The notes under the pieces were generated by a model. That model saw nothing but the letters and a program-made list of their open reading frames with translations, had not been told where the DNA came from and searched no databases. Positions 1 through 64,000 of a stretch of 64,000 nt of DNA are shown piece after piece. The DNA is from Halospina denitrificans (GTDB lineage: Bacteria; Pseudomonadota; Gammaproteobacteria; Pseudomonadales; Oleiphilaceae), in NCBI RefSeq assembly GCF_004364635.1, contig NZ_SOAX01000002.1, positions 620,001 through 684,000 of the forward strand, written 5' to 3'. Within the stretch, counting starts at the first letter, position 1. The number at the start of each line of letters is the position of its first letter. Both the position numbers and the translations under genes were made by a program.

Positions 1-1
1 C

Positions 2-145
2 ATCGCCTACCTGGAGAAGATTCTTCCGAAACTGGATGAGTATGGCTACGCAGTGGCAACAGTCAGTGGTCTCTGGGCCATAAGGCAGGACCGCCAACCG
101 ATTCCGGGCAGGACACTTGTTCCCCTGGAAGCCAGCAGCCGCTGA
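2..145 (+). CDS. Divergent polysaccharide deacetylase family protein, C-terminal end (partial)
   Basis: An open frame enters from the left edge and stops at a TGA at 143-145, giving 47 residues. The pattern 'leucine-rich helix, then YGYAVATVSGLW' resembles the C-terminus of the YibQ-like divergent polysaccharide deacetylases, whose last strand and helix carry a VPVSELL-like segment. This family usually sits beside envelope genes such as murein-hydrolase activators and carboxy-terminal proteases, and next to the his cluster in related genomes. The gene converges on hisF, with the two stop codons touching (145 and 146). The catalytic part lies outside the window, so function cannot be judged here. 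Confidence 0.5.
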   Translation: MAYLEKILPKLDEYGYAVATVSGLWAIRQDRQPIPGRTLVPLEASSR

Positions 146-916
146 CTAGCGGACAACAACCCCGCGTTCGCGCATGTAGGTCTTGGCCTGGGGAATGGTG
201 TATTCACCGAAGTGAAAAATGGAGGCGGCCAGGACGGCATCGGCGCCGCCATCCAGAATCCCGTCCACCAGGTGCTGGAGATTGCCCACACCACCGGAGG
301 CGATCACCGGAACCGGCACCGCATCGCTGATGGCCCGGGTCAGGCCCAGGTCGAACCCGCTCTTGGTGCCATCCTTATCCATACTGGTCAGCAGGATCTC
401 GCCGGCCCCGTATTCCGTCATGCGCCGTGCCCATTCAACCGCATCCAGGCCGGTGGCATTGCGCCCGCCGTGGGTAAAGATCTCGTAACGCGGTTCTTCG
501 CCTTCCTCACTGACGCGCTTGGCATCGATGGCCACCACAATGCACTGGCTGCCGAAACGTTCGGCGGCCTCGCGCACGAACTCCGGGTTGTGCACGGCGG
601 CGGTGTTGATACTGACCTTGTCCGCTCCGGCATTCAGGAGGTTGCGGATGTGGCCGACGTGGCGCACGCCACCGCCGACGGTCAGCGGAATGAACACCTG
701 GCTGGCCATGCGTTCCACCGTCTCATAGGTGGTGTCGCGGCTCTCGTGGCTGGCGGTGATATCCAGGAAGGTGATCTCATCCGCGCCCTGCTCGTTGTAC
801 TTGCGGGCGACCTCGACCGGGTCGCCGGCGTCGCGGATATCAACGAAGTTCACACCCTTGACGACCCGCCCCTTGTCCACGTCCAGGCAGGGAATAATGC
901 GTTTGGCGAGGCTCAT
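146..916 (-). CDS. hisF: Imidazole glycerol phosphate synthase cyclase subunit HisF
   Basis: The 256-residue protein is a complete (beta/alpha)8 barrel that, with HisH, converts PRFAR plus ammonia to imidazole glycerol phosphate and AICAR in histidine synthesis. The N-terminal [15 protein letters not shown] motif carries the first catalytic aspartate (about D12). VVAIDAKR in the middle carries the second (about D131). TVGGG and ASGGVG phosphate-binding loops are present. The ATG overlaps the TGA of hisA as ATGA, so the two are translationally coupled. It is the last gene of hisBHAF on this strand. Function is assigned with very high confidence from sequence similarity. Confidence 0.97.
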
Positions 917-1653
917 GCTGTTTCCACCTGATCACACCACTTCTGCGCTTCGGCCAGATCCAGGCCGCCTTCATAAATGGCACGGCCGGTAATGGCGCCG
1001 GTAATCCCGGAGCCCGCCACGCTGGCGAGCTGCTTCACATCGTCCATGCTCGACACGCCACCGGAGGCGATCACCGGGATGGAGGTGGCTTCCGCCAGCC
1101 GGCGGGTGGCGTCCAGATTGACCCCTTCCATCATCCCGTCCCGGGCGATGTCGGTGTAGACAATGGCGCTCACGCCATCGTTGGCAAAACGCTGCGCCAG
1201 GGAACTAGCCTCCACCTGCGAGGTTTCGGCCCAGCCATCGGTGGCCACTTTTCCATCCCTGGCATCCAGGCCCACGATGATATGGTCCGGAAAGTTCCGG
1301 CACATGGAAGTCACAAAATCCGGATCCTTGACCGCCTGGGTGCCAATGATCACCCACTGCACGCCCGCGTCCAGGTACGCCTGGATCACTTCCTTCGAGC
1401 GGATGCCGCCACCGATCTGGATGGGCAGGTCCGGGTAGCGCCGGGCAATGGCGTTCACGATCTCGCCGTTCACGGGCTTGCCCTCAAAGGCGCCGTTGAG
1501 ATCCACCAGGTGCAGTCGGCGCGCGCCGGCCTCGACCCAGCGACCGGCCACCTCCACCGGGTCCTCGGAGAAGACGGTGGAATCCTCCATGCGCCCCTGG
1601 CGAAGGCGCACACACTGGCCGTCCTTTAGATCAATTGCGGGAATAATCAGCAT
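913..1653 (-). CDS. hisA: Phosphoribosylformimino-5-aminoimidazole carboxamide ribotide isomerase HisA
   Basis: The 246-residue protein begins [17 protein letters not shown], the diagnostic HisA start containing the catalytic aspartate (D8). YTDIARDG supplies the second acidic catalytic residue. It isomerises ProFAR to PRFAR, the substrate of HisHF. The frame stays open upstream of this ATG, but the added residues overlap hisH and do not look like HisA, so the start at 1653 is preferred. That start shares one base with the hisH stop codon (TAATG), and its own stop overlaps the hisF start. This is tight coupling in the hisBHAF unit. Confidence 0.97.
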
Positions 1654-2294
1654 TACAGAGAACCGTCCCAGTCCAGAAAGTTGCGCAACAGTTGAAGTCC
1701 GGCGTCGTGGCTTTTCTCGGGGTGGAACTGGACCGCGAACAGGTTGGGCGCCGTCACCGCCGCCGCAATATCCACGCCGTAATGGCAAACGCCGGCCAGG
1801 TTCGGATTGCGGTCCGCTTCCACGTAGTAGCTGTGCACAAAGTAGAAGCGAGTGCCGTCCGTGATCTCGTGCCACATGGGATGCGGCTCCGACTGGAACA
1901 CCTCGTTCCACCCCATATGCGGGACCTTGAGGCGATGACCGTCTTCCGTCAGGTTGTGCCCGAAGAAACGGACCTTCGAGGGCAGCAGGCCGATGCCCTC
2001 GGTGCCCTCGTTTTCCTCGCTCGAGGCCATCAGCGCCTGCATACCCACACAGATGCCAAGCAACGGTTTCTCCGCCACCGCCTCGCGCACCCAGTCGTCC
2101 ACACCCAGGCGCCGGATCTCCGCCATGCAGTCACGCATGGCACCCACGCCCGGCAGGACCACGTGGTCCGCATCCCGCACTTTCTCGCGCTCATCCGTGA
2201 TGGACACGCGCACTTCCGGGGCAACGGTCTCAATCGCCTTGCCCACGGAATGCAGGTTGCCCATGCCGTAATCGATAATGGCAACGCGCTTCAT
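1653..2294 (-). CDS. hisH: Imidazole glycerol phosphate synthase glutaminase subunit HisH
   Basis: The 213-residue class I glutamine amidotransferase supplies ammonia to His[12 protein letters not shown] at the N-terminus is typical of HisH. The nucleophile lies in GICVGMQ (C82), and the His/Glu partners lie in VQFHPEKS near residue 197. The start at 2294 was chosen because the family begins with this short strand. The frame runs on upstream, but only with basic, low-complexity sequence that overlaps hisB. The ATG lies one base after the hisB stop codon, and the stop overlaps the hisA start. Confidence 0.97.
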
Positions 2295-2295
2295 G

Positions 2296-2889
2296 TCACA
2301 GCGACCCCTTGGTCGATGGCATGGCATCCGCCGCCCGCGCATCCGTCTCCACAGCCATCCGCAGCGCCCGGCCAAAGGCCTTGAACACCGTCTCGATCTG
2401 GTGGTGCGTGTTGGTACCGCGAAGGTTATCGATATGCAGCGTCACCATGGCGTGATTGACGAAGCCACGGAAAAACTCCTCGAACAGGTCCACATCAAAA
2501 CCACCCACCATGGACCGCTTATAGGGCACTTCCAGGGTCAGCCCCGGCCGCCCGGAGAGATCAATCACCACCCGCGACAACGCCTCATCCAGCGGCACAT
2601 AGGAATGCCCGTAACGAACAATCCCCTTCTTGTCCCCCACCGCCTGGGCCAGCGCCTGACCCAGTGTGATACCGATGTCCTCAACCGTGTGGTGATCATC
2701 AATCTGCAGATCCCCCTTGGCCTTAACCTCCAGGTCAATCAGGCCATGCCGGGCAATCTGCTCCATCATGTGCTCAAGAAACGGCACCCCGGTATCGAAG
2801 TCCGACTTGCCGGACCCGTCCAGGTTCAGTGACACGGTGATCTGTGTCTCGAGGGTATTGCGCTCCACGCGCGCTTTGCGATCGGCCAT
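2296..2889 (-). CDS. hisB: Imidazoleglycerol-phosphate dehydratase HisB
   Basis: The 197-residue monofunctional dehydratase has both metal-binding repeats: [10 protein letters not shown] and [10 protein letters not shown] in the first half, and the HVNHAM-like segment ([11 protein letters not shown]) plus the NTHHQIE motif in the second. It catalyses the sixth step of histidine synthesis. The bifunctional phosphatase domain of the enterobacterial enzyme is absent, as is usual outside that group. It is the first gene of the hisB-hisH-hisA-hisF transcription unit on the minus strand. Only a weak ribosome binding site is visible upstream. Confidence 0.97.
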
Positions 2890-2925
2890 CTGTCTGATCC
2901 GCTGGCAACAAAATGAAAGGACTCT

Positions 2926-2931
2926 ATTATA
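2926..2931 (-). promoter_or_regulatory. Candidate -10 element for hisBHAF
   Basis: Read on the minus strand this is a perfect TATAAT, 37 bases upstream of the hisB ATG, in the only AT-rich patch of the gap before the his cluster. I see no good -35 hexamer 17 bases upstream, so the promoter may need an activator or have an extended context. This is an inference from position and sequence only. Confidence 0.4.
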
Positions 2932-2961
2932 CGCGTAACACAGGCTCTTGGTCAGTGCCCG

Positions 2962-3426
2962 TCACGCAAATGCCTTCTTCAGGTTCTCGATGTAGGTATC
3001 CACCAACCCATTGAACTCATGCTTTATCACCGGCGACACCGCCATCTTCAGAACACCGGGCAACGGCAACGTCATCTCGGCGTCAGTCCGGAACGACAGC
3101 CCCGTCGAGCCATCCCCATTATCCCGGACATCCCAGCGCCCACTGACCAGCCCATTACCTTCACCCTCAACAGGCTCCCAGGTAATCACGCCACGACTCT
3201 TGTCCGGCGAATACCGGCACGCGTAGACCGCCTGGATGTTGTACTTATCCACGCCCACCTTCTCCATCTCCCAGCGATAGGTGTTATCACCCAGATCCGT
3301 GAGCTTCTCCACCTTGGGAAAATGCGCGACCGAACGCGGCACATCCGCGAGCAGATCAAAGACGCTGTCGTAGCCCCCATTCATGGTGAATTCACGCTGA
3401 ATCTCAATCCTGACCGTAATGGACAT
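2962..3426 (-). CDS. SRPBCC (START-like) family protein
   Basis: The protein of about 154 residues has the helix-grip pattern of the SRPBCC superfamily: an N-terminal strand, then VFDLLADVPRSVAHFPKVEKL, a central antiparallel sheet, and a long C-terminal helix (VIKHEFNGLVDTYIENLKKAF). Such proteins bind hydrophobic ligands or act in polyketide or quinone-related steps. No catalytic residue can be named. Two starts are possible: GTG at 3432 and ATG at 3426. The ATG has an AGGA 8 bases upstream and is preferred. It is probably a single gene between the his unit and the divergent AsmA gene. A distant relative lies at 24862-25308. Confidence 0.75.
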   Translation of the reverse strand: MSITVRIEIQREFTMNGGYDSVFDLLADVPRSVAHFPKVEKLTDLGDNTYRWEMEKVGVDKYNIQAVYACRYSPDKSRGVITWEPVEGEGNGLVSGRWDVRDNGDGSTGLSFRTDAEMTLPLPGVLKMAVSPVIKHEFNGLVDTYIENLKKAFA

Positions 3427-3574
3427 AGACACATTCCTGTTCTTGTTGGCTGGAGCTGTTCAATGACTGCGCACCTTCCCCGAAATTGCCCCCTTGGTCA
3501 ATCCCCGCCCATTCCCTAAACAGGGGAGAACCGTTATCTTGAGGCCTGTTCAACCATTTTCTCAGGGACGGCTG

Positions 3575-5749
3575 ATGAGACTCCTACGCAATATCCTTAT
3601 CGTCATTGTTGCACTGATCCTTCTTCTGATCGCTGCCATCGGCGTCGCCATGGTCGTCATCGATCCCAATGACTATAAAGGCCACATCGAGCAGGCAGCG
3701 GCCGACAATACCAATCTGGAGCTGGAGCTGGCCGGTGACATTGGCTGGTCCTTCATCCCGCTGGGCATTGAGGTCAATGAGGTGAGCGCACGCCTGGAAG
3801 GTGATGAGTTTGCCGCGATGGAGCAGCTGGTGGCCAGCGTGGACCTCTGGTCGCTGATCATGATGAGCCCCAGTGTCCACACCTTCACCCTGGATGGCCT
3901 CAACGCCAACCTGGTCAAGGGCAAGGATGGCACTGGCAACTGGCAGCGGATCATGCCGGAGGCGCCCGAGGCAGAGGAAGCCACGGAAACGACGACTCCT
4001 GAGGCCACCCTGGCCGATGAGGAAACCGGCGAGGAACTCATCCAGTTCAATGTGCAGCAGATACGCATCAGCAATGCGCGCGTCAGTTACGAGGACCGCC
4101 AGACCGGGCAGTCCTTCCTGCTGGAAAACGCCACCCTCGAGGCGGACGACATTGCCCTCGGCCAGGACTTCCCTCTCGACATCGCCTTTACCGTCGGGCT
4201 GAGCGAGCCGGAACTGCACCTCGACGGCAGCCTGTCCATGCAGCTCAACGCAAGCGGGAACCTGCAGGCCTTCTCGGTGAACGATCTGGACGGCCAGTTC
4301 AACATGACCGGCGAGCCCTTCAACGGCAAGACCACCACGGCCAGCATCACCGGCTCGGCTTCGGCAGACCTGGACGATGAGACCGCCTCGGTGTCCGATC
4401 TGGTCGCCTCCTTCGAAAATCTGGAACTGACCACCAACCTCGATATTCAGGGTTTCGGGGACACCCCGGACATCAGTGGCGACCTGGCCATTGCCGAATT
4501 CTCGGCCGTGGAGCTTCTCGAGCACCTTGGCCAACCGGCCATCGAGACCGAGGATGAGGATGTTCTGAAACGCATCGCCATGAACACCAACATCGGCACG
4601 GAGCAACAGACCGTCCAGCTGCAGAACTTCACCCTGCGAATGGACGACACGGAACTCAAGGGCACGGCCGGCTATGGCCTGGACGGCGGTGCGATCAGCG
4701 CGGACCTGCAGGGCAACAGCCTGAACCTGGACCGTTACCTGCCACCGGAACCGGAAGAGGACGGCGAGGCAACGGCTGCAACCGAAACGGATACCGGGGG
4801 CGATGAGCCTGCGGCCGGCAACCGGGATAACGAACTCCTGCCGCTGGAAACGCTCCGCGCCCTGACCCTGGATATCCGCCTGGGCCTGGACCAGCTCATC
4901 GCCAAAAACCTGACCATCAACGACATCCTGATCCGCGCCACCGGCGACGAGGGCCAGCTCTCGCTGGATGAGGTCAGCGGCAAGCTCTACGAGGGTGACT
5001 TTGAACTGACCGCCGGGATCGATGCCCGCACCGACAACCCACAATGGCGTTTCACCGAGCGGCTCTCCGGCGTTAAAAGCCAACCCCTTCTGGTGGACCT
5101 GATCGAGCTGGACCTGATCTCCGGCCGGGTCAACGTCAACGCCGAGGGCCGGAGCACGGGCAACAGCGTGAACGCCCTGCTGGAGAACTCCGGCGGCAAG
5201 GCGGACTTCAACATCGAGGAAGGCGCCCTGGAGAACACCAACCTCACCCGCATGGCCTGCCAGGGTATTTCCCGCATCCACGGGGAATCGCTGGAGAATG
5301 ACGACTGGGGCGAGAGCACACCTTTCAACGACATGAGCGGCAACTTCACCATCGATTCGGGGCGGCTGCGCAATGACAACCTGACGGCGGATGTCGCGGG
5401 CATCCGCCTTGAGGGCGATGGCGTGGTCGACCTGATCCAGTCGAACCTGGATTACCGGCTGGGCCTGCGCATTGTGGGCGAGATCCATCGCGACCAGGCG
5501 TGCCGCGTCAATGAACGCATCCAGAATGTGGTGATCCCCGTGCGTTGCGAGGGCGCGTTCAGCGACGACCCGGGCGGACTCTGCGGTTTCGACAGCGCGC
5601 GTTTCTCCGAAGTGCTCAAATCCATGGGCGAGGCGGAGATCGAGCGTAAGCGTCAGGAAGTTGAAGAGAAGGCGGAAAAGGAAATCAAGCGCGGCGAGGA
5701 AAAGCTGAAAGACAAGGCGAAGGAGAAGCTGGAAGGGCTGTTCAACTGA
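3575..5749 (+). CDS. AsmA family envelope protein
   Basis: The 724-residue protein begins with one transmembrane anchor (MRLLRNILIVIVALILLLIA) followed by the short DPNDYKGHIE segment typical of AsmA proteins. A long periplasmic beta-rich region full of 'L.LDGL.A.L..D..G.GNW' repeats follows. Acidic Glu/Thr-rich linkers lie near residues 125-145 and 405-430. The C-terminus is a charged helix of about 45 residues. AsmA-like proteins form periplasmic beta-grooves linked to phospholipid transport and outer-membrane homeostasis. The ATG at 3575 with GGGACG upstream is preferred over upstream TTG codons. mutY follows after three bases, so the two are probably cotranscribed. Confidence 0.9.
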   Translation: MRLLRNILIVIVALILLLIAAIGVAMVVIDPNDYKGHIEQAAADNTNLELELAGDIGWSFIPLGIEVNEVSARLEGDEFAAMEQLVASVDLWSLIMMSPSVHTFTLDGLNANLVKGKDGTGNWQRIMPEAPEAEEATETTTPEATLADEETGEELIQFNVQQIRISNARVSYEDRQTGQSFLLENATLEADDIALGQDFPLDIAFTVGLSEPELHLDGSLSMQLNASGNLQAFSVNDLDGQFNMTGEPFNGKTTTASITGSASADLDDETASVSDLVASFENLELTTNLDIQGFGDTPDISGDLAIAEFSAVELLEHLGQPAIETEDEDVLKRIAMNTNIGTEQQTVQLQNFTLRMDDTELKGTAGYGLDGGAISADLQGNSLNLDRYLPPEPEEDGEATAATETDTGGDEPAAGNRDNELLPLETLRALTLDIRLGLDQLIAKNLTINDILIRATGDEGQLSLDEVSGKLYEGDFELTAGIDARTDNPQWRFTERLSGVKSQPLLVDLIELDLISGRVNVNAEGRSTGNSVNALLENSGGKADFNIEEGALENTNLTRMACQGISRIHGESLENDDWGESTPFNDMSGNFTIDSGRLRNDNLTADVAGIRLEGDGVVDLIQSNLDYRLGLRIVGEIHRDQACRVNERIQNVVIPVRCEGAFSDDPGGLCGFDSARFSEVLKSMGEAEIERKRQEVEEKAEKEIKRGEEKLKDKAKEKLEGLFN

Positions 5750-5752
5750 TCC

Positions 5753-6796
5753 ATGGGTGACTGGTTCTCTCAACAGCTTCTGGACTGGTACGACCGGCAC
5801 GGGCGCAAGGAACTCCCCTGGCACCGTGACCGGTCCGCCTACCGGGTCTGGGTCTCCGAGATCATGCTCCAGCAGACCCAGGTCACCACCGTTATTCCCT
5901 ATTTCGAGCGTTTCATGGAGCGCTTTCCCTCCGTGCATGACCTCGCCTCGGCGGCCCGGGAAGAGGTGCTGGGTTACTGGTCCGGGCTCGGTTATTACGC
6001 CCGGGCGCGCAATCTTCACGCGGCGGCCATAGAAGTGGTTGAGCGGTTCGAGGGGGAGTTTCCGCAGGACCCGGAACAGCTGCAATCCCTGCCCGGCATC
6101 GGCCGCTCCACGGCGGCCGCCATCGCCGCCCAGGCTTTCGACCAACGCGCGGCCATCCTGGACGGCAACGCCAAGCGGGTGCTCGCCCGTTACCACGGCG
6201 TTGAAGGCTGGCCCGGTAAAACAGCCGTGGCCAACGAACTCTGGGATCACGCGGAAGAGCACACCCCCCATGAACGGATTCGCGACTACACCCAGGCGAT
6301 CATGGACCTGGGCGCCATGGTCTGCACCCGACGCAACCCGGCCTGCGCTTCCTGCCCGGTGCGAACGGGCTGTATTGGCTATGCCCGGAACGATCCGGAA
6401 GCCTATCCCGGACGCAAGCCGAAGAAGGAAAAACCGGAAAAGACGCTCTGGATGCTGCTGATCGAGGATGGCGAGGGCCGGCTGTTACTGGAGGAACGCC
6501 CACCGACCGGCATCTGGGGCGGGCTTCTGAGCCTGCCGGAGGCGGACCCGGCCCTGCAGCCGGAGGAAGTTCCGGATCACTGCGAGTCGGCGCTGGGCGT
6601 GGAGACCAACATGCCGGATTCCCTGGAGCCCTTCCGGCATACCTTCAGCCATTACCACCTCTGGATCCGGCCGCTGAGGCTGTCCGCCCGGCGCACGATC
6701 AGCATCCAGGAGCACGGGCGGCTGCGCTGGCTGACCCGCGAGCAGGCCCTGGAGGCCGGACTGCCCGCGCCCATCCGCGGCCTGATCCGCCAATAG
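5753..6796 (+). CDS. mutY: A/G-specific adenine glycosylase MutY
   Basis: The 347-residue DNA glycosylase removes adenine mispaired with 8-oxoguanine. The catalytic Glu36 is in VSEIMLQQTQV. LPGIGRSTAAAI is the helix-hairpin-helix, followed by the GNAKRVLAR region with the catalytic aspartate. The 4Fe-4S cluster motif C-X6-C-X2-C-X5-C lies near residue 191 onward (CTRRNPACASCPVRTGC). The C-terminal third is the NUDIX-like 8-oxoG recognition domain, with GIWGGL and HTFSHYHL. It lies three bases downstream of the AsmA gene, an arrangement common in gammaproteobacteria. Confidence 0.97.
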   Translation: MGDWFSQQLLDWYDRHGRKELPWHRDRSAYRVWVSEIMLQQTQVTTVIPYFERFMERFPSVHDLASAAREEVLGYWSGLGYYARARNLHAAAIEVVERFEGEFPQDPEQLQSLPGIGRSTAAAIAAQAFDQRAAILDGNAKRVLARYHGVEGWPGKTAVANELWDHAEEHTPHERIRDYTQAIMDLGAMVCTRRNPACASCPVRTGCIGYARNDPEAYPGRKPKKEKPEKTLWMLLIEDGEGRLLLEERPPTGIWGGLLSLPEADPALQPEEVPDHCESALGVETNMPDSLEPFRHTFSHYHLWIRPLRLSARRTISIQEHGRLRWLTREQALEAGLPAPIRGLIRQ

Positions 6797-6800
6797 GGCG

Positions 6801-8207
6801 TCAGAGCAACTCGATCCCGTCGATCCTGCGGAAATAGATGGGCTGGACCATCTCGCCACCATGAAGCTCCCGGCGCAGCTTGAGCCGTTGATCCTCGAGC
6901 GCCTCAACCCTCCCCACCACGGTACTACCGTCATTGAGTTCAACCACTACCCGCCGACCCATGTGCTTTGGTAGCTCCTTGATGCTGATCACGCTCGGCG
7001 TTTCAGGTTTGCTCTCCTCGGGTTCAGGCGTGGCCGACGGCGTTTCGGCCTCCGTGGAATCAGCATTCTCCCTGGCAAGGCTCTCCTGCTCCTCAATGTT
7101 GCCAAAGGCACTGCCTCCACGCTCCGCCTCCAGCTTCTTCTGCAGCTGGGCCAGATCCATACCGCCAGTCAGGGCGAAATCAAGCGGGCGCGACTCACCG
7201 CCGTTCGCGACAATCCGGGGGTCGAGACGATCATGGATCTCACCGCCATCCGGCTGCCCCATGAAACGAGCCAATTCCAGTGGCGGGCGGGGATCGAGCA
7301 CCACCGAGAGGGTTTGCGGGTCATCGAGGTAGGTTTCATAGGCCGCCAGCACATTCTCTCCCGGCTCCAGGTGCAGTTTCTTCCAGTTGGCCTGCCAGGC
7401 GTCCAGGTGATGGCTGCGGAAAGCCTCCGCATCCATGCCCGCTTCCTGGGCACAGTAGTCCATAAAGCGGGAAGCATAGCCCCAGTCCTCAACATCAACC
7501 CGCGCCGAGCGCAGATTCACGGCCGCAAGCCCCATGGCTGCCGCCATCTGGGGATTCATGCTGGCGCCAGCGCCCTGCTCCGCCATGGCATTGGCGGCTT
7601 CCCTGTCGATACCCAGCTCCGCCGAGAAGCCGATGGAGTGCATCTCCTCGGTGCTGACGGTTCCGCTGAACTCAAAACGCTCGCCACCGCGCTTGATCCG
7701 GTACTCAAACAGAAGATCCGAGACCGTTGTGCCGTATCCCATGGCCGACATGTCGGCGAAAGTAAAGCGCGTGCGATCCCCGCAGCCAGCCGCGTCGAAG
7801 GCCGGAACGCGCGAACCGCTGGCTTCCATGTCCCTGGCAATGGCCTGCATGAGCTCACCGCCCAGATCCAGGTGGATTCCCTCGAACGCTACCTGGAGGT
7901 GGTCCGGCGGCTCACCCTGCTGCATGTCGTGGGTCATCGCGTAGAGGGTCCACAGGTTGCTGGTCTTCACCGCAATCCTGTCGACACGGTAGTTCTCATC
8001 GCTTTCATGAGGCTCAAACCGGACTTGATCGACCCTGGCGTCGCCAAAGGGTGTTACCGACACGTCGCCATAGGTCAGATTACCGAACATGGCCATTGCC
8101 GCGCTGGCCTGGTCCAGGTCCGAGCGGATCTCTTCCGCAATCATATAGTTGGCTACGAATACGCCCCCGCCAATCGCAACGACAGCGCCAATCAGAATGT
8201 ATTTCAT
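6801..8207 (-). CDS. Membrane-anchored hypothetical protein with C-terminal SH3/LSm-like domain
   Basis: I do not recognise the family. The 468-residue protein has one N-terminal transmembrane segment (residues 3-24), then an extracytoplasmic region of about 340 residues with no named motif. An acidic Pro/Glu/Ser linker lies near residues 380-410. The last 60 residues (ISIKELPKHMGRRVVVEL.DGS.VVGRVEAL...L.L) look like a small SH3- or LSm-like barrel. The same tail architecture occurs in some unannotated marine gammaproteobacterial proteins, but I cannot give a function. It converges on mutY with 4 bases between the stops. Confidence 0.7.
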   Translation of the reverse strand: MKYILIGAVVAIGGGVFVANYMIAEEIRSDLDQASAAMAMFGNLTYGDVSVTPFGDARVDQVRFEPHESDENYRVDRIAVKTSNLWTLYAMTHDMQQGEPPDHLQVAFEGIHLDLGGELMQAIARDMEASGSRVPAFDAAGCGDRTRFTFADMSAMGYGTTVSDLLFEYRIKRGGERFEFSGTVSTEEMHSIGFSAELGIDREAANAMAEQGAGASMNPQMAAAMGLAAVNLRSARVDVEDWGYASRFMDYCAQEAGMDAEAFRSHHLDAWQANWKKLHLEPGENVLAAYETYLDDPQTLSVVLDPRPPLELARFMGQPDGGEIHDRLDPRIVANGGESRPLDFALTGGMDLAQLQKKLEAERGGSAFGNIEEQESLARENADSTEAETPSATPEPEESKPETPSVISIKELPKHMGRRVVVELNDGSTVVGRVEALEDQRLKLRRELHGGEMVQPIYFRRIDGIELL

Positions 8208-8312
8208 GGGAATGCCCCGGGATGCTGGATTTCCTGTACGCAGATATCACCACCCGACCCTGGATGGTCCAACTCTGCAGCCCTCAGGGAAGTCTAGACT
8301 AAATTTTCAGTA

Positions 8313-8996
8313 ATGTTGGAAAACGACTCATTGCGGCAACCCTTTGCTCGGCGGGCAATTCGTGCGAATCTGGAAGAAAGTCATTGTGAGTGCCCCCAGG
8401 TGATAAGCAGTAACACCCCCACCCAGACCCGCTCCCTTGCGGACCGTTTACGCGCCGAAACCCGTCCCGAGCACAATGCCATCGAGACTGCGCTGGATCT
8501 GCCGCAATCCATTCAGGACGCCGGGGATTACACCAGGCTGCTCTCGGGGTTCCATGGATTCTATCTACCCCTGGAGCAGGCACTGCTGAGGCTGGACTGG
8601 GAGGGCACTGGAATTGACCTTAACGAACGCCTCAAGGCGCCGCTGATCAGGACCGATCTTGAAGCCTGTGGCGCCGATGCGGATTCAGTACCCCAGTGCC
8701 CCACTCTGCCACCCTGCTCCAGCCTGGCGGAGGGGTTCGGATGCCTGTATGTCATGGAGGGTGCCACCCTTGGCGGCGCGATGATCCATCGCGAACTCAG
8801 CACCCGCTTCGAGGACTGGCTGAGCGGCAAGGACCATTATTACCAGTGCTACGGGGAAAACCGTGGCTCGATGTGGCGCCAATTCAGACAGGCAGTGGAC
8901 GGGTTTGGAGAGGGCTGCAGCAGCGCCGACCAGGACCGTGTAATCCATTCAGCCAGGGCAACATTCCGGGAACTCCAGCGCTGGCTAGAACGGTGA
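8313..8996 (+). CDS. Biliverdin-producing heme oxygenase (BphO/HemO type)
   Basis: The protein of up to 227 residues has the bacterial heme oxygenase pattern: LADRLRAETRPEHNAIE carries the proximal heme histidine, and YVMEGATLGGAMI is the kinked distal helix. It would open heme to biliverdin, the chromophore of the phytochrome encoded tail-to-tail beside it. The start is uncertain. An ATG at 8313 opens the frame, but no good ribosome binding site precedes it, and GTG at 8400 would give a protein closer to the usual length of about 198. The 3' end overlaps the phytochrome gene by 12 bases on the opposite strand. Confidence 0.88.
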   Translation: MLENDSLRQPFARRAIRANLEESHCECPQVISSNTPTQTRSLADRLRAETRPEHNAIETALDLPQSIQDAGDYTRLLSGFHGFYLPLEQALLRLDWEGTGIDLNERLKAPLIRTDLEACGADADSVPQCPTLPPCSSLAEGFGCLYVMEGATLGGAMIHRELSTRFEDWLSGKDHYYQCYGENRGSMWRQFRQAVDGFGEGCSSADQDRVIHSARATFRELQRWLER

Positions 8997-11045
8997 GGCA
9001 AAGGCATAGCGTTGACCCGGCCGGCCCTTGATGCTGTACATGGCCTCGTCCGCTGCCCGCAGCAGCGAATCCGGAGCTCCCCCGTCCAACGGGTGGATGG
9101 CGATGCCGATGCTGCAGGACAGGCGGATATCGTCATATTCAAACCGCAGGGATTCCAGTTCATTCACCAGCCGTTCGGCACAGGCCGCGCCGTCGTCACG
9201 GGCTGAATCCAGGTCCTTGAAGCCCTCGAGCAGGAAGACGAACTCGTCCCCTCCCACCCGCGCAACCGTATCCGCGTCGCGCAGCACATCATCAAAGCGC
9301 TGGGCCGCCGCCTGCAGGATCCGATCACCGACCTCGTGCCCATACTGGTCATTCACCGGCTTGAACCCATCCAGGTCCAGGAAAAGCACCACCACCTTTT
9401 CGTTGGTCCGCTTGGCCCGCCGGAAAACCTGCCGCAGGCGATCGTAAAGCAGGGCCCGGTTGGGGAGCTGGGTTAGCGCATCGTGGTTGGCACGATGGCG
9501 GAGAAGCCGCTCGACCTCCCCCGCCAGGTGGCGAGCCAGCCCGCTCATGAGCCGTTCGGCCGCCATGCGGTGGCCCTCGCTCCACGGGAGGCTGCAGCCC
9601 CGCACCTCTTTCTGCCAGGCTTCGAAGGAGCGACGCGGGTGAATGCGGGGAAGTTCGCCGTCGCTCTCAATCGTATGGTGCTCGTCCGGGTCGCCCGCCC
9701 AGGTTTCACTGCGCACCCGTTCAGCACGAAGGAAAAGCAGGGAATCATCGCGCCCGCTGGACAATCGGGCATAGAGGAACCCGCCCAACCAGTCACGGCG
9801 CGTCGGGTCGGTCAGCACCGGAATACGCTCGCCAATGCGGTCACTGAAAACCGGTGCCTCCTTGGCCTCCTCGGCCACCTCCTGTTCCACCAGGGTCATG
9901 GTGCCCGACGGCGCGTCCCGCCCCACGGCGATCTTCTGGCCATGCAGGCGCACGATCAGCGCGTCCGCCTCAAAGGCATCCAGCAGTTCCTCGCGCTGTT
10001 CCAGGGCCTCAAGAAGGCTTTTATCCTCATAATCCAGTTCGTTGAGGACGTGCCGCATACGGGCGGAGATCGCCTCAGCGTCGTCTTCCACCTCTTTCTG
10101 GATCGTGACCCTGAGGGCATCCCCGGTTACCTGGGCCATCATCTGGAGGTAGGAGCGCAGCATGGGGGAAACCTGATGCGCCGTTGCATGGTGGCACAGG
10201 ATCATGCCCCACAGCCGGCCATCCACCATCAGCGACAGTGACAGGCTCGACCGCACGCCCATGTTGCGCATGTATTCGCGGTGGACGGGCGAGATGCTGC
10301 GAACGGCTGACCAGGTCATGTCCAGCGACTGCCCGGTTTGTGGGGCCAGCGGAACAGGCTCGTAGTCCACATCCGGCGTGTGACGGATGGGATTGACGGC
10401 ATAGAGGGCCCTCGCCTGGGCAGGGATATCCGAGGCGGGGAAACAGTGGCCCAGGAACGAATTCTGGTCGCCCTGCCTGTTCTCCGCAATCACCTCGCCG
10501 TTCCAGTCCTTGTCAAAGCGATAGGCCATAACGTGCTGATAGCCGGTGCGGCGTGCCACTTCATCCACCGCGGCCTGGAGCACGCCCATGCTGGGCGCGA
10601 TGGCGCGAAGCTCATAGAGAAAGCGCTCCAGGGAGCGGAAGTTCGTTGCGCTGGTTTCCGACCGGGCGGGGCAGGCTTCGGTCTCGATAACCAGACGGGT
10701 TCCGGAACGGTAGAAGGACACCATGGTGGGGATGGTGGCGCCGCCCCGGGCGGTCAGGTCGAGATCACACCGGTGGGGCGGGTAGGTCCCGGAAAGCTCC
10801 CCCGCCGCTTCCAGCTCGCGCAGGAGGGTCTCCGGCAACACATCATCCAGCAAATGCCCCACCGGGTCCGCAAGCTCAAGCCCCGGGTAGGCCCCAATGT
10901 TGGCGCTGACCTGAAGCACTTTCCGGGTTTGGGCGTCCGCAACCAGAATACATCCGTGCGGCTGTATCGCATCCGGGACCTGGATGGGTTCGTTCTCGCA
11001 GACGCTCAGGTCAACCTGAGTCTGATGCCTGGAATTCGCGCTCAT
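8985..11045 (-). CDS. Bacteriophytochrome with GGDEF diguanylate cyclase output
   Basis: The 686-residue red/far-red photoreceptor has the order PAS (about 20-125), GAF (about 140-310), PHY (about 330-500) and GGDEF (about 515-686). Cys16, before the PAS domain, is placed for biliverdin attachment. FPASDIPAQAR is the DIP motif of the GAF domain. HPRRSF is the PRxSF motif of the PHY tongue. GGDEF is intact, and RDAD five residues before it matches an RxxD inhibitory site. The protein should therefore make cyclic di-GMP under light control. No histidine kinase or EAL domain is present. The converging heme oxygenase would supply its chromophore. Confidence 0.95.
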   Translation of the reverse strand: MSANSRHQTQVDLSVCENEPIQVPDAIQPHGCILVADAQTRKVLQVSANIGAYPGLELADPVGHLLDDVLPETLLRELEAAGELSGTYPPHRCDLDLTARGGATIPTMVSFYRSGTRLVIETEACPARSETSATNFRSLERFLYELRAIAPSMGVLQAAVDEVARRTGYQHVMAYRFDKDWNGEVIAENRQGDQNSFLGHCFPASDIPAQARALYAVNPIRHTPDVDYEPVPLAPQTGQSLDMTWSAVRSISPVHREYMRNMGVRSSLSLSLMVDGRLWGMILCHHATAHQVSPMLRSYLQMMAQVTGDALRVTIQKEVEDDAEAISARMRHVLNELDYEDKSLLEALEQREELLDAFEADALIVRLHGQKIAVGRDAPSGTMTLVEQEVAEEAKEAPVFSDRIGERIPVLTDPTRRDWLGGFLYARLSSGRDDSLLFLRAERVRSETWAGDPDEHHTIESDGELPRIHPRRSFEAWQKEVRGCSLPWSEGHRMAAERLMSGLARHLAGEVERLLRHRANHDALTQLPNRALLYDRLRQVFRRAKRTNEKVVVLFLDLDGFKPVNDQYGHEVGDRILQAAAQRFDDVLRDADTVARVGGDEFVFLLEGFKDLDSARDDGAACAERLVNELESLRFEYDDIRLSCSIGIAIHPLDGGAPDSLLRAADEAMYSIKGRPGQRYAFASPF

Positions 11046-11150
11046 TTCGCTTCCGTTACGACATGAATCTCACACTCAAGGATACAGCATGCCTGTGTGC
11101 CGGGATACATGGAAGCTGCTGCTTACCGCCACGGAGCTAGCGCCCCGCGC

Positions 11151-11648
11151 TCACCCTTCGCGGGCTTCGATGAGGAGCTCGATCATTCGCTGGTCACCGT
11201 TCATTATGGCCAGTTCCAGGGCGTTCTTTCCGGTTTCGGTTTCCCTTGGCGACAGGTCCGCGCCATGGGCGATCAGTAATTCAGCCGTGTCGTAATGGCC
11301 GTTCATGGCCGCCGCCATAAGGGCGGTAAACCCGATTTTTCCCCGGTTGTCCACTGCGGCGCCCTGGTCAATGAGCATCCTGACAACCTCTGTATGACCC
11401 TGGGACGCCGCACGCATCAGCGCAGTCCACTGGCAGTCGTCCTCGGCCTCGATCCGGGCGCCCCTGGCAAGCAGGTCCCTCACACGCGCCGCATTCCCCT
11501 CCTCGGCCGCCACGATCAAAGGCGTGCGCCCCCGGTTGTCACGGGCCTCAAGATCCTCACCGCTGAACATCACCAGGACAAAGGCACCCACCAGCGCCAG
11601 CGCCGCTACCACTCCCAGCGTTCCTGCCCAGCGCTCAAAAAACCTCAT
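11151..11648 (-). CDS. Ankyrin repeat protein with N-terminal membrane anchor
   Basis: The 165-residue protein has a hydrophobic segment at about residues 10-28, then four ankyrin repeats (NRGRTPLIVAAEEGN, WTALMRAASQGH, GFTALMAAAMNGH, KNALELAIMNGD). The segment is most likely a signal anchor placing the repeats in the periplasm. Ankyrin repeats mediate protein contacts, and the partner is unknown. The ATG at 11648 was chosen over an upstream TTG because GAGAGG lies six bases before it. Small periplasmic ankyrin proteins often sit near catalase or peroxidase genes. None is adjacent here, though a peroxide-handling locus follows. Confidence 0.85.
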   Translation of the reverse strand: MRFFERWAGTLGVVAALALVGAFVLVMFSGEDLEARDNRGRTPLIVAAEEGNAARVRDLLARGARIEAEDDCQWTALMRAASQGHTEVVRMLIDQGAAVDNRGKIGFTALMAAAMNGHYDTAELLIAHGADLSPRETETGKNALELAIMNGDQRMIELLIEAREG

Positions 11649-11789
11649 GCACAACCTCTCCCGGGGCCCCTGCCCGTCGTGACCAGATTAGCATCAGCGC
11701 CGGTCAAACCCGCATGACGAGGGTCAATGCCGGGCCTGCCAGAACTGATAAAACCAACCCCTGCAAGCCATTCAACACAATATTCCATA

Positions 11790-11804
11790 TCAATCTATGC
11801 TTAT
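11790..11804. promoter_or_regulatory. Candidate shared operator of the sulfur-oxidation locus, copy 1
   Basis: TCAATCTATGCTTAT lies 57 bases upstream of the first persulfide dioxygenase gene, in an AT-rich gap. A 13/15 match (TCAATCTATCGTTAT) lies at 16877-16891 before the sulfide:quinone oxidoreductase-like gene, and a shorter AATCTATCG occurs at 16811. The repetition at two promoters of the same pathway suggests a common regulator or a shared promoter core. This is inference. Confidence 0.35.
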
Positions 11805-11861
11805 AACCCAATTTGTGGTTAAATAAAAGCCAATTACCGGCCAAAGCCAGGAGGGACAACG

Positions 11862-12728
11862 ATGCAAAGCCCAATCGTTAAACACTTTTTCGATGAACCA
11901 ACCAACACCTTCAGCTACGTTGTGCAGGACCCGGACGGCTCCTCCTGCGCGATCATTGATTCCGTTCTGGATTTTGATTATGCGGCGGGGCGCACCGATG
12001 TGCGCTCCGCGGACGAGATCATCCAGTTCATTCAGGACAATGGACTGAAGGTCGAATGGATCCTGGAAACCCATGTCCACGCGGACCATCTATCCGCTGC
12101 GCCCTACCTCCACGAGAAGCTTGGCGGAAAGACCGGCATCGGCCAGAAGATCATCGAGGTCCAGGAAATCTTCGGCAAGGCGTTCAATGCCGGGACCGAG
12201 TTTGCCCGGGACGGGAGCCAGTTCGATCAACTGTTCAGCGAAGGCGACACCTTTGAGATCGGCAACCTGAAAGGCGAAGTCCTGCACACACCGGGCCATA
12301 CACCGGCCTGCCTGACCTACGTGATTGGCGATGCCGCCTTTGTTGGCGACACCGTCTTTGCACCGGATGCCGGCACCGCCCGCTGCGACTTCCCCGGCGG
12401 TGACGCCCACACGCTTTTCCAGTCGGTGCAGAAGGTTCTCGCGCTGCCGGGCGAGACACGCCTTTTCCTCTGCCATGACTACAAGGCGCCGGGGCGTGAT
12501 GAATTCGTCCACGAGACCACGGTGGCGGAGCAGCGCGAGCGCAATATTCACGTGCGCGAGGGTGTCAGCGAGGACGAGTTCGTGAAGATGCGAACCGAGC
12601 GTGATGCCACACTTGGGATGCCCCGCCTGATACTGCCCTCGGTGCAGGTCAACATGAGGGCCGGCGACATGCCGCCCGCCGAGGACAATGGCCAGGTCTA
12701 TCTCAAGGTTCCCGTTAACCGTTTCTGA
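11862..12728 (+). CDS. Persulfide dioxygenase-type metallo-beta-lactamase-fold hydrolase (Blh/ETHE1-like)
   Basis: The 288-residue MBL-fold protein has the metal motif THVHADH (residues 70-76), GHTPA, and the CHDY region of ETHE1/PDO enzymes. These oxidise glutathione or protein persulfides to sulfite using one iron and O2. The order 'YVVQDPDGSSCAIIDSVLDFDYAAGRT' with the C-terminal PSVQVNMRAG is characteristic of the Blh branch. GGAGGG lies before the ATG. It heads a unit with a DUF442 protein 12 bases downstream and a SulP permease. In the bigR-type operons of plant-associated bacteria these MBL and DUF442 parts are one polypeptide; here they are separate genes. Confidence 0.9.
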   Translation: MQSPIVKHFFDEPTNTFSYVVQDPDGSSCAIIDSVLDFDYAAGRTDVRSADEIIQFIQDNGLKVEWILETHVHADHLSAAPYLHEKLGGKTGIGQKIIEVQEIFGKAFNAGTEFARDGSQFDQLFSEGDTFEIGNLKGEVLHTPGHTPACLTYVIGDAAFVGDTVFAPDAGTARCDFPGGDAHTLFQSVQKVLALPGETRLFLCHDYKAPGRDEFVHETTVAEQRERNIHVREGVSEDEFVKMRTERDATLGMPRLILPSVQVNMRAGDMPPAEDNGQVYLKVPVNRF

Positions 12729-12740
12729 GGGGAGTCGCCA

Positions 12741-13193
12741 ATGAATCTGCAAATCCTTGAACCCGGTTTCGCCATTGCGGATGCGCTCTCGCCCGAGGAC
12801 CTTGAAACGGTCAGCAGACAGGGGTTCCGTACTGTCATCTGTAACCGCCGCCCCGGCGAAGCCGAGGATCACCCTGGTGAGGAGCCATTTTCCAGAGAGG
12901 CCGAGCGTCTCGGCCTCAACTGGGTCTGTATCCCGGTCGCCTCGGGTGAGTACTCGGAGGCTGACGTGGCCGCTTTCAGGCGCACCCTGGAAGAGGCGCC
13001 CAGCCCCATCCTCGCGTTCTGCCGCTCGGGCAGGCGCTCAACCCACCTGTGGGCCCAGGCCCGAGCGCAGCAGCCCCAGTGCAACATTCCCATGCTGCTC
13101 AAGGCGGCGCGTGAAGCGGGACAGGATCCGCAGCCAATCCGCAAGCTGTTGCAGGCGAGCGACGAGCAGGTAACCGACCCGGACACCCGATGA
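12741..13193 (+). CDS. DUF442 / TIGR01244-type sulfur transferase (protein-tyrosine-phosphatase fold)
   Basis: The 150-residue protein matches the DUF442 domain, the N-terminal half of Blh-type persulfide-metabolism proteins. The likely active-site loop is CRSGRRS (C94-S100), a phosphatase-like Cys loop thought to handle sulfane sulfur in this family. QGFRTVICNRRPGE near residue 27 is another family motif. It sits 12 bases after the MBL dioxygenase gene and 13 bases before the SulP gene, so the three are almost certainly cotranscribed. The biochemical reaction is inferred from family and context, not shown. Confidence 0.88.
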   Translation: MNLQILEPGFAIADALSPEDLETVSRQGFRTVICNRRPGEAEDHPGEEPFSREAERLGLNWVCIPVASGEYSEADVAAFRRTLEEAPSPILAFCRSGRRSTHLWAQARAQQPQCNIPMLLKAAREAGQDPQPIRKLLQASDEQVTDPDTR

Positions 13194-13206
13194 TTCAAGG
13201 GCCAGC

Positions 13207-14955
13207 ATGAAGGTAAACCGTTTCTCCAGATATTTTCCGATTCTGGATTGGCTCCAGGACTATACCACCGAGACCTTTGTCCGCGATGCCCTGGCCGCGG
13301 TGATCGTCACCCTGATGCTGGTCCCGCAGGCACTCGCCTACGCCATGCTTGCAGGTCTTCCGGCGGAGGTTGGCCTCTACGCGAGCATGATTCCGCTGGT
13401 TGTCTATGCCCTGTTCGGCACCAGTGCGACACTCGCCGTGGGCCCGGTTGCTGTTGCCTCCCTCATGACCGCATCCGCGCTGGGTGGCGTTGCCGAAGTC
13501 GGGTCGCCGGAATATGTGGGGGCCGCGCTGGTGCTGGCAGCACTCTCCGGCCTGGTTCTGTTCGGCATGGGGCTGCTGCGCCTCGGGTTTCTCGCCAACT
13601 TTCTCAGCCACCCGGTCATCTCGGGTTTCGTGACCGCCTCGGGAATCCTGATTGCCACCAGCCAGGTCGGCAAGATCCTGGGCATTGAAAGTGGTGGAAG
13701 CAATCTCCTCGAGATGGGCCATGACATGTGGCAGACCCTTGGAGCGATCAACCCCCTGACGCTGGTTGTTGGCCTCGGGGCGCTGATCTATCTCTATCTC
13801 TGCCGCAATTACCTCAAGAATCTACTGATGAAACTGGGCCTGTCGGAGCGCTTGTCCGACCTGATCACCAAGGCGGCGCCTGTATCCTCGGTCATCATCA
13901 CGACCGTCGCGGCCTGGTTCTTCAACCTCAGCGCCCATGGCGTTGCCCTTGTGGGCAAGGTTCCCTCGGGGCTGCCAAGTGTTGGCCTTCCGCCACTGGA
14001 CCCCAGCCTCTGGGCGACCCTGGTGCCAGCGGCAGTCCTTATCAGCCTGGTCGGATTCGTGGAATCCGTCTCCGTGGCCCAGACCCTGGCTGCAAAACGA
14101 CGCCAGCGGATCAACCCCAACTCCGAGCTGATTGCTCTGGGGCTCGCGAATGTGGGTGCGGGAATTGGAGGCGGCGCTCCGGTCTCGGGTGGCTTTTCCC
14201 GGTCGGTGGTGAATTTCGAGGCAGGCGCCCGGACCCCCGTGGCCGGGGCACTGACCGCTATCGGGATCACCTTTGCAACGCTTACGTTAACCGGCTTCCT
14301 CGCTTTCCTTCCGAAGGCCACCCTTGCCGCGATCATCATCATAGCGGTGGGCACACTCATCGATTTCGCCGCAGTCCGGCGCACGCTTGCCTACTCCAGG
14401 GCCGATGCAACGGCGATGATTGCGACCATTGTGCTGACCCTGGCCCACGGCGTGGAATTGGGCATCCTGGTCGGCGTGGCTGCATCACTCGGCCTGCACC
14501 TCTATCGCACCAGCCAACCGCACAGCGCGGTGGTGGGCCGCATTCCGGGCACCGAACACTTCCGCAACATCAATCGCTTTGATGTGGAAACCGACGACAA
14601 AATCACCATCCTTCGGGTCGACGAAAGCCTGTATTTCGCGAACGCCCGCTACCTTGAGGACACCGTCCTGGAGCTGAGCTCGGAAAATACCAGCGTCCAG
14701 GATTTCGTGCTGGCCTGCCAGGCGGTCAACGAAATTGATGCCTCGGCACTGGAAAGCCTGGAGGCCATTAACCGGCGCCTCCAGGAGGCCGGGATCAGGC
14801 TCCATCTCGCTGAAGTCAAAGGCCCCGTGATGGACCGTCTGCGCACGACGCCGTTCTGCCAGGAGCTGACAGGCGAGATCTTCCTCAGCACTTACGAGGC
14901 CTGGACGACGCTCAGACAACAGAAGTCAGCCGTTGGAGCCATGAGTTCCGCTTGA
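13207..14955 (+). CDS. SulP family anion permease with STAS domain
   Basis: The 582-residue inner-membrane protein begins with the SulP signature (DALAAVIVTLMLVPQALAYAMLAGLP) and has about 11-12 membrane segments. NPNSELIALGLANVGAGIGGG..VSGGFSRS is the conserved family core. A cytoplasmic STAS domain covers about 455-560 (LRVDESLYFANARYLED...EIDASALESL). SulP members carry sulfate, bicarbonate or other anions. In this place it may export sulfite or sulfate produced by persulfide oxidation, or import sulfate. The direction cannot be read from sequence. The gene follows the DUF442 gene after 13 bases. Confidence 0.92.
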   Translation: MKVNRFSRYFPILDWLQDYTTETFVRDALAAVIVTLMLVPQALAYAMLAGLPAEVGLYASMIPLVVYALFGTSATLAVGPVAVASLMTASALGGVAEVGSPEYVGAALVLAALSGLVLFGMGLLRLGFLANFLSHPVISGFVTASGILIATSQVGKILGIESGGSNLLEMGHDMWQTLGAINPLTLVVGLGALIYLYLCRNYLKNLLMKLGLSERLSDLITKAAPVSSVIITTVAAWFFNLSAHGVALVGKVPSGLPSVGLPPLDPSLWATLVPAAVLISLVGFVESVSVAQTLAAKRRQRINPNSELIALGLANVGAGIGGGAPVSGGFSRSVVNFEAGARTPVAGALTAIGITFATLTLTGFLAFLPKATLAAIIIIAVGTLIDFAAVRRTLAYSRADATAMIATIVLTLAHGVELGILVGVAASLGLHLYRTSQPHSAVVGRIPGTEHFRNINRFDVETDDKITILRVDESLYFANARYLEDTVLELSSENTSVQDFVLACQAVNEIDASALESLEAINRRLQEAGIRLHLAEVKGPVMDRLRTTPFCQELTGEIFLSTYEAWTTLRQQKSAVGAMSSA

Positions 14956-15103
14956 ACGTAATGCTTTAAAACTATTTATGCTATATATAGAACCATATTC
15001 TATAAATGGGTCGGAACGGTTATCATAAATACATGAAAAGAAAGGGCAATCGCCCGCTTTTCTGTTGCTCCATTCACATCCTTACGCGAGAGGCAAAGCA
15101 ATC

Positions 15104-15730
15104 ATGACACTTCGACTTGGCGATACCGCACCTGATTTCACCGTGGACAGCACCGCGGGAACCATCAACTTCCATGACTGGATTGGGGATTCCTGGGTGT
15201 TTTTCTTCAGCCATCCGGCTGACTTCACGCCAGTCTGCACCACTGAAATGGGTCGTACCGCCCAACTGGCCGAACAGTTTGCCGCACGCAACGTTAAGCC
15301 GCTGGGCCTCTCGACCGACTCGACTGAAGAGCACCTGCGGTGGATTGAAGACGTGAATGACACCCAGCACACGAACCTGGAGTTCCCCATCGTTGCCGAT
15401 GCCGACTGTGAAGTCGCCCAGCTGTACGACATGATTCACCCGGGCGAAAGTGAGACCTCCGCGGTTCGCAGCGTCTTCATCATTGACCCGAACAAGAAGA
15501 TCCGCCTGACAATGACCTACCCGATGACCGTGGGGCGGAACTTCGACGAGATCCTCCGTGCGATCGACGCACTGCAGACAAGCGATGAGTACACCTGCGC
15601 CCTGCCCGCCGACTGGCGCAAGGGTGGCGAGGTGATCATTCCGCCTTCCATCTCCAATGAAGAGGCCAGGGAAAAGTTCCCGAACGGTTGGGAAGAGCTT
15701 CGTCCCTATCTGCGCCTGACCAAAGTCTGA
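15104..15730 (+). CDS. 1-Cys peroxiredoxin (Prx6 type), copy 1
   Basis: The 208-residue thiol peroxidase has the peroxidatic cysteine in FTPVCTTE (C45) and the long C-terminal arm of the Prx6 subfamily (VIIPPSISNEEAREKFPNG). It reduces peroxides, and in this context may also meet sulfur oxidants. Start MTLRLGDTAPDF at 15104 was chosen because the family begins there; GAGAGG lies 10 bases upstream. It has its own 150-base leader with a CTATATATAG palindrome (14981-14990), so it is probably transcribed separately from sulP. A close paralogue lies at 44339-44998. An intrinsic terminator follows. Confidence 0.93.
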   Translation: MTLRLGDTAPDFTVDSTAGTINFHDWIGDSWVFFFSHPADFTPVCTTEMGRTAQLAEQFAARNVKPLGLSTDSTEEHLRWIEDVNDTQHTNLEFPIVADADCEVAQLYDMIHPGESETSAVRSVFIIDPNKKIRLTMTYPMTVGRNFDEILRAIDALQTSDEYTCALPADWRKGGEVIIPPSISNEEAREKFPNGWEELRPYLRLTKV

Positions 15731-15745
15731 TACCGGAAAGGCAAT

Positions 15746-15775
15746 AAAAAACCGGGCCCGAGGGCCCGGTTTTTT
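15746..15775. terminator. Bidirectional intrinsic terminator
   Basis: A GC-rich stem (CCGGGCC / GGCCCGG, loop CGAG) is flanked by A6 on the left and T6 on the right, so it works on both strands. It separates the peroxiredoxin gene (plus strand) from the converging second MBL hydrolase gene. Confidence 0.93.
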
Positions 15776-15795
15776 GTGGTTGATCGTTTAGTGAA

Positions 15796-16704
15796 TCAAT
15801 CCCAGGCGGCGCCTTCAAGCGTATCCAAAGGAATCTTGATATAGCGCCGGCCATTGCTTTCAGGCTCCGGAAGCCGACCGCCCCGGGTATTGACCTGCAG
15901 TGCATGCAGGATCAGCTTGGGCATCGGCAGCTCACTGTCGCGCTTGTTTCGAAGCGCCACGTAGTCTTCCTCCGTGGTTCCCACCAGATGCGGGTTCTTC
16001 TGTTTCTGCTCACCCACCGTGCTCTCCCATTCAGGCTCGCGACCGCCGGGCATGTAGTCGTGGCCGGTAAACACGCGGGTCTCATCGGGCAGCGCCAGGA
16101 TATCCTGGATGGACTGCCATAACTGGTGCGCATCGCCGCCGGGGAAGTCCGCTCGGGCGGTGCCGAAATCAGGCTGGAACAGGGTGTCGTGCACAAAGGC
16201 GGCATCACCCAGCACGTAGGTAATCGACGCCAGGGTATGCCCCGGGGAGAACAGTACCTGCCCCCTCAGGTTGCCCACGGAGAACTCGTCACCGGCACGG
16301 AAGAGCTGGTCCCACTGGCGGCCATCAGCCGGGAAATCCGGCCAGTTGTAGATGCCTTTCCAGAGTTCCTGGACGTCCGTGACATAACCACCGATGGCCT
16401 TGGGCGCGCCGGTCTGCTCACTGAGGTAATGGGCCGCCGAGAAGTGGTCCGCGTGGGGGTGGGTATCCAGGATCCACTGGACGTCGAGATTGTGCTCGCG
16501 CACGTACGCCAGCAGTTCATCGGCGTGGTGCGTGGCCGTGGCGCCGGACTTCTCATCGTAGTCCAGCACGGGGTCGATGATGGCGCACTGGTCTGTCTCT
16601 GGATCACTGACGATGTATTGCACGCTGAACGTGCGCGGGTCATAGAACCCAGCCACATTGGGTGACTGTTTTCCGTTGGACTCGGAAAGCTGGAAGGTTC
16701 TCAT
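15796..16704 (-). CDS. MBL-fold persulfide dioxygenase-like hydrolase, second copy
   Basis: The 302-residue protein is a paralogue of the enzyme at 11862, with the metal motif THPHADH (residues 81-87), GHTLASITY and GHDYMPGGREPEW. It has a slightly longer loop and a different C-terminus (HALQVNTRGGRLPEPESNG). It belongs to the same ETHE1/PDO superfamily that oxidises persulfides to sulfite. Substrate preference cannot be read from the motifs. It is transcribed away from the flavoprotein at 16950, with 245 bases between them. AGGAGA lies before the ATG. Confidence 0.88.
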   Translation of the reverse strand: MRTFQLSESNGKQSPNVAGFYDPRTFSVQYIVSDPETDQCAIIDPVLDYDEKSGATATHHADELLAYVREHNLDVQWILDTHPHADHFSAAHYLSEQTGAPKAIGGYVTDVQELWKGIYNWPDFPADGRQWDQLFRAGDEFSVGNLRGQVLFSPGHTLASITYVLGDAAFVHDTLFQPDFGTARADFPGGDAHQLWQSIQDILALPDETRVFTGHDYMPGGREPEWESTVGEQKQKNPHLVGTTEEDYVALRNKRDSELPMPKLILHALQVNTRGGRLPEPESNGRRYIKIPLDTLEGAAWD

Positions 16705-16876
16705 GGTTTCTCCTGTTGCCTGTGCGTATCGATTAATTTCATTTTGTTCTTACGTTATAACCATTCTACTCAATAAATCGATTGGCCACAGGCATGCCTC
16801 CCATTCGAAAAATCTATCGATGAAAAATTCCGTATAGCCTCACTCTTCAAATAACGACCAAGCTATATATAACGTT

Positions 16877-16891
16877 TCAATCTATCGTTAT
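16877..16891. promoter_or_regulatory. Candidate shared operator of the sulfur-oxidation locus, copy 2
   Basis: TCAATCTATCGTTAT matches the site at 11790-11804 in 13 of 15 positions. It lies 59 bases before the chosen start of the flavoprotein gene, in the divergent gap that also serves the second MBL gene. GCTATATATAACG just to its left recalls the CTATATATAG palindrome before the first peroxiredoxin. Inference only. Confidence 0.35.
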
Positions 16892-16949
16892 GCACGTTAA
16901 TTTGGTACTGTTTGAGCAATATCAAGGCGGAAAAGTGAGGCTCTCCAGC

Positions 16950-18215
16950 ATGAGTAGTTTGAGTAAAGGCTCAACGGGTTCTTCCGAAAAAAAACACAAC
17001 GTTGTCATCGTCGGCGGCGGCGCTGCCGGGATATCGGTCGCTTCAAGCCTTCGCAAGCGGGACCGCTCATTGGATATTGCGGTTGTTGAGCCGGAATCCG
17101 TCCACCATTATCAGCCCGGCTGGACAATGGTGGGGGGCGGTGTCTTCCGGCCCGAAAGCACATCCAAGCCCATGCGCACCGTGATGCCGAAATTCGTCCA
17201 CTGGTACCAGAACACTGTCGCTTCCGTTGATCCTGAACGGAACCAGGTCCAGTTGAAGGATGGCTCAAACTTGGCTTATGACGCGCTGGTGCTTGCTCCA
17301 GGCCTGGAGTTGAACTGGGGCGCCATTGATGGCCTTGAGGAAACCATCGGAAAGAATGGAGTAACCTCAAACTACAGGCTGGGCTGCGCCGAATACACCT
17401 GGCAACTGGTCCAGTCGCTGAAAGGGGGCCGGGCCCTGTTCACCCAACCGCCGATGCCCATCAAGTGCGCCGGGGCTCCCCAGAAAGCCATGTACCTGTC
17501 ATCGGATCACTGGCTGAGGAGCGGCGCTATTGGCAACATTGACGTGCAATTCCATAACGCGGGTGCCGTGCTATTTGGCGTGAGCGATTACGTGCCCGCC
17601 CTTGAAGAGTATATCCGTCGGTACAACATCGGCCTTAACTTCCAGAGCAACCTGGTTGCCGTGGACGGTCCGGCAAAGAAAGCCACATTCCGCGTGACGG
17701 ACGGGGAAGGCAACAGCTGGGACCGTGAGGTCGAGTTCGATATGCTCCACGCCGTTCCACCCCAGCGCGCGCCGGCGTTTATACGGGATTCCGTGCTGGC
17801 GAATGATGCCGGATGGCTCAACCTGGAGGATGACACCCTTCGCCACAGGAATTACCCCAATGTCTTTGGGCTGGGGGATGCAAGCGGAACCTCCAATGCA
17901 AAGACGGCGGCAGCGGTGCGCAAACAGGCGCCTGTGGTGGCCGAGAACCTTGTATCGACGCTGCACAGCAAGCCGATGAAAGCGGCTTACCTCGGTTACG
18001 GCTCCTGTCCGCTCACCGTTGAAAAGGGGCGTATCGTGCTGGCTGAATTCGGGTACGGTGGCCAGCTGCAACCCACCTTCCCCAGGTGGATCAATGACGG
18101 CACCAGGGCGACCCGGGCAGCCTGGTTCCTGAAGGCCAAGCAACTGCCGGCGCTCTATTGGTATTTCATGCTGAAAGGCCTGGAATGGTTGGCCAAACCG
18201 GCAGCGCGGGGCTAG
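16950..18215 (+). CDS. Sulfide:quinone oxidoreductase-like FAD protein
   Basis: The 421-residue flavoprotein has an N-terminal Rossmann motif (VVIVGGGAAG, residues 18-27) and HHYQPGWTMVGGG, typical of the SQR/FCSD family. Redox cysteines are candidates in IKCAGAPQKAMYL and YGSCPLTV. The C-terminus has an amphipathic helix region suited to membrane attachment (ALYWYFMLKGLEW). The pattern is closest to the mitochondrial-type SQRs that pass sulfane sulfur to a thiol, which fits the persulfide dioxygenases beside it. ATG 16950 has GTGAGG upstream; GTG 16935 or ATG 16890 are possible alternatives. Substrate is inferred from family and context. Confidence 0.87.
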   Translation: MSSLSKGSTGSSEKKHNVVIVGGGAAGISVASSLRKRDRSLDIAVVEPESVHHYQPGWTMVGGGVFRPESTSKPMRTVMPKFVHWYQNTVASVDPERNQVQLKDGSNLAYDALVLAPGLELNWGAIDGLEETIGKNGVTSNYRLGCAEYTWQLVQSLKGGRALFTQPPMPIKCAGAPQKAMYLSSDHWLRSGAIGNIDVQFHNAGAVLFGVSDYVPALEEYIRRYNIGLNFQSNLVAVDGPAKKATFRVTDGEGNSWDREVEFDMLHAVPPQRAPAFIRDSVLANDAGWLNLEDDTLRHRNYPNVFGLGDASGTSNAKTAAAVRKQAPVVAENLVSTLHSKPMKAAYLGYGSCPLTVEKGRIVLAEFGYGGQLQPTFPRWINDGTRATRAAWFLKAKQLPALYWYFMLKGLEWLAKPAARG

Positions 18216-18220
18216 GGGGG

Positions 18221-18748
18221 TCAGGGCCTGATCACGCCTCTGTGGCGCAGGGCTTCCCGGAACCGTTCGGCACGCGCCTCGTTGACACCCATATCGCTGA
18301 TTCCCAGCATCGCCGCTGAACGCACCGCCAGGCGCTCTGCGCCCGATTCCGGAACCGGTTGGGGCTGGGCCAGCACCTCGAAGTAGTCAACGAAGCCGAA
18401 CAGATCGCTGTAAGCCTTGGCATAAAGGTAATGCCTGGATTCATCTTCCTCGACGATGCTGGTATTTGGCAGCTCAGCCACGGCCTGCCTGACCTCGGGC
18501 CAGGCCTGATCCACGGGCATGGCAAGCTCAAAGGCCGGGATAGCGTGCATGGAGCCTTCTTCCGCCTCAGTGGATACGCAGTTTGGAAGTGATGGGCATT
18601 CGCTCAGTGTGAGCTCGCCGCTTCCCATTTCCAGCGGTGACGTGGTCATGCAGCCCTGGAGCCCAGCGCCAACGAAGGCCATCAGCAGAAGCCTCCTGGC
18701 TGCACTACTGCCCGGGATTGCACTGAATGTACTCGCCTGTCTCTCCAT
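18221..18748 (-). CDS. DUF1499 family lipoprotein
   Basis: The 175-residue protein has a signal sequence ending in the lipobox LQGC (cysteine about residue 33). The DUF1499 hallmark CPSLPNCVST follows, then a single alpha/beta domain with SRHYLYAKAYSDLFGFVDYFEV. The function of DUF1499 is unknown. Members are widespread, small and often exported. It converges on the flavoprotein gene with 5 bases between the stops. The next gene on this strand (shikimate kinase-like) ends 38 bases upstream, so they could share a transcript. Confidence 0.8.
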   Translation of the reverse strand: MERQASTFSAIPGSSAARRLLLMAFVGAGLQGCMTTSPLEMGSGELTLSECPSLPNCVSTEAEEGSMHAIPAFELAMPVDQAWPEVRQAVAELPNTSIVEEDESRHYLYAKAYSDLFGFVDYFEVLAQPQPVPESGAERLAVRSAAMLGISDMGVNEARAERFREALRHRGVIRP

Positions 18749-18786
18749 GTTGTCTCCGGTTTCCTGTGATAAGGGAATCTGTTGGG

Positions 18787-19299
18787 TTATTGCACCTGGC
18801 TCAACCGCGCCAGGATGGCATCGCAGACCTGTTGCTGCGTCCGACCGTTGCCATCAACCGTCAGGTCTGCATATTGCTGATAGAGTGCGAGGCGCTCACC
18901 GAAAAGCTCATCAAGTGTCTGATCCGGGCGCTTGGATATGCCGCGAAGGCTGTAATCACCAATCCGCTGCCTGATTGAGGCCAGCGATACGTCGAGAAAG
19001 ACGATAACGCCGTCTTTTCCGAGGTGCTCCATGGCCCTGTGGCTGTAGACCGCACTGCCGCCCGTGGCGATCACGTGATCGGACACCGCCAGTGAGCTCA
19101 GCACCCGCTCCTCCTCATCACGCAACGCCTCATAGCCGCGCGTGTTGACGATCTGCTGCAGGGTGCAGCCGGTACTGCTCTGGATCAGCAGGTCCGTATC
19201 CACAAAGCCTTTTCCGCTTGCCTTGGCCAGCAGGACCCCAACCGTGCTTTTGCCGGAGCCCGGCATCCCGATCAGAACGATGTTGCTTTTATCTGCCAT
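18787..19299 (-). CDS. Shikimate kinase-like protein
   Basis: The 170-residue P-loop kinase has GMPGSGKST (Walker A), FVDTDLLIQSSTG with the shikimate-binding aspartate, GYEALRDEEERVL, and IATGGSAV (the GGG-type loop, here GGS). These match AroK/AroL, which phosphorylate shikimate in chorismate synthesis. It stands alone rather than beside aroB, so it is probably a second, AroL-like copy or a kinase with a related small-molecule substrate. The usual GGGAV loop is changed to GGSAV, which argues for caution on substrate. Confidence 0.82.
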   Translation of the reverse strand: MADKSNIVLIGMPGSGKSTVGVLLAKASGKGFVDTDLLIQSSTGCTLQQIVNTRGYEALRDEEERVLSSLAVSDHVIATGGSAVYSHRAMEHLGKDGVIVFLDVSLASIRQRIGDYSLRGISKRPDQTLDELFGERLALYQQYADLTVDGNGRTQQQVCDAILARLSQVQ

Positions 19300-19469
19300 G
19301 ACGGCTGCACCTCAGGCGGCGTCTCAGGGAGACCTTCATGGTAACCCCATTCCAGGATACCCATTAAGCACGGATTGGTCGCGGACCCACGGATTGTCGT
19401 ACGCATAGAGATGGGCACGAGACCAGAACCAGCTTGACTTGCTCCATTAATCAGCGGGAATCTAGACAA

Positions 19470-20279
19470 ATGGACATGCACAGAATATACAGAGCCATTG
19501 CCGGTTGGCGCCCCTTGATCCGTCGCAGCCCCCTAGTCCTGACGGCTGCCGCAATATTGCTGTTAACAGCGCTCCCCGCCCAGGCCGCCCGCCCTTCAAC
19601 CATTGTCACCTGGAAAGACTGGGGGCCCTATGTTGGCAAGCAGCTTCCGGACCGGGGCATTGCAAGCGCCATTGCCAGGGAGGCATTCGCCCCGATTGAC
19701 AAGGATGTCTCAGTCCAGTTTCGGCCTTGGAATCGTGCCTATCGAGAGGCCCGCAAGGGAATGCACCTCGGGGCATTCCCTTACGCCTACAACGAGGAGC
19801 GCGCCGAGGACTTCCTGTTCACGGCCCCCCTCTTCACGACGTCCATCCGTCTGTTCGCAACACGCAAACACATCGAGCCGAATACGCGGTTGAAGGCAAT
19901 TAAGGACCCCAGCGTCTGCTTACCCCAGGGTTATAACACCCGTGTCGCGGAAAGCCTTTTCAAGCAGACCCGTCTCGTGATCAAGCGCCCCAGGGCCATG
20001 GTGAACTGCATGCACATGCTCAGGTTTGGCCGCGTGGATCTGGTGCTTGTCTCGGAGCGCGTGGGCGAATTCATCATCAACCACGAACAGGAGCTGGCTC
20101 ATGAGGACTTCTTCATCCTGAGCCGCACTATCGAGACCCCTGTTCACATCATGGTGTCCAGAGCGCTTCCAGACCCGCAATCAGTGGTCAGCACACTGAA
20201 TGAACAGATTGCACGCATGAAAGCCAACGGTCGCATCCAGTCCGTGTTCGACCGCTTCGATGCCAATTCAGCGCAGTAG
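19470..20279 (+). CDS. Periplasmic solute-binding (SBP_bac_3-type) protein
   Basis: The 269-residue protein has a basic N-terminus and a signal peptide ending about ALPAQAA. It is followed by a two-lobed binding-protein pattern: TWKDWGPYVG, FRPWNRAYREARKGMHLGAFPY, EDFLFTAPLFTTSIRLFA. These resemble stand-alone periplasmic binding proteins related to amino-acid ABC receptors. No permease or ATPase gene is adjacent, so it may be an orphan receptor or act with an unlinked partner. The ATG at 19470 was chosen; a second ATG at 19476 is possible. Ligand unknown. Confidence 0.78.
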   Translation: MDMHRIYRAIAGWRPLIRRSPLVLTAAAILLLTALPAQAARPSTIVTWKDWGPYVGKQLPDRGIASAIAREAFAPIDKDVSVQFRPWNRAYREARKGMHLGAFPYAYNEERAEDFLFTAPLFTTSIRLFATRKHIEPNTRLKAIKDPSVCLPQGYNTRVAESLFKQTRLVIKRPRAMVNCMHMLRFGRVDLVLVSERVGEFIINHEQELAHEDFFILSRTIETPVHIMVSRALPDPQSVVSTLNEQIARMKANGRIQSVFDRFDANSAQ

Positions 20280-20345
20280 CGCCCTTCAAAGCTCATCCAC
20301 ATTGGCGAGCAGCTGGTCGGCATGCGCCAGCACTGGGGTTCGCTG

Positions 20346-21044
20346 TTACTCAAGGGCGAAAGTGACGCGCACCTCGGCTTGCGCACTCACCTCACCCGCC
20401 TCGAATTCATCCGGCTCACTGGCGCTCTCCCTGGTGTCAGCGGCCATCATCATGGGGCGCGGTCCGGGCTGTGATACCTGTTGCTCTTTGATCGAAATCA
20501 CCTGCCCGAGTTCACGGCCGGCGCTTTCCGCCAGGGAGCCGGCACGTCGGCGGGCGCTGCGGAAGGCCCCGGCCAGCGCCTGCTGCTCAGCGGTATCGCC
20601 CTCCTCCAGCCGGAAGTTCGCTACGGAAAGCCTCTGGGGCGAAGCCTCGGACAGTCGGGCGGTCCACTCCCCCAGCTCGCCAACCGGCAGCGCCAACAAC
20701 TCAACAGTGCGCGTTGCCTGGTAGCCCGCCAGGCTCCGTTCACCCTCGTCCCACCGGTACTGCGGGGAAACAGACAGGGAGCGCGCCTGCAGTTCCGCAC
20801 CTTCAGGCAATGAACCCCGCAATTCCTCGATCAAGGGATTCACCTTCGCCCGCAGGCGCTCACTGGCCTCGTAGGCGCCATCAGCCGTCACCTCAAACCC
20901 CAGGTGCAGATCCGCCAGTTCCGCGGGCAGCGTGATTTCACCGGTGCCGCTCACTTCGACGCTATGCGTTTCGGCGCCCTTGTCTCCGCTGCAGCCCACC
21001 AGCATCACCACGGCAGCAACCACCATAACCAATCGGTGACTCAT
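20346..21044 (-). CDS. SIMPL domain (DUF541) lipoprotein
   Basis: The 232-residue protein has a signal peptide ending in the lipobox LVGC, then the SIMPL/DUF541 pattern: VEVSGTGEITLPAELADLHLGF, a central helix pair, LSVSPQYRWDEG, and a C-terminal strand AEVRVTFALE. SIMPL proteins form periplasmic or outer-membrane-linked oligomers of unclear function, sometimes tied to stress. The start overlaps the stop of the upstream exonuclease gene as ATGA, so the two are translationally coupled. Confidence 0.87.
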   Translation of the reverse strand: MSHRLVMVVAAVVMLVGCSGDKGAETHSVEVSGTGEITLPAELADLHLGFEVTADGAYEASERLRAKVNPLIEELRGSLPEGAELQARSLSVSPQYRWDEGERSLAGYQATRTVELLALPVGELGEWTARLSEASPQRLSVANFRLEEGDTAEQQALAGAFRSARRRAGSLAESAGRELGQVISIKEQQVSQPGPRPMMMAADTRESASEPDEFEAGEVSAQAEVRVTFALE

Positions 21045-21538
21045 ACTTCCTCCTCATGAAATCCCTTTTGCCCGATCACGGACCGGACCAGTTCCGCCAT
21101 GCCCCGACAGTCCGCCAGGGCGCGATGGGGTGGCTCGAACCGCGATAGCGCCTCCCCGATTTCAATGGCATAACGGCTGCAGTAGATGGTTTCCAGTTGC
21201 TGGAGCCGCACCGGGTTATGGCTACCAACAGCCCCGAACAGCCGGCGCAGCCAGAAATCATCGAATGGCACCGCATCCGAAAACACCTCCTCCCCGCCCA
21301 GCCGCTGTTCAAGCTCACGCGCCACCGTCACAACATCCTGACCTTCACGCAGCAGCTCATCACGCGAGATGCCGTGGATCGCCTCCTCGGCATAATCATC
21401 CCAGTCCTCCCAGTCGCCCGCTGTCTCCGGATTGATAAACACACTCCAGGACTGCTCGCCGTCCAGCGAACACCAGGCGATCTCAATGGGATAGGACTCG
21501 GGGCCCAGGCCGCTGGCTTCAATATCGAGAATATACAT
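21041..21538 (-). CDS. 3'-5' exonuclease of the DnaQ/RNase T superfamily
   Basis: The 165-residue protein carries the DEDD-type motifs: DIEASG (Exo I) near residue 5, an acidic stretch and HGIS, PFDDFWLRRL (Exo II region), and HRALADCRGM (Exo III, with H and D). It is a small stand-alone exonuclease. DNA or RNA preference is not evident. The ATG at 21538 begins directly at the first strand and is preferred over upstream codons. It is coupled to the SIMPL gene by an ATGA overlap; no functional link between the two is known to me. Confidence 0.83.
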   Translation of the reverse strand: MYILDIEASGLGPESYPIEIAWCSLDGEQSWSVFINPETAGDWEDWDDYAEEAIHGISRDELLREGQDVVTVARELEQRLGGEEVFSDAVPFDDFWLRRLFGAVGSHNPVRLQQLETIYCSRYAIEIGEALSRFEPPHRALADCRGMAELVRSVIGQKGFHEEEV

Positions 21539-21685
21539 GGAACAACCGTCCTTCAGCTTGCCCGTATCATGACTCATCAGTCGCGCAGGACGAAGCTCGC
21601 CCCTTCAGCACCCGACTTGGTATCCTACGGGCCTTCAAGGTACCAATACCAGACGCCATTACATTGAAATGCCAGGGACGGCGCC

Positions 21686-21919
21686 ATGAATTTCCGAATC
21701 GTCAGCCCATTACGCAATATTGAAACCTTTGCTCGCGGTCAGGGTATACATGAGCTGGCTCGGCTGAAAAAGGTCTACGGACCTGGCAATTGGAGAAAGC
21801 GTAAGGGCCATGCGATAATCGAACTGGAATCTGGCGCCAGGGCTTTTGCGGAACTTCACTGGTACGAAGCTCACGGAATCGGCAGAAAAGAATTCAAGAT
21901 TAAACGATTACTGGACTGA
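21686..21919 (+). CDS. Small conserved-type hypothetical protein
   Basis: The 77-residue protein is basic and has no signal peptide. Its pattern (NFRIVSPLRNIETFARG.GI.ELARLKK.YG.GNWRKRKG.A..EL..G...AELHWYEAHGIGRKEFKIK) suggests a compact alpha/beta domain seen as a small ORF in many proteobacteria, but I cannot name the family. It is followed after 4 bases by another small gene on the same strand, so the two probably form a unit. A toxin-antitoxin role is possible from size and pairing but is not supported by any motif. Confidence 0.6.
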   Translation: MNFRIVSPLRNIETFARGQGIHELARLKKVYGPGNWRKRKGHAIIELESGARAFAELHWYEAHGIGRKEFKIKRLLD

Positions 21920-21923
21920 CACG

Positions 21924-22142
21924 ATGAGTCATCATTTCGCCATGTGTCTGAAAAACGAAGGCTACGAAGCGTCTCTGGAACCGCGCAAGCTCTATGAAGT
22001 ACTTCCGGATGCCAGCGCCGAGAAACAGGAAATGATCCGCGTGGTCGATGAGTCAGGTGAAGATTACCTCTATCCGGCCTCATGGTTCATACGGATGCCA
22101 TTGCCCGAGAGCGTTGAGCAGCAAATTGCCTCCTCTTTCTGA
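21924..22142 (+). CDS. Small hypothetical protein
   Basis: The 72-residue protein (begins MSHHFAMCLKNEGYEASLEPRKLYEVLPD) has an SH3-like pattern of short strands: KLYEVLPD..A......RVVDESGEDYLYPASWF. The residues VVDESGEDYLYP resemble small regulatory or accessory proteins of unknown role. It starts four bases after the preceding small gene, supporting real coding. No family can be named. Confidence 0.6.
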   Translation: MSHHFAMCLKNEGYEASLEPRKLYEVLPDASAEKQEMIRVVDESGEDYLYPASWFIRMPLPESVEQQIASSF

Positions 22143-22180
22143 ATCCAGGCTCAAGCCAGAGTTGCCGAACCGGGGATCGC

Positions 22181-22438
22181 TCACCCATCGCGGCGGATTT
22201 CCCGCGCGATAACCACCATTTCCCTCTTGCTCACCGCCACGGCGCCCCGGGCAATGGCCCGTTGTCGCTGCTCCGCCGTGATGTCGTAATGGGGGTGGCG
22301 CTCAACGCCGTCGAACCAGAGTACGTTCACCCCGAGTTGCCGGGCAAATTCATGGAGTTCGCTGAGATAATCAGCGCTCATGTGGTAGCGGCGCTTCTGG
22401 CGCCACCAGATTCCGGCATCATCTACATAAACCGCCAA
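22181..22438 (-). CDS. DUF4031 family protein
   Basis: The 85-residue protein begins MAVYVDDAGIWWR, the start typical of DUF4031 proteins, followed by a helix (ADYLSELHEFARQLG) and HYDITAEQRQRAIARGAVAVSKREM. Function is unknown. It is complete and monocistronic as far as can be seen. Confidence 0.82.
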   Translation of the reverse strand: MAVYVDDAGIWWRQKRRYHMSADYLSELHEFARQLGVNVLWFDGVERHPHYDITAEQRQRAIARGAVAVSKREMVVIAREIRRDG

Positions 22439-22586
22439 GCAACTCCCCCTTCCCGCTCAACAAGGCTCTTCACCGGTACTATGCCTTCCCGGCTTCCTTG
22501 AGCCCAGAGGATAATGGCTGGCTGATCGTCAGTCACGGCGTTACAGTGGATTCAGGCGTATAGCGGAGCTCACCTGTGAGGCGACC

Positions 22587-22823
22587 ATGAAAAAACTGAA
22601 AAATGAAAAAGAGATGGTCAAGAAAGCCATTGATGAAGGCATGAAGTATGGCGAAAACCGGGGTGTTGTGGAGTTCGAGGCCACGGATTCCCAGGAGGAG
22701 AAAATCGAGTACATTTACCGACTCCTGGTGCACGACAACGTGATCCAGCCCATTCCGGAAGACCAGATCTCGCAGAAGGCCATGAAGCACAAGCTGGCGA
22801 TCTGGGCCTCCAAGCTCAAGTAA
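22587..22823 (+). CDS. DUF5062-like small protein
   Basis: The 78-residue, mostly helical protein begins MKKLKNEKEMVKKAIDEG and ends AMKHKLAIWASKLK. This matches my recollection of the DUF5062 pattern (MKKLKNE..LLKKA..., with a C-terminal KHKL.IW). No enzymatic motif is present. The family occurs in marine gammaproteobacteria and is uncharacterised. A GTGAGG ribosome binding site precedes the ATG. Confidence 0.65.
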   Translation: MKKLKNEKEMVKKAIDEGMKYGENRGVVEFEATDSQEEKIEYIYRLLVHDNVIQPIPEDQISQKAMKHKLAIWASKLK

Positions 22824-22907
22824 ACCGGGTATTCACCGCGACGTATTGCACGAAGCCCGCCTATTGTTCGTACAGGGTTGGTACTGGATTGGAAAAGGAG
22901 CGACACC

Positions 22908-23516
22908 ATGCAGGAGGACCGCTTAACCTGGCTGCTTCGAAAGGGGATGCTTGCCCTGCCCGTCATACTGGTTCTGGCACTGGCACGGTGCGGCGGTGAC
23001 ACGGCCGGTAGTGGCGAAGAGACCACCACCGAAGAGTCAAGTGAACCAAACGCAAGCCAGCAGGCTACTGAGCCGGAGCCGGAGCCGGAGCCGGAGAAAC
23101 AGGACACCCAGGCGCAGACCGGGGACTCAACAAAGAAACGGGACCCGGAGGAATTCACTGCCGGCGAGATCAAGGCCGCGATGCGCGAGCACATTGAAAA
23201 CCGCACGCAGATGGGCAACCCCGGCGTATTCGAGATCACGGACCCGCGAACCAGCCAGACGCTCGAGCTCCGTTTCCAGAAGATCCATGACCCGGTGCGC
23301 ACCATGGGCGATGGCCATTACTTCGCGTGCACCAACTTCGCCGCCATTGGTGATCCCTACAAGACCTATGACCTGGATTTCTGGCTACAGGTCCATGACG
23401 GTGAGCTGGTGGTCTATGAGGAGAACGTCCACAAGCTGCCCGTGCATGAGCATGGCGAATGGGTCCAGCAACCGCGCTATAACTTCGTGAATGACCGGAT
23501 CAACCTGCTCCGGTAG
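22908..23516 (+). CDS. Exported hypothetical protein with acidic repeat linker
   Basis: The 202-residue protein has a hydrophobic segment (GMLALPVILVLALARCGG). A cysteine follows it, but arginine at -1 makes a poor lipobox, so lipidation is doubtful. Residues 38-85 are a low-complexity Thr/Glu/Pro linker with an EPEPEPEPE run. The C-terminal domain of about 115 residues (EFTAGEIKAAMREHIENRTQ...) contains HYFACTNFAAIGDPYKTYDLDFWL and looks like a small compact domain I cannot name. GGAAAAGGAG is a good ribosome binding site. Confidence 0.65.
   Translation: MQEDRLTWLLRKGMLALPVILVLALARCGGDTAGSGEETTTEESSEPNASQQATEPEPEPEPEKQDTQAQTGDSTKKRDPEEFTAGEIKAAMREHIENRTQMGNPGVFEITDPRTSQTLELRFQKIHDPVRTMGDGHYFACTNFAAIGDPYKTYDLDFWLQVHDGELVVYEENVHKLPVHEHGEWVQQPRYNFVNDRINLLR
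23072..23095 (+). repeat. GCCGGA hexamer x4 inside coding sequence
   Basis: Four perfect tandem copies of GCCGGA encode the EPEPEPEP run in the linker of the exported protein. The period of two codons keeps the frame under slippage, so copy number could vary between strains without breaking the gene. Confidence 0.9.
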
Positions 23517-23560
23517 CCGCCCTTGAACGAGCGGCACTGGAGCGTATCGGAGCTGGCACT

Positions 23561-24370
23561 ATGGACGACCTGAAGCTGCCCCTCTTTCTCGGCGGATTCG
23601 CGCTCTTCTTCCTGATCGAGAGCCTGGCGGCCAAACGCCCCTGGCAGGAACCGCGCGGACAACGGCTCCGGATGCATGCCGGTATGGCGGTATTCAACAC
23701 TGTGGCCCTCAAGCTCATCATCCTGGCGCCCTTCCTGTACTGGACGGAATACATTGCCAGCCAGGGTTGGGGACTGGCGCCCATGCTGGGCTACAGCGGT
23801 TTTGGCGGCATCATTGCCACCATCATCGTGCTGGATATGTTCGACTACTGGTGGCACCGCTTCAATCATCGGGTTGGACTGCTCTGGCGCTTCCACAAGG
23901 TGCACCATGTTGATACCCATGTGGACGTCACCACGGCCCTGCGTTTCCACCCGGGTGAGCTCTTCATCTCCTTTTTCGTGAAACTGGTCTGGATCGCCGT
24001 CTGGGGGCCGAGCCTGGTGGCCTTCGCCGCGTTCGAGATTGCGGTAAGCATGGCCAGCCAGTTCCATCACTCGAACATTGATTTCCCGGACCGCTGGGAA
24101 CGTGTCCTGCGCCTGTTCATCGTGACGCCGCGCTTCCACACCAGCCACCACACGGTTTCCCGGCGAACCGGGGACGCCAACTTTGCCACCATCTTCATCA
24201 TCTGGGATCACCTTTTCGGTACCTACAGGGAGCCCGATGAAACGGAAATGAAGGAACTCGGTCTGGCCGAGGGGCGTGACGACTACCTGTCGTTTGTCAC
24301 CTGGCTGACCGAGCCATTCGCCCAGCGCAACCAGAACCAGGATGATCCGGAGCGACAATCAACGACGTAG
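23561..24370 (+). CDS. Sterol desaturase / fatty acid hydroxylase family protein
   Basis: The 269-residue membrane protein has four or more hydrophobic segments and the di-iron histidine clusters of the family: WHRFNH, HKVHH, FHHSN and HTSHH. These membrane-bound di-iron oxygenases hydroxylate or desaturate lipids such as fatty acids, sterols or carotenoids. In bacteria the substrate is usually unknown. No carotenoid genes are near. It stands alone on the plus strand. Confidence 0.88.
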   Translation: MDDLKLPLFLGGFALFFLIESLAAKRPWQEPRGQRLRMHAGMAVFNTVALKLIILAPFLYWTEYIASQGWGLAPMLGYSGFGGIIATIIVLDMFDYWWHRFNHRVGLLWRFHKVHHVDTHVDVTTALRFHPGELFISFFVKLVWIAVWGPSLVAFAAFEIAVSMASQFHHSNIDFPDRWERVLRLFIVTPRFHTSHHTVSRRTGDANFATIFIIWDHLFGTYREPDETEMKELGLAEGRDDYLSFVTWLTEPFAQRNQNQDDPERQSTT

Positions 24371-24461
24371 AACCTGTAAGTGCTTGACTGAAGAGGCGCA
24401 GGCCCCGACAGTCTGAAGTGCATGACCGAAGGATACTTTCCATCAATAAGGAGAAGAAAGC

Positions 24462-24746
24462 ATGAAACGTTTCCATTCCATAGCGACAGTGCTCGCGATT
24501 CTCGCGGGTCTTGCATTCGGTGGCCCGGCGCTGGCGTCCAGCCACGGCGATGAACACGCCGGTGACAGTGCCGAAACCGAAGAGCAGGCGGAAGACGAGC
24601 ATGCCGGTGATGAAGCAAAGTCCGAGCATGATGAGAAGCGCAAGTCCGACAAACGCGACGAGGAAAAAGCTGAATCCGACGAGCATGCCGGCGAGGCGGC
24701 TGAATCCGACGAGGAGGACGAACACGCCGGTGATTCCAGCTGGTAA
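24462..24746 (+). CDS. Small secreted acidic histidine-bearing repeat protein
   Basis: The 94-residue protein has a signal peptide (ends about GGPALASS). The mature part of about 68 residues is almost only D, E, A, G, K, S and H. The unit (D/E)EHAG(D/E) occurs five times, separated by highly charged spacers. It has no cysteine, so no disulfides or lipidation. Regularly spaced histidines among carboxylates suggest divalent-metal binding or simple charge shielding in a salty periplasm. No family is known to me. AAGGAGAAG lies at a good distance before the ATG. Confidence 0.7.
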   Translation: MKRFHSIATVLAILAGLAFGGPALASSHGDEHAGDSAETEEQAEDEHAGDEAKSEHDEKRKSDKRDEEKAESDEHAGEAAESDEEDEHAGDSSW

Positions 24747-24861
24747 ACACTGAGCCAGCCGGTTCCGATGACGCTGCTTGCGCAGTTAAAGCAGGTCATC
24801 GGCTTTCCTTTCAGCCCCTTACCTTCGAAACCCCACGTCCGCAGACCGAAAAGAGCACACA

Positions 24862-25308
24862 ATGCAGACAATCGTCGTTGAACGCACCATCAACGCCCCC
24901 ATCGAGCAGGTCTTCGAGCTGCTGAGTGACCACGCAAACTACAGGGAGTTCGACGGCATCCGTGATTCCTGGCTTATCAAAGAAGGCCCCCGGGAACGCA
25001 ACGGGGATGGCGCCGTGCGTCGCATTGATCTGGGCGCGGTCTGGTTCGAGGAGGAGATCAGTAATTTCCACAGACCCACGACCATGGATTATCGGATCCT
25101 GCGCTCACGCCCACCGATTGAGCATGAAAGCGGACGCATCCGCCTGGAAGAGACCGGGCAGGGAACGAAGGTCACCTGGACGTCCGTCTTCCGCATTCGT
25201 ATTCCACTGATTGGGCGGGTTCTGTCACCGGTTGCGGCGAAGGCGGGAACAAAGGCCTTTGGCAGTATGCTCAAGGCGATTGACCGGCGGCTGACTGCCG
25301 GCGGCTGA
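24862..25308 (+). CDS. SRPBCC family protein
   Basis: The 148-residue protein is a START-like domain: MQTIVVERTINAPIEQVFELLSDHANYREF is the typical first strand and helix pair of polyketide cyclase/dehydrase proteins. It ends with a helix (AAKAGTKAFGSMLKAIDRRL). Members bind hydrophobic ligands. No catalytic assignment is possible. It is distantly similar in fold, not sequence, to the protein at 2962-3426. Confidence 0.82.
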   Translation: MQTIVVERTINAPIEQVFELLSDHANYREFDGIRDSWLIKEGPRERNGDGAVRRIDLGAVWFEEEISNFHRPTTMDYRILRSRPPIEHESGRIRLEETGQGTKVTWTSVFRIRIPLIGRVLSPVAAKAGTKAFGSMLKAIDRRLTAGG

Positions 25309-25394
25309 AGGGAGGGAGCTGGATAACGCCCTATCCCGCCATTAGGATTCAGACGTCATCCAGCCATTCCAGCCTCACGGGCTACATCAGCTCA

Positions 25395-26597
25395 TCAATT
25401 CGCGGAGTCGACCAGGCTGTAGTCCAGCTTGTTCTCTTCCGGCGAGCTGTTGATGGTACGCACCGTATTCCAGTAGCGAGTGACGATGTACAGGATGCAC
25501 GCGAAGTAGATTCCGATCACCAGTGCGCCGACCCACTGGATCTTGATGAATTCCAGCTGGAACAGCAGCGTCAGGCCGATCATCGCCACCAGGTTGCCCG
25601 CAAAGTAGCGGCCCTTGCCGAAGCGCTTCACCGTCAGGTTCAGGTTGTCGGTATAGAGGCGGATCAGCGAGTCCAGTGAGTTGATGACCATGGTGATGCC
25701 TACTGTGACCATGAGGATGTTGAACACGCCCGTGGTGCCGATGTCTTCCAGATGGTAGTAGTAGAGCACCGTGAACCAGATGCCGATGGCGATCGACGGC
25801 AGGAAGAGCATTGCCAGCAGCAGCTGCCAGGTGCGCAGACCACCCACGAAGCGGGAGGTGAACTGGCCAATCATGATGGACCAGGCAAACCACCAGTACA
25901 GGTAGAAGGCGTGATAGTCACTCAGCGGCAGCATGAATTCATGGATATTGCCGAAGTAACCGCCCAGCAGGCTCAGGGTTCCGGCAAAGTCCCCGAAGCT
26001 CCCTTGCTCGGTCATGAACGCGTAGTACCAGAACAGCGCGATCAACCCGATGAACATCCAGCTTGTGCTCACGCTCAGAACCCGCACGTACTTGAGGCTG
26101 GTACTGGAGTAGACGGCCGCCCCGATGGAGATAAAGACAATGCCGTAGAAAACCGTCTGCGCGGTTTCGTTATCGCCCATTTCCGGCAGGTACCAGGGAA
26201 GGTTCTTCAGCAGAAGGAAGGCAGTAAAGGCACAGGTGCCGATGATCACCACGTTGTTGATGACCTTTACGACTGGAATCTCGAAAAACTTCACCCGTGG
26301 TTCGATCACGCAGAAGTAGAAGCAGGTGAGGAAGTAGAACCCCCAGATCAGGAAGGCCCAGAACCCGAACTCGACGGCGAGCGGGTTGGTCACACTGTAG
26401 TCCTCCGCATAGCCACCGAACTCGGTGAGCGGGAACATGATAAGGCCCACGTCGAGGCCGGATGTGAACAGGATTGCCATGAAGGTGAAGGTGCGGACCG
26501 GGGTTACACCCACCACCTGAAGATTCCCCCACCGCAGCAGGATTACCACGATCATGGTGAAGGTAAACACCAGTCCGATACTTAACCAGGTCAACAT
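25395..26597 (-). CDS. Short, divergent BCCT-type transporter of the bet operon
   Basis: The 400-residue inner-membrane protein has about 10 hydrophobic segments. YLYWWFAWSIMIGQFTSRFVGGLRT matches the WW.AW....G.F..R...GR region of betaine/choline/carnitine transporters. Full-length BCCT proteins are 500-680 residues. This one lacks the first membrane segments and the long tail, and the usual glycine-rich AGMGIG stretch reads TSGLDVGL. It is the last gene of betI-betB-betA-transporter, so choline or betaine uptake is the obvious proposal, but the binding residues differ. ATG 26597 has AAGGAG upstream. Confidence 0.72.
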   Translation of the reverse strand: MLTWLSIGLVFTFTMIVVILLRWGNLQVVGVTPVRTFTFMAILFTSGLDVGLIMFPLTEFGGYAEDYSVTNPLAVEFGFWAFLIWGFYFLTCFYFCVIEPRVKFFEIPVVKVINNVVIIGTCAFTAFLLLKNLPWYLPEMGDNETAQTVFYGIVFISIGAAVYSSTSLKYVRVLSVSTSWMFIGLIALFWYYAFMTEQGSFGDFAGTLSLLGGYFGNIHEFMLPLSDYHAFYLYWWFAWSIMIGQFTSRFVGGLRTWQLLLAMLFLPSIAIGIWFTVLYYYHLEDIGTTGVFNILMVTVGITMVINSLDSLIRLYTDNLNLTVKRFGKGRYFAGNLVAMIGLTLLFQLEFIKIQWVGALVIGIYFACILYIVTRYWNTVRTINSSPEENKLDYSLVDSAN

Positions 26598-26654
26598 AAA
26601 CCAACTCCTTTGCTGGTTGCGGCGTCTCTTTTTTATGCACATAGTCCCCCTTCC

Positions 26655-26684
26655 GGGCGGCCTGGAGCCGTTGACAGGCCGCCC
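26655..26684 (-). promoter_or_regulatory. Intercistronic hairpin between betA and the transporter gene
   Basis: GGGCGGCCT and AGGCCGCCC form a perfect 9-bp stem with a 12-base loop, placed between the betA stop and the transporter start. There is no U-run on the minus strand, so it is more likely to limit readthrough or protect the upstream message than to terminate fully. Confidence 0.5.
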
Positions 26685-26720
26685 AGTTCAGCGCTGGTTA
26701 CACCAGGAAGGGGGGAAGGG

Positions 26721-28406
26721 TCAGCGGATCGCGCGTGCAGGCTCTCCGGCCCGTTGGCGCTCCCGCCAGTGCTCGTCCATACCCACCGGCACATCAGGCG
26801 GCGCCTCGGGCTCACGCCCCCGGATGAGGTCCGCCGCCCGCTCGGCCACCATGATGGTGGGCGCGTTCAGGTTGCCGTTGGGAATGGTTGGGAATACCGA
26901 GGAGTCCACCACGCGCAGGCCACCGATGCCGCGAACGCGGGTCTCCGGGTCGATCACCGCCTGCTCGTCCGTGCCCATCGCGCAGGTACAGGAGGGGTGG
27001 TAGGCGCTTTCAACCGCCTGGCGGACAAACGCATCAATCGCCTCGTCCGTGGTCACGTCCGCCCCGGGCTGGATCTCCTCGCCGCGATAGTCGTCCATCG
27101 CCGGCTGGTGGATGATCTCGCGGGTCAGGCGCACGCAGTCCCGGAAGCCTTCGCGGTCGTCCTCGTGTTCCAGATAGTTGAACAGAATCTCCGGTGCTGC
27201 CTTCGGGTCGGCCGAGCGCACGTACACGTGCCCCCGGCTTTTCGGCTTGTTGTGCCCTACGTGCACCTGGAAGCCGTGGCCGTCGAAGGCCTCCTTACCG
27301 TCATAGCGCATGGCTGCCGGCAGGAAGTGATACTGCAGGTCGGGCCATTCGACACCCGCCTTGGAACGGATGAAGGCGCAGGACTCAAAGTGGTTGGTGG
27401 CGCCCAGGCCGTCCTTCTTCAGGATCCATCGCGCGCCGATCAGGAACTTGTTCCAGAGGTTGAGCTTGCCGTTCAGTGAGGTGGGCTGCTTGCAGCGGAA
27501 CTGGCAGTAGAACTCCAGGTGATCCTGCAGGTTCGCGCCCACGCCCGGCAGCTCGTGCTTCACCTCGATGCCGGCCTTCTCCAGCACTTCCCGGTTGCCG
27601 ATGCCCGAGAGCTGCAGGATCTGGGGTGAGCCGATGGAACCGGCCGAGAGGATCACCTCGCTGTTGGCCTTCACATCCTGCACCTTGCCGCCACGCTCGT
27701 AGCGCACGCCCACGGCCTGCTTGCCGTTGAGCAGCACCTTGTGGACCAGGGCTCCGGTCATGACCGTCAGGTTTGGGCGATCCATGACCGGGCGCAGGTA
27801 GGCGTTGGCGGTGGACGAGCGCACGCCGTTCTTCACCGTCATGTGCATGGGGCCGAAGCCTTCCTGCTGGTGACCGTTGTAGTCCCTGGTCACGGGATAA
27901 CCCGCCTGCTCGCCGGCGTCGATGAAGGCCTGGTAGAGCGGGTTTTTCATGTTGTTGCCGTTGTTGGTACCCACAGGGCCGGAATCGCCACGGTAGGTGT
28001 CACCACCGAAGACCCAGGTTTCGGCCTTTTTGAAGTACGGCAGGCAGTTCTGGTAGTTCCAGCCTTCGGCGCCGTGTTCTTCCCACTCATCGAAGTCTTT
28101 GGCGTGACCGCGTACATAGACCATGCCGTTGATGGACGAGGAGCCGCCCAGTACCTTGCCGCGTGGGCAGTGCATGCGCCGGCCGTCCAGGTAGGGTTCC
28201 GGCTCGGTATGGAACTGCCAGGCGAACTTTCTGGTGTTCATCGGGATCGACAGCGCCGTGGGCATCTGGATGAAGATGCTGCGGTCGCTGCCGCCGGTTT
28301 CCAGCAGGAGGACCTTGTGGTGGGGGTCCTCGGTGAGCCGGTTGGCCAGTACGCAGCCGGCTGAGCCGGCGCCGACGATGATGGTGTCGTATTGGTGTTT
28401 ACTCAT
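26721..28406 (-). CDS. betA: Choline dehydrogenase BetA
   Basis: The 561-residue GMC oxidoreductase oxidises choline to betaine aldehyde, and can go further to glycine betaine, at the membrane. [13 protein letters not shown] is the FAD motif, [22 protein letters not shown] is the GMC signature 1, and [17 protein letters not shown] is signature 2. HPSCTCAMG carries the catalytic histidine. [11 protein letters not shown] at 28406 is the family start; sequence upstream of it belongs to a hairpin repeat. Order on this strand is betI-betB-betA-transporter. Confidence 0.97.
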
Positions 28407-28431
28407 TTTAGTTACCCGGGGTTCTGGTGCC

Positions 28432-28540
28432 GGGGAGGGCGGGGTAGCCTGATCGGGAGACGCCGTGAATACATCCATGTAGGCTTGCTTTCGCCATCCA
28501 TGGCTCAAGACACTCCCGATCAGGCTACCCCGCCCTCCCC
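28432..28540. repeat. Long-arm hairpin element, copy 1 (inverted orientation)
   Basis: Bases 28432-28459 and 28513-28540 are perfect 28-bp inverted repeats (GGGGAGGGCGGGGTAGCC... and its complement). They enclose 53 bases. The reverse complement of those 53 bases aligns without gaps to the loop of the element at 41932, sharing GAGCCATGGATGGCG, AGCCTACA and GGCG near the end. The arm sequence is unrelated to the arms of the other copies. It lies between betB and betA. A small extra hairpin (CCCCTGA/TCAGGGG) overlaps its right end. Confidence 0.9.
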
Positions 28541-28565
28541 TGATCAAATTCAGGGGAAAACGCCG

Positions 28566-30019
<1,454 letters not shown>

Positions 30020-30029
<10 letters not shown>

Positions 30030-30625
30030 GGTTCGACTCCGTGTTGTTTCAGTGTGTCGTTGATGAATGCCTTGCACAGCGCCTCACTCTCCCGGAAACC
30101 CTGCTCCTGGTCGGGCCAGAGAGCACTGCGCAGCCAGAACCCGTCGATCAGCGCCGAGGTCTGCTTGGCGGCATCCCGGGCCACCTCCGCCGGCAACAGC
30201 TGCCGGAAGGAATAGCAGAGGTTGCTGTAGAGACGGCGGTTGTTGATGTGCTGGAGGCGGGCCAATCCGGGTTCGTGGATGGCGCGCGCCCAGAAACTGA
30301 GCCAGGTTCCGGTGGTGGCAGTGGAACGCTGGAAGTCGCTGAAGTTGGCCTCAACAATCGCCACCAGCCGTTGCTGGGGCGTGAGGGATGCCGCCTTGGT
30401 GTGCGCCAGTAGCGCAATCTTCAGTTCTTCGAGCAACTGGCGCAGCGTGGCCTCGATCAGCGCCTGCTTGCCACCGAAGTAATGGCTGATCAACCCCGAC
30501 GACATCCCCGCCGTACGGCTGATGGCACCGATGGTTGCACTCTGGAGACCCAGCTCCCCCACCACCTCGAGCGTGGCTTCGATCAGCTGGCGTCTGCGCT
30601 CTTCCTGGACTCCGACTTTAGGCAT
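30020..30625 (-). CDS. betI: Transcriptional repressor BetI (TetR family)
   Basis: The 201-residue regulator begins [22 protein letters not shown], the BetI start, with the TetR helix-turn-helix at about residues 28-50 ([23 protein letters not shown]). It represses choline-to-betaine genes and is relieved by choline. A BetI-like palindrome lies 7 bases before the ATG, leaving no room for a normal ribosome binding site. Translation may be leaderless, or start at GTG 30676, which would add 17 residues. First gene of the bet operon. Confidence 0.95.
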
Positions 30626-30631
30626 AGTTTT

Positions 30632-30653
30632 ATTGATTGACCGTTCAATTAAT
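30632..30653. promoter_or_regulatory. BetI operator, site 1 (bet operon)
   Basis: The imperfect palindrome ATTGATTGACCGTTCAATTA is like the TTGAT-T-GACGTTCAAT operator known for BetI. It sits just upstream of betI, consistent with autorepression of the operon. Confidence 0.78.
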
Positions 30654-30786
30654 TTAAAGGATAGCCTGCTGTTCACCCTGAATCAACAGGCCGGTTCTCC
30701 AACGATTGTACCCCAACCCCAAAACTGACGTGTGATCAGGAACCTGTCCGCAATGTAAAAAATCGGTCCGGATCATATTTCTTTTT

Positions 30787-30808
30787 TTAACTGGACGCTC
30801 AATTAAAA
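30787..30808. promoter_or_regulatory. BetI-like operator, site 2 (porin promoter)
   Basis: TTTAACTGGACGCTCAATTA (start of the dyad) matches the same pattern as site 1: TGGACGCTCAATTAA against TTGACCGTTCAATTAA. It lies 62 bases before the porin ATG, in the gap between betI and the porin, and is read toward the porin. Confidence 0.65.
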
Positions 30809-30869
30809 TAAAATTACCCTCCTGCAACTCGAACGTCTCGGAAATCCCTTAGACAAAGGAGCTTAAGCA

Positions 30870-31982
30870 ATGAATCGAAACCTGTTAGCGGCAGCAGTAG
30901 CAGCCTCCGTCACCGCAGCAGCACCCTCGCTGGCCGTGGCATCGACCAACATCTCCGCGGGGGTCTGGGCCAGCTATCGGTATGTAACGGATTCTGATTT
31001 TGCAGCGCCCGCCTTCAACAGCGACCTGGACGAGGAAACCGGCGGCGATATCGGCCGTGAGTCCCTGATTCTCTACGGGGATCACACCCAGGAGGACGGC
31101 CCCTGGCGCCTTTCCGCCGAAGTGCGGTTTGGCCCGGGCAGCTTCTCGGACCCGGACAATAACTCAACCGGTTCCTTTACCGCCGTCCACAAGCTCTGGG
31201 CAGGTCGCAGCATCGGTGAGAACTGGGACATGAAGATCGGCAAGAGCGAAGTTCCCTTCGGCTGGAAAACCGTGAACTTCTGGCCCGGCGATCTCCTGCT
31301 GGGGGGCTACGGCGACCAGATGGACGTGGGTGCCAAGTTCACCGGCGACGTTGGCGGCTGGGATCTTGCAGCGGCCTATTACCACCAGGATGACTGGGGC
31401 GAGACCAGCACGGACACTATCGACGACAACGGCCACTGGGGCTCGTCCACAACCTACCGCAAGATCCAGACCGGCGTGGCGGACGCCAGCTACACCTTTG
31501 GTAGTGATGGCGGCAGCAGTGCATTCGGCCTCTCGGCCCAGGCCGGCAAGCTCCAGGACCTAACGGATCACGCCAACGCCTGCACAACCAGCTGTACCGA
31601 CCTGGATGATGGCTCGCACAACGCTCTCGCGCTCTACTACGAAGGCGCGTACGGCCCATTCACGGCCAAGGCGGAGGCCATGCAGGTGAACCGGGATGTT
31701 CCCAACGTGGCCAATGACATCGAGAACACCCGTTATGCCCTCCAGGGCGGCTACAGCGTCGGCAACTGGTTTATGTTCCTGGACGCAACGGCAGCCAACA
31801 CGGACACGGACGGCAACCAGGCCGATACCGTCTACGCCTTCTCGCCCGGTGTTACCTATGACTATGGTCCCGGCTGGATCTACCTTGAATACCTGAAGTC
31901 AGACGGCGATATCGATGCCAATGGTGATATCTACGAAGCCGACTTCGATGCCATGTACGTGACCATGGACTACTACTTCTGA
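30870..31982 (+). CDS. Outer-membrane porin-like protein, probably choline/betaine linked
   Basis: The 370-residue protein has a signal peptide (cleavage about SLAVAS) and a beta-barrel pattern of alternating aromatic strands. It ends in YVTMDYYF, with the terminal aromatic needed for outer-membrane insertion. Short acidic loops fit a halophile. KVNFWPGDLL and GKSEVPFGWK resemble OprO/OprP-like porins, but specificity cannot be read. It is divergent from betI and has a BetI-like site in its promoter, so I infer that it helps choline or betaine cross the outer membrane. Confidence 0.82.
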   Translation: MNRNLLAAAVAASVTAAAPSLAVASTNISAGVWASYRYVTDSDFAAPAFNSDLDEETGGDIGRESLILYGDHTQEDGPWRLSAEVRFGPGSFSDPDNNSTGSFTAVHKLWAGRSIGENWDMKIGKSEVPFGWKTVNFWPGDLLLGGYGDQMDVGAKFTGDVGGWDLAAAYYHQDDWGETSTDTIDDNGHWGSSTTYRKIQTGVADASYTFGSDGGSSAFGLSAQAGKLQDLTDHANACTTSCTDLDDGSHNALALYYEGAYGPFTAKAEAMQVNRDVPNVANDIENTRYALQGGYSVGNWFMFLDATAANTDTDGNQADTVYAFSPGVTYDYGPGWIYLEYLKSDGDIDANGDIYEADFDAMYVTMDYYF

Positions 31983-31998
31983 GCCAGCCGACTCAGGA

Positions 31999-32031
31999 CG
32001 CCACTACCGGTAGATGCCGGTAGTGGCGCCA
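31999..32031. repeat. Short hairpin repeat, copy A
   Basis: CGCCACTACCGG and CCGGTAGTGGCG form a perfect 12-bp stem with a TAGATG loop, 17 bases after the porin stop. A close copy with a decayed stem lies at 33066-33098. It may act as the porin terminator, though no U-run follows, or belong to a small REP-like family. Confidence 0.6.
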
Positions 32032-32116
32032 CCCTCGTTCTGGGCACTGGGGCAATGCTCGGGATCTGGCAAGGGTAAGCCAAGCGGAGCAAAAGCGACG
32101 CCACGCGATCTTCAAC

Positions 32117-32377
32117 TCATAGCTCAAGCCGATTGGTTTGCTCACTGGAAAGAATACCCTGCAGCTTCTGCGAGTGCTCTAAAGCCTCGCACCCCTGGCT
32201 CGTGAGGTAGCCGCCGTCCTTTTGTGTAATCAACCCCTTCCTGTACAGACGTTCAGCCGCAGCAACGGTCTCTGGATCAGCCTGATTACTGTGGACCTTG
32301 ATACCCGCCAGCGAGGAGGGTGACTCAAACCGCGCCAGCAGATTCAGTTCAGCGATGTGCTCGGAGGAAAAAGGCAT
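32117..32377 (-). CDS. TIGR02647 family protein
   Basis: The 86-residue protein begins MPFSSEHIAELNLLARF and contains GIKVHSNQADPETVAAAERLYRKGLITQKDGGYLTSQG, matching TIGR02647, a family of small gammaproteobacterial proteins. The central part resembles a winged-helix half (RLYRKGLITQKDGGYLT), suggesting DNA binding, but no function is known. An AGGAG-like site lies upstream of the ATG. Confidence 0.85.
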   Translation of the reverse strand: MPFSSEHIAELNLLARFESPSSLAGIKVHSNQADPETVAAAERLYRKGLITQKDGGYLTSQGCEALEHSQKLQGILSSEQTNRLEL

Positions 32378-32505
32378 GGGTTTACTCCTGTTTTTGGCTC
32401 ACATGTCCATGTGTACGCCAGAAAACGCCAGGCGACAATGATAATTCCCAAGTTGATGAGGGCTTCGACCGGTCTGGCAAGTGAGGGCCTCTTCCCTCGG
32501 TTTAA

Positions 32506-32940
32506 TTATTCGCCCTCATCCTGTTCGCGCATTTCCCTGAGTCGCATTGGCATCTGATCGATTCTGGAAAAGAGGCGCTCCAGGTCCAGCTCACTACCGC
32601 GATCCTTTATGCCTCCATCCTTGCCAACCAGAATTACGCTTGCACCCTCGGGCTGGACTTCAAGCTTCTGACGGACACTCTCGGCCATACCGGCAGTCAT
32701 GGTCTGCAGGTTGGATTCAATGGCCTGGTCAGTAACAACGAACCACAGGACATCCCGTTCGGCCACCCCATCGCGGAACTTGTGCAATAGTCCAACCGCT
32801 TCTTCAGGATTGCTGGAAGCTTTCACCAGGATGATTCGATTTTCCCACTGCAGATCGGAAAGGGACTCCATTGATTGTGCTCCAGCTGTCGAAACCAGAA
32901 ACAGGCTCAAGATGATGGTCAAGGACCTTGTAACGAACAT
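32506..32940 (-). CDS. DUF4174 family periplasmic protein
   Basis: The 144-residue protein has a signal peptide ending about STAGAQS, then SLSDLQWENRIILVKASS, the DUF4174 start, in a thioredoxin-like alpha/beta layout with VILVGKDGGIKDRGSELDLERLFSRIDQMPMR at the end. The CXXC of thioredoxins is absent. Members are thought to be periplasmic or secreted with unknown function. Confidence 0.78.
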   Translation of the reverse strand: MFVTRSLTIILSLFLVSTAGAQSMESLSDLQWENRIILVKASSNPEEAVGLLHKFRDGVAERDVLWFVVTDQAIESNLQTMTAGMAESVRQKLEVQPEGASVILVGKDGGIKDRGSELDLERLFSRIDQMPMRLREMREQDEGE

Positions 32941-33065
32941 GGATAAGGCACTCCATTTCAGCGGAAAACATGACGCTCCACCATTAACTTACGCCGGAGA
33001 GCCAAAACCGGTTGAAAGGCACTTTTCAGGCCCGTAAAAGTACCTCTGATCCAGACGGCTAAGGT

Positions 33066-33098
33066 CGCCACTACCCGCACCTGCCGGTGGCGGCGCCA
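33066..33098. repeat. Short hairpin repeat, copy B
   Basis: This stretch (CGCCACTACCCGCACCTGCC then GGTGGCGGCGCC) matches copy A at 31999 in most positions, but the stem is interrupted by substitutions. It lies 14 bases beyond the stop of the MAPEG gene, so both copies sit just 3' of a gene. Confidence 0.55.
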
Positions 33099-33111
33099 TC
33101 CATAAAGCCCT

Positions 33112-33534
33112 TTACAGCGACTCCCACAGGATAATGCCCGACAGGCCAAGAAAACTCATAAGTTGAATAAAAAAGAAAATAAAGCGGACGAAAGCCACGG
33201 CATTTGTCTGCGTAAGAGCCACATGGGTAATCGACTGGCATACCCGAGCGACCAGCACAAGCGCGACCAGGACGTTTGTGGCGGTACCTGAAATCCCACT
33301 CGCATAGAGTGCAAAAACTATCGCGCCGAACACCGGCAGGTTTTCCACACAATTGGCGTGTGCCCGCATCGAACGAAGATACCAATCCTCGCCCTCTATG
33401 ACGTCAGCGCGGAATGATTTGATCTCCGTTTTGCCCCGCAGGATACGACTCCAACGGTAGATACCTACCGTGAAAAGCAGAATGAGTACTGTCCAAACAG
33501 CAAAACCCAGCAGCATCCATATTGGAAAAGTCAT
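33112..33534 (-). CDS. MAPEG family membrane protein
   Basis: The 140-residue protein has four membrane segments and the MAPEG pattern RSMRAHANCVENLPVFGAIVFAL, where glutathione S-transferase-type members bind the thiol substrate. It could act in membrane detoxification of lipid electrophiles, but many bacterial members are uncharacterised. CAGGAGGTAGGTA is a strong ribosome binding site. A 23-base element shared with the gene at 36556-36966 lies 38 bases upstream (33572-33594). Confidence 0.88.
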   Translation of the reverse strand: MTFPIWMLLGFAVWTVLILLFTVGIYRWSRILRGKTEIKSFRADVIEGEDWYLRSMRAHANCVENLPVFGAIVFALYASGISGTATNVLVALVLVARVCQSITHVALTQTNAVAFVRFIFFFIQLMSFLGLSGIILWESL

Positions 33535-33571
33535 TACCTACCTCCTGCATGACAAAATGACGAATACGGCA

Positions 33572-33594
33572 TAACAGGTGATAGCTGGAATTCA
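33572..33594 (-). promoter_or_regulatory. Shared leader element, copy 1
   Basis: On the minus strand the element contains TGAATTCCAGCTATCACCTG and runs on to TTA. It is 38 bases upstream of the MAPEG start. A copy differing at two positions is found 34 bases upstream of the PH-domain gene (37000-37022). Both precede small inner-membrane protein genes in the same orientation. A common regulator or descent of both leaders from one source is possible. Confidence 0.45.
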
Positions 33595-33817
33595 GCGGCC
33601 ACACCTGTCTCTTGATCGGGAAGGCATGATACTAGCGATGGCATTACAGCTGGTAGGGAATGTTGAGCCGGAGGAAAACTCTGAATGATTTGACCCATCG
33701 AGACCACCCAAAGTAAAACGTAAGTTCCAGCAGAAGTGACACCATTAAAAAGTGAGCAGTACGCCGCTTTATGTAGTGCCCCGAATTCCTAGAACAGCTT
33801 ATTTTGAGAGTGAGCGC

Positions 33818-35029
33818 ATGACCAATACCAGGTTCGGTGACAAGTATTCTAACGACTATATTCAGCAGATTCTGGGCTCAGTCAGGTGCATTGCGATGGT
33901 CGGAGCCAGCGCTGACCCGAGCAAGCCAAGCAACAAGGTCCTGCAGTTTCTGGTCGAGGCCGGGTACGATGTTGTACCGGTCAATCCCCGCCCGGACGTG
34001 ACCGAAATCTGTGGCCTCAAGGTTTATCCCTCACTGAAATCCATCGAACAGACCGTGGATATGGTGGACGTCTTCCGGCCATCCGGTGAATTGGCAGGCA
34101 TTGCCCGCGAAGCGCAGGAAATCGGAGCCAGCGTACTCTGGGCGCAGCTCGGAATCCACGACGAGGAGGCCGAGCGCATTGCTGAGCAGAATGGCATGAA
34201 AGTGGTGATGGACCGGTGCCCCAAGATCGAACTGACTGACTCCATCCTTTTACGGGAAAAAAGCAGCGAGGGCGTCCTGCGCCTGACCCTGAATGACACC
34301 GAGCGGCGCAATGCCCTCTCCATGGACATGCTGACACGACTGCGGACGGCTCTGGACGAGGCCGCAGAGGATGCCTCAATCCGGGTCATTATCCTGGCTG
34401 CCAAAGGCCGGGCATTCAGCGCCGGCCACGACCTGAGGGAGATGACACGGGCGCGGCAGGCACCCGATGGCGGCCGGGCCTTCTTCAAGGAAACCATGGC
34501 CGCTTGCTGTGGCGTCATGCAGGCGATCGTGACCAATCCCAAACCCGTGATCGCGGAGGTTGGCGGCGTTGCCACGGCTGCCGGCTGCCAGTTGGTTGCC
34601 AGCTGTGACCTGGCCTATGCATCCCACTCTGCGCGTTTCGCAACGCCCGGCATCACCATCGGCCTGTTCTGCTCGACCCCGATGGTGGCGCTTTCCCGCA
34701 ATGTTGGAAACAAGGCAGCCATGGAGATGCTCCTGACCGGTGAGATGATTGATGCGGAGCACGCGACGGCAATTGGGCTGCTCAATCGAACGGTGCCGGA
34801 GGAACAACTCAGTGACTACACCCATGGCACTGCACAGACGATTGCCGCCAAATCCAGCATGATCCTGAAAACCGGCAAGGAAGCGTTTTACCGGCAGCGT
34901 GAAATGCCGCTCGCCGAGGCGTATGAATACGCCTCCAACGTCATGGTCGATAATCTTCTGAAACCTGACGCTGAAGAGGGCATCAACGCTTTCATCGATA
35001 AGCGCACACCGCAATGGTCGGATGAATGA
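33818..35029 (+). CDS. CoA-binding domain / ECHDC3-like crotonase fusion protein
   Basis: The 403-residue protein joins a YccU-type CoA-binding Rossmann domain (about residues 8-135: VGASADPSKPSNKV, VNPR, RCPKIEL) to a crotonase domain (about 145-403). In the crotonase, the two glutamates used by enoyl-CoA hydratase are replaced: the second-motif helix reads AAGCQLVASCD and the strand after it reads FATPGI. This is the pattern of human ECHDC3, so hydratase activity is not expected. ATG 33818 is preferred over GTG 33752. A small gene overlaps its stop by ATGA. Confidence 0.85.
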   Translation: MTNTRFGDKYSNDYIQQILGSVRCIAMVGASADPSKPSNKVLQFLVEAGYDVVPVNPRPDVTEICGLKVYPSLKSIEQTVDMVDVFRPSGELAGIAREAQEIGASVLWAQLGIHDEEAERIAEQNGMKVVMDRCPKIELTDSILLREKSSEGVLRLTLNDTERRNALSMDMLTRLRTALDEAAEDASIRVIILAAKGRAFSAGHDLREMTRARQAPDGGRAFFKETMAACCGVMQAIVTNPKPVIAEVGGVATAAGCQLVASCDLAYASHSARFATPGITIGLFCSTPMVALSRNVGNKAAMEMLLTGEMIDAEHATAIGLLNRTVPEEQLSDYTHGTAQTIAAKSSMILKTGKEAFYRQREMPLAEAYEYASNVMVDNLLKPDAEEGINAFIDKRTPQWSDE

Positions 35030-35277
35030 AACCGTATCTGAGACAGGCCGTGGAATATCCGGATCAAGAGGCAGCAGCAAGACACGTTCTGGCTGGCGTT
35101 CTGTGGCGGCATTCAGCGTACGAAGAAGCCGTTTCCCACGCCAAAAGCTGCTATGAGCTCTACCCATGGGCCGCCATGATTCTGCATATGGCCTACAAGA
35201 ACGGACAAGGCGTCGAGGCCGATATCGACCTGGCAGACTGGTACTACGACTACTGGGAAAAGACGACTCAGGGATAA
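35026..35277 (+). CDS. Small Sel1/TPR-like protein coupled to the fusion gene
   Basis: The 83-residue protein has two helix-turn-helix units: HVLAGVLWRHSAYEEAVSHAKSCYE and AAMILHMAYKNGQGVEADIDLADWYYDYW. The second resembles a Sel1 repeat (A...L..AY..G.GV..D...A..WY). The ATG overlaps the stop of the CoA-binding/crotonase gene (ATGA), so it is probably made with it and may be a partner. I cannot give a function. Confidence 0.6.
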   Translation: MKPYLRQAVEYPDQEAAARHVLAGVLWRHSAYEEAVSHAKSCYELYPWAAMILHMAYKNGQGVEADIDLADWYYDYWEKTTQG

Positions 35278-35392
35278 ATCGGAGCAATTTCGCTGCTCAC
35301 CCAGGCGGGGCATCGAAGCATCACGCCGGCAGCATCTTCCGGACCAGAAACAACAAAGCCCGCACAAGGCGGGCTGAGTCTTCTTAATTTGG

Positions 35393-35440
35393 TGGTGCCC
35401 GAAGGCGGAATCGAACCACCGACACGAGGATTTTCAATCC
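35393..35440 (-). repeat. tRNA-Phe 3'-end duplication A (attachment-site scar)
   Basis: These 48 bases match the 3' end of the intact tRNA-Phe at 38187-38262, from CCA through the T arm to the anticodon stem, with one difference, and then diverge. The tRNA's downstream hairpin (AGCCCGC/GCGGGCT) is duplicated with it at 35356-35375, but without the U-run. This is the usual scar of tyrosine-recombinase integration at a tRNA 3' end. Confidence 0.85.
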
Positions 35441-35602
35441 AGTGAAAGACAGCCACGCTAAACCATAGTGCTGCACAATCAGATACTTAAAGCTCTCGAA
35501 GACCGCAGAAACCCGCAATAACCACCAGCTATGTTGACAGTTCATGGACACCTTCAAGCGCTGAGCTACCGGTGTGCGACCTGCCGCTTCTCGGCTAATA
35601 GC

Positions 35603-35851
35603 TTAATCTTTTCCTTTGGCAGTTTGCACAGCTTGGTACGCACAAAAACCGGCAATAAAAAGATGGAAACAAACAGCAAACCAGAACCTGTCGGACTCAT
35701 TATCTGATGAGAGCCAGATGATGTCAGCGCTGTATCGCCCACCTCCAACGGTCACAATATCTCCAGTGGCCAAGCCATAGATAACGGTGCTCAAGACGAT
35801 CAAACCACTGAAGGAAAGAAACACCGAAAACTCAAAATCTCCTGTTTTCAT
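35603..35851 (-). CDS. Small two-helix membrane protein
   Basis: The 82-residue protein has hydrophobic segments at about 9-30 and 55-72, separated by a polar loop (DIVTVGGGRYSADIIWLSSDNESD). I do not recognise it. It is a first gene of the islet between the two tRNA duplications, in a region of lower GC than the surrounding core genes. Confidence 0.5.
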   Translation of the reverse strand: MKTGDFEFSVFLSFSGLIVLSTVIYGLATGDIVTVGGGRYSADIIWLSSDNESDRFWFAVCFHLFIAGFCAYQAVQTAKGKD

Positions 35852-35941
35852 ACCGACACTCTCAGAATTCAGGAATTTTTGACCGTGTTTCCCTTCAGCA
35901 AATAACGATTTGAGATGATGGTTATAGGGTTACCAATGGCC

Positions 35942-36199
35942 TCAATCAGGCGGGAGACCATCCTCCCCAACAGGTTTGATAATCAAGCCTGTCACACCGA
36001 GGCCCACAAACATGATAAACATGACGAGGAATACACCTGGATCTTCTGACCAGTACACCCAGCCCCCGCCAGTTCCCCCACGACCACCAGGAAAGCGGAC
36101 CGCGCCTTCCATCAACGCATAGAATGCGTGGACAAGGGCGCCAACGCCCAAACCACGCAGCATAATCCTCTTAAACAGATCACCGCCTGAGTCAGCCAT
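35942..36199 (-). CDS. Small membrane protein of unknown function
   Basis: The 85-residue protein has two hydrophobic segments (IMLRGLGVGALVHAFYAL and VFLVMFIMFVGLGVTGLII) joined by a glycine-rich loop (FPGGRGGTGGGW). No family is recognised. It lies in the tRNA-Phe islet, oriented like its neighbour at 35603. An AGGAAT weak ribosome binding site precedes it. Confidence 0.5.
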   Translation of the reverse strand: MADSGGDLFKRIMLRGLGVGALVHAFYALMEGAVRFPGGRGGTGGGWVYWSEDPGVFLVMFIMFVGLGVTGLIIKPVGEDGLPPD

Positions 36200-36345
36200 T
36201 CCTTTTTACGCCCCTAAACCGAATCGCGTTGATCACTTCTGGTAAGACCACTTCCCCGGTGGTGATCACAATCAACGGCGTGAAATAAAGCGTAGTTTAG
36301 AAGGACCAACCATGCTCAATTCAAACGTCACCAGGAACAATATGA

Positions 36346-36498
36346 CCCATACCTGCCGGCATCTTCAGGGTGAACGGGGGCGATATCCTGACGCTTCAAC
36401 GAATCCTAGGACACTCGGATATTAAGCTCACGATGCGCTACGCACACCTTTCTCCGGACCATTTGAGGGACGCGGTAGAATATGGACCTGCGGTTTAA
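36346..36498 (+). pseudogene. Tyrosine recombinase (integrase) C-terminal remnant
   Basis: In one frame these bases encode GGDILTLQRILGHSDIKLTM followed by RYAHLSPDHLRDAVEYGPAV and a stop. This is the end of a phage-type integrase, with the GHS histidine and the active-site tyrosine in MRYAHL. Upstream of about 36370 the similarity breaks (only a blurred VNGG and FR are readable) and a stop lies at 36343, so about 85-90% of the gene is missing. It is the fossil of the enzyme that probably inserted the islet at tRNA-Phe. Confidence 0.88.
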
Positions 36499-36501
36499 TG
36501 C

Positions 36502-36545
36502 TGCACTCAGGCGCGCTCGATTTTGCGAGCGTCACCTTGAGTGCA
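36502..36545. terminator. Hairpin after the integrase remnant
   Basis: TGCACTCA and TGAGTGCA form an outer stem with an inner GCTCG/CGAGC stem and an ATTTTG loop. It lies 4 bases after the integrase stop and just beyond the stop of the converging PH-domain gene, so it may terminate either. No U-run is present. Confidence 0.4.
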
Positions 36546-36555
36546 TTGCTAGCGC

Positions 36556-36966
36556 TTAATCTGCGGGATTGCTCACGCCTTCGATACGTCGCTTTACGGA
36601 CATTGGGTCATCGATGTTTTTAAACACGAAATCACTAATTCCGCGACCAGTAATTTTGACGGTTCCGAACCCAAATATACGCCCTATAATACCTTGCAGG
36701 ATTTCTACCGTCTCTATGGATTGGAGTTTCATTTCTTCGGTGTTCCTACTAATTATTCCCTTTTTCAGAATAACGCGCTTATTCGTCAATCCATGCTCCA
36801 GAAACTTGAGCCGAAGGTATTCGTATATCGCTAGCAACCAGGTAATCCCTACAGTAACAGGCCCCAAGATTATCCATATAACCATCGGAACCCAGGCAAA
36901 CCAGTGGAGTTTGAATCTCGCAACAACTTCCTCGTTCGCCGAAAGCGACTCCTCGATATATGACAT
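36556..36966 (-). CDS. Membrane-flanked bacterial PH domain protein
   Basis: The 136-residue protein has two closely spaced membrane segments (about 22-50), then a bPH2-type domain: EYLRLKFLEHGLTNKRVILKKGIISRNTEEMKLQSIETVEI is the hallmark region of the YdbS/YdbT family. Function is unknown; such domains may bind lipids or partner proteins at the membrane. It lies in the tRNA-Phe islet, and AAGGAGAGG is a strong ribosome binding site. A 23-base leader element shared with the MAPEG gene is 34 bases upstream. Confidence 0.82.
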   Translation of the reverse strand: MSYIEESLSANEEVVARFKLHWFAWVPMVIWIILGPVTVGITWLLAIYEYLRLKFLEHGLTNKRVILKKGIISRNTEEMKLQSIETVEILQGIIGRIFGFGTVKITGRGISDFVFKNIDDPMSVKRRIEGVSNPAD

Positions 36967-36999
36967 TAAACCTCTCCTTTTTGATCTACTTTTCGTTCT

Positions 37000-37022
37000 A
37001 ACAGGTAATCGCTGGAATTCAC
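37000..37022 (-). promoter_or_regulatory. Shared leader element, copy 2
   Basis: This copy reads TGAATTCCAGCGATTACCTG, continuing TTA, on the minus strand and differs from 33572-33594 at two positions. It is 34 bases before the PH-domain gene start. Confidence 0.45.
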
Positions 37023-37268
37023 CGATCTCAATAGTTGTGACGTCTATATAGCACCAGCTATCCGAGAAAACTGCGTTGGAGAACAGCCTAGCGCATAAAG
37101 GGAGTTTATGCCGCGTAATCGTTTGGCCTGTCGCTTGTGCCCATTCGATTAGACTGGACGGAGAGGTAAACGCTGCTTCGTTGTGATCGGAAGTCTAAGC
37201 GGCGTGGACGAAATGTGGACGGCCAGAAACAAAGCCCGCGCAAGGCGGGCTGAGTCTTCTTAATTTGG
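37023..37268. other. Non-coding stretch left of tRNA duplication B
   Basis: About 250 bases without a supportable gene. The right part (AAGCGGCGTGGACGAAATGT, then GGACGG) recalls sequence that often follows integrase genes next to tRNA attachment sites, but no reading frame is kept. The duplicated tRNA hairpin AGCCCGC/GCGGGCT lies at 37233-37251. Confidence 0.4.
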
Positions 37269-37316
37269 TGGTGCCCGGAGGCGGAATCGAATCACCGACA
37301 CGTGGGTTTTCAATCC
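37269..37316 (-). repeat. tRNA-Phe 3'-end duplication B (attachment-site scar)
   Basis: These 48 bases match the intact tRNA-Phe 3' half with three differences, from CCA to the anticodon stem. The sequence beyond the match (CAAACCATAATTCTGCG...AAGACCGCA) resembles the sequence in the same place at copy A (TAAACCATAGTGCTGCA...AAGACCGCA). Copies A and B therefore look like the same end of two related integrated elements in tandem. Confidence 0.85.
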
Positions 37317-37614
37317 GCCAAAAAAGACCACATCAAACCATAATTCTGCGCAGCCAGAATCTTACGACTACCCAAGACCGCAAAGAGCCGCAGTTGCGGT
37401 GACAGCTCGTGGACTGGAGCTGATCCAGGAAGTGCCCTTCGTCAGCTATTCGACTGTATTCCGGCGCGCAATCCGAGGGGCAGAGGTATTGAAACGAGCG
37501 GATGAATTACAGGTTCATGGATCATCAAAGCAAGGTAAACTCGGCATCTGATATGCTATAGAAAAAGCGACAGCACGAAGGAATAACCGCCCGAGAGCGG
37601 ACGGGTTACGGCTG

Positions 37615-37911
37615 ATGGAATACAATTTTGAATGGGATCCGGCTAAAGCCGTCGCAAACCTTAGAAAACATGGTGTTACCTTTGAACAGGCTGCGGCGGT
37701 TTTCAAGGATCCGATGGCTATGAGTCAGCTTGACGATGAAGACTCTGATCCAGGGGAAGACCGCTGGGTGACATTGGGAGTGGTGGCTGGCCAACACTAC
37801 CTTGTTGTAGCTCACACGTATAAAGCCCAGGACCAAAAAAGCGTAACCATCAGAGTGATATCGGCTCGGCGGGCGACCAGGCACGAGATCAGGCAATACG
37901 AGCAGGGGTGA
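37615..37911 (+). CDS. brnT: BrnT family ribonuclease toxin
   Basis: The 98-residue protein matches BrnT: EYNFEWDPAKAVANLRKHGVTFEQAAAVF at the N-terminus, then RWVTLGVV.G.HYLVVAHTY, and IRVISARRATRHEIRQYE at the end. These hold the RelE-like fold and the Arg/His residues of this RNA-cleaving toxin. Its antitoxin gene starts 5 bases downstream. As a type II module in a tRNA islet it would favour retention of the islet. An AT-rich segment (CTGATATGCTATAGAAAAAG, near 37546) is a plausible promoter. Confidence 0.93.
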   Translation: MEYNFEWDPAKAVANLRKHGVTFEQAAAVFKDPMAMSQLDDEDSDPGEDRWVTLGVVAGQHYLVVAHTYKAQDQKSVTIRVISARRATRHEIRQYEQG

Positions 37912-37915
37912 CGAT

Positions 37916-38116
37916 ATGCAGGACGAATACGATTTCTCGAAAGCCGAAAGAGGTAAGTTCTACGACCCAAATGCCCGGCACAATATGCCGCTTTATCTGG
38001 AAGAAGAGGTCCTCAAGTATTTCACCGCTAAAGCAGAATCCAAAGGCGTCGACCTCAATACTCTTATTAATGATCTGCTGAAAAAAGACATCGATTTAAT
38101 CGAAGGTATAAAGTAA
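37916..38116 (+). CDS. brnA: BrnA family antitoxin
   Basis: The 66-residue protein ends in a ribbon-helix-helix pattern (MPLYLEEEVLKYFTAKAESKGVDLNTLINDLLKKDI) and has the DFSKAERGKFY segment that wraps the toxin in BrnA-type antitoxins. It neutralises BrnT and should repress the pair. It lies 5 bases after brnT, and the toxin-first order is the family's usual one. Confidence 0.92.
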   Translation: MQDEYDFSKAERGKFYDPNARHNMPLYLEEEVLKYFTAKAESKGVDLNTLINDLLKKDIDLIEGIK

Positions 38117-38145
38117 GGCCAGTACACGACACGGCGCCCAGAAAC

Positions 38146-38175
38146 AAAAAAGCCCGCACAAGGCGGGCTTTTTTG
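38146..38175. terminator. Intrinsic terminator of tRNA-Phe and brnTA
   Basis: AGCCCGC/GCGGGCT with loop ACAAG is flanked by A-run and T6, so it can act on both strands: for brnTA from the left and for tRNA-Phe from the right. Degenerate copies without the U-run accompany the two tRNA duplications. Confidence 0.9.
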
Positions 38176-38186
38176 TTGATATCTAG

Positions 38187-38262
38187 TGGTGCCCGGAGGC
38201 GGAATCGAACCACCGACACGAGGATTTTCAATCCACTGCTCTACCGACTGAGCTATCCGGGC
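38187..38262 (-). tRNA. tRNA-Phe (GAA)
   Basis: The 76-base cloverleaf on the minus strand starts GCCCGGATAGCTCAGTCGGT and ends with encoded CCA. The acceptor stem GCCCGG pairs with CCGGGC, the anticodon loop is TTGAAAA with GAA, and the T loop is TTCGATT. It closely follows the E. coli tRNA-Phe sequence. Two partial copies of its 3' half to the left mark it as an integration site. Confidence 0.97.
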
Positions 38263-38323
38263 AACGGGGCGCTATTAAACCGATTTCGCCGGCCATCGTC
38301 AAGAGGCGATGGCCGGATTCCTT

Positions 38324-38596
38324 TCATTCTTCAGGGGGTACGAAGCCGTCGGCCTCGTCGGATCCCTCGTTGTTGAAGAAGGCTTCCATCTGCTGCTGGA
38401 GGTATTCCCGTGCCTTGGGGTCCAGCATGTTCAGGTGCTTTTCGTTGATCAGGCGGGTCTGGCGCGCCTGCCATTCCTCCCAGGCCTGCTTGGAGACGTT
38501 GTTGTAGATGTCCTGGCCCTTCTCGCCGGGAAGCGGGGCGAAGTCCAACCCTTCCATTTCCTTCTGGTACTTGCGGCAGAATACGGTGCGGCTCAT
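38324..38596 (-). CDS. yggX: Probable Fe(2+)-trafficking / oxidative damage protection protein YggX
   Basis: The 90-residue protein has the full YggX pattern: [24 protein letters not shown], then ISKQAW-like [21 protein letters not shown] and [17 protein letters not shown]. Cys7 is the conserved redox-sensitive cysteine. It protects iron-sulfur enzymes from oxidation and may carry iron. MutY, with a 4Fe-4S cluster, is elsewhere in this window rather than adjacent as in E. coli. It lies one base after the acyltransferase stop codon. Confidence 0.95.
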
Positions 38597-38597
38597 T

Positions 38598-39587
38598 TCA
38601 GGCTCCGTCTTGGGTATTGCGTGCTTTGGCTTTCTGCTTCTGTTTCTTGAGTTTCTTCTTCTTGGGCGGGTAGAGGCTCGGCTCTCCCTTGGGGCGCGTC
38701 TTGAAGCGGCGGTGCACCCAGAGATACTGCTCGGGGTGGCGCATGACCGCCTTTTCAATCTCCTGGTTGAGGCGCGTGGCGTTCGCGACTTCGTCCTCTT
38801 CCGGGTAGTTCTCGAAAATTTCCGAGAAATGGATGCTGTAGACCCCGTTGCCTTCGCGGAACTGGCTCAGGAAGATAACGCTGGCGCCGGTTTCACGGGC
38901 AATCCATGCCGGGGTGGTCAATGTCGCGGCATCAATCCCGAAGAACGGCGCGAATACACTGTAGCGCCGCCCGAAATCCTGATCACACCCGTACCAGACA
39001 ATGTTGCCTTTCTTGATGTAATTGATCATCTCCCGGAGCTGGCGCTTATCAAAGGCCGCACCGCTGAACTTACGCCGATTGCGCTCGATCATGGCATCGA
39101 AGAGCGCGTTGTCCTGGGGGCGGTACATGTGGTTGAACTCAAACACCGCGTTTGCCAGCGGGCCGGCAAAATCCAGGATGCTGAAATGCCCGCCCAGCAT
39201 CAGAATGCCCTTGCCCCGGCGGCGCGCCTCGTCCAGATGCTCCTGGCCATGGACTTCAAGCCGGTCGATATAGGGCTTCATGTTCCCCCACCAGCCCTTG
39301 GGGCTTTCCACATAGCCCTTCATGGTGGCAATAATGCTTTCGCGGGCCAGCTTTTTTCGCTCCTTTTCCGAAAGCTCGGGAAAGCAGAGTCGGATATTGG
39401 TCTCCGCAATATGACGCCGCTCGGCCCCGACCAGATAACTCAACCAGCCAAGCGCACGCCCGATTGCCTGGAGTACGGAATCGGGAAGCCAGGCCAGCAC
39501 GCGCAGTATTCCGATCGAGATCCACGTGGGCCAGTACTTCGGGTGAATGAAATTGCGGTAGTAATACTTCGGATGAATCGGTCGCAA
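38598..39587 (-). CDS. Lipid A biosynthesis lauroyl/myristoyl acyltransferase (LpxL/LpxM family)
   Basis: The 329-residue membrane-associated enzyme adds a secondary acyl chain to lipid A. It has one hydrophobic N-terminal helix, the catalytic HX4D motif GGHFSILDF at about residue 133, and the MYRPQDN and GCDQDFG regions of the family. The C-terminus is a lysine-rich tail. The only start consistent with the family is a TTG at 39587; an in-frame stop lies 33 bases upstream. It is probably cotranscribed with yggX. Confidence 0.9.
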
Positions 39588-39729
39588 GGTCGCGGGCTTC
39601 CAATCAGTGTCTGTGATTCAGGGACAGTCAGCGTACCCATTCAGTGGATACGGGGGAAGTATCTTCGGTACAATCCGCCCTCACTTTGCTCTGGTTTTAC
39701 GTTCCAGTCCGCAATGGAAGGAGATGAAG

Positions 39730-40704
39730 ATGAATTACGCCGTGTGCGCACTATACCGGTTTGTGCGCCTGGACGACTATGAACAGCTGCGCGACTCCCT
39801 TCGCCAGTTCCTGCTCGACCATGAGATCCGTGGCACCCTGCTCCTCGCCCGCGAGGGCATCAACGGCACCGTCGCCGGCCCCCACGAGAGCATCGCCGCG
39901 CTCAAGGCACGCCTGGCCGAGGATTTCCGTTTCGATGGCATCGATTACAAGGATTCCGAGACGGACATCATGCCGTTCAACCGCACCAAGGTGAAGCTCA
40001 AGAAAGAGATCGTCACCATGGGCGTGGAAGGCATCGATCCCAAACGCTCCGCGGGCACCTACGTGAAGCCCGAGGAATGGAACCGCCTGATTCAGGACCC
40101 GGAAGTCACCCTGATCGACACCCGTAACGAGTACGAGGTGGAGGTGGGCACCTTCCGCAATGCGGTGAACCCCAACACCGAGGCGTTCCGCCAATTCCCG
40201 GAGTACGTGAAGGAAAACCTGGACCCGAACAAGCACCGCAAGGTGGCCATGTTCTGCACCGGGGGCATCCGCTGCGAGAAGTCCACGGCCTACCTGAAGG
40301 AACAGGGCTTCGAGGAGGTGTATCACCTGGAAGGCGGCATCCTGCGCTACTTCGAGGAGATGCCCGAGGAAGAGTCGCTCTGGGATGGCGAGTGTTTCGT
40401 GTTCGATGACCGCGTGGCGGTGAATCAGAACCTGGAGCGCGGCAACTACGACCAGTGCCACGCCTGCCGGCGCCCGATTACGGACGAGGACAAGGCGTCC
40501 CCGAAGTACCAGAAGGGCATCAGCTGCCCCCGCTGTTACGACGCACTCACCGAGGAGCAGAAGGCCCGCTTCGCCGAGCGCGAAAAGCAGATCCGCCTTG
40601 CCCGCGAACGCGGCGAGACCCACGTGGGGGCGGAGGCCGCCGAAGTAATCGAGGCGCGGCGCCAGGCCAAGAAGGCCCAGCAACAGGCCTCAGGCGAGGG
40701 CTGA
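39730..40704 (+). CDS. trhO: tRNA uridine(34) hydroxylase TrhO (YceA-type rhodanese)
   Basis: The 324-residue protein has a TrhO N-terminal domain ([42 protein letters not shown]) and a rhodanese domain with active-site [14 protein letters not shown]-terminal zinc-type CHACRRP...CPRCYD follows. TrhO hydroxylates U34 of certain tRNAs in the route to cmo5U. Of two nearby ATG codons, 39730 has AAGGAG six bases upstream. The last 15 bases overlap the converging aminotransferase gene. Confidence 0.95.
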
Positions 40705-41898
40705 CCAGGCGTCTTCCAGCTTGTACAGGGCCTCTTCCAGGTCCGCCAGGGGAATGTTGAGCGGCGGCGCGAACCGCAACACCGTGCCGCCGGCCACCAG
40801 CACCATGACCCCGGCCCTGAGCGCCTCGGACACGAAAGTCTTGGTCTGCTCCGACCAGGGCTCCGCCATTTCCGCGCCCATCAACAGACCAAGCCCGCGC
40901 ACATCCGAAAAGAAGCCGTAACGCTCCTTCATGCCGATCAGCCAGTCACGCAGCATGACATGCCGCTCGGCCACGCCATCCAGGATCTGCCCGGTATTCA
41001 CCAGCTCCAGCACCCGCTTAGCGACCGCACACGCCAGCGGATTACCGCCATAGGTAGTGCCATGGGTCCCGGTGGTAAGACTGGCCGCAATCTCACTGCG
41101 CGTCAGCATGGCAGAGATGGGAAAACCATTACCCAGCGCCTTGGCCGTGGTCAGGATATCCGGCGTCACACCGTAATACTGGTAAGCATAAAGCTCACTG
41201 GTCCGCCCCACCCCACACTGCACCTCATCAAACACCAGCAGCACACCATGCTCATCACAGAGCTCACGCAGCCCCTTCAGGAAATCCGGATCCGCCGGCC
41301 GAACACCGCCCTCGCCCTGGACCGGCTCCACCACGATGGCACAGGTGCTGTCACTCAGCTGCTCCTTCACCGAATCCAGATCATTGAACCGCGCATGCCG
41401 AATCCCCTCCGGCCCGGGCCTGAACCCATCCAGGTACTTCGGCTGCCCACCAACCGCCACGGTAAACAGCGTCCGCCCATGAAAACTGCCCTCAAAAGCA
41501 ATAATCTCATGGCGCCCTTCCCCGTAATGATCCCAGCTGTACCGCCGCGCCAACTTGAACGCCGCCTCATTGGCCTCGGCCCCCGAGTTGGCAAAAAACA
41601 CCTTCTCCGCAAAGGTGTTCTCACACAGATACTGCCCCAACTTCAGCGCCGGCTCATTGGTCATGATATTACTCACATGCCAGATCTTCGCCGCCTGCTC
41701 CTGCAACGCCGCCATCACGCCCGGATGGGAATGCCCCAGCGCGGTAACCGCAATCCCCCCGGCCAGATCAATATACTCCTTCCCCTCCTGATCCCAGAAC
41801 CGGGCCCCCTCACCCCGAACGGGAATCACATCGCCCGGGGCATAGGTGGGAACCATGACATCATCAAAGGTAGTGCGGTCAACAGACTGTTCGCTCAT
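40690..41898 (-). CDS. Acetylornithine / succinylornithine-type aminotransferase (ArgD/AstC family)
   Basis: The 402-residue PLP enzyme of class III has GSFHGRT (substrate and PLP environment), [19 protein letters not shown] with the PLP-pairing aspartate, and [14 protein letters not shown] with the Schiff-base lysine. The pattern fits acetylornithine aminotransferase of arginine synthesis or the related AstC of arginine breakdown; context does not decide. A hairpin repeat lies directly upstream, and the 3' end overlaps trhO by 15 bases. Confidence 0.9.
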
Positions 41899-41931
41899 AA
41901 AAACTCATTCTCGGATCTGCAAAGGATTTGA

Positions 41932-42044
41932 AGGATGCAATGAGGTACCGCTTCCCGGGAAGCTCCGGAGCCATGGATGGCGGAGGGCAGCCTACAGGGA
42001 CGTACTCGTGGCGGTTCCCGGGAAGCGGTACCTCATTGCATCCT
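41932..42044. repeat. Long-arm hairpin element, copy 2
   Basis: Bases 41932-41961 and 42015-42044 are perfect 30-bp inverted repeats (AGGATGCAATGAGGTACCGC... and its complement). They enclose 53 bases that start GCTCCGGAGCCATGGATGGC and end ACGTACTCGTGGCGG. The loop has the same length as copy 1 and is highly similar to its reverse complement, and to copy 3 in the same direction. The arms are unrelated to the other copies. It sits between the exonuclease/GIY-YIG gene and the aminotransferase gene. Confidence 0.92.
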
Positions 42045-42065
42045 GCACGAAACCAACAGGCTTCT

Positions 42066-43487
42066 TCATTCATCAGGCCAGACCACATCAGGCCTGGACA
42101 TACCCGGGCATTCTATAATCTTCAGCCGATGCCCCGGCGCCAACACATGCTTGATCAGCAGCTTGTAGGAATCCAGATCAAACGCCAGCGCCTCCCGCCC
42201 CGGCTCAAGCTCACTCAGCTCCGCCTCATCATGCACCGTCGCAATGTGCGCCCAATTATAAATCACATGGATATCCGTTCTACCCGTAGAACCATTCTCC
42301 TCCACCACCCCAATCGGCCCCTCCCAGGGCCACGCCTTCAACTGAAGCTCATGAAAGGCAATCTGCACCCGCAGGTTATACCGCGTCACATCCTCCAGCC
42401 CCTCACAGGCCCCCTTGCAACGCCCCAGCCGCCGCTGGAAACAGGGCCCATGGGTCGACTCCAGCCCCAGCATCTGGTTGCACAGCTCATTCTTCTGCGC
42501 AATCCCCTGAAGCGCCTTCTGCGCATCGCGCTTACTCTTGAACAACCCGTAGTACTGGCCAAGGTTGTTGGGATCCACGCCCCAGCACAAGGAAGCCTGC
42601 AGATACCCCTCTTCCCCCGGATTCAGCGCAATGGTCACAAGCCGCTTGGCCGCCCGCGAACGCCGGTTATAGAGCGGTTTCAGGCCCTTGATCTGCTTGA
42701 GCTCCAGCAGCAGCGCGCCCAGATCACCGGCGGTCTCCGTCCAGTCTACCCAGCGCATACTCTGGGACAGCTGCACGCCACGACTGGTGTTGTGGTCTCC
42801 GGAAAAGTGGGACGCCACGCGCTGACGGATATCCGTACTCTTGCCGACATAGAGGAGCACGTCATTCTCGCCGTAGAACCGGTAAACCCCCGGACTGTCC
42901 GGCAGCTCATCCAGAATATCCGGCGACATGTGGGAAGGAATGCTCGGACGTTTCAGAAGCGCCTGAATGGCCTCCGCCACCGGCTCCACACCATGCTCCG
43001 AGCGGGTGCGCTCAAAGAACTGGAACATCGACTCCACGTCGCCCATGGCCCTGTGACGTGGGCCGGGATCCAGCCCGTGGCGCTCGATCAGCGCATCCAT
43101 GTTATGGCGCCGGTATTCCGGATAAAGCCGCCGGGACAGTTTCACCGTGCACAATACCGGCGCCGCAAAGGCCTTCCCGATCCGCCGGAACTCCGACTTC
43201 ACGAAGCCATAATCAAAGCGGGCATTGTGCGCAACGAAAACCGCATCGCCGATCTTCTCCTCAAACCGTTCCGCCACCTCCTCAAAGGTCGGCGCATCCG
43301 CCACCATCGCATTACTGATACCGGTCAATGACTCGATAAAGGGCGGAATCGACTGCTGCGGATTCACCAGCGTCTGCCAGTCCTCGATCACCTCCCCTTC
43401 TTCCCAGAGACGCAGCCCGATCTCGGTGATCCGGTCGCCGGTCGAGCTGCCGCCGGTGGTTTCAAGGTCGATAAAGGCGAGCTTCAT
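42066..43487 (-). CDS. DnaQ-type exonuclease fused to a UvrC/Cho-like GIY-YIG domain
   Basis: The 473-residue protein begins with a DEDD exonuclease (LAFIDLETTG, HNARFDYGF, HRAMGDVESM) over about residues 1-175. A GIY-YIG domain follows (SPGVYRFYGENDVLLYVGKS, IRQRVASHF) to about 290. The C-terminal region has cysteine-bearing CFQRRLGRCKGAC. This architecture is established in gammaproteobacteria and relates to the Cho endonuclease. It should act in DNA repair, nicking and trimming damaged strands. The stop lies 22 bases from hairpin element 2. Confidence 0.92.
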   Translation of the reverse strand: MKLAFIDLETTGGSSTGDRITEIGLRLWEEGEVIEDWQTLVNPQQSIPPFIESLTGISNAMVADAPTFEEVAERFEEKIGDAVFVAHNARFDYGFVKSEFRRIGKAFAAPVLCTVKLSRRLYPEYRRHNMDALIERHGLDPGPRHRAMGDVESMFQFFERTRSEHGVEPVAEAIQALLKRPSIPSHMSPDILDELPDSPGVYRFYGENDVLLYVGKSTDIRQRVASHFSGDHNTSRGVQLSQSMRWVDWTETAGDLGALLLELKQIKGLKPLYNRRSRAAKRLVTIALNPGEEGYLQASLCWGVDPNNLGQYYGLFKSKRDAQKALQGIAQKNELCNQMLGLESTHGPCFQRRLGRCKGACEGLEDVTRYNLRVQIAFHELQLKAWPWEGPIGVVEENGSTGRTDIHVIYNWAHIATVHDEAELSELEPGREALAFDLDSYKLLIKHVLAPGHRLKIIECPGMSRPDVVWPDE

Positions 43488-43546
43488 GATGGTTACGGAC
43501 CTGCCTGGGGCTGAGTGGTATTCGTTGTCACTGCAACACCCAATAC

Positions 43547-43573
43547 TGGGCTAAAAAACCAATTGAGCCCAGC
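43547..43573. promoter_or_regulatory. Small hairpin upstream of the exonuclease gene
   Basis: CTGGGCT and AGCCCAG form a 7-bp stem with an A-rich loop, between the membrane-protein gene at 43619 and the exonuclease gene. It may be a weak terminator for the membrane-protein gene transcribed toward it. Confidence 0.35.
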
Positions 43574-43618
43574 CAGGAAGCAGGTTTGAGGCGTGACTGT
43601 GCCGGTCGCCTGACATGA

Positions 43619-44134
43619 TCAGGATTTTTCAGGGCTTTCCGTGGTTTCATTTTCCTGGCGCTCAATCACACCCTGCTTCTCCAGCGCCTTTACAGCCTGC
43701 TTGCTGAATATCTTTATACCGAGCACCAGAAGGCCGTAGGCAAGCAACAGACCGAAGGCGAGGGAGATCAGGAGGATCAGGATGATGCTTCCCATCCCGA
43801 CGGATTCAGGTAGCGCTTGTTCCGGCAATAGCGGCCCCGGCTGGGCCATCAGGAGGATGAGCAGAAGGGAGAGCCATACCGCCGTCAGACCCAGATAGGC
43901 CACAAAGCACCAGCGCACCAGCCGCTTTCTCTCGGCTTGGGTCGGCAAACGGTGATGGTCCTTGACGAAAGCTTGGGCTGGCGCAGCTGTTGAAACGAAA
44001 AAAGCGGCAATCGCCGGGCCGGATCCCGCGTCAATTGCGAATATCGCGTTGATCGCGCCCAGAAGAATGATGATGGCGACATTGATGGCGGTAAAAAACC
44101 ACACATAGCGGGCAAAACTGGAACGTCCTTCCAT
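43619..44134 (-). CDS. Small membrane protein, ABZJ_00895-like
   Basis: The 171-residue protein has four membrane segments (about 10-30, 33-50, 75-97, 115-140) and HHRLPTQAERKRLVRW between the second and third. This resembles the ABZJ_00895 family of unknown function. The C-terminus is a short polar, Glu-rich tail. The name rests on recall of a weak pattern. It is followed by a separate exonuclease gene. Confidence 0.6.
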   Translation of the reverse strand: MEGRSSFARYVWFFTAINVAIIILLGAINAIFAIDAGSGPAIAAFFVSTAAPAQAFVKDHHRLPTQAERKRLVRWCFVAYLGLTAVWLSLLLILLMAQPGPLLPEQALPESVGMGSIILILLISLAFGLLLAYGLLVLGIKIFSKQAVKALEKQGVIERQENETTESPEKS

Positions 44135-44338
44135 AAGGTTTCTCCTTCCCTGGGACTTATTGCGAGCGGGTCAGATTCTAGTGTGCCTCGCTCCGGGTGA
44201 CAAGCGCCGCACCCGCATGCTGTATTCAGAAACCAGTTCCATCACAGGAACCGCATAACCTTATTTATAAATCCCATTTTGATTAAAATCAGGACCCATA
44301 TACCCTAGGGGAATCGACAACCCGCAGGAGGACGTTTA

Positions 44339-44998
44339 ATGACACTAAGAATCGGACAGACCGCACCGGATTTCACCGCTGAAACCACCGAAGGCAAGAT
44401 CAATTTCCACGAGTGGATCGGCGACAGCTGGGCCATCATGTTCTCCCACCCGAAAGACTTCACGCCGGTCTGCACCACAGAGCTCGGCTACATGGCCAAG
44501 CTGAAGCCGGAATTCGACAAGCGCAACACCAAGATCATCGGCCTCTCCGTCGACCCGGTGGACAACCACGACAGCTGGGCCAAGGACATCGAGGAAACCC
44601 AGGGCTGCGCACCGAACTACCCCATGATCGGTGACACCGACCTCAACGTCGCCCAGAAGTACGACATGCTGCCGGCCGACGAAGAAGGCGAAGCCGAAGG
44701 CCGCACCCCGGCCGACAACGCCACCGTGCGCTCCGTATTCATCATCGGCCCGGACAAGAAGATCAAGGCCATGCTCACCTACCCGATGACCTCCGGCCGT
44801 AACTTCGACGAAGTCCTGCGCCTGCTCGAGTCCTGCCAGCTCACCGCCAAGGAAACCGTGGCAACACCGGTGAACTGGAAGTTTGGCGAAGACGTCATCA
44901 TCCCACCGAGCGTCAGCGACGAAGACGCCAAGAAAAAGTACCCGGAAGGCTTCACAACCCTCAAGCCATACCTGCGTACCGTCAAGCAGCCGAAGTAA
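44339..44998 (+). CDS. 1-Cys peroxiredoxin (Prx6 type), copy 2
   Basis: The 219-residue peroxidase has C45 in FTPVCTTELG and the Prx6 C-terminal arm (VIIPPSVSDEDAKKKYPEG). It is a close paralogue of the gene at 15104, differing mainly by an acidic insert (DEEGEAEGRTPADNATV) near residue 120. CAGGAGG lies before the ATG, suggesting strong expression, and a terminator follows. The AT-rich leader contains CCCCTAGGG-like symmetry (ATACCCTAGGGGAAT). It stands alone upstream of the cysJI operon on the opposite strand. Confidence 0.94.
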   Translation: MTLRIGQTAPDFTAETTEGKINFHEWIGDSWAIMFSHPKDFTPVCTTELGYMAKLKPEFDKRNTKIIGLSVDPVDNHDSWAKDIEETQGCAPNYPMIGDTDLNVAQKYDMLPADEEGEAEGRTPADNATVRSVFIIGPDKKIKAMLTYPMTSGRNFDEVLRLLESCQLTAKETVATPVNWKFGEDVIIPPSVSDEDAKKKYPEGFTTLKPYLRTVKQPK

Positions 44999-45016
44999 AA
45001 CTTCCGGCAGCAACAC

Positions 45017-45044
45017 AAAAACCCGGCCAAGGCCGGGTTTTTTT
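45017..45044 (+). terminator. Intrinsic terminator of peroxiredoxin copy 2
   Basis: AACCCGGCC/GGCCGGGTT with an AA loop is followed by a run of seven T. It also has A's on the left side. Confidence 0.93.
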
Positions 45045-45075
45045 ATTGGTCGAAACCTAATTAGCAGACTGGAGA

Positions 45076-45260
45076 GGGGAGGTTGGTAGTGCTCTCCGGG
45101 AAGCTCCGGAGCCATGGATGGCGGAGGGCAGCCTACAGGGGTTTGCGCGGATGAGCGCAAACGGGTCTACAGGAGGTAGAGCCTGGACCTTTCAGCGGAG
45201 CAGGACAGCGTAGCTGAAAGGTACTCGTGGCGATTCCCGGAGAGCACTACCAACCTCCCC
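45076..45260. repeat. Long-arm hairpin element, copy 3 (with extra module)
   Basis: Bases 45076-45102 and 45234-45260 are perfect 27-bp inverted repeats (GGGGAGGTTGGTAGTGCTCT... and its complement). The 131-base interior begins exactly like the loop of copy 2 (GCTCCGGAGCCATGGATGGC) and ends GTACTCGTGGCGA. Between CCTACAGGG and GTACTCG it holds about 78 extra bases with two further perfect stems: GTTTGCGC/GCGCAAAC (45141-45162) and ACCTTTCAGC/GCTGAAAGGT (45187-45222). A weak TCTAC/GTAGA lies between these. It lies between the peroxiredoxin terminator and cysI. Confidence 0.92.
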
Positions 45261-45275
45261 GGGATGCCAGAACCC

Positions 45276-46979
45276 TCACTCGGTAGCCAGAGCCTCATGG
45301 AACATAGCCGGTGTCCGCTCGGCTTCAACAATGCCGGCCCGAACCAGAAAATCCCCAAAGTACTCCCCGGACTCCCGCTCCTTCGCATACCGCTCCAACA
45401 TCGGATCCAGAATCCCCAGAATGGTCTCCTCGCCAATGTTCTCACGGTACAACCGGTTCATCCGCTCACCCTTATGGTCGGCCCCGAGATACAGGTTGTA
45501 CTTGCCAAGCGCCTTCCCGGTCAGACCAATCTCACCCAGGTAGGGCCGCGCACAGCCATTGGGGCACCCGGTCACGCGCACGTTAACGGCCTGATCCGAA
45601 AGCCCATGCTTCGCCATCAGCTCATCCAGCTTACCCACCAGTTCCGGCAGGTACCGCTCCGACTCCGCCATCGCCAGGGCACAGGTCGGAAACGCCACAC
45701 AGGACATCGCATTACGCGCCAGCGGTGTGCTCCGGGTTCCATCGCGCAGCCCATACTGGTCGACCAGGGACTGGATCCTGTCCTTCTGCCTGGGCGTCAC
45801 ATTCGCGATCACCAGGTTCTGGTTACAGGTGATCCGGAACTCGCCCGTATGCACCTTCGCAATTTCCCGCATACCGGTCCGAAGCGGGTAGCCATCCCAG
45901 TCCGCGATGCGGCCACTGTCGATGTGCAGGGTCAGGTGGCTGTTGCCGTTCTCGCCCTCGACCCAGCCGAAGCGGTCGCCGTTGTGGTCAAACTCGTAGG
46001 GCCGTGCGTCTTCCATGGCCTGGCCGTGGTACTCACGGAACTTCTCGTGGAACCACTCCATGCCATAGTCATCCATGGTGTACTTGAAGCGCGCATGGGA
46101 ACGGTTGGTCCGGCAGCCGTGATCCCGCTGGATGGCAGTGATCGCCACGCAGGCATCCGCCGCCTGGTCCGCCGGCACGAAACCGGCAACCTCACCCAGG
46201 CGTGGATAGGTTTCCGGCTCACCGTAGGTGGTGCCCATGCCACCGCCCACGGCGATGTTGAAGCCGCGCAGCTCGCCACCCTCGACGATGGCGATCAGGC
46301 CGATGTCGTTGGCGAACACATCCGCGTCGTTCTCCGGCGGCACCGCCAGCGCAATCTTGAACTTACGCGGCAGGTAGTAATAACTGTAGAAGGGCTCTTC
46401 CTCCTCACCCACGCGGTGCACGCATTCCTCGCCCAGCCAGATCTCGGCATAGGCACCGGAGCGCCACATCAGCCGCTCGCTGATTTCGTCCGACAGACGA
46501 TGGATCTCGGCGTGCAGCTGGGATTCGTGCGGATTCACGTTGGAGACCACGTTCCGGTTCACGTCCCCGCAGGCGCCCTTGGAGTCGATGCCCAGGGCGT
46601 TCACGCGCTGCATCAGGGTTCGCATCTTATGCTTGAACACGCCGTGGAACTGGAAGGTCTGGCGCGTGGTCAGGCGCAGGGTGTGGTTGGCGCACTCGTC
46701 CGCCACCTCGTCCAGGCCGAGCCACTGGGTCGGCGTGAGCACACCGCCGGGCAGGCGCAGGCGCACCATGTGCATGTAAAGCGGCTCCAGCTTCTGCTTG
46801 CGGCGCTCGTCGCGCACGTCGCGGTCGTCCTGCTGGTAGCTGCCGTGGAATTTGGTCAGCTTGGTGTCCGCCTCGGCAATCGCGCCCGTGGCCTCGTCGG
46901 CCAGGCTTTCCGCAATCGTGCCGCGAAGGTAGCGGCTTTCGCGCTTGATGATCTCGCCTTCTGGGAGTTTATCAGCCAT
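45276..46979 (-). CDS. cysI: Sulfite reductase (NADPH) hemoprotein beta-component CysI
   Basis: The 567-residue siroheme and 4Fe-4S protein reduces sulfite to sulfide in assimilatory sulfur metabolism. NHTLRLTTRQTFQFHG is the first ferredoxin-nitrite/sulfite half-domain, NVVSNVNP follows, and the cluster cysteines lie in SCVAFPTCALAMAE and GCPNGCARP. It shares one base with the stop of cysJ (TGATG), so the reductase pair is translationally coupled. It ends 15 bases from hairpin element 3. Confidence 0.97.
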   Translation of the reverse strand: MADKLPEGEIIKRESRYLRGTIAESLADEATGAIAEADTKLTKFHGSYQQDDRDVRDERRKQKLEPLYMHMVRLRLPGGVLTPTQWLGLDEVADECANHTLRLTTRQTFQFHGVFKHKMRTLMQRVNALGIDSKGACGDVNRNVVSNVNPHESQLHAEIHRLSDEISERLMWRSGAYAEIWLGEECVHRVGEEEEPFYSYYYLPRKFKIALAVPPENDADVFANDIGLIAIVEGGELRGFNIAVGGGMGTTYGEPETYPRLGEVAGFVPADQAADACVAITAIQRDHGCRTNRSHARFKYTMDDYGMEWFHEKFREYHGQAMEDARPYEFDHNGDRFGWVEGENGNSHLTLHIDSGRIADWDGYPLRTGMREIAKVHTGEFRITCNQNLVIANVTPRQKDRIQSLVDQYGLRDGTRSTPLARNAMSCVAFPTCALAMAESERYLPELVGKLDELMAKHGLSDQAVNVRVTGCPNGCARPYLGEIGLTGKALGKYNLYLGADHKGERMNRLYRENIGEETILGILDPMLERYAKERESGEYFGDFLVRAGIVEAERTPAMFHEALATE

Positions 46980-48778
46980 CAGTACACATCCCGTTGGTAG
47001 CGTTTCTCGCGGGCCAGGTCCCGCAGGTATTCGGTGGCCTCATCACGGTTCCTGTTGCCCTCGTGGGCAACCACATCGATCAGGGCCTCGTTCACGTCCG
47101 GCGCCATGGCATCCGCGTCGCCACAGACGTAGATGTAGGCGCCGTCCTGCAGCCAGCTCCAGATCTCGGTCGCATTATCGCGGATCCGGTTCTGCACATA
47201 GATCTTCTCTTCCTGGTCCCTGGAGAAGGCCACGGAGATATGCTCGATAAGGCCCTGTCGGCGCCAGTTGAGCCACTCGCTCTGGTACAGGAAGTCCGTG
47301 TGGAAATGCTGCTCGCCAAAGAAGAGCCAGTTCCGGCCCCTGGCGCCGCGCTCCTCACGCTCCTGTACAAAGGCCCGGAACGGCGCCACGCCGGTCCCCG
47401 GCCCTATCATAATAATGGGCGCGTCATCGTCGTCCGGCAACTTGAAGTTCTTGTTCGGATCAATGTAGACGGGCACGGTCTCGTCTTCCTCGAGACGATC
47501 CGAGAGCCAGGTTGAAGCCACGCCTTCACGCTCCCGACCGTTGGATTCGTAACGCACCGCCGCGATGGTCATGTGCACTTCCTCCTCCACGGCTGCCTGG
47601 CTCGAGGCGATGGAATAGAGCCGGGGCGGCAGTTTGCGCAGCATGGCGGTCAGCGTGTCGGCGCCCAGACCCGCGATGGGCCAGGCCTCGATCAGGTCCA
47701 GAAGATCGCGGCCACGCATCCACTCCGTGAGGGCGGCATGGTCCTCCACCAGCTTCTGCAGTTCCGCATCACCGCTGTGGCCCGCCCACTGTTCCATCAG
47801 TGGCCGCGTCAGTACCGTGATCTCACGATAATGCTGGAGTGCCTGGGCCAGCGTGGCCGAGGTCTCGCCAAGGCCCACGCTCTCTTCCGGATCAAGGCCG
47901 AGGTTCTCGATGATGCTGGCCACGAGTCGCGGGTTGTTCTGCGGGTAGACGCCAACGGCGTCGCCGGGCCGATACGTCAGGCCCGAGTCCTCAAGCGACA
48001 GTTCGATATGGCGTGTTTCCTTGTTGGAGCCACGGCCATTGAGAACCAGGTTCTCCAGAACCGGCGCCGGGAAGGGGTTCCTGCGATCGTACTTCGACTT
48101 GGCCGCAGGGCCACTGGCAGCAGCGGCCGTTGCCGCTGCCTGGGAAGCACCCGCCTGCTCCTCGATAGCTGCAAGCATGGACTCGACCCAGGCTTCCGCC
48201 GCATCGTCATAGTCCACATCACAGTCGACCCGATCCGTCAGGGGCGTGGCGCCCAGCTCCGCGAAGCGGGCATCAAAGTCCTTGCCGGTCTGGCAGAAGT
48301 GCTCATAACTGGTATCCCCCAGCGCCAGCACACCGTACTGCACGCCCTTGAGCCCCGGCGCCTTGCGCCCATGCAGGAACTCGTGGAAGTCGATCGCGCT
48401 GTCCGGCGGGTCACCCTCACCATGGGTGGACGCCAGAATGGCCACGAAGGACTCGTTCTTGAGCTGGCGCGGCTTGTAGTCCGCCATGTCCACCACATTG
48501 GCCTTGATGCCCCGGGCCTTGGCCTGCTCGCCCAGCATTTCGGCCACGCCTTCGGCATTGCCCGTCTGGGAGCCGTAAAGCACCGTGAGGCTGGGGCCTT
48601 CCGTGCTGGCCGCAGGCGCACTGCCCGCCGCTGCCGGCTGGCCCACCTGGGACGCACGCCAACCAGCCAGATAGCCCGAAAGCCAGTCCACCTGGTGGCC
48701 TTCCAGCCCCTTGAGCAGTTCGTTGAGCTGACGAGCCTGCTCGTCCGTTAGTGGAGAATTCTGTGTCGTTAGTTCCAT
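46979..48778 (-). CDS. cysJ: Sulfite reductase (NADPH) flavoprotein alpha-component CysJ
   Basis: The 599-residue diflavin reductase has an FMN flavodoxin domain (TVLYGSQTGNAEGVAE, about 70-210) after a short N-terminal extension, an Ala-rich linker, and the FAD/NADPH module: PRLYSIASSQ, GVASTWLSDRL, MIGPGTGVAPFRAFVQER, YVCGDADAMAPDV. It passes NADPH electrons to CysI. The pathway makes sulfide, while the locus at 11.8-18.2 kb removes it. The promoter region carries an 8-bp inverted repeat at 48792-48827. Confidence 0.97.
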   Translation of the reverse strand: MELTTQNSPLTDEQARQLNELLKGLEGHQVDWLSGYLAGWRASQVGQPAAAGSAPAASTEGPSLTVLYGSQTGNAEGVAEMLGEQAKARGIKANVVDMADYKPRQLKNESFVAILASTHGEGDPPDSAIDFHEFLHGRKAPGLKGVQYGVLALGDTSYEHFCQTGKDFDARFAELGATPLTDRVDCDVDYDDAAEAWVESMLAAIEEQAGASQAAATAAAASGPAAKSKYDRRNPFPAPVLENLVLNGRGSNKETRHIELSLEDSGLTYRPGDAVGVYPQNNPRLVASIIENLGLDPEESVGLGETSATLAQALQHYREITVLTRPLMEQWAGHSGDAELQKLVEDHAALTEWMRGRDLLDLIEAWPIAGLGADTLTAMLRKLPPRLYSIASSQAAVEEEVHMTIAAVRYESNGREREGVASTWLSDRLEEDETVPVYIDPNKNFKLPDDDDAPIIMIGPGTGVAPFRAFVQEREERGARGRNWLFFGEQHFHTDFLYQSEWLNWRRQGLIEHISVAFSRDQEEKIYVQNRIRDNATEIWSWLQDGAYIYVCGDADAMAPDVNEALIDVVAHEGNRNRDEATEYLRDLAREKRYQRDVY

Positions 48779-48791
48779 CCGGAATAAGCAC

Positions 48792-48827
48792 CTGTTACCA
48801 AATAACCTAATGCGCGCATGGTAACAG
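48792..48827. promoter_or_regulatory. Inverted repeat in the cysJI promoter region
   Basis: CTGTTACC and GGTAACAG are separated by 20 bases and lie 14-49 bases upstream of the cysJ ATG. This would suit a dimeric regulator such as CysB or another sulfur regulator. The binding protein is a guess. Confidence 0.35.
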
Positions 48828-48910
48828 CGTACAGTTATCGACTTAACCCATTTTATGGGGTTTTGTTATGGGTTTTACCGATATGCATTAATGGCTGGGC
48901 GGGTAGACAC

Positions 48911-48935
48911 AAAAAACCCCGGATGATCCGGGGTT
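48911..48935 (-). terminator. Intrinsic terminator of the 36-residue peptide gene
   Basis: On the minus strand AACCCCGGA/TCCGGGGTT with a 3-base loop is followed by T6. It lies 24 bases after the peptide stop codon. Confidence 0.88.
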
Positions 48936-48958
48936 CTGTACTGCAGACCGGGCTTCGA

Positions 48959-49069
48959 TCAGTTGTTCAGGTAAGCCCAGTCGAAGTATTCATGGAGCTC
49001 GTTCACAACCTTTTCTTCATAGGCGTGGGTCAGTTCGAAAAGGACACTCTTGTCGCTTGCTGCTTTCAT
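48959..49069 (-). CDS. Unrecognised 36-residue peptide with its own promoter and terminator
   Basis: The reading frame (start ATG 49069) encodes a 36-residue peptide that begins MKAASDKSVLFELTHAYEEK and ends in FDWAYLNN. The net charge is acidic, with a helical middle and an aromatic tail, and no signal peptide, cysteine or known motif. Coding is supported by a near-perfect Shine-Dalgarno (AGGAGGTGG, 49072-49080) just before the ATG, a sigma-54-type promoter upstream and an intrinsic terminator downstream. It could be a regulatory peptide, a small membrane- or protein-binding factor, or a peptide precursor. Nothing selects among these. Confidence 0.75.
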   Translation of the reverse strand: MKAASDKSVLFELTHAYEEKVVNELHEYFDWAYLNN

Positions 49070-49176
49070 AACCACCTCCTGAGACGGCCTGTGTTGTCAC
49101 ACTGGGATGCGAGGCCGGGAAAGACATTCCGTTTCCAACCCGCGCCGGTTGCCTTCCCCGGCCCCACGCCCTGAAA

Positions 49177-49196
49177 GTTGCATACCTTGTGCCAAC
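49177..49196 (-). promoter_or_regulatory. Sigma-54-type promoter upstream of the 36-residue peptide gene
   Basis: The minus strand reads GTTGGCACAAGGTATGCAAC. TTGGCAC is the -24 element and TGC the -12 element, with exactly 10 bases between the GG and GC pairs. The only departure from consensus is A for T before TGC. The predicted start near 49168 gives a leader of about 100 bases before the peptide. No enhancer-binding protein gene is nearby. Confidence 0.72.
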
Positions 49197-49323
49197 TGCC
49201 ACTCACACTTCAATTATATGTTTTTAAACGATTTTCAACAACCACGGGAAGAGTGCATCCGGCGTCCACTGCGCCATGGAAAGGCAGCCCTGTGGCTGGA
49301 TGCACCTCCGGGGGGCATTCGTC

Positions 49324-50772
49324 TCAGTTGATTTCCGATCCGACTCGAACAACCTTCATCGAATTGGTTCCACCCTGGGCATTCACGTAATCACCCTTGG
49401 TGATAACGACCAGATCGCCGTCCTGAACCACCCCTCGACTCACCAGCTCGGAGACAGCCAGTGCATTGGTCCGTTCATTGGGAATGCTCACCGTATCAAA
49501 GGGGATCGTCTGGACGCCCCGGAAAAGGACAACGCGGTGCTGCGTGGTGTGATGCCGGGAAAAAGCGAAGATAGGGAGGCTCGACTTGATCCGGGACATC
49601 AATCTGGGCGTTGCCCCGGACTCCGTCATACAGATGATGGCCGCAGTGCCAGTGAGATGGTTGGCCGCGTACATCGCGGACAACGCAACCGCTTCGTCCA
49701 CGTGTGTCATGGTCTCGTGAATGCGATGCTGGGACTGGTGCATGGAGGGGTGTTTTTCAGCCCCCAGGCAGATCCGGACCATGGCTTTCACCGCCTCCAC
49801 CGGGTAGTCACCGACCGCGGTTTCGGCCGACAGCATGACGGCATCGGTGTAGTCCATAACCGCGTTGGCCACGTCCGAGACCTCGGCGCGGGTCGGCATG
49901 GGGCTGGTGATCATGGATTCCATCATCTGGGTGGCGGTGATGACGCCGCGGTTCAGAACCCGGGCCCGCTCGATGATGTGTTTCTGCACCCCCACCAGTT
50001 CCGCGTCACCGATCTCCACCGCCAGATCCCCCCGGGCAACCATGACCACATCGGAGGCCTCGATGACAGCATCCAGGGCGGCATTATCGTGAGCCAGTTC
50101 GGCCCGTTCGATCTTCGCCACCAGCCCAGCCTCGGAGCCGGCTTCGTTCAGCAGGCGACGGGCCGTATGAAGGTCCTCCGCAGTGCGGACAAAGGATACC
50201 GCGACGTAGTCCGCGCCCAGGCGGGCTGCCGTCACGATATCCTGCCTGTCCTTTTCCGTCAGGGCATCGGCGGACAGGCCACCGCCGCGCTTGTTCAGTC
50301 CCTTGTTATCGGATAACACGCCGCCGTTCAGGACCCGGGACGTAATGCTTTGCTCGCCGACCGACTCCACTTCCATTTCGATCCGGCCATCGTCCAGAAC
50401 GAGCACGTCACCGGGTGCCACGTCATCAATCAGTTGCTCGTAGTCGATACCCACCCTTTCATCGGTACCGGCCTCTTTGTCCATGGCGGCGTCCAGAACG
50501 AAGTGCTGACCGGTCACCAGGGTTACCTTATGGTCGCTGAACCTTGAGATCCGAAGCTTGGGTCCCTGAAGATCCGCCAGTACCGCAACAAACCGGTCCT
50601 GCGCGGAGGCCGCTTCCCTGACGCGGGTTGCCCGATCGATATGTTCCTGTGCGCTGCCATGGGAGAAGTTGAGCCGGGTCGCGTCCACACCGGCCCTGAT
50701 GATCGCGGCGAGGGATTCGTCGGAGTCCGTGGACGGGCCAAGCGTCGCCACTATTTTGGTGCGCCTGAGCAT
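49324..50772 (-). CDS. pyk: Pyruvate kinase
   Basis: The 482-residue glycolytic enzyme converts PEP and ADP to pyruvate and ATP. It has RRTKIVATLGPSTDS, DLQGPKLRI, the active-site IERAELAHDN (general KIE motif VAKIERAEL), RGDLAVEIG, and TATQMMESMI..PTRAEVSDVANAV with the substrate-binding residues. The C-terminal allosteric domain is intact. It lies 53 bases downstream of aceF on the same strand. A pyruvate dehydrogenase-pyruvate kinase unit would let one transcript make and use pyruvate. No strong terminator separates the genes. Confidence 0.96.
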   Translation of the reverse strand: MLRRTKIVATLGPSTDSDESLAAIIRAGVDATRLNFSHGSAQEHIDRATRVREAASAQDRFVAVLADLQGPKLRISRFSDHKVTLVTGQHFVLDAAMDKEAGTDERVGIDYEQLIDDVAPGDVLVLDDGRIEMEVESVGEQSITSRVLNGGVLSDNKGLNKRGGGLSADALTEKDRQDIVTAARLGADYVAVSFVRTAEDLHTARRLLNEAGSEAGLVAKIERAELAHDNAALDAVIEASDVVMVARGDLAVEIGDAELVGVQKHIIERARVLNRGVITATQMMESMITSPMPTRAEVSDVANAVMDYTDAVMLSAETAVGDYPVEAVKAMVRICLGAEKHPSMHQSQHRIHETMTHVDEAVALSAMYAANHLTGTAAIICMTESGATPRLMSRIKSSLPIFAFSRHHTTQHRVVLFRGVQTIPFDTVSIPNERTNALAVSELVSRGVVQDGDLVVITKGDYVNAQGGTNSMKVVRVGSEIN

Positions 50773-50825
50773 GGTATTGCTCCTGTGATTGGCTGAGGCA
50801 CGGCGGTTGCCGGCGCATTTCCGCG

Positions 50826-52154
50826 TTACATCACCAGCTCACGCAGATCGCCCAACACCCTGGACAGCAGCGTGGTGAAGCGGGCGGCATCCGCGCCGTT
50901 GATGGCCCGGTGATCATAGGAGAGCGACAGTGGCAGCATAAGCCGGGGCTGGAACGCTGACCCATCCCAGACGGGTTCGGTGGCCGCTTTTGACACGCCA
51001 AGGATCGCCACTTCGGGCGTATTCACGATCGGTGTAAATGCGGTCCCCCCAATGCCACCAAGACTGGTGATGGTGAAACAGGCGCCGCTCATGTCGTCAT
51101 TGGTAAGCTTCTTGTCCCTGGCCTTGCCCGAGAGTGTCTGCGCCTCCTCGGCCAGCTGCCAGATGCTCTTCTGATCCACATCCCGGATAACGGGGACCAC
51201 CAGACCATTGGGCGTATCCACGGCCATGCCGATGTGGCAGTAGTGCTTGTGGATGAACTCCTGGTTCTGCATATCCAGGGAGGCCTTGAACTGGGGATAG
51301 GCTTGCAGCACGTAGGCGCAGGCCTTCATCAGGAAAGGCAGCAGTGTCATCTTGACGCCCCTGGATTCGCCCTCAGCTTTGTGGCCCTTGCGGAAGGCTT
51401 CCAGATCGGTGATGTCCGCCTTTTCGAACTGGGTGACATGGGGCACGTTGAGCCAGCTTCGCTGCATGCCGGTGGCGGTCAGCTTCTGGATCTTGTTCAT
51501 GGGCTGGCGTTCGATCTCGCCGAACTTCGTGAAGTCCGGCAGCTCAACCCCGGGAATGCCGGCGCCACTGGCGGGCGCCCCGCCCCCGGACTGAAGCTGA
51601 CGCTTGACCCAGTCCTGCACGTCCTCCTTGAGGATACGCCCCTTGGGCCCACTGCCCTGGACCTGGGTCAGGTCCGCACCAAACTCGCGCGCGATCTTAC
51701 GAACCGCCGGGCCGGCGTGCACCTGTGCCCCGCCAGAAGCCGCTGCCTCCCCGGTTTCGGCGGGTGGCGGTGTCGATGGTTCAGGCTGGGGCTGCGGGCT
51801 GGGTTTCTTCTCGGGCTCGGTTTTTTCAGGTTCCGGCTCCGGCGCTTCCTGCTCAGGCTGCTCCGGTTCAGGCGCCTCCTCGGCCTCGGCGGCGGCTTCT
51901 TCATCACCGCCCCCTTCTTCCGCTGTCATGGTCCCAACGAGGTCGCCTTCCTTGAGTTTATCACCCACCTTGGCATCGATTCGCTGGATGGTGCCGGATG
52001 CCGGCGCGGGTAGTTCCACCGTCGCCTTGTCAGACTCCACCTCAAGCAGGGGATCTTCCGCATTGACCTTGTCACCCGCCTTGACCAGAACCTCGACCAC
52101 CTCAACCTCATCGGCGCCGCCAAGCTCGGGAACACGGATCTCTTGCTCACTCAT
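50826..52154 (-). CDS. aceF: Pyruvate dehydrogenase complex E2, dihydrolipoamide acetyltransferase
   Basis: The 442-residue E2 has one lipoyl domain (VESDKATVELPAP, lipoyl lysine K44), an acidic Glu/Pro/Gln linker of about 60 residues, a peripheral subunit-binding domain (AGPAVRKIAREFGADLTQVQGSG) and a catalytic core. The core motif reads SYDHRAINGADAARF: the usual DHR...DG has asparagine for aspartate, as also seen in Azotobacter-type E2p. Only one lipoyl domain is present, against three in E. coli. It lies 29 bases after aceE. No E3 gene is in the window. Confidence 0.95.
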   Translation of the reverse strand: MSEQEIRVPELGGADEVEVVEVLVKAGDKVNAEDPLLEVESDKATVELPAPASGTIQRIDAKVGDKLKEGDLVGTMTAEEGGGDEEAAAEAEEAPEPEQPEQEAPEPEPEKTEPEKKPSPQPQPEPSTPPPAETGEAAASGGAQVHAGPAVRKIAREFGADLTQVQGSGPKGRILKEDVQDWVKRQLQSGGGAPASGAGIPGVELPDFTKFGEIERQPMNKIQKLTATGMQRSWLNVPHVTQFEKADITDLEAFRKGHKAEGESRGVKMTLLPFLMKACAYVLQAYPQFKASLDMQNQEFIHKHYCHIGMAVDTPNGLVVPVIRDVDQKSIWQLAEEAQTLSGKARDKKLTNDDMSGACFTITSLGGIGGTAFTPIVNTPEVAILGVSKAATEPVWDGSAFQPRLMLPLSLSYDHRAINGADAARFTTLLSRVLGDLRELVM

Positions 52155-52183
52155 GATTCAGTGTCTCCTTGTCGCCCGCCGGA

Positions 52184-54856
52184 TCAGCTGAACGCCGGAT
52201 TGGGTTTGTTGCGGTCGATGTTGTACCGGCGCATGGCATCAAGCACCTGCTTCTTGTCCACTTCGCCTTCCTCGGCCAGCGCATTGAGGGCGGCGACAAC
52301 CACGTGGTAGCGATCCACCTCGAAGAAGGCGCGCAGTTGCTCGCGGGTATCACTGCGACCAAAGCCGTCGGTGCCGAGCACATGATAAGCGGCTGGCACG
52401 AAGGAACGGATCTGGTCCGCCTGGAGACGGATGTAGTCGGTTGAGGCCACGACCGGTCCCTGGGCCTTCGCCAGAGAATCGTGCACCCAGGAGGTCTTGG
52501 GTTTCTCATCCGGATGAAGCCGATTCCAGCGTGCGATGTGATTCCCGTTCCGGGCGAGCTCGCCAAAGCTGGTGACGCTCCACACATCCGACCCCACCTT
52601 GAAGTCATCCTTGAGCAGTTCCGCAGCCGCACGCACCTCATTGAGGATGGCGCCGCTGCCCAGCAACTGTACCCGGGGCGTTTTTGTCTTCGCCTTACCT
52701 GAAACATTAATGGATTCAAGCTGATACATGCCCTGAATGATGCCTTCCTCGGCCCCCTTGGGCATGGCCGGGTGATGGTAGTTCTCGTTCAGCAGCGTGA
52801 TGTAGTAGTGGACGTTCTGGTTTTCCTCGTACATCCGGCGCATGCCGTCCTGGATGATCACCGCCACCTCGTAGCTGAAGGCGGGGTCATAGGTCAGGCA
52901 GTTGGGCACCACGTTATGCAGGACCAGGCTGTGGCCGTCCTGGTGCTGGAGTCCCTCGCCGTTGAGGGTGGTCCGGCCGGAGGTGCCGCCGAGCAAAAAG
53001 CCGCGCGCACGCATGTCGCCGGCGGCCCAGCAGAGGTCGCCCACCCGCTGATAGCCGAACATGGAGTAGAAAATGTAGAACGGGATCAGTGGGTAATCAT
53101 GGTTGCTGTAGGAGGTGGCGGCGGCCATCCAGGCGGACATGGCACCGGCCTCGTTGATCCCTTCCTGCAGGATCTGGCCCTTCTTGTCCTCCCGGTAATA
53201 CATGATCTGGTCCCGGTCCTGGGGCGTGTACTGCTGCCCTTCCGAGGTGTAAATGGCCATCTGGCGGAACAGCCCCTCCATGCCAAAGGTCCTGGCCTCG
53301 TCGGGCACGATGGGCACTACCCGTTGCCCGACTCGCTTGTCCTTGACCATGATGGTGAGCATGCGCACATAGGCCATGGTGGTGGACATCTCCCGGTCCC
53401 CGGAGCCCTCAAGCAGCTTGTCGAAAGCCTTCAGTTCGGGAATCTTCAGCGGCTGCGCATCGCGCCGACGGCTGGGCATCCGCCCGCCCAGTTCCCGGCG
53501 GCGCTTCTGCATGTACTCCATTTCCGGGCTGTCCAGGGCCGGGCGGTAATACGGCAGGTTCTCGAGTTCATCATCGTTCACCGGAACGCCAAAGCGGTCC
53601 CGGAAGGCCTTGAGGGTTTCCTTGTCCAGCTTCTTGAGCTGGTGGGCCGTGTTCTGGGCCTCGCCGGCCTTGCCGAACCCATAGCCCTTGATGGTATGGG
53701 CGAGGATGACCGTGGGCTGGCCCTTGTGATGCACCGCCTGATGATAGGCGGCGTACACCTTGAAGGGATCATGCCCGCCGCGGTTGAGCTGGCTGATGTC
53801 CTCGTCCGTCAGATCCTTCGCCAGTTCCTGGAGTTCCGGTGACTGACCAAAGAAGTGCTTGCGCGTATAGGCCGCACCCTGGCTCTTGAAATTCTGCAGG
53901 TCGCCGTCGCAGGCCTGGTCCATGACGTCCTGCATGACGCCATTGGTGTCTTTCTCGAACAGCGAATCCCAGTTGCGCCCCCAGACCACCTTCAGCACGT
54001 TCCAACCGGCTCCGCGGAAGATGCCTTCCAGCTCCTGGATGATCTTGCCATTGCCGCGCACCGGCCCATCCAGGCGCTGCAGGTTGCAGTTGACCACGAA
54101 TATGAGGTTGTCCAGGTTCTCGCGCCCGGCCAGCCCGATCGCGCCCAGGCTCTCGGGCTCGTCACATTCGCCATCGCCCAGGAAACACCAGACCTTGCGG
54201 TCCGCCTTCTCGATAAGTTCGCGGCCGTGCAGGTACTTCATGATGTGGGCCTGGTAGATCGCCTGGATGGGACCCAGGCCCATGGAAACAGTCGGGAACT
54301 GCCAGTAGTCCGGCATCAGCCAGGGATGGGGGTAGGACGACAGGCCGTTGCCCTCACCGCCCACATCCTGGCGGTAGTGATCCAGGTGCTCTTCATCAAA
54401 ACGCCGCTCAAGGTAGGAGCGCGCATAAATGCCCGGAGAGGCGTGCCCCTGGAAATAGACCAGGTCCGCCTCCCGCTTCTCGTCACCACCGTGGAAAAAG
54501 TAATTGAAGCCAATGTCGTAAAGGGTTGCCGCGGAGGAAAAGGTGGAGATGTGCCCACCCAGGTCGCCCGGCTTCATGTTCGCACGCAATACCATGACCA
54601 GCGCGTTCCACCGCACCAGCGAACGGATGCGGCGTTCCATGAACATATCGCCGGGCATTCGGGCTTCATCAGTATGGTGGATGGTATTGCGGAAGGGCGT
54701 GGTAATGGCGTAGGGCATGGGGGTGCCGGCGCGACTTGCTCGATCCGAGAGTTTGCCCAGCAGATACTCGGCCCGTTCCACCCCCTCGTACTGAATTACG
54801 GATTCCAGTGCGTCGAGCCATTCCCGGGTTTCAACCGGATCATCATCCTGACTCAT
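52184..54856 (-). CDS. aceE: Pyruvate dehydrogenase E1 component (homodimeric)
   Basis: The 890-residue thiamine-diphosphate enzyme decarboxylates pyruvate and acetylates the lipoyl domain of AceF. GDGECDEPESLGAIGLAGRENLDNLIFVVNCNLQRLDGPV is the ThDP-binding GDG...N motif. HGGDEKREADLVYFQGHASPG and VRWNALVMVLRAN are E1p core regions. FHNTIH-like TPFRNTIHHTDE is the N-terminal segment. It opens the aceE-aceF-pyk unit. The 220 bases before it hold the promoter region toward the divergent exported gene. Confidence 0.97.
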   Translation of the reverse strand: MSQDDDPVETREWLDALESVIQYEGVERAEYLLGKLSDRASRAGTPMPYAITTPFRNTIHHTDEARMPGDMFMERRIRSLVRWNALVMVLRANMKPGDLGGHISTFSSAATLYDIGFNYFFHGGDEKREADLVYFQGHASPGIYARSYLERRFDEEHLDHYRQDVGGEGNGLSSYPHPWLMPDYWQFPTVSMGLGPIQAIYQAHIMKYLHGRELIEKADRKVWCFLGDGECDEPESLGAIGLAGRENLDNLIFVVNCNLQRLDGPVRGNGKIIQELEGIFRGAGWNVLKVVWGRNWDSLFEKDTNGVMQDVMDQACDGDLQNFKSQGAAYTRKHFFGQSPELQELAKDLTDEDISQLNRGGHDPFKVYAAYHQAVHHKGQPTVILAHTIKGYGFGKAGEAQNTAHQLKKLDKETLKAFRDRFGVPVNDDELENLPYYRPALDSPEMEYMQKRRRELGGRMPSRRRDAQPLKIPELKAFDKLLEGSGDREMSTTMAYVRMLTIMVKDKRVGQRVVPIVPDEARTFGMEGLFRQMAIYTSEGQQYTPQDRDQIMYYREDKKGQILQEGINEAGAMSAWMAAATSYSNHDYPLIPFYIFYSMFGYQRVGDLCWAAGDMRARGFLLGGTSGRTTLNGEGLQHQDGHSLVLHNVVPNCLTYDPAFSYEVAVIIQDGMRRMYEENQNVHYYITLLNENYHHPAMPKGAEEGIIQGMYQLESINVSGKAKTKTPRVQLLGSGAILNEVRAAAELLKDDFKVGSDVWSVTSFGELARNGNHIARWNRLHPDEKPKTSWVHDSLAKAQGPVVASTDYIRLQADQIRSFVPAAYHVLGTDGFGRSDTREQLRAFFEVDRYHVVVAALNALAEEGEVDKKQVLDAMRRYNIDRNKPNPAFS

Positions 54857-55077
54857 CAGGCCTTTCCTCCTGCGACGTTATTGGTATGGAGACACCAGTG
54901 TAAGCATAGATCATGGCAGAAAACATGCGCGCATGTCGTCACAATTCAGAAGATCATCACTGGTTATTGTTTGACCGGATTTAACAAAAGGTTACAATAA
55001 AGAAATGTCGTAGGAAATGGAGTCAAAGCGGGCGGTTTTCGGCTCCCATTCACTGAAATCACACGAGGTTATCCGCC

Positions 55078-55653
55078 ATGAAAATCCAGGGACCCATACT
55101 ACTGGCATTGGCTGCACTGCTTGCCCAGCCAGTCATGGCGGTTGAGATGATGAATGATTCGGATATGGGCGGCGTCCATATCGAGTCCGGCAATGTCCTG
55201 AACATTGTCGGCCCCACGGCGGCCGGTGGTGATGAGCCGCCGATCCAGCAGACGTCCGGTACCCAGAGTAGCCTGACCATGGCACTTAACCTGCGGAACG
55301 CGGATAGCAACCGCCCGGAAGAGGATAATATCCGTCGCGATCGGAATATCCTCTCGCTGGTCTTCCCGCAGTTGACCCTGGAGGTTCCCGCCCAGCGCCG
55401 CGTACCAAGCCCTAACAGTGAAGGCAGCACCAGCTTCGTGATCCTGCCCGGCCAGCAGCTTATCCAAAGCACGCCGGTTATGATCGATAACCGGCCGGCC
55501 CTGCGCCTCTCCATCGATACCCGCATTGAACAGCTGGAATGGGACAATGTCCGGTTTCCCCAGCAGGTGGTATTTGATAATGGCAACACCACCATTATGC
55601 GCGGTTTCAACTTCCAGGCCCGGGGCCTGCTCAGGGAAGCAGCCGGTAACTAG
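55078..55653 (+). CDS. Exported hypothetical protein
   Basis: The 191-residue protein has a clear signal peptide (cleavage about QPVMA|VEMM). The mature start NDSDMGGVHIESGNVLNIVG faintly recalls the '(D/S)(D/E)L..V.G..G..I' start of some exported filament-associated proteins of marine bacteria, but the match is weak. The middle is polar with NRPEEDNIRRDRN. No membrane segment or cysteine. Function unknown. Its 3' end overlaps the converging membrane-protein gene by 4 bases. Confidence 0.6.
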   Translation: MKIQGPILLALAALLAQPVMAVEMMNDSDMGGVHIESGNVLNIVGPTAAGGDEPPIQQTSGTQSSLTMALNLRNADSNRPEEDNIRRDRNILSLVFPQLTLEVPAQRRVPSPNSEGSTSFVILPGQQLIQSTPVMIDNRPALRLSIDTRIEQLEWDNVRFPQQVVFDNGNTTIMRGFNFQARGLLREAAGN

Positions 55654-56153
55654 AGCAGCCCCCGCAACAGCAGCCCGGACCATAGCAGGGCCAGGAGCAC
55701 GGGAAAGAGCCTGAGCACCCAAACCGTTGGTGAGACCCGCGCAAAACGCGGGTTGATAGCCTGAAGGTGGGGCGGAAGATTCACGACGGCCTCTCCGCCG
55801 TGTGCTCCCAAACTCTCCTCAAGCGCGACCAGGGCTGCCTTTCGATTCTGCAGGTAAAGGGTTCCGAACCAGATCGCCACACCAAAGGCGAGTGCGACCA
55901 TAATCCCGAGCGTGCCCTGAATCAGGAAAACGGTATTCAGACCAATACGGCCGACGTCGCCAACCCCATTCTCGAGCACAAACCCGGTTACCGCGCCCAG
56001 CCCCACGTTGATGTAGAGCAGGTGGTGGAGTTTCTGCCAGTTGAGCTGGTCTTCATGGAGATAAAGACTGGCCGCGATATAGAACTGGTGAATGAGTATA
56101 TCCACCCGGTCATCTTCAACATTGCGCCGCTGAACCGGCGGGGTTACGTCCAT
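55650..56153 (-). CDS. Membrane protein of unknown function, RipA-like fold
   Basis: The 167-residue protein has three hydrophobic segments (about 43-64, 76-99, 145-166), preceded by a helix (VDILIHQFYIAASLYLHEDQLNWQKLHHLLY) of the sort seen before paired membrane helices in RipA-type or SLATT-like proteins. I cannot assign a family. It begins 9 bases downstream of the GNAT gene stop, so the two may share a transcript. Confidence 0.5.
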   Translation of the reverse strand: MDVTPPVQRRNVEDDRVDILIHQFYIAASLYLHEDQLNWQKLHHLLYINVGLGAVTGFVLENGVGDVGRIGLNTVFLIQGTLGIMVALAFGVAIWFGTLYLQNRKAALVALEESLGAHGGEAVVNLPPHLQAINPRFARVSPTVWVLRLFPVLLALLWSGLLLRGLL

Positions 56154-56162
56154 AACGGCCTC

Positions 56163-56681
56163 TCAGTCACGGCCCCAGATGCCCCTGATACGGCCATCGG
56201 GCGCCTGGATTTCGTAGCACTTGTGAAATCCATGGTGTTCATGGAAATGGATGGAGCGCGTGTTTTCCGGCTCCAGGACCACGGCAGCATACTGGGCCAG
56301 ACCGGGGAATGCCCGGGTCGCATGCTCGTAGAGACGGCCGGCCGAGCCCCTGAGGGGGCTGCCCCTGCGGGCGCAGATCTGCTTGATCAGCAGAAAGGGC
56401 CCGGGATGGAAATCGCGGATGGAGAGGCTCACGGAATCGTTCGGACAGATCCGGTCATCGGTGTATGCAAGGATGAACGCCTCGATCCGGCCATCGCTCT
56501 CAAGCACGAAAAAACCATTGGCGACCTGCACAAAGCAGCGGTATTCCGCTGGCGTGAAATTGGAGACAAGAAACCCTTTTTCGGCCGCCTCGCTGGGTGA
56601 GAGATCCTGCAGGACCCAGTCTTCCGCGAGGCTGTGAACCGGTGCCACATCCTCGCTTATCGCGGCTCGAATTTCTGACAT
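56163..56681 (-). CDS. GNAT family N-acetyltransferase
   Basis: The 172-residue protein follows the GNAT layout: IRAAISEDVAPVHSLAEDW (motif C), FILAYTDD and DFHPGPFLLIKQICARRGSPLRGSAGRLYEHA (motif A, with the RGSAGRL CoA-binding loop), and AAVVLEPENTRSIHFHEHHGFHKCYEI (motif B). The substrate is unknown. No good ribosome binding site precedes ATG 56681. It is followed at 9 bases by the membrane-protein gene. Confidence 0.87.
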   Translation of the reverse strand: MSEIRAAISEDVAPVHSLAEDWVLQDLSPSEAAEKGFLVSNFTPAEYRCFVQVANGFFVLESDGRIEAFILAYTDDRICPNDSVSLSIRDFHPGPFLLIKQICARRGSPLRGSAGRLYEHATRAFPGLAQYAAVVLEPENTRSIHFHEHHGFHKCYEIQAPDGRIRGIWGRD

Positions 56682-56760
56682 TGCTGCGGACCATAACGGG
56701 AGTGAATCCGAAGCATAGCCAAAACCCGGTCCATTCGCACCCCGGGACCTCCTCATCAGA

Positions 56761-57597
56761 TTAAAGGGAGCAGTCATTCTCCATGAAATCCAGCAGACGC
56801 TGGCGAACATCCCCGGAACGGGTGCTCTGGATATGCCCCCCCTTGAGCCGCTGGAAGGTTTTAGGCGCTTCGGCAGCCTCAAAAAGCGCACGCCCGTGCT
56901 CAAAGGGAATCACCTGATCCTCTTCGCTGTGCATCACCAGCAGGGGCCGCGGTGAAATGCCGGCAACCCGATCAAGAGGCCGCCCCTCATCCGGCATCAA
57001 GGGCGCCACAACAAAACTGAACGGCCAGAGAAGCCAGCTCTGGCGCATGATATCCCGCGTGATGTCCTGATAGCCGGTAAAGGGCGCCTCAAGGATGACG
57101 CAATCGGCCTTGCCCTGATTCGAATCCCGCCCGACAACGCCGGCTGTCAGGGAAGCCCCGAGACTCTGGCCGAAAACGACCAGTGGCGGCTCAACGCGCC
57201 CGGACGCATAGAGCCAGTCGAGCCCCAGCTGCACATCCTCCTGGACCTCCGGCAGGGAAGCTTCGCCCTCCGAAAGACCATAGCCACGGTAGTCCAGGAG
57301 CAGGACCTGGTAACCCTGCTCTGGCAGCCAGGCCACATTCATAAGGTGCGTACTGATGTTCTGGGCATTGCCGTGGAGGTGATAGACGGTGCCCCTGACC
57401 TCATCGGTAGCCGACGGAAGCCACCACCCATGGAGGCGCAATCCGCTCGGGTGAATCAGTACAACATCCTCGTAGGCCAACCCCTGACGCGTGGGGTTCT
57501 GGACCCAGTCACTCATGGGATAGAAGAAAAGGCCGCTGCAACCGCCCAGAGGGAGCAGTAATGCAGCTATAACACTCAATCGAAGTAGTAACGCCAT
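56761..57597 (-). CDS. Alpha/beta hydrolase lipoprotein
   Basis: The 278-residue protein has a signal peptide with lipobox LGGC. It is an alpha/beta hydrolase with GNAQNIS (oxyanion region), VFGQSLGA (nucleophile elbow, Ser), and a late LLVMHSEEDQVIPFEHG carrying the acid and GGHIQS the histidine. It resembles the BEM46/YfhR-type serine hydrolases, but the substrate is unknown. Its start overlaps the stop of the upstream DUF4105 gene by 22 bases. Confidence 0.88.
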   Translation of the reverse strand: MALLLRLSVIAALLLPLGGCSGLFFYPMSDWVQNPTRQGLAYEDVVLIHPSGLRLHGWWLPSATDEVRGTVYHLHGNAQNISTHLMNVAWLPEQGYQVLLLDYRGYGLSEGEASLPEVQEDVQLGLDWLYASGRVEPPLVVFGQSLGASLTAGVVGRDSNQGKADCVILEAPFTGYQDITRDIMRQSWLLWPFSFVVAPLMPDEGRPLDRVAGISPRPLLVMHSEEDQVIPFEHGRALFEAAEAPKTFQRLKGGHIQSTRSGDVRQRLLDFMENDCSL

Positions 57598-59402
57598 GAC
57601 AGACTGAACTCCGTTTCCGCCCGCTCACGGCCACCCTCGCGCTCAATGCTGGCACGAATCGCGTGGTCCGACCCCAGGGGCAGGTTCAGGGTTGCTGATG
57701 CCGTGAAACTGACATCATCGTTCTGGTAATAGAGGCCTTCGGCATCCAGCCCGGCCTGGAAAGCTCCGGCATACCAGAGTATACCGGTTTTGGCCCCCGC
57801 CGCCGTGGAGACGAACGGGTCATGCGCACTGTTGTTTTCCGCTCGCCCCGTGGCGTAAGCGTAGGGCATCACCGGACCCAGCGCCCAGCTGAGTCCTCCA
57901 CCGCCCTGAACCTGCCGTGTCAGGTGTCGCTTGTTGCCGATAAAACGCCTGTCCAGTCCGACGTTCACAAACCAGGATACCGGCTTGCGGAACTGGTTGC
58001 GGGGCGCGAGAGAGCGGACATTCACCACGTCCAGGCGTTCCAGTGCCAGGTCATCCGATTCCGCTTTCCGTACCTGCAGATTGAAGGCCTCGATGGTCGC
58101 TCCCTTTAGAAAGCCCGCAGGCGCATCCAGCCAGTCATGGTAGGAAAGGCGAGCCTGGAATTCTCCGAAACCGGACTCACCCATAGTGCCGCCGGTGGCC
58201 GCAATCATCTTGGTGCCGTGGCCTTTTTTCGGCGAAACCGGTCGTTCCGGCTCAATTTCCTTAACAGAGGGGGTTCTGTTCACGAGTCGCAGCAGCGCCA
58301 GGGAACGCGCGGCGACGTCCTGCGTGCGCTCCCCTTCGCGGTTGTTAAGCCGAAGGTACGCATAGGCGGTTCTCGCCACCAGGTGACGCCTCTTGGGAGC
58401 CAGCGCCTGGAATGCCTCGGTTTCGGAAACCCTTTCCTCCTGCGACAACCCCAGGGCCAGATCCTTCTCAACCTCGCTCAACCGCTGGATCAGTGCGTCC
58501 AATTCCTTCGCCTTGGAAGGCCGATACTTGCTGCTTTCGATAAACCCGGACTCGTCCAAAGCCCGGACCGTGTTAACCGGTATTTCCGCAATCCGGAAAC
58601 TGTCCATCAGATCGGATTCCGGGCGGGTCAGCGCGATCAACTCAAGCAGGCGGAATGAACAGTTTTCGTCCAGGAAAAGGTAATCAAACCGGATATCCTG
58701 CAGCTCCCAGAGGTGGGCCACGAGCCATTCACGCTCGCTTTCATTGAGATTCAGCTGATACTCCCACATATCCCGATTCTCAAGATGCGCGTAATCACGG
58801 ATCTTGTTCATGTAGGGGACGTTGCTGAAATAGCCGGGGTAACCCCCAACCAGGCCCTTATAGATATAAAGGATCGAGTTCTCTTCGCCGCCAACCGTGG
58901 CACCGAAATTGATGGCCCGGGACAGCCAGACCCCGTCCTCGTCATTGCCACGGTCGAGGCGCAGCAGGGTGTGACCGAACATAGACGACGGACTGTTCAG
59001 ATAGGAAGCCGGAAAGATCAGCGCGACACGCGCCTGCGGCATCGCCTTGCGCCACTCAACGTAATCCGCGCAATGGGAGAGCCCGCCATCGTCCGTCCAA
59101 TCAAGTTGCTGACTCAGAAACCGGTAACGCGCCGGGAAACGGCACCGGGCCTCACTTTCCGGTGGCCTGAGTTGTTCGATATTGGCCTCAAGCTCGGCTT
59201 GCGGCTCGGTAGCCCCGTCTTCATGGAGAAAGAAGTCCGGGTCATCAACGTAGCTGCGCCCCTGGTAACGCCAGGTGGTGCCCTGGTTGATGTGAAGAAG
59301 CGCCTTCCAACGCGGGTGGTCCGCGAGTCCGGATTCGGAGGCCTGCGCGGCAACGGCGGACCCGGCCACCAACAGCGCCAATAGTGTAAAAATGCCTTTC
59401 AT
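57576..59402 (-). CDS. DUF4105 / Lnb-type periplasmic protein
   Basis: The 608-residue protein has a signal peptide (ALLVAGSAVAAQA). The DUF4105 (Lnb N-terminal periplasmic domain) region follows, with FPASYLNSPSSMFGHTLLRLD, VAHLWELQDIRFDYLFLDENCSFRLLELI and a cysteine proximal to NCSF. The C-terminal half is a porin-like series of amphipathic strands ending SWRYYFD, so it may be a periplasmic domain plus an outer-membrane barrel. Peptidase-like activity has been proposed for the family, not shown here. It is cotranscribed with the lipid-anchored hydrolase (22-base overlap). Confidence 0.82.
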   Translation of the reverse strand: MKGIFTLLALLVAGSAVAAQASESGLADHPRWKALLHINQGTTWRYQGRSYVDDPDFFLHEDGATEPQAELEANIEQLRPPESEARCRFPARYRFLSQQLDWTDDGGLSHCADYVEWRKAMPQARVALIFPASYLNSPSSMFGHTLLRLDRGNDEDGVWLSRAINFGATVGGEENSILYIYKGLVGGYPGYFSNVPYMNKIRDYAHLENRDMWEYQLNLNESEREWLVAHLWELQDIRFDYLFLDENCSFRLLELIALTRPESDLMDSFRIAEIPVNTVRALDESGFIESSKYRPSKAKELDALIQRLSEVEKDLALGLSQEERVSETEAFQALAPKRRHLVARTAYAYLRLNNREGERTQDVAARSLALLRLVNRTPSVKEIEPERPVSPKKGHGTKMIAATGGTMGESGFGEFQARLSYHDWLDAPAGFLKGATIEAFNLQVRKAESDDLALERLDVVNVRSLAPRNQFRKPVSWFVNVGLDRRFIGNKRHLTRQVQGGGGLSWALGPVMPYAYATGRAENNSAHDPFVSTAAGAKTGILWYAGAFQAGLDAEGLYYQNDDVSFTASATLNLPLGSDHAIRASIEREGGRERAETEFSLSWRYYFD

Positions 59403-59426
59403 TGTCTGGAAGCTCAAGCGGGGAGA

Positions 59427-59453
59427 AGTCCCGCCCGGAAGCCGGGCGGGACT
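59427..59453 (-). terminator. Strong hairpin between DUF3015 copy 1 and the DUF4105 gene
   Basis: AGTCCCGCCCGG/CCGGGCGGGACT is a perfect 12-bp stem with loop AAG. It lies 15 bases after the stop of the DUF3015 gene and 25 bases before the DUF4105 start. No long U-run follows, so it may be a terminator with partial readthrough into the DUF4105 gene. Confidence 0.6.
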
Positions 59454-59467
59454 CGAAAGGAAGCGGA

Positions 59468-59947
59468 TCAGCTGTAGGTTGCCAGCTTCTCGTCACTTTC
59501 CATTACATTGCGGATATTGGTCATGACTTCGTCAGCAGTCACATCTTCTTCGGAAAAGATGGTGTTGAAGTTTTCATGCATGGTCTGCTTGAAATGGCCA
59601 CGATCCCTGGGCTGGATACCCATGGAAACCGTCAGCGCAGTGAGCGCCTCACCGTCACCCACGGCCATATCCTGCGCAACCTCTTCCAGAACACCCTGCT
59701 GAGCCAGCATGTTCTTACCCTGATACGCAAGCGGTACACTGGTATCGCAACCGTTGGTGCCGGATGTAATGCCAAAGGTCTTGTTGTAGGACGTGCCATT
59801 AACAATGGTGGCAACCAAGTGCACCGGCAAACCACTCTTCCCCTCAAAAACCATGTTGCCCCAGCCACAGCCGGGACCGCCGGGGGCGTTGGCCTGAGCC
59901 CCGAAGGAACTACCTATCAGAGCAACAGCTAACAGCATTTTTCTCAT
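59468..59947 (-). CDS. DUF3015 family exported protein, copy 1
   Basis: The 159-residue protein has a signal peptide (GSSFGAQA) and the DUF3015 pattern: NAPGGPGCGWGNMVFEGKSGLPVHLVATIVNGTS..KTFGITSGTNGCD. The cysteines in GPGCGWG and TNGCD are likely disulfide-forming. Function unknown. It is a tandem duplicate of copy 2 at 60034-60513, about 80% identical by eye. AGGAGATC-like ribosome binding site (TTGGAGATCATC) precedes the ATG. Confidence 0.9.
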   Translation of the reverse strand: MRKMLLAVALIGSSFGAQANAPGGPGCGWGNMVFEGKSGLPVHLVATIVNGTSYNKTFGITSGTNGCDTSVPLAYQGKNMLAQQGVLEEVAQDMAVGDGEALTALTVSMGIQPRDRGHFKQTMHENFNTIFSEEDVTADEVMTNIRNVMESDEKLATYS

Positions 59948-60033
59948 GATGATCTCCAATTAATTTGTTGTCTCTCGTGTCCTTGATTCATCGCCTTGGA
60001 GCCATGAAACCGGACGGTCCCGAAAAAAGCCGA

Positions 60034-60513
60034 TCAGCTGTAGGTTGCCAGCGTCTCGTCACTCTTCATTACGCTGCGGATATTGCTCATGACTTCGTCA
60101 GCGGTTACATCTTCTTGAGAGAAGATGCTGCTGAAGTTCTCGTGCATGGTCTGCTTGAAGCGGCCACGGTCTTCCGGCGCAATGCCCATGGAAACCGAAA
60201 GCGCTGTCAGCGCCTCACCATCACCAACGGCCATATCCTGGGCAACCTCTTCCATGACGCCCTGCTGAGCCAGCATGTTCTCGCCATGGTAAGCAAGAGC
60301 ACCACTGGTGTCACAGCCGTTGGTTCCGGATGTCATGCCAAATGTCTTGTTGCCGGATGTGCCATTAACAATAGTGGCAACCAGGTGCACCGGCATTCCG
60401 CTTTGACCCTCAAAAACCATGTTGCCCCAACCACAACCGGGACCGCCGGGCGCATTGGCCTGAGCCCCGAAAGAAGTGCCGACCAGAGCGAGAGCTAATA
60501 GTGTTTTTTTCAT
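60034..60513 (-). CDS. DUF3015 family exported protein, copy 2
   Basis: The 159-residue protein is the upstream member of the tandem pair, with signal peptide (GTSFGAQA) and the same GPGCGWG and TNGCD cysteines and the same length. The 86 bases between the two stop/start points are also partly similar, so the duplication includes leader sequence. Differences are scattered and keep the frame, which suggests both copies are maintained. It is probably transcribed with copy 1. Confidence 0.9.
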   Translation of the reverse strand: MKKTLLALALVGTSFGAQANAPGGPGCGWGNMVFEGQSGMPVHLVATIVNGTSGNKTFGMTSGTNGCDTSGALAYHGENMLAQQGVMEEVAQDMAVGDGEALTALSVSMGIAPEDRGRFKQTMHENFSSIFSQEDVTADEVMSNIRSVMKSDETLATYS

Positions 60514-60590
60514 GATGATCTCCAGATTCTGTCTCAAACATCCTTGGTTCATCACCGTGGAACGATAAAGCACGCCACGGCAAAGGCTAA

Positions 60591-60613
60591 ATTCCTTCTC
60601 AGAGGGAAGGAAT
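60591..60613. promoter_or_regulatory. Dyad symmetry upstream of the DUF3015 pair
   Basis: ATTCCTTC and GAAGGAAT are separated by 7 bases, 78 bases before the copy-2 ATG, in an otherwise gene-free stretch. It could be an operator. The binding protein is unknown. Confidence 0.35.
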
Positions 60614-60853
60614 CTACTGAAACGATAGGAGTTTTGTAACGGTCTGGCAAGCTGAAAGCCCCGAATAGGCAAACATCCCTTCCTTGACCTGAAAAAAGGC
60701 CAAAATACAATAACCTGGCTATTACTATGGGCCGATAGGTTCAAGCCAACCGCTGTACTGAATCAATTTCTGAAAGGGTCAGGCGAGGCTTTCCAGGAAG
60801 GCCTGTGTGGACAGCAGGTCGAAATGAGGGGGTGGGGGGAGGCACTTTCTCCA
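60614..60853. other. Non-coding stretch between the DUF3015 pair and the lipoprotein gene
   Basis: About 240 bases with no supportable gene. Features are AT-rich sequence around 60690-60770 (likely the DUF3015 promoter region on the minus strand) and a G-run (GGGGGTGGGGGG) at about 60829. Confidence 0.4.
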
Positions 60854-60889
60854 TATGGGCCAGAAGCGTCCTGGCTTCCAGCCCATATC
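60854..60889 (-). terminator. Hairpin downstream of the lipoprotein gene
   Basis: ATATGGGCCAGAAGC pairs with GCTTCCAGCCCATAT apart from two positions, with loop GTCCTG. It is 17 bases after the lipoprotein stop on the minus strand. There is no U-run. Confidence 0.5.
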
Positions 60890-60906
60890 AGCTCTACACC
60901 AGGGGA

Positions 60907-61359
60907 TCACTCGATTGAGTTGATGGTTCCCTTATAGCCTTCCACTTCCACTTTCAGGGTCTTGTAGACCATGTAATCCTGCTTCTCAATACTGTATTGA
61001 GGCGCCACGATCACATCGGCACCCGACTTGGAGATGGCTTGATAGGCCGCCGCGGATTTCGCCTTTGCAACGGGACCACCACCCAGGACGCTCCCCAGAA
61101 GTCCACCACCGTTACCGGAAGCGGCCCCATAGGTGACACCATCAACAAACTGGGTCGGGGCATCGCCAAGCGTGATCACTGAAAACAGCGTCGAAAATTC
61201 CGATTTTCCGCTGATCCGCTCCCCTACTTCCACATCAGCTTCAACGTCAGACTTGATCTGGCCGTCGAGTGACATGGACCCGGAACTCATCCTTGTGGTT
61301 GAGCAACCAGACAGGACCATTACCGAGGCCAGGGAAAGTGCGATTACACGCTTATCCAT
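60907..61359 (-). CDS. Lipoprotein of unknown function
   Basis: The 150-residue protein has signal peptide MDKRVIALSLASVMVLSGC with lipobox LSGC. The mature part is Ser/Gly-rich, with AASGNGGGLLGSVLGGGP and AYQAISKSGADVIVAPQYSIEK, a pattern seen in small exported lipoproteins of marine bacteria. No enzymatic motif. ATG 61359 has AAAGGAG upstream and was preferred over a start 18 bases earlier. Confidence 0.72.
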   Translation of the reverse strand: MDKRVIALSLASVMVLSGCSTTRMSSGSMSLDGQIKSDVEADVEVGERISGKSEFSTLFSVITLGDAPTQFVDGVTYGAASGNGGGLLGSVLGGGPVAKAKSAAAYQAISKSGADVIVAPQYSIEKQDYMVYKTLKVEVEGYKGTINSIE

Positions 61360-61470
61360 ACTAACTCCTTTAATCATTAAAACTCCATGTTAAGTTTCCA
61401 TACATTGCGCCCTTGAAGCGCGCCGCGCATTTAATCTGAAAATACAGTACCTTGCAAGAGCCGCACGGCT

Positions 61471-62334
61471 TCAGTACATCATTGCAAAAAGGCGGCGGCG
61501 GTACTGGCGCACCAGCGGATCCTCGTTACCGAGCAGATCGAAGAGTTTGACCAGGGTATCCTTGGCCGCCCCATCCTCGAAGTCCTTCTCCGTCTGTACC
61601 GAACGCAGCAGGAGCTCCATGGCCGCTTCGTTATCACCCTTCATGATGCGGTGAGTGGCCAGCTGGTTCATGGCCTGGACGTCGGCGGGGTCCTTCTCCA
61701 GCCTCGCCTGCAGGTCGGCTTCGGAGGGTAAATCCCGGGCCTGTTCCTCGAATTCAAAACGGGCAGCCAGCTGTTTCGCACCCGGTCTGAGCTTTTCCTC
61801 CCCGGGCAGGCTGTCCAGAATCTGGCGGGCGCTGTCGAGCTTGCCCTGCTCGCTCTGCACCCGTGCCAGGTCGATAAGGATATCGTAGTCCTTGGGGTTT
61901 TCCTGGTTCAGCGTTGTCAGCACCGCTTCGGCTTCCTCAAGGTTGCCTTCCTGCCAGAGTCGGCCCGCTTTTTCGCGGTCGGTTTCCGGCGGCGCCTCAA
62001 CGTATTTGTCGATCACTTCCCGGAGCTGTGCCTCCGGCAGGGCCTGGGTAATTTCATCCACAAGCTGGCCCTGCTTGACGATTTTCACCTCCGGCAGGTT
62101 CTGGACCCCAAGATGCCCTGCCAGCTCCCGGTTCTGGTCCACGTTGACCCGGGCAAGCCGGAAGCTGCCCCGGTAGGCCTCGGCCAGGTTCTCCAGCACC
62201 TGGGTCATCTGCTGGCAACCCTCGGCCCAGTCCGCCCAGGCATAGATCAGCACCGGCACGGACATGGACGCCTGCGCCACCTCCTGCTGAAAGTTCTCGA
62301 GCGTCGCGTCAAAACTGTACTGGGATTCAGCCAT
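61471..62334 (-). CDS. cnoX: Thioredoxin-fold co-chaperone YbbN/CnoX
   Basis: The 287-residue protein has a thioredoxin domain (about 1-115), then TPR-like helices, matching YbbN/CnoX. This is a chaperedoxin that protects proteins under oxidative stress and hands them to GroEL. The active site reads WAEGC: only one cysteine of the CXXC remains, so disulfide reductase activity is not expected, as in E. coli where it is SQHC. It sits divergent from lon, joining two protein quality-control genes in one promoter gap. Confidence 0.9.
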   Translation of the reverse strand: MAESQYSFDATLENFQQEVAQASMSVPVLIYAWADWAEGCQQMTQVLENLAEAYRGSFRLARVNVDQNRELAGHLGVQNLPEVKIVKQGQLVDEITQALPEAQLREVIDKYVEAPPETDREKAGRLWQEGNLEEAEAVLTTLNQENPKDYDILIDLARVQSEQGKLDSARQILDSLPGEEKLRPGAKQLAARFEFEEQARDLPSEADLQARLEKDPADVQAMNQLATHRIMKGDNEAAMELLLRSVQTEKDFEDGAAKDTLVKLFDLLGNEDPLVRQYRRRLFAMMY

Positions 62335-62463
62335 GGCAATAACCTTCTGATTCTGGAATTCCGGATGTGCGCGTTATATGGGGATTCGGGGCGAAACCTT
62401 CAAGTATCGGGCCTCAACCCCTTGATTTAAGACTTTCCGTCTTCATGTAAAGAGAGGCATCTG

Positions 62464-64000
62464 ATGTTCACGCAGACGGAAGGGATCATGACCGACGACG
62501 AATCCATTGAGTACATCGGCAAAGACGACGGCAACGGTGATAACCGGGGGCTGGCGCTGCCCTATGATGTCCTGCCCAAGCGCCTCTACGTCATGCCCCT
62601 TTCTGGGCGACCCTTTCTGCCGGCACAGGTGCAGCCTGTTGTCCTGAACCAGGATCCCTGGGAGGAAACGCTGCAGCGCCTGGAAAACACGGACCATATG
62701 ACCGTCGGCCTGTGTTTCGTGGAGAACGAGAGCGACGAGGAGCAGGACCTGGCCGCGCCGGAACAGCTGGCCACCATGGGGTGCGCCGTCAAGGTCCATC
62801 ACGTTCATCGTGAAGACGACAAGATCCAGTTCATTGCCCAGGGTATCCGGCGATTCCGCATTGATCACTGGCTCAGCCGCAAGCCGCCCTACCTGGTGGA
62901 AGTGAGTTACCCGGATGAGCCCGTGGAGGACCACGAGCAGGTCAAGGCCTATACCCTGGCAATCATCAGCTCGATCAAGGAGCTGCTTCGCACCAACCCG
63001 CTTTACGGCGAAGAGGTCAAGCACTACCTGTCCCGCTTCGGCGCGGACGACAGCTCCCCCCTTGCGGACTTCGGGGCCGCCATTACCAGTGGCCGCGGAG
63101 CGGAACTCCAGGATGTGCTCAATACCGTGCCGCTGCTCAATCGCATGGAAAAGGTCCTTCTGTTGCTGCGCAAAGAGCACGAGGTGGCACAGATGCAGGC
63201 CGAGATCACCGAGGAGGTGAACGAGCGCGTCCAGAAGCACCAGCGCGAATTCTTCCTGCGCGAACAGCTCAAGATCATCCAGCGCGAGCTGGGCATCGCC
63301 AAGGACGACAAGACCGCCGACGTGGACATGTTCAAGCAGCGCATGGCGGAAAAGGATCCGCCCGAGCATGTCCGGGAGCGTTTCGACGAGGAAGTGGATA
63401 AATTCCAGATCCTCGAGCAGGGATCCCCGGAATACGGCACCACCCGCAACTATCTGGACTGGCTTACCCAGCTCCCCTGGGGCCAGAATTCCCAGGACAA
63501 GCTGGACCTCAAGGAGGCCCGCCGGGTCCTGAACCGCGACCATGATGGCCTCGACGACATCAAGGACCGGATCCTGGAATTCCTGGCAGAGGGCTCGTTC
63601 AAGGGCGAGATCTCCGGCTCCATCCTGTTGCTGGTGGGTCCACCCGGTGTGGGCAAGACCTCCATCGGCAAATCGGTGGCCTCGGCACTGGGGCGCGAGT
63701 TCTATCGCTTCTCCCTGGGCGGCATGCGCGACGAGGCCGAGATCAAGGGCCACCGCCGCACCTACATCGGCGCCATGCCGGGCAAGTTCGTGCAGGCGCT
63801 GAAGGAGGTGGGCGTCAACAACCCGGTGATCATGCTCGACGAGATCGACAAGATCGGCAATTCCTTCATGGGCGATCCGGCCTCCGCCCTTCTGGAGAGC
63901 CTGGACCCGGAACAGAACGGCGAGTTCCTGGACCATTACCTGGACCTGCGGGTGGATCTCTCCAAGGTGCTGTTCATCTGCACGGCCAACCAGCTGGACA
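62464..64000 (+). CDS. lon: ATP-dependent protease Lon (N-terminal part, runs off the window)
   Basis: The 512 readable residues cover the LON substrate-binding domain (about 1-220), the coiled-coil region (about 220-340) and the start of the AAA+ module. [13 protein letters not shown] is Walker A near residue 393 and [11 protein letters not shown] is Walker B. The protease domain with the Ser-Lys dyad lies beyond the right edge. The opening ([41 protein letters not shown]) is longer than E. coli Lon and resembles the Lon form of Pseudomonas and Marinobacter relatives. Start ATG 62464 with AGAGAGG, or ATG 62488 with GGAAGG, are both possible. Confidence 0.95.

Follow-up and report, generated by a model that had tools for sequence, protein, structure and literature searches.

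The analysed window, a stretch of 64,000 nucleotides of the Halospina denitrificans genome, contains three copies of a palindromic element with a branched core. Copy 1 (28432-28540, minus strand, with its core on that strand) and copy 2 (41932-42044, plus strand) are short forms, and copy 3 (45076-45260, plus strand, 185 nt) is a long form. The outer stem of copy 3 is locus-specific, its left arm (45076-45102) being the perfect complement over 27 bp of its right arm (45234-45260). Within this stem lies core hairpin 1 (45103-45129), defined from letters and structure, with the loop ATGGAT at 45114-45119. It is followed by core hairpin 2, whose 5' side, CCTACAGGG (45132-45140), is recognised by comparison with copy 2 and is interrupted by an additional module; its 3' side and the next core segment, GTACTCGTGGCG, were located by their letters at 45221-45232. 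The module is thus placed inside the second core hairpin, which corrects the earlier description. Copy 2 has AC where copy 3 has the 80 nt (45141-45220) between the end of CCTACAGGG and the start of GTACTCGTGGCG, a net gain of 78 nt, in agreement with the approximately 78 extra bases first reported.

Both stems named in the original prediction are perfect, as it stated. GTTTGCGC/GCGCAAAC (45141-45148/45155-45162) forms module hairpin A, GTTTGCGC-GGATGA-GCGCAAAC (45141-45162), and ACCTTTCAGC/GCTGAAAGGT (45187-45196/45213-45222) forms module hairpin C (45187-45222), with an inner GC-AGGACA-GC. The segment GGGTCTACAGGAGGTAGAGCC (45163-45183) had been taken for an unpaired joiner of the two; this view was not borne out, as it can fold into a third hairpin, B, with the loop AGGAG and one G-G mismatch in the stem. 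In several homologues hairpin B is GGGTTTAC-ACGGAT-GTAAACCC, with no mismatch. The fold of copy 3 has an energy of -118.6 kcal/mol, compared with -70.4 (sd 4.1) in 200 shuffles (z -11.6). The original prediction also favoured a folded RNA or DNA over a simple terminator, and in none of the three window copies is the stem followed by the T-run of an intrinsic terminator (GC-rich stem, then T-run): the letters after the stems are GGGATG, GCACGA and GGCACC, and the right tails are C/A-rich and T-poor. The upstream gene is followed by a distinct terminator-like hairpin at 45011-45048.

Other repeats are also present in the window. Three copies of a sequence composed of a tRNA 3' part and a hairpin are located at 35352-35440, 37228-37316 and 38146-38234 (the latter two 94% and 85% identical to the first). 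Among these only 38190-38262 is named as tRNA by Rfam, and they may be attachment sites, present in several copies, for elements integrated next to a tRNA gene. A 300-nt repeat occurs at 59461-59760 and 60027-60326, 566 bases apart and with 83% identity.

Distribution and structure of the element family

The core word CATGGATGGCG occurs 81 times in the genome of the window (G000), against 2 occurrences of its reversed control, and TACANGGANGTA occurs 90 times against 2, part of these latter places having been checked as elements. The 74 places read display a common plan, in which about 50 nt of inner core are enclosed by a stem; this stem measures 26-48 bp at 70 of the places, and its commonest length is 29 bp. 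The covariance model R1 is based on the 69 copies that remained after three with short stems and then L024:2953 (incomplete, and a repeat of L017) and L069:843 had been dropped from the 74. Loop 1 is invariant in this alignment by construction, because CATGGATGGC(G) served to find its rows. R1 gives, at E 1e-12 or better, 106 matches in the 3.3-Mb own genome (150 of 2396 candidates scored), at 83 different places among the matches listed, and at E 0.001 it gives 93 (100 candidates scored). In the congeners, E 1e-12 yields 43 matches in G001, 38 in G003 and 31 in G004 (150 candidates scored per genome), and 4 in G002, which is 68% complete; in the corresponding counts at E 0.001, which are 60 (G001), 60 (G003) and 50 (G004), some palindromes were probably matched on both strands. 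Within the order, 18 of 38 genomes, own included, match at E 0.001 and 20 show no match at this threshold, with 100 candidates scored in each. Among the matches listed in a wider contig scan, 76 of 80 records are Marinobacter.

Conservation within the element is greatest in the core loops and linkers, and sequence variation is greatest in the outer stem. Pairing in the outer 30 pairs reaches 99.5% across the 69 copies, and 28 of the 30 are changed on both sides somewhere in the alignment. The whole structure contains 653 both-side-changed cells, a number reached in none of 500 shuffles and by no slid version of the structure (at most 116); for further pair types, the value observed is reached in 34 of the 500 shuffles. 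Columns 3-28 comprise 1771 Watson-Crick cells, 7 G-U and 10 other non-pairs, and a tRNA control for the G-U rate, which gave 0 G-U in 70 acceptor pairs of 10 tRNAs, was uninformative. In 152 elements chosen on their A-N-GGA-N loops, arm positions 9-19 (1672 cells) have 18 mismatches, including 7 G-T versus 3 A-C, a difference too small to favour RNA-level over DNA-level selection or the reverse; this count leaves out positions 20-23, where some stems end, and positions 5-8, where one subtype has G-A, A-G and G-G. To the right of the outer stem many copies carry a weakly conserved tail of about 18 nt, GCA(C/A), which is C/A-rich and T-poor, and 45 of the 75 own-genome copies have GCA(C/A) at offsets 24-43, compared with 16 further out.

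A search of the own genome with copy 3 found its module at five other places (L002-L006), and the module also occurs in congeners. Among 36 pattern hits, 18 non-module ones were removed by eye, and 18 distinct long modules from four genomes were aligned over 103 columns. Inner stems that vary in sequence while remaining complementary, the test that the original prediction asked for, were indeed found: both-side changes affect 9 of the 29 pairs, and 98.5% of cells are paired, compared with 26-44% in slid structures, and none of 500 shuffles reaches either the both-side-change count or the covariation score. The number of further pair types, 12 compared with 14.4 in shuffles, is the only one of five measures not above its control. 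The both-side-changed pairs are distributed amongst hairpin A (one), hairpin B (three), hairpin C (three) and the enclosing core hairpin 2 (two), whose alignment columns 2-4 pair with columns 90-92. GGA is present in the loop of hairpin B in all 18 modules and inside hairpin C in 17, and the loop of hairpin A shows no conservation. A unique insertion lacking conserved structure is excluded, because 18 homologous modules show paired both-side changes and, in nearly all cases, keep GGA in hairpins B and C. This pairing, along with orthologous sites that carry short and long forms, supports the proposed modular folded RNA or DNA with optional arms.

Orthologous sites: the core is exchangeable within a locus-specific stem

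R1 was run piecewise over about 1.2 Mb of G001 and 0.8 Mb of G004, and 74 matches were reduced to 42 elements by removal of opposite-strand and overlapping repeats. Fourteen orthologous element pairs between the two genomes were matched by their flanks. Core identity is 96-100% in nine pairs and 38-77% in five, and for the pairs with divergent cores the best paralogous core is 91-93% identical in G001 and 81-100% in G004. The outer arms, compared over 18 nt, are both 89-100% identical in nine pairs and 61-78% identical in the remaining five, the latter being about the level of unrelated copies. Two of the five pairs with divergent cores keep their outer arms (100/100 and 100/89). L199:11360 and L260:4155 have conserved outer arms and different core subtypes, and L222:8998, with a long core, shares its outer stem and conserved arms with L242:12169, which has a short core in the other congener. 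These two pairs show that the core is exchangeable within a locus-specific stem, and in all five of the 14 pairs the core differs grossly, short/long switches included; we infer from the sequences that the exchange event is conversion between copies.

Of the 392 arm pairs compared between orthologs, 31 are changed on both sides and still Watson-Crick, and 4 are changed on both sides with a non-pair; a further 21 carry a one-sided change, with G-U involved in 7. According to an earlier proposal, perfect hairpins are created and maintained by template switching during replication (PMC8794818, in extract), a process that would explain stems that change on both arms together. The stems are numerous, nearly perfect and divergent in sequence, and this natural series could serve to test whether template switching maintains long palindromes. 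Turnover of the elements appears slow, because, as judged by eye, G001 carries an element at the corresponding place for 13 of the 27 own-genome elements whose two flanks were located in the searched part of that genome.

GGA loops, placement and competing explanations

In the 69 copies the A and GGA of hairpin 2 are invariant and the two N positions vary, the loop often being AGGGAC. A-N-GGA-N is present in both stretches tested in 36 of the 42 G001/G004 elements (scored partly by eye), which were found by the model and not by the loop; the exceptions are five elements with AGGAN as loop 1 and one whose loop 2 no longer contains GGA. GGA itself is kept in both stretches in 41 of the 42, five of which are long forms, where the module can supply the second loop match. 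In further families of the order, compared by eye, the stems are replaced and A-N-GGA-N is mostly kept, with departures in L121, L110 and the incomplete L111. The CsrA SELEX consensus is RUACARGGAUGU, with loops mostly of six nt closed by AC/GU, the loop bound by RsmE is ANGGAN, and very stable hairpins may disfavour CsrA binding (PMC7652899, in extract). Several GGA loops of the element fit RUACARGGAUGU/ANGGAN, a sequence feature of CsrA/Rsm-sequestering RNAs. A csrA gene is found in 37 of the 38 genomes, with one match in the own genome.

Gene calls for placement were made with a simple hexamer caller, which left 13 of 73 elements unclassed in the own genome and 1 of 42 in G001/G004. Many copies lie within about 40 nt of a called gene end. 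Among the 101 classed copies, of which several own-genome rows overlap a called gene, 62 have the upstream gene in the sense direction (p 0.03); in co-oriented gaps alone the ratio is 36 to 23 in favour of sense (p 0.12). GGA is kept in both stretches equally when the element is antisense (18 of 18 versus 22 of 23). Such nearly orientation-free placement counts against a simple mRNA role. Divergent gaps, which would hold promoters, are avoided both in G001/G004 (6 of 41, against 145 of 392 background gaps, p 0.003) and in the own genome (10 of 60 against the same background, p 0.002). A conserved promoter belonging to the element was rejected, since the left flanks of the elements contain no conserved promoter-like sequence. 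In the own genome the CATGGATGGCG list includes six close pairs in minus-then-plus order, C1:33025/33480, C2:160784/161587, C4:148322/148908, C4:216658/216834, C6:115806/116044 and C8:163967/164120, and the R1 matches at E 0.001 include one in plus-then-minus order, C2:73656/73792.

Other sequences were observed close to some elements. A second repeat, tgtaggagcgagcttgctcgcgat with its inverse, is found in the left flank of L242:15263 in G004 and beside L222:16877/17139 in G001, and resembles the REP sequences of Pseudomonas. In G018, a 5_ureB_sRNA match of Rfam (L107:1037-1323, 119.9 bits, cut-off 40) lies about 180 bases from an element.

We give roughly even chances to the reading, drawn from the sequences, that these elements are CsrA-type hairpin cassettes of the TwoAYGGAY type. 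The outer locus-specific stem, most often of 29 bp, carries a two-hairpin core with A-N-GGA-N loops, to which the long form adds, within hairpin 2, the three-hairpin module with GGA in two of its three hairpins. Cores would be homogenised by conversion between copies, and stems would be kept paired by template switching during DNA replication. The GGA strand, when transcribed, would offer two or more CsrA/Rsm binding hairpins per copy, and the genome-wide set may act as a dispersed CsrA sink or load CsrA onto transcript 3' ends, the long form holding more CsrA. Confidence in this reading is limited to that level because orientation is nearly free, the loops are intact in antisense copies and the left flanks carry nothing conserved that is promoter-like. 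The patchy distribution also counts against it, as all 20 genomes without an R1 match at E 0.001 have csrA, and so does the possibility that CsrA binds very stable hairpins poorly.

The same patchiness, together with the many copies, would fit a mobile or selfish DNA hairpin of the REP/BIME kind, the core of which would be the signal of a transposition or recombination enzyme and the GGA loops of which would act as single-stranded DNA. This explanation, which we regard as possible though doubtful, also agrees with the use of either orientation, the avoidance of divergent gaps, the six minus-plus close pairs, the retention of loops whatever the orientation and the scarcity of G-U pairs (7 of 1778 paired cells). 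It is at odds with the slow turnover (13 of 27 sites shared with G001) and with loops that closely match a known RNA-binding consensus, and with the search for the enzyme of a REP/RAYT system, PF01797 (Y1_Tnp/RAYT) having no match in G000, G001, G002 or G003, and two matches over cut-off in G004. A RAYT mobiliser was therefore rejected, G000, G001 and G003 all being element-rich. The proximity to gene ends and the fold z of -11.6 and -7.0 would suit a 3'-end structural element, with a very stable stem that protects or insulates transcripts and with incidental core loops; this is improbable, as a plain stem needs neither conserved loops nor a long module, and it is the loops and linkers that are most conserved and the outer stem that is most variable.

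Sites without the element bear on the origin of the stems. The element is absent from the copy-3 site in G003 and G004, which keep sequence matching the outer left arm, and the outer right arm in G001 holds the exact reverse complement of that sequence over 12 nt. The G000 and G001 elements here are about equidistant from the shared flank (a 2-nt gap being allowed), and for this reason the element is probably ancestral. Among the sites listed, both arm ends are kept at the empty sites of G001 relative to copy 1 and of G004 relative to L187:978 and L222:16877, and neither arm is kept at those for L242:15263 and L222:19171. Empty sites with both arm ends would fit loss better than duplication at insertion. 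Formation of the outer stems by inverted duplication of the target at insertion, at first sight compelling at the copy-3 locus through the left-arm match and the 12-nt reverse complement, is highly improbable given the probable ancestry of that element, the both-arm remnants at other empty sites and the two sites with neither arm.

Returning to the CsrA-type cassettes, a more extensive proposal, which we consider unlikely as a whole, is a genome-wide non-coding cassette system in which a CsrA-binding core would move or be copied between long locus-specific hairpins; roughly a hundred loci would together provide about two hundred CsrA sites, a number tuned by short/long switching.

Comparison with known systems

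TwoAYGGAY (RF01731) was listed in 2010 for human gut, gamma-Proteobacteria and Clostridiales (PMC2864571, in extract). In 2014 its function was called unknown, CsrA binding was proposed, and its external stem was described as not well conserved (PMC4333381, in extract). The literature searched yielded no test of the proposed TwoAYGGAY-CsrA binding and no dispersed or Marinobacter form of the element. The proposal of 2014 is directly testable because natural short/long and core-swap pairs exist at the same locus, and culturable Marinobacter relatives with dozens of copies are available along with these pairs.

At Rfam gathering thresholds none of the window copies is named, and RF01731 reaches its cut-off of 43 bits neither at any of 20 own-genome loci nor at any of 18 other loci, of which 17 are Marinobacter records. 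With a lax threshold it matches L085 (35.8 bits), L063 (34.2) and L098 (32.6) on the core strand, its alignment to L085 placing both hairpins, and its best score in a scan of the whole own genome is 34.8 (54 of 237 candidates scored). On these three loci several miRNA models equal or exceed the score of RF01731; these scores and that of a Ysr224 model, all below their own cut-offs, are taken to reflect long stems. RF01731 exceeds its cut-off in three of the 38 genomes, G027, G029 and G024 (47.6, 43.5 and 43.3 bits), and R1 matches the same three places with 40.9, 75.6 and 85.9 bits. Because R1 finds these places, the window family is, as judged from sequence models, continuous with TwoAYGGAY and is treated as a variant of RF01731. 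It has the structure of two AYGGAY-loop hairpins on an external stem, with ATGGAT in loop 1 and A-N-GGA-N in hairpin 2, where AYGGAY occurs in only part of the copies.

The family is similar to REP/BIME/REPIN elements, as described in the extracts consulted, in being high-copy, extragenic, palindromic and sometimes paired in opposite orientation. It differs from them in its longer stem, its sequence-variable arms, its branched core and the lack of a RAYT-type match in three carrying genomes. CsrB and PrrB_RsmZ models, for which at most 29 and 65 candidates were scored in each genome, give no hit over cut-off in the 38 genomes; CsrB scores highest in G031, at 55.3 (cut-off 71). With CsrB/CsrC and RsmX/Y/Z the elements share several GGA hairpin loops per molecule that fit the CsrA consensus, and unlike these they are scattered copies with few GGA loops each rather than one sRNA gene. 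Compared with TwoAYGGAY, the own-genome copies tested score below the cut-off. The window family may further be distinguished by its hundred or so dispersed copies, a hairpin 2 that is frequently AGGGAC, a three-hairpin module, locus-specific perfect stems and core exchange.
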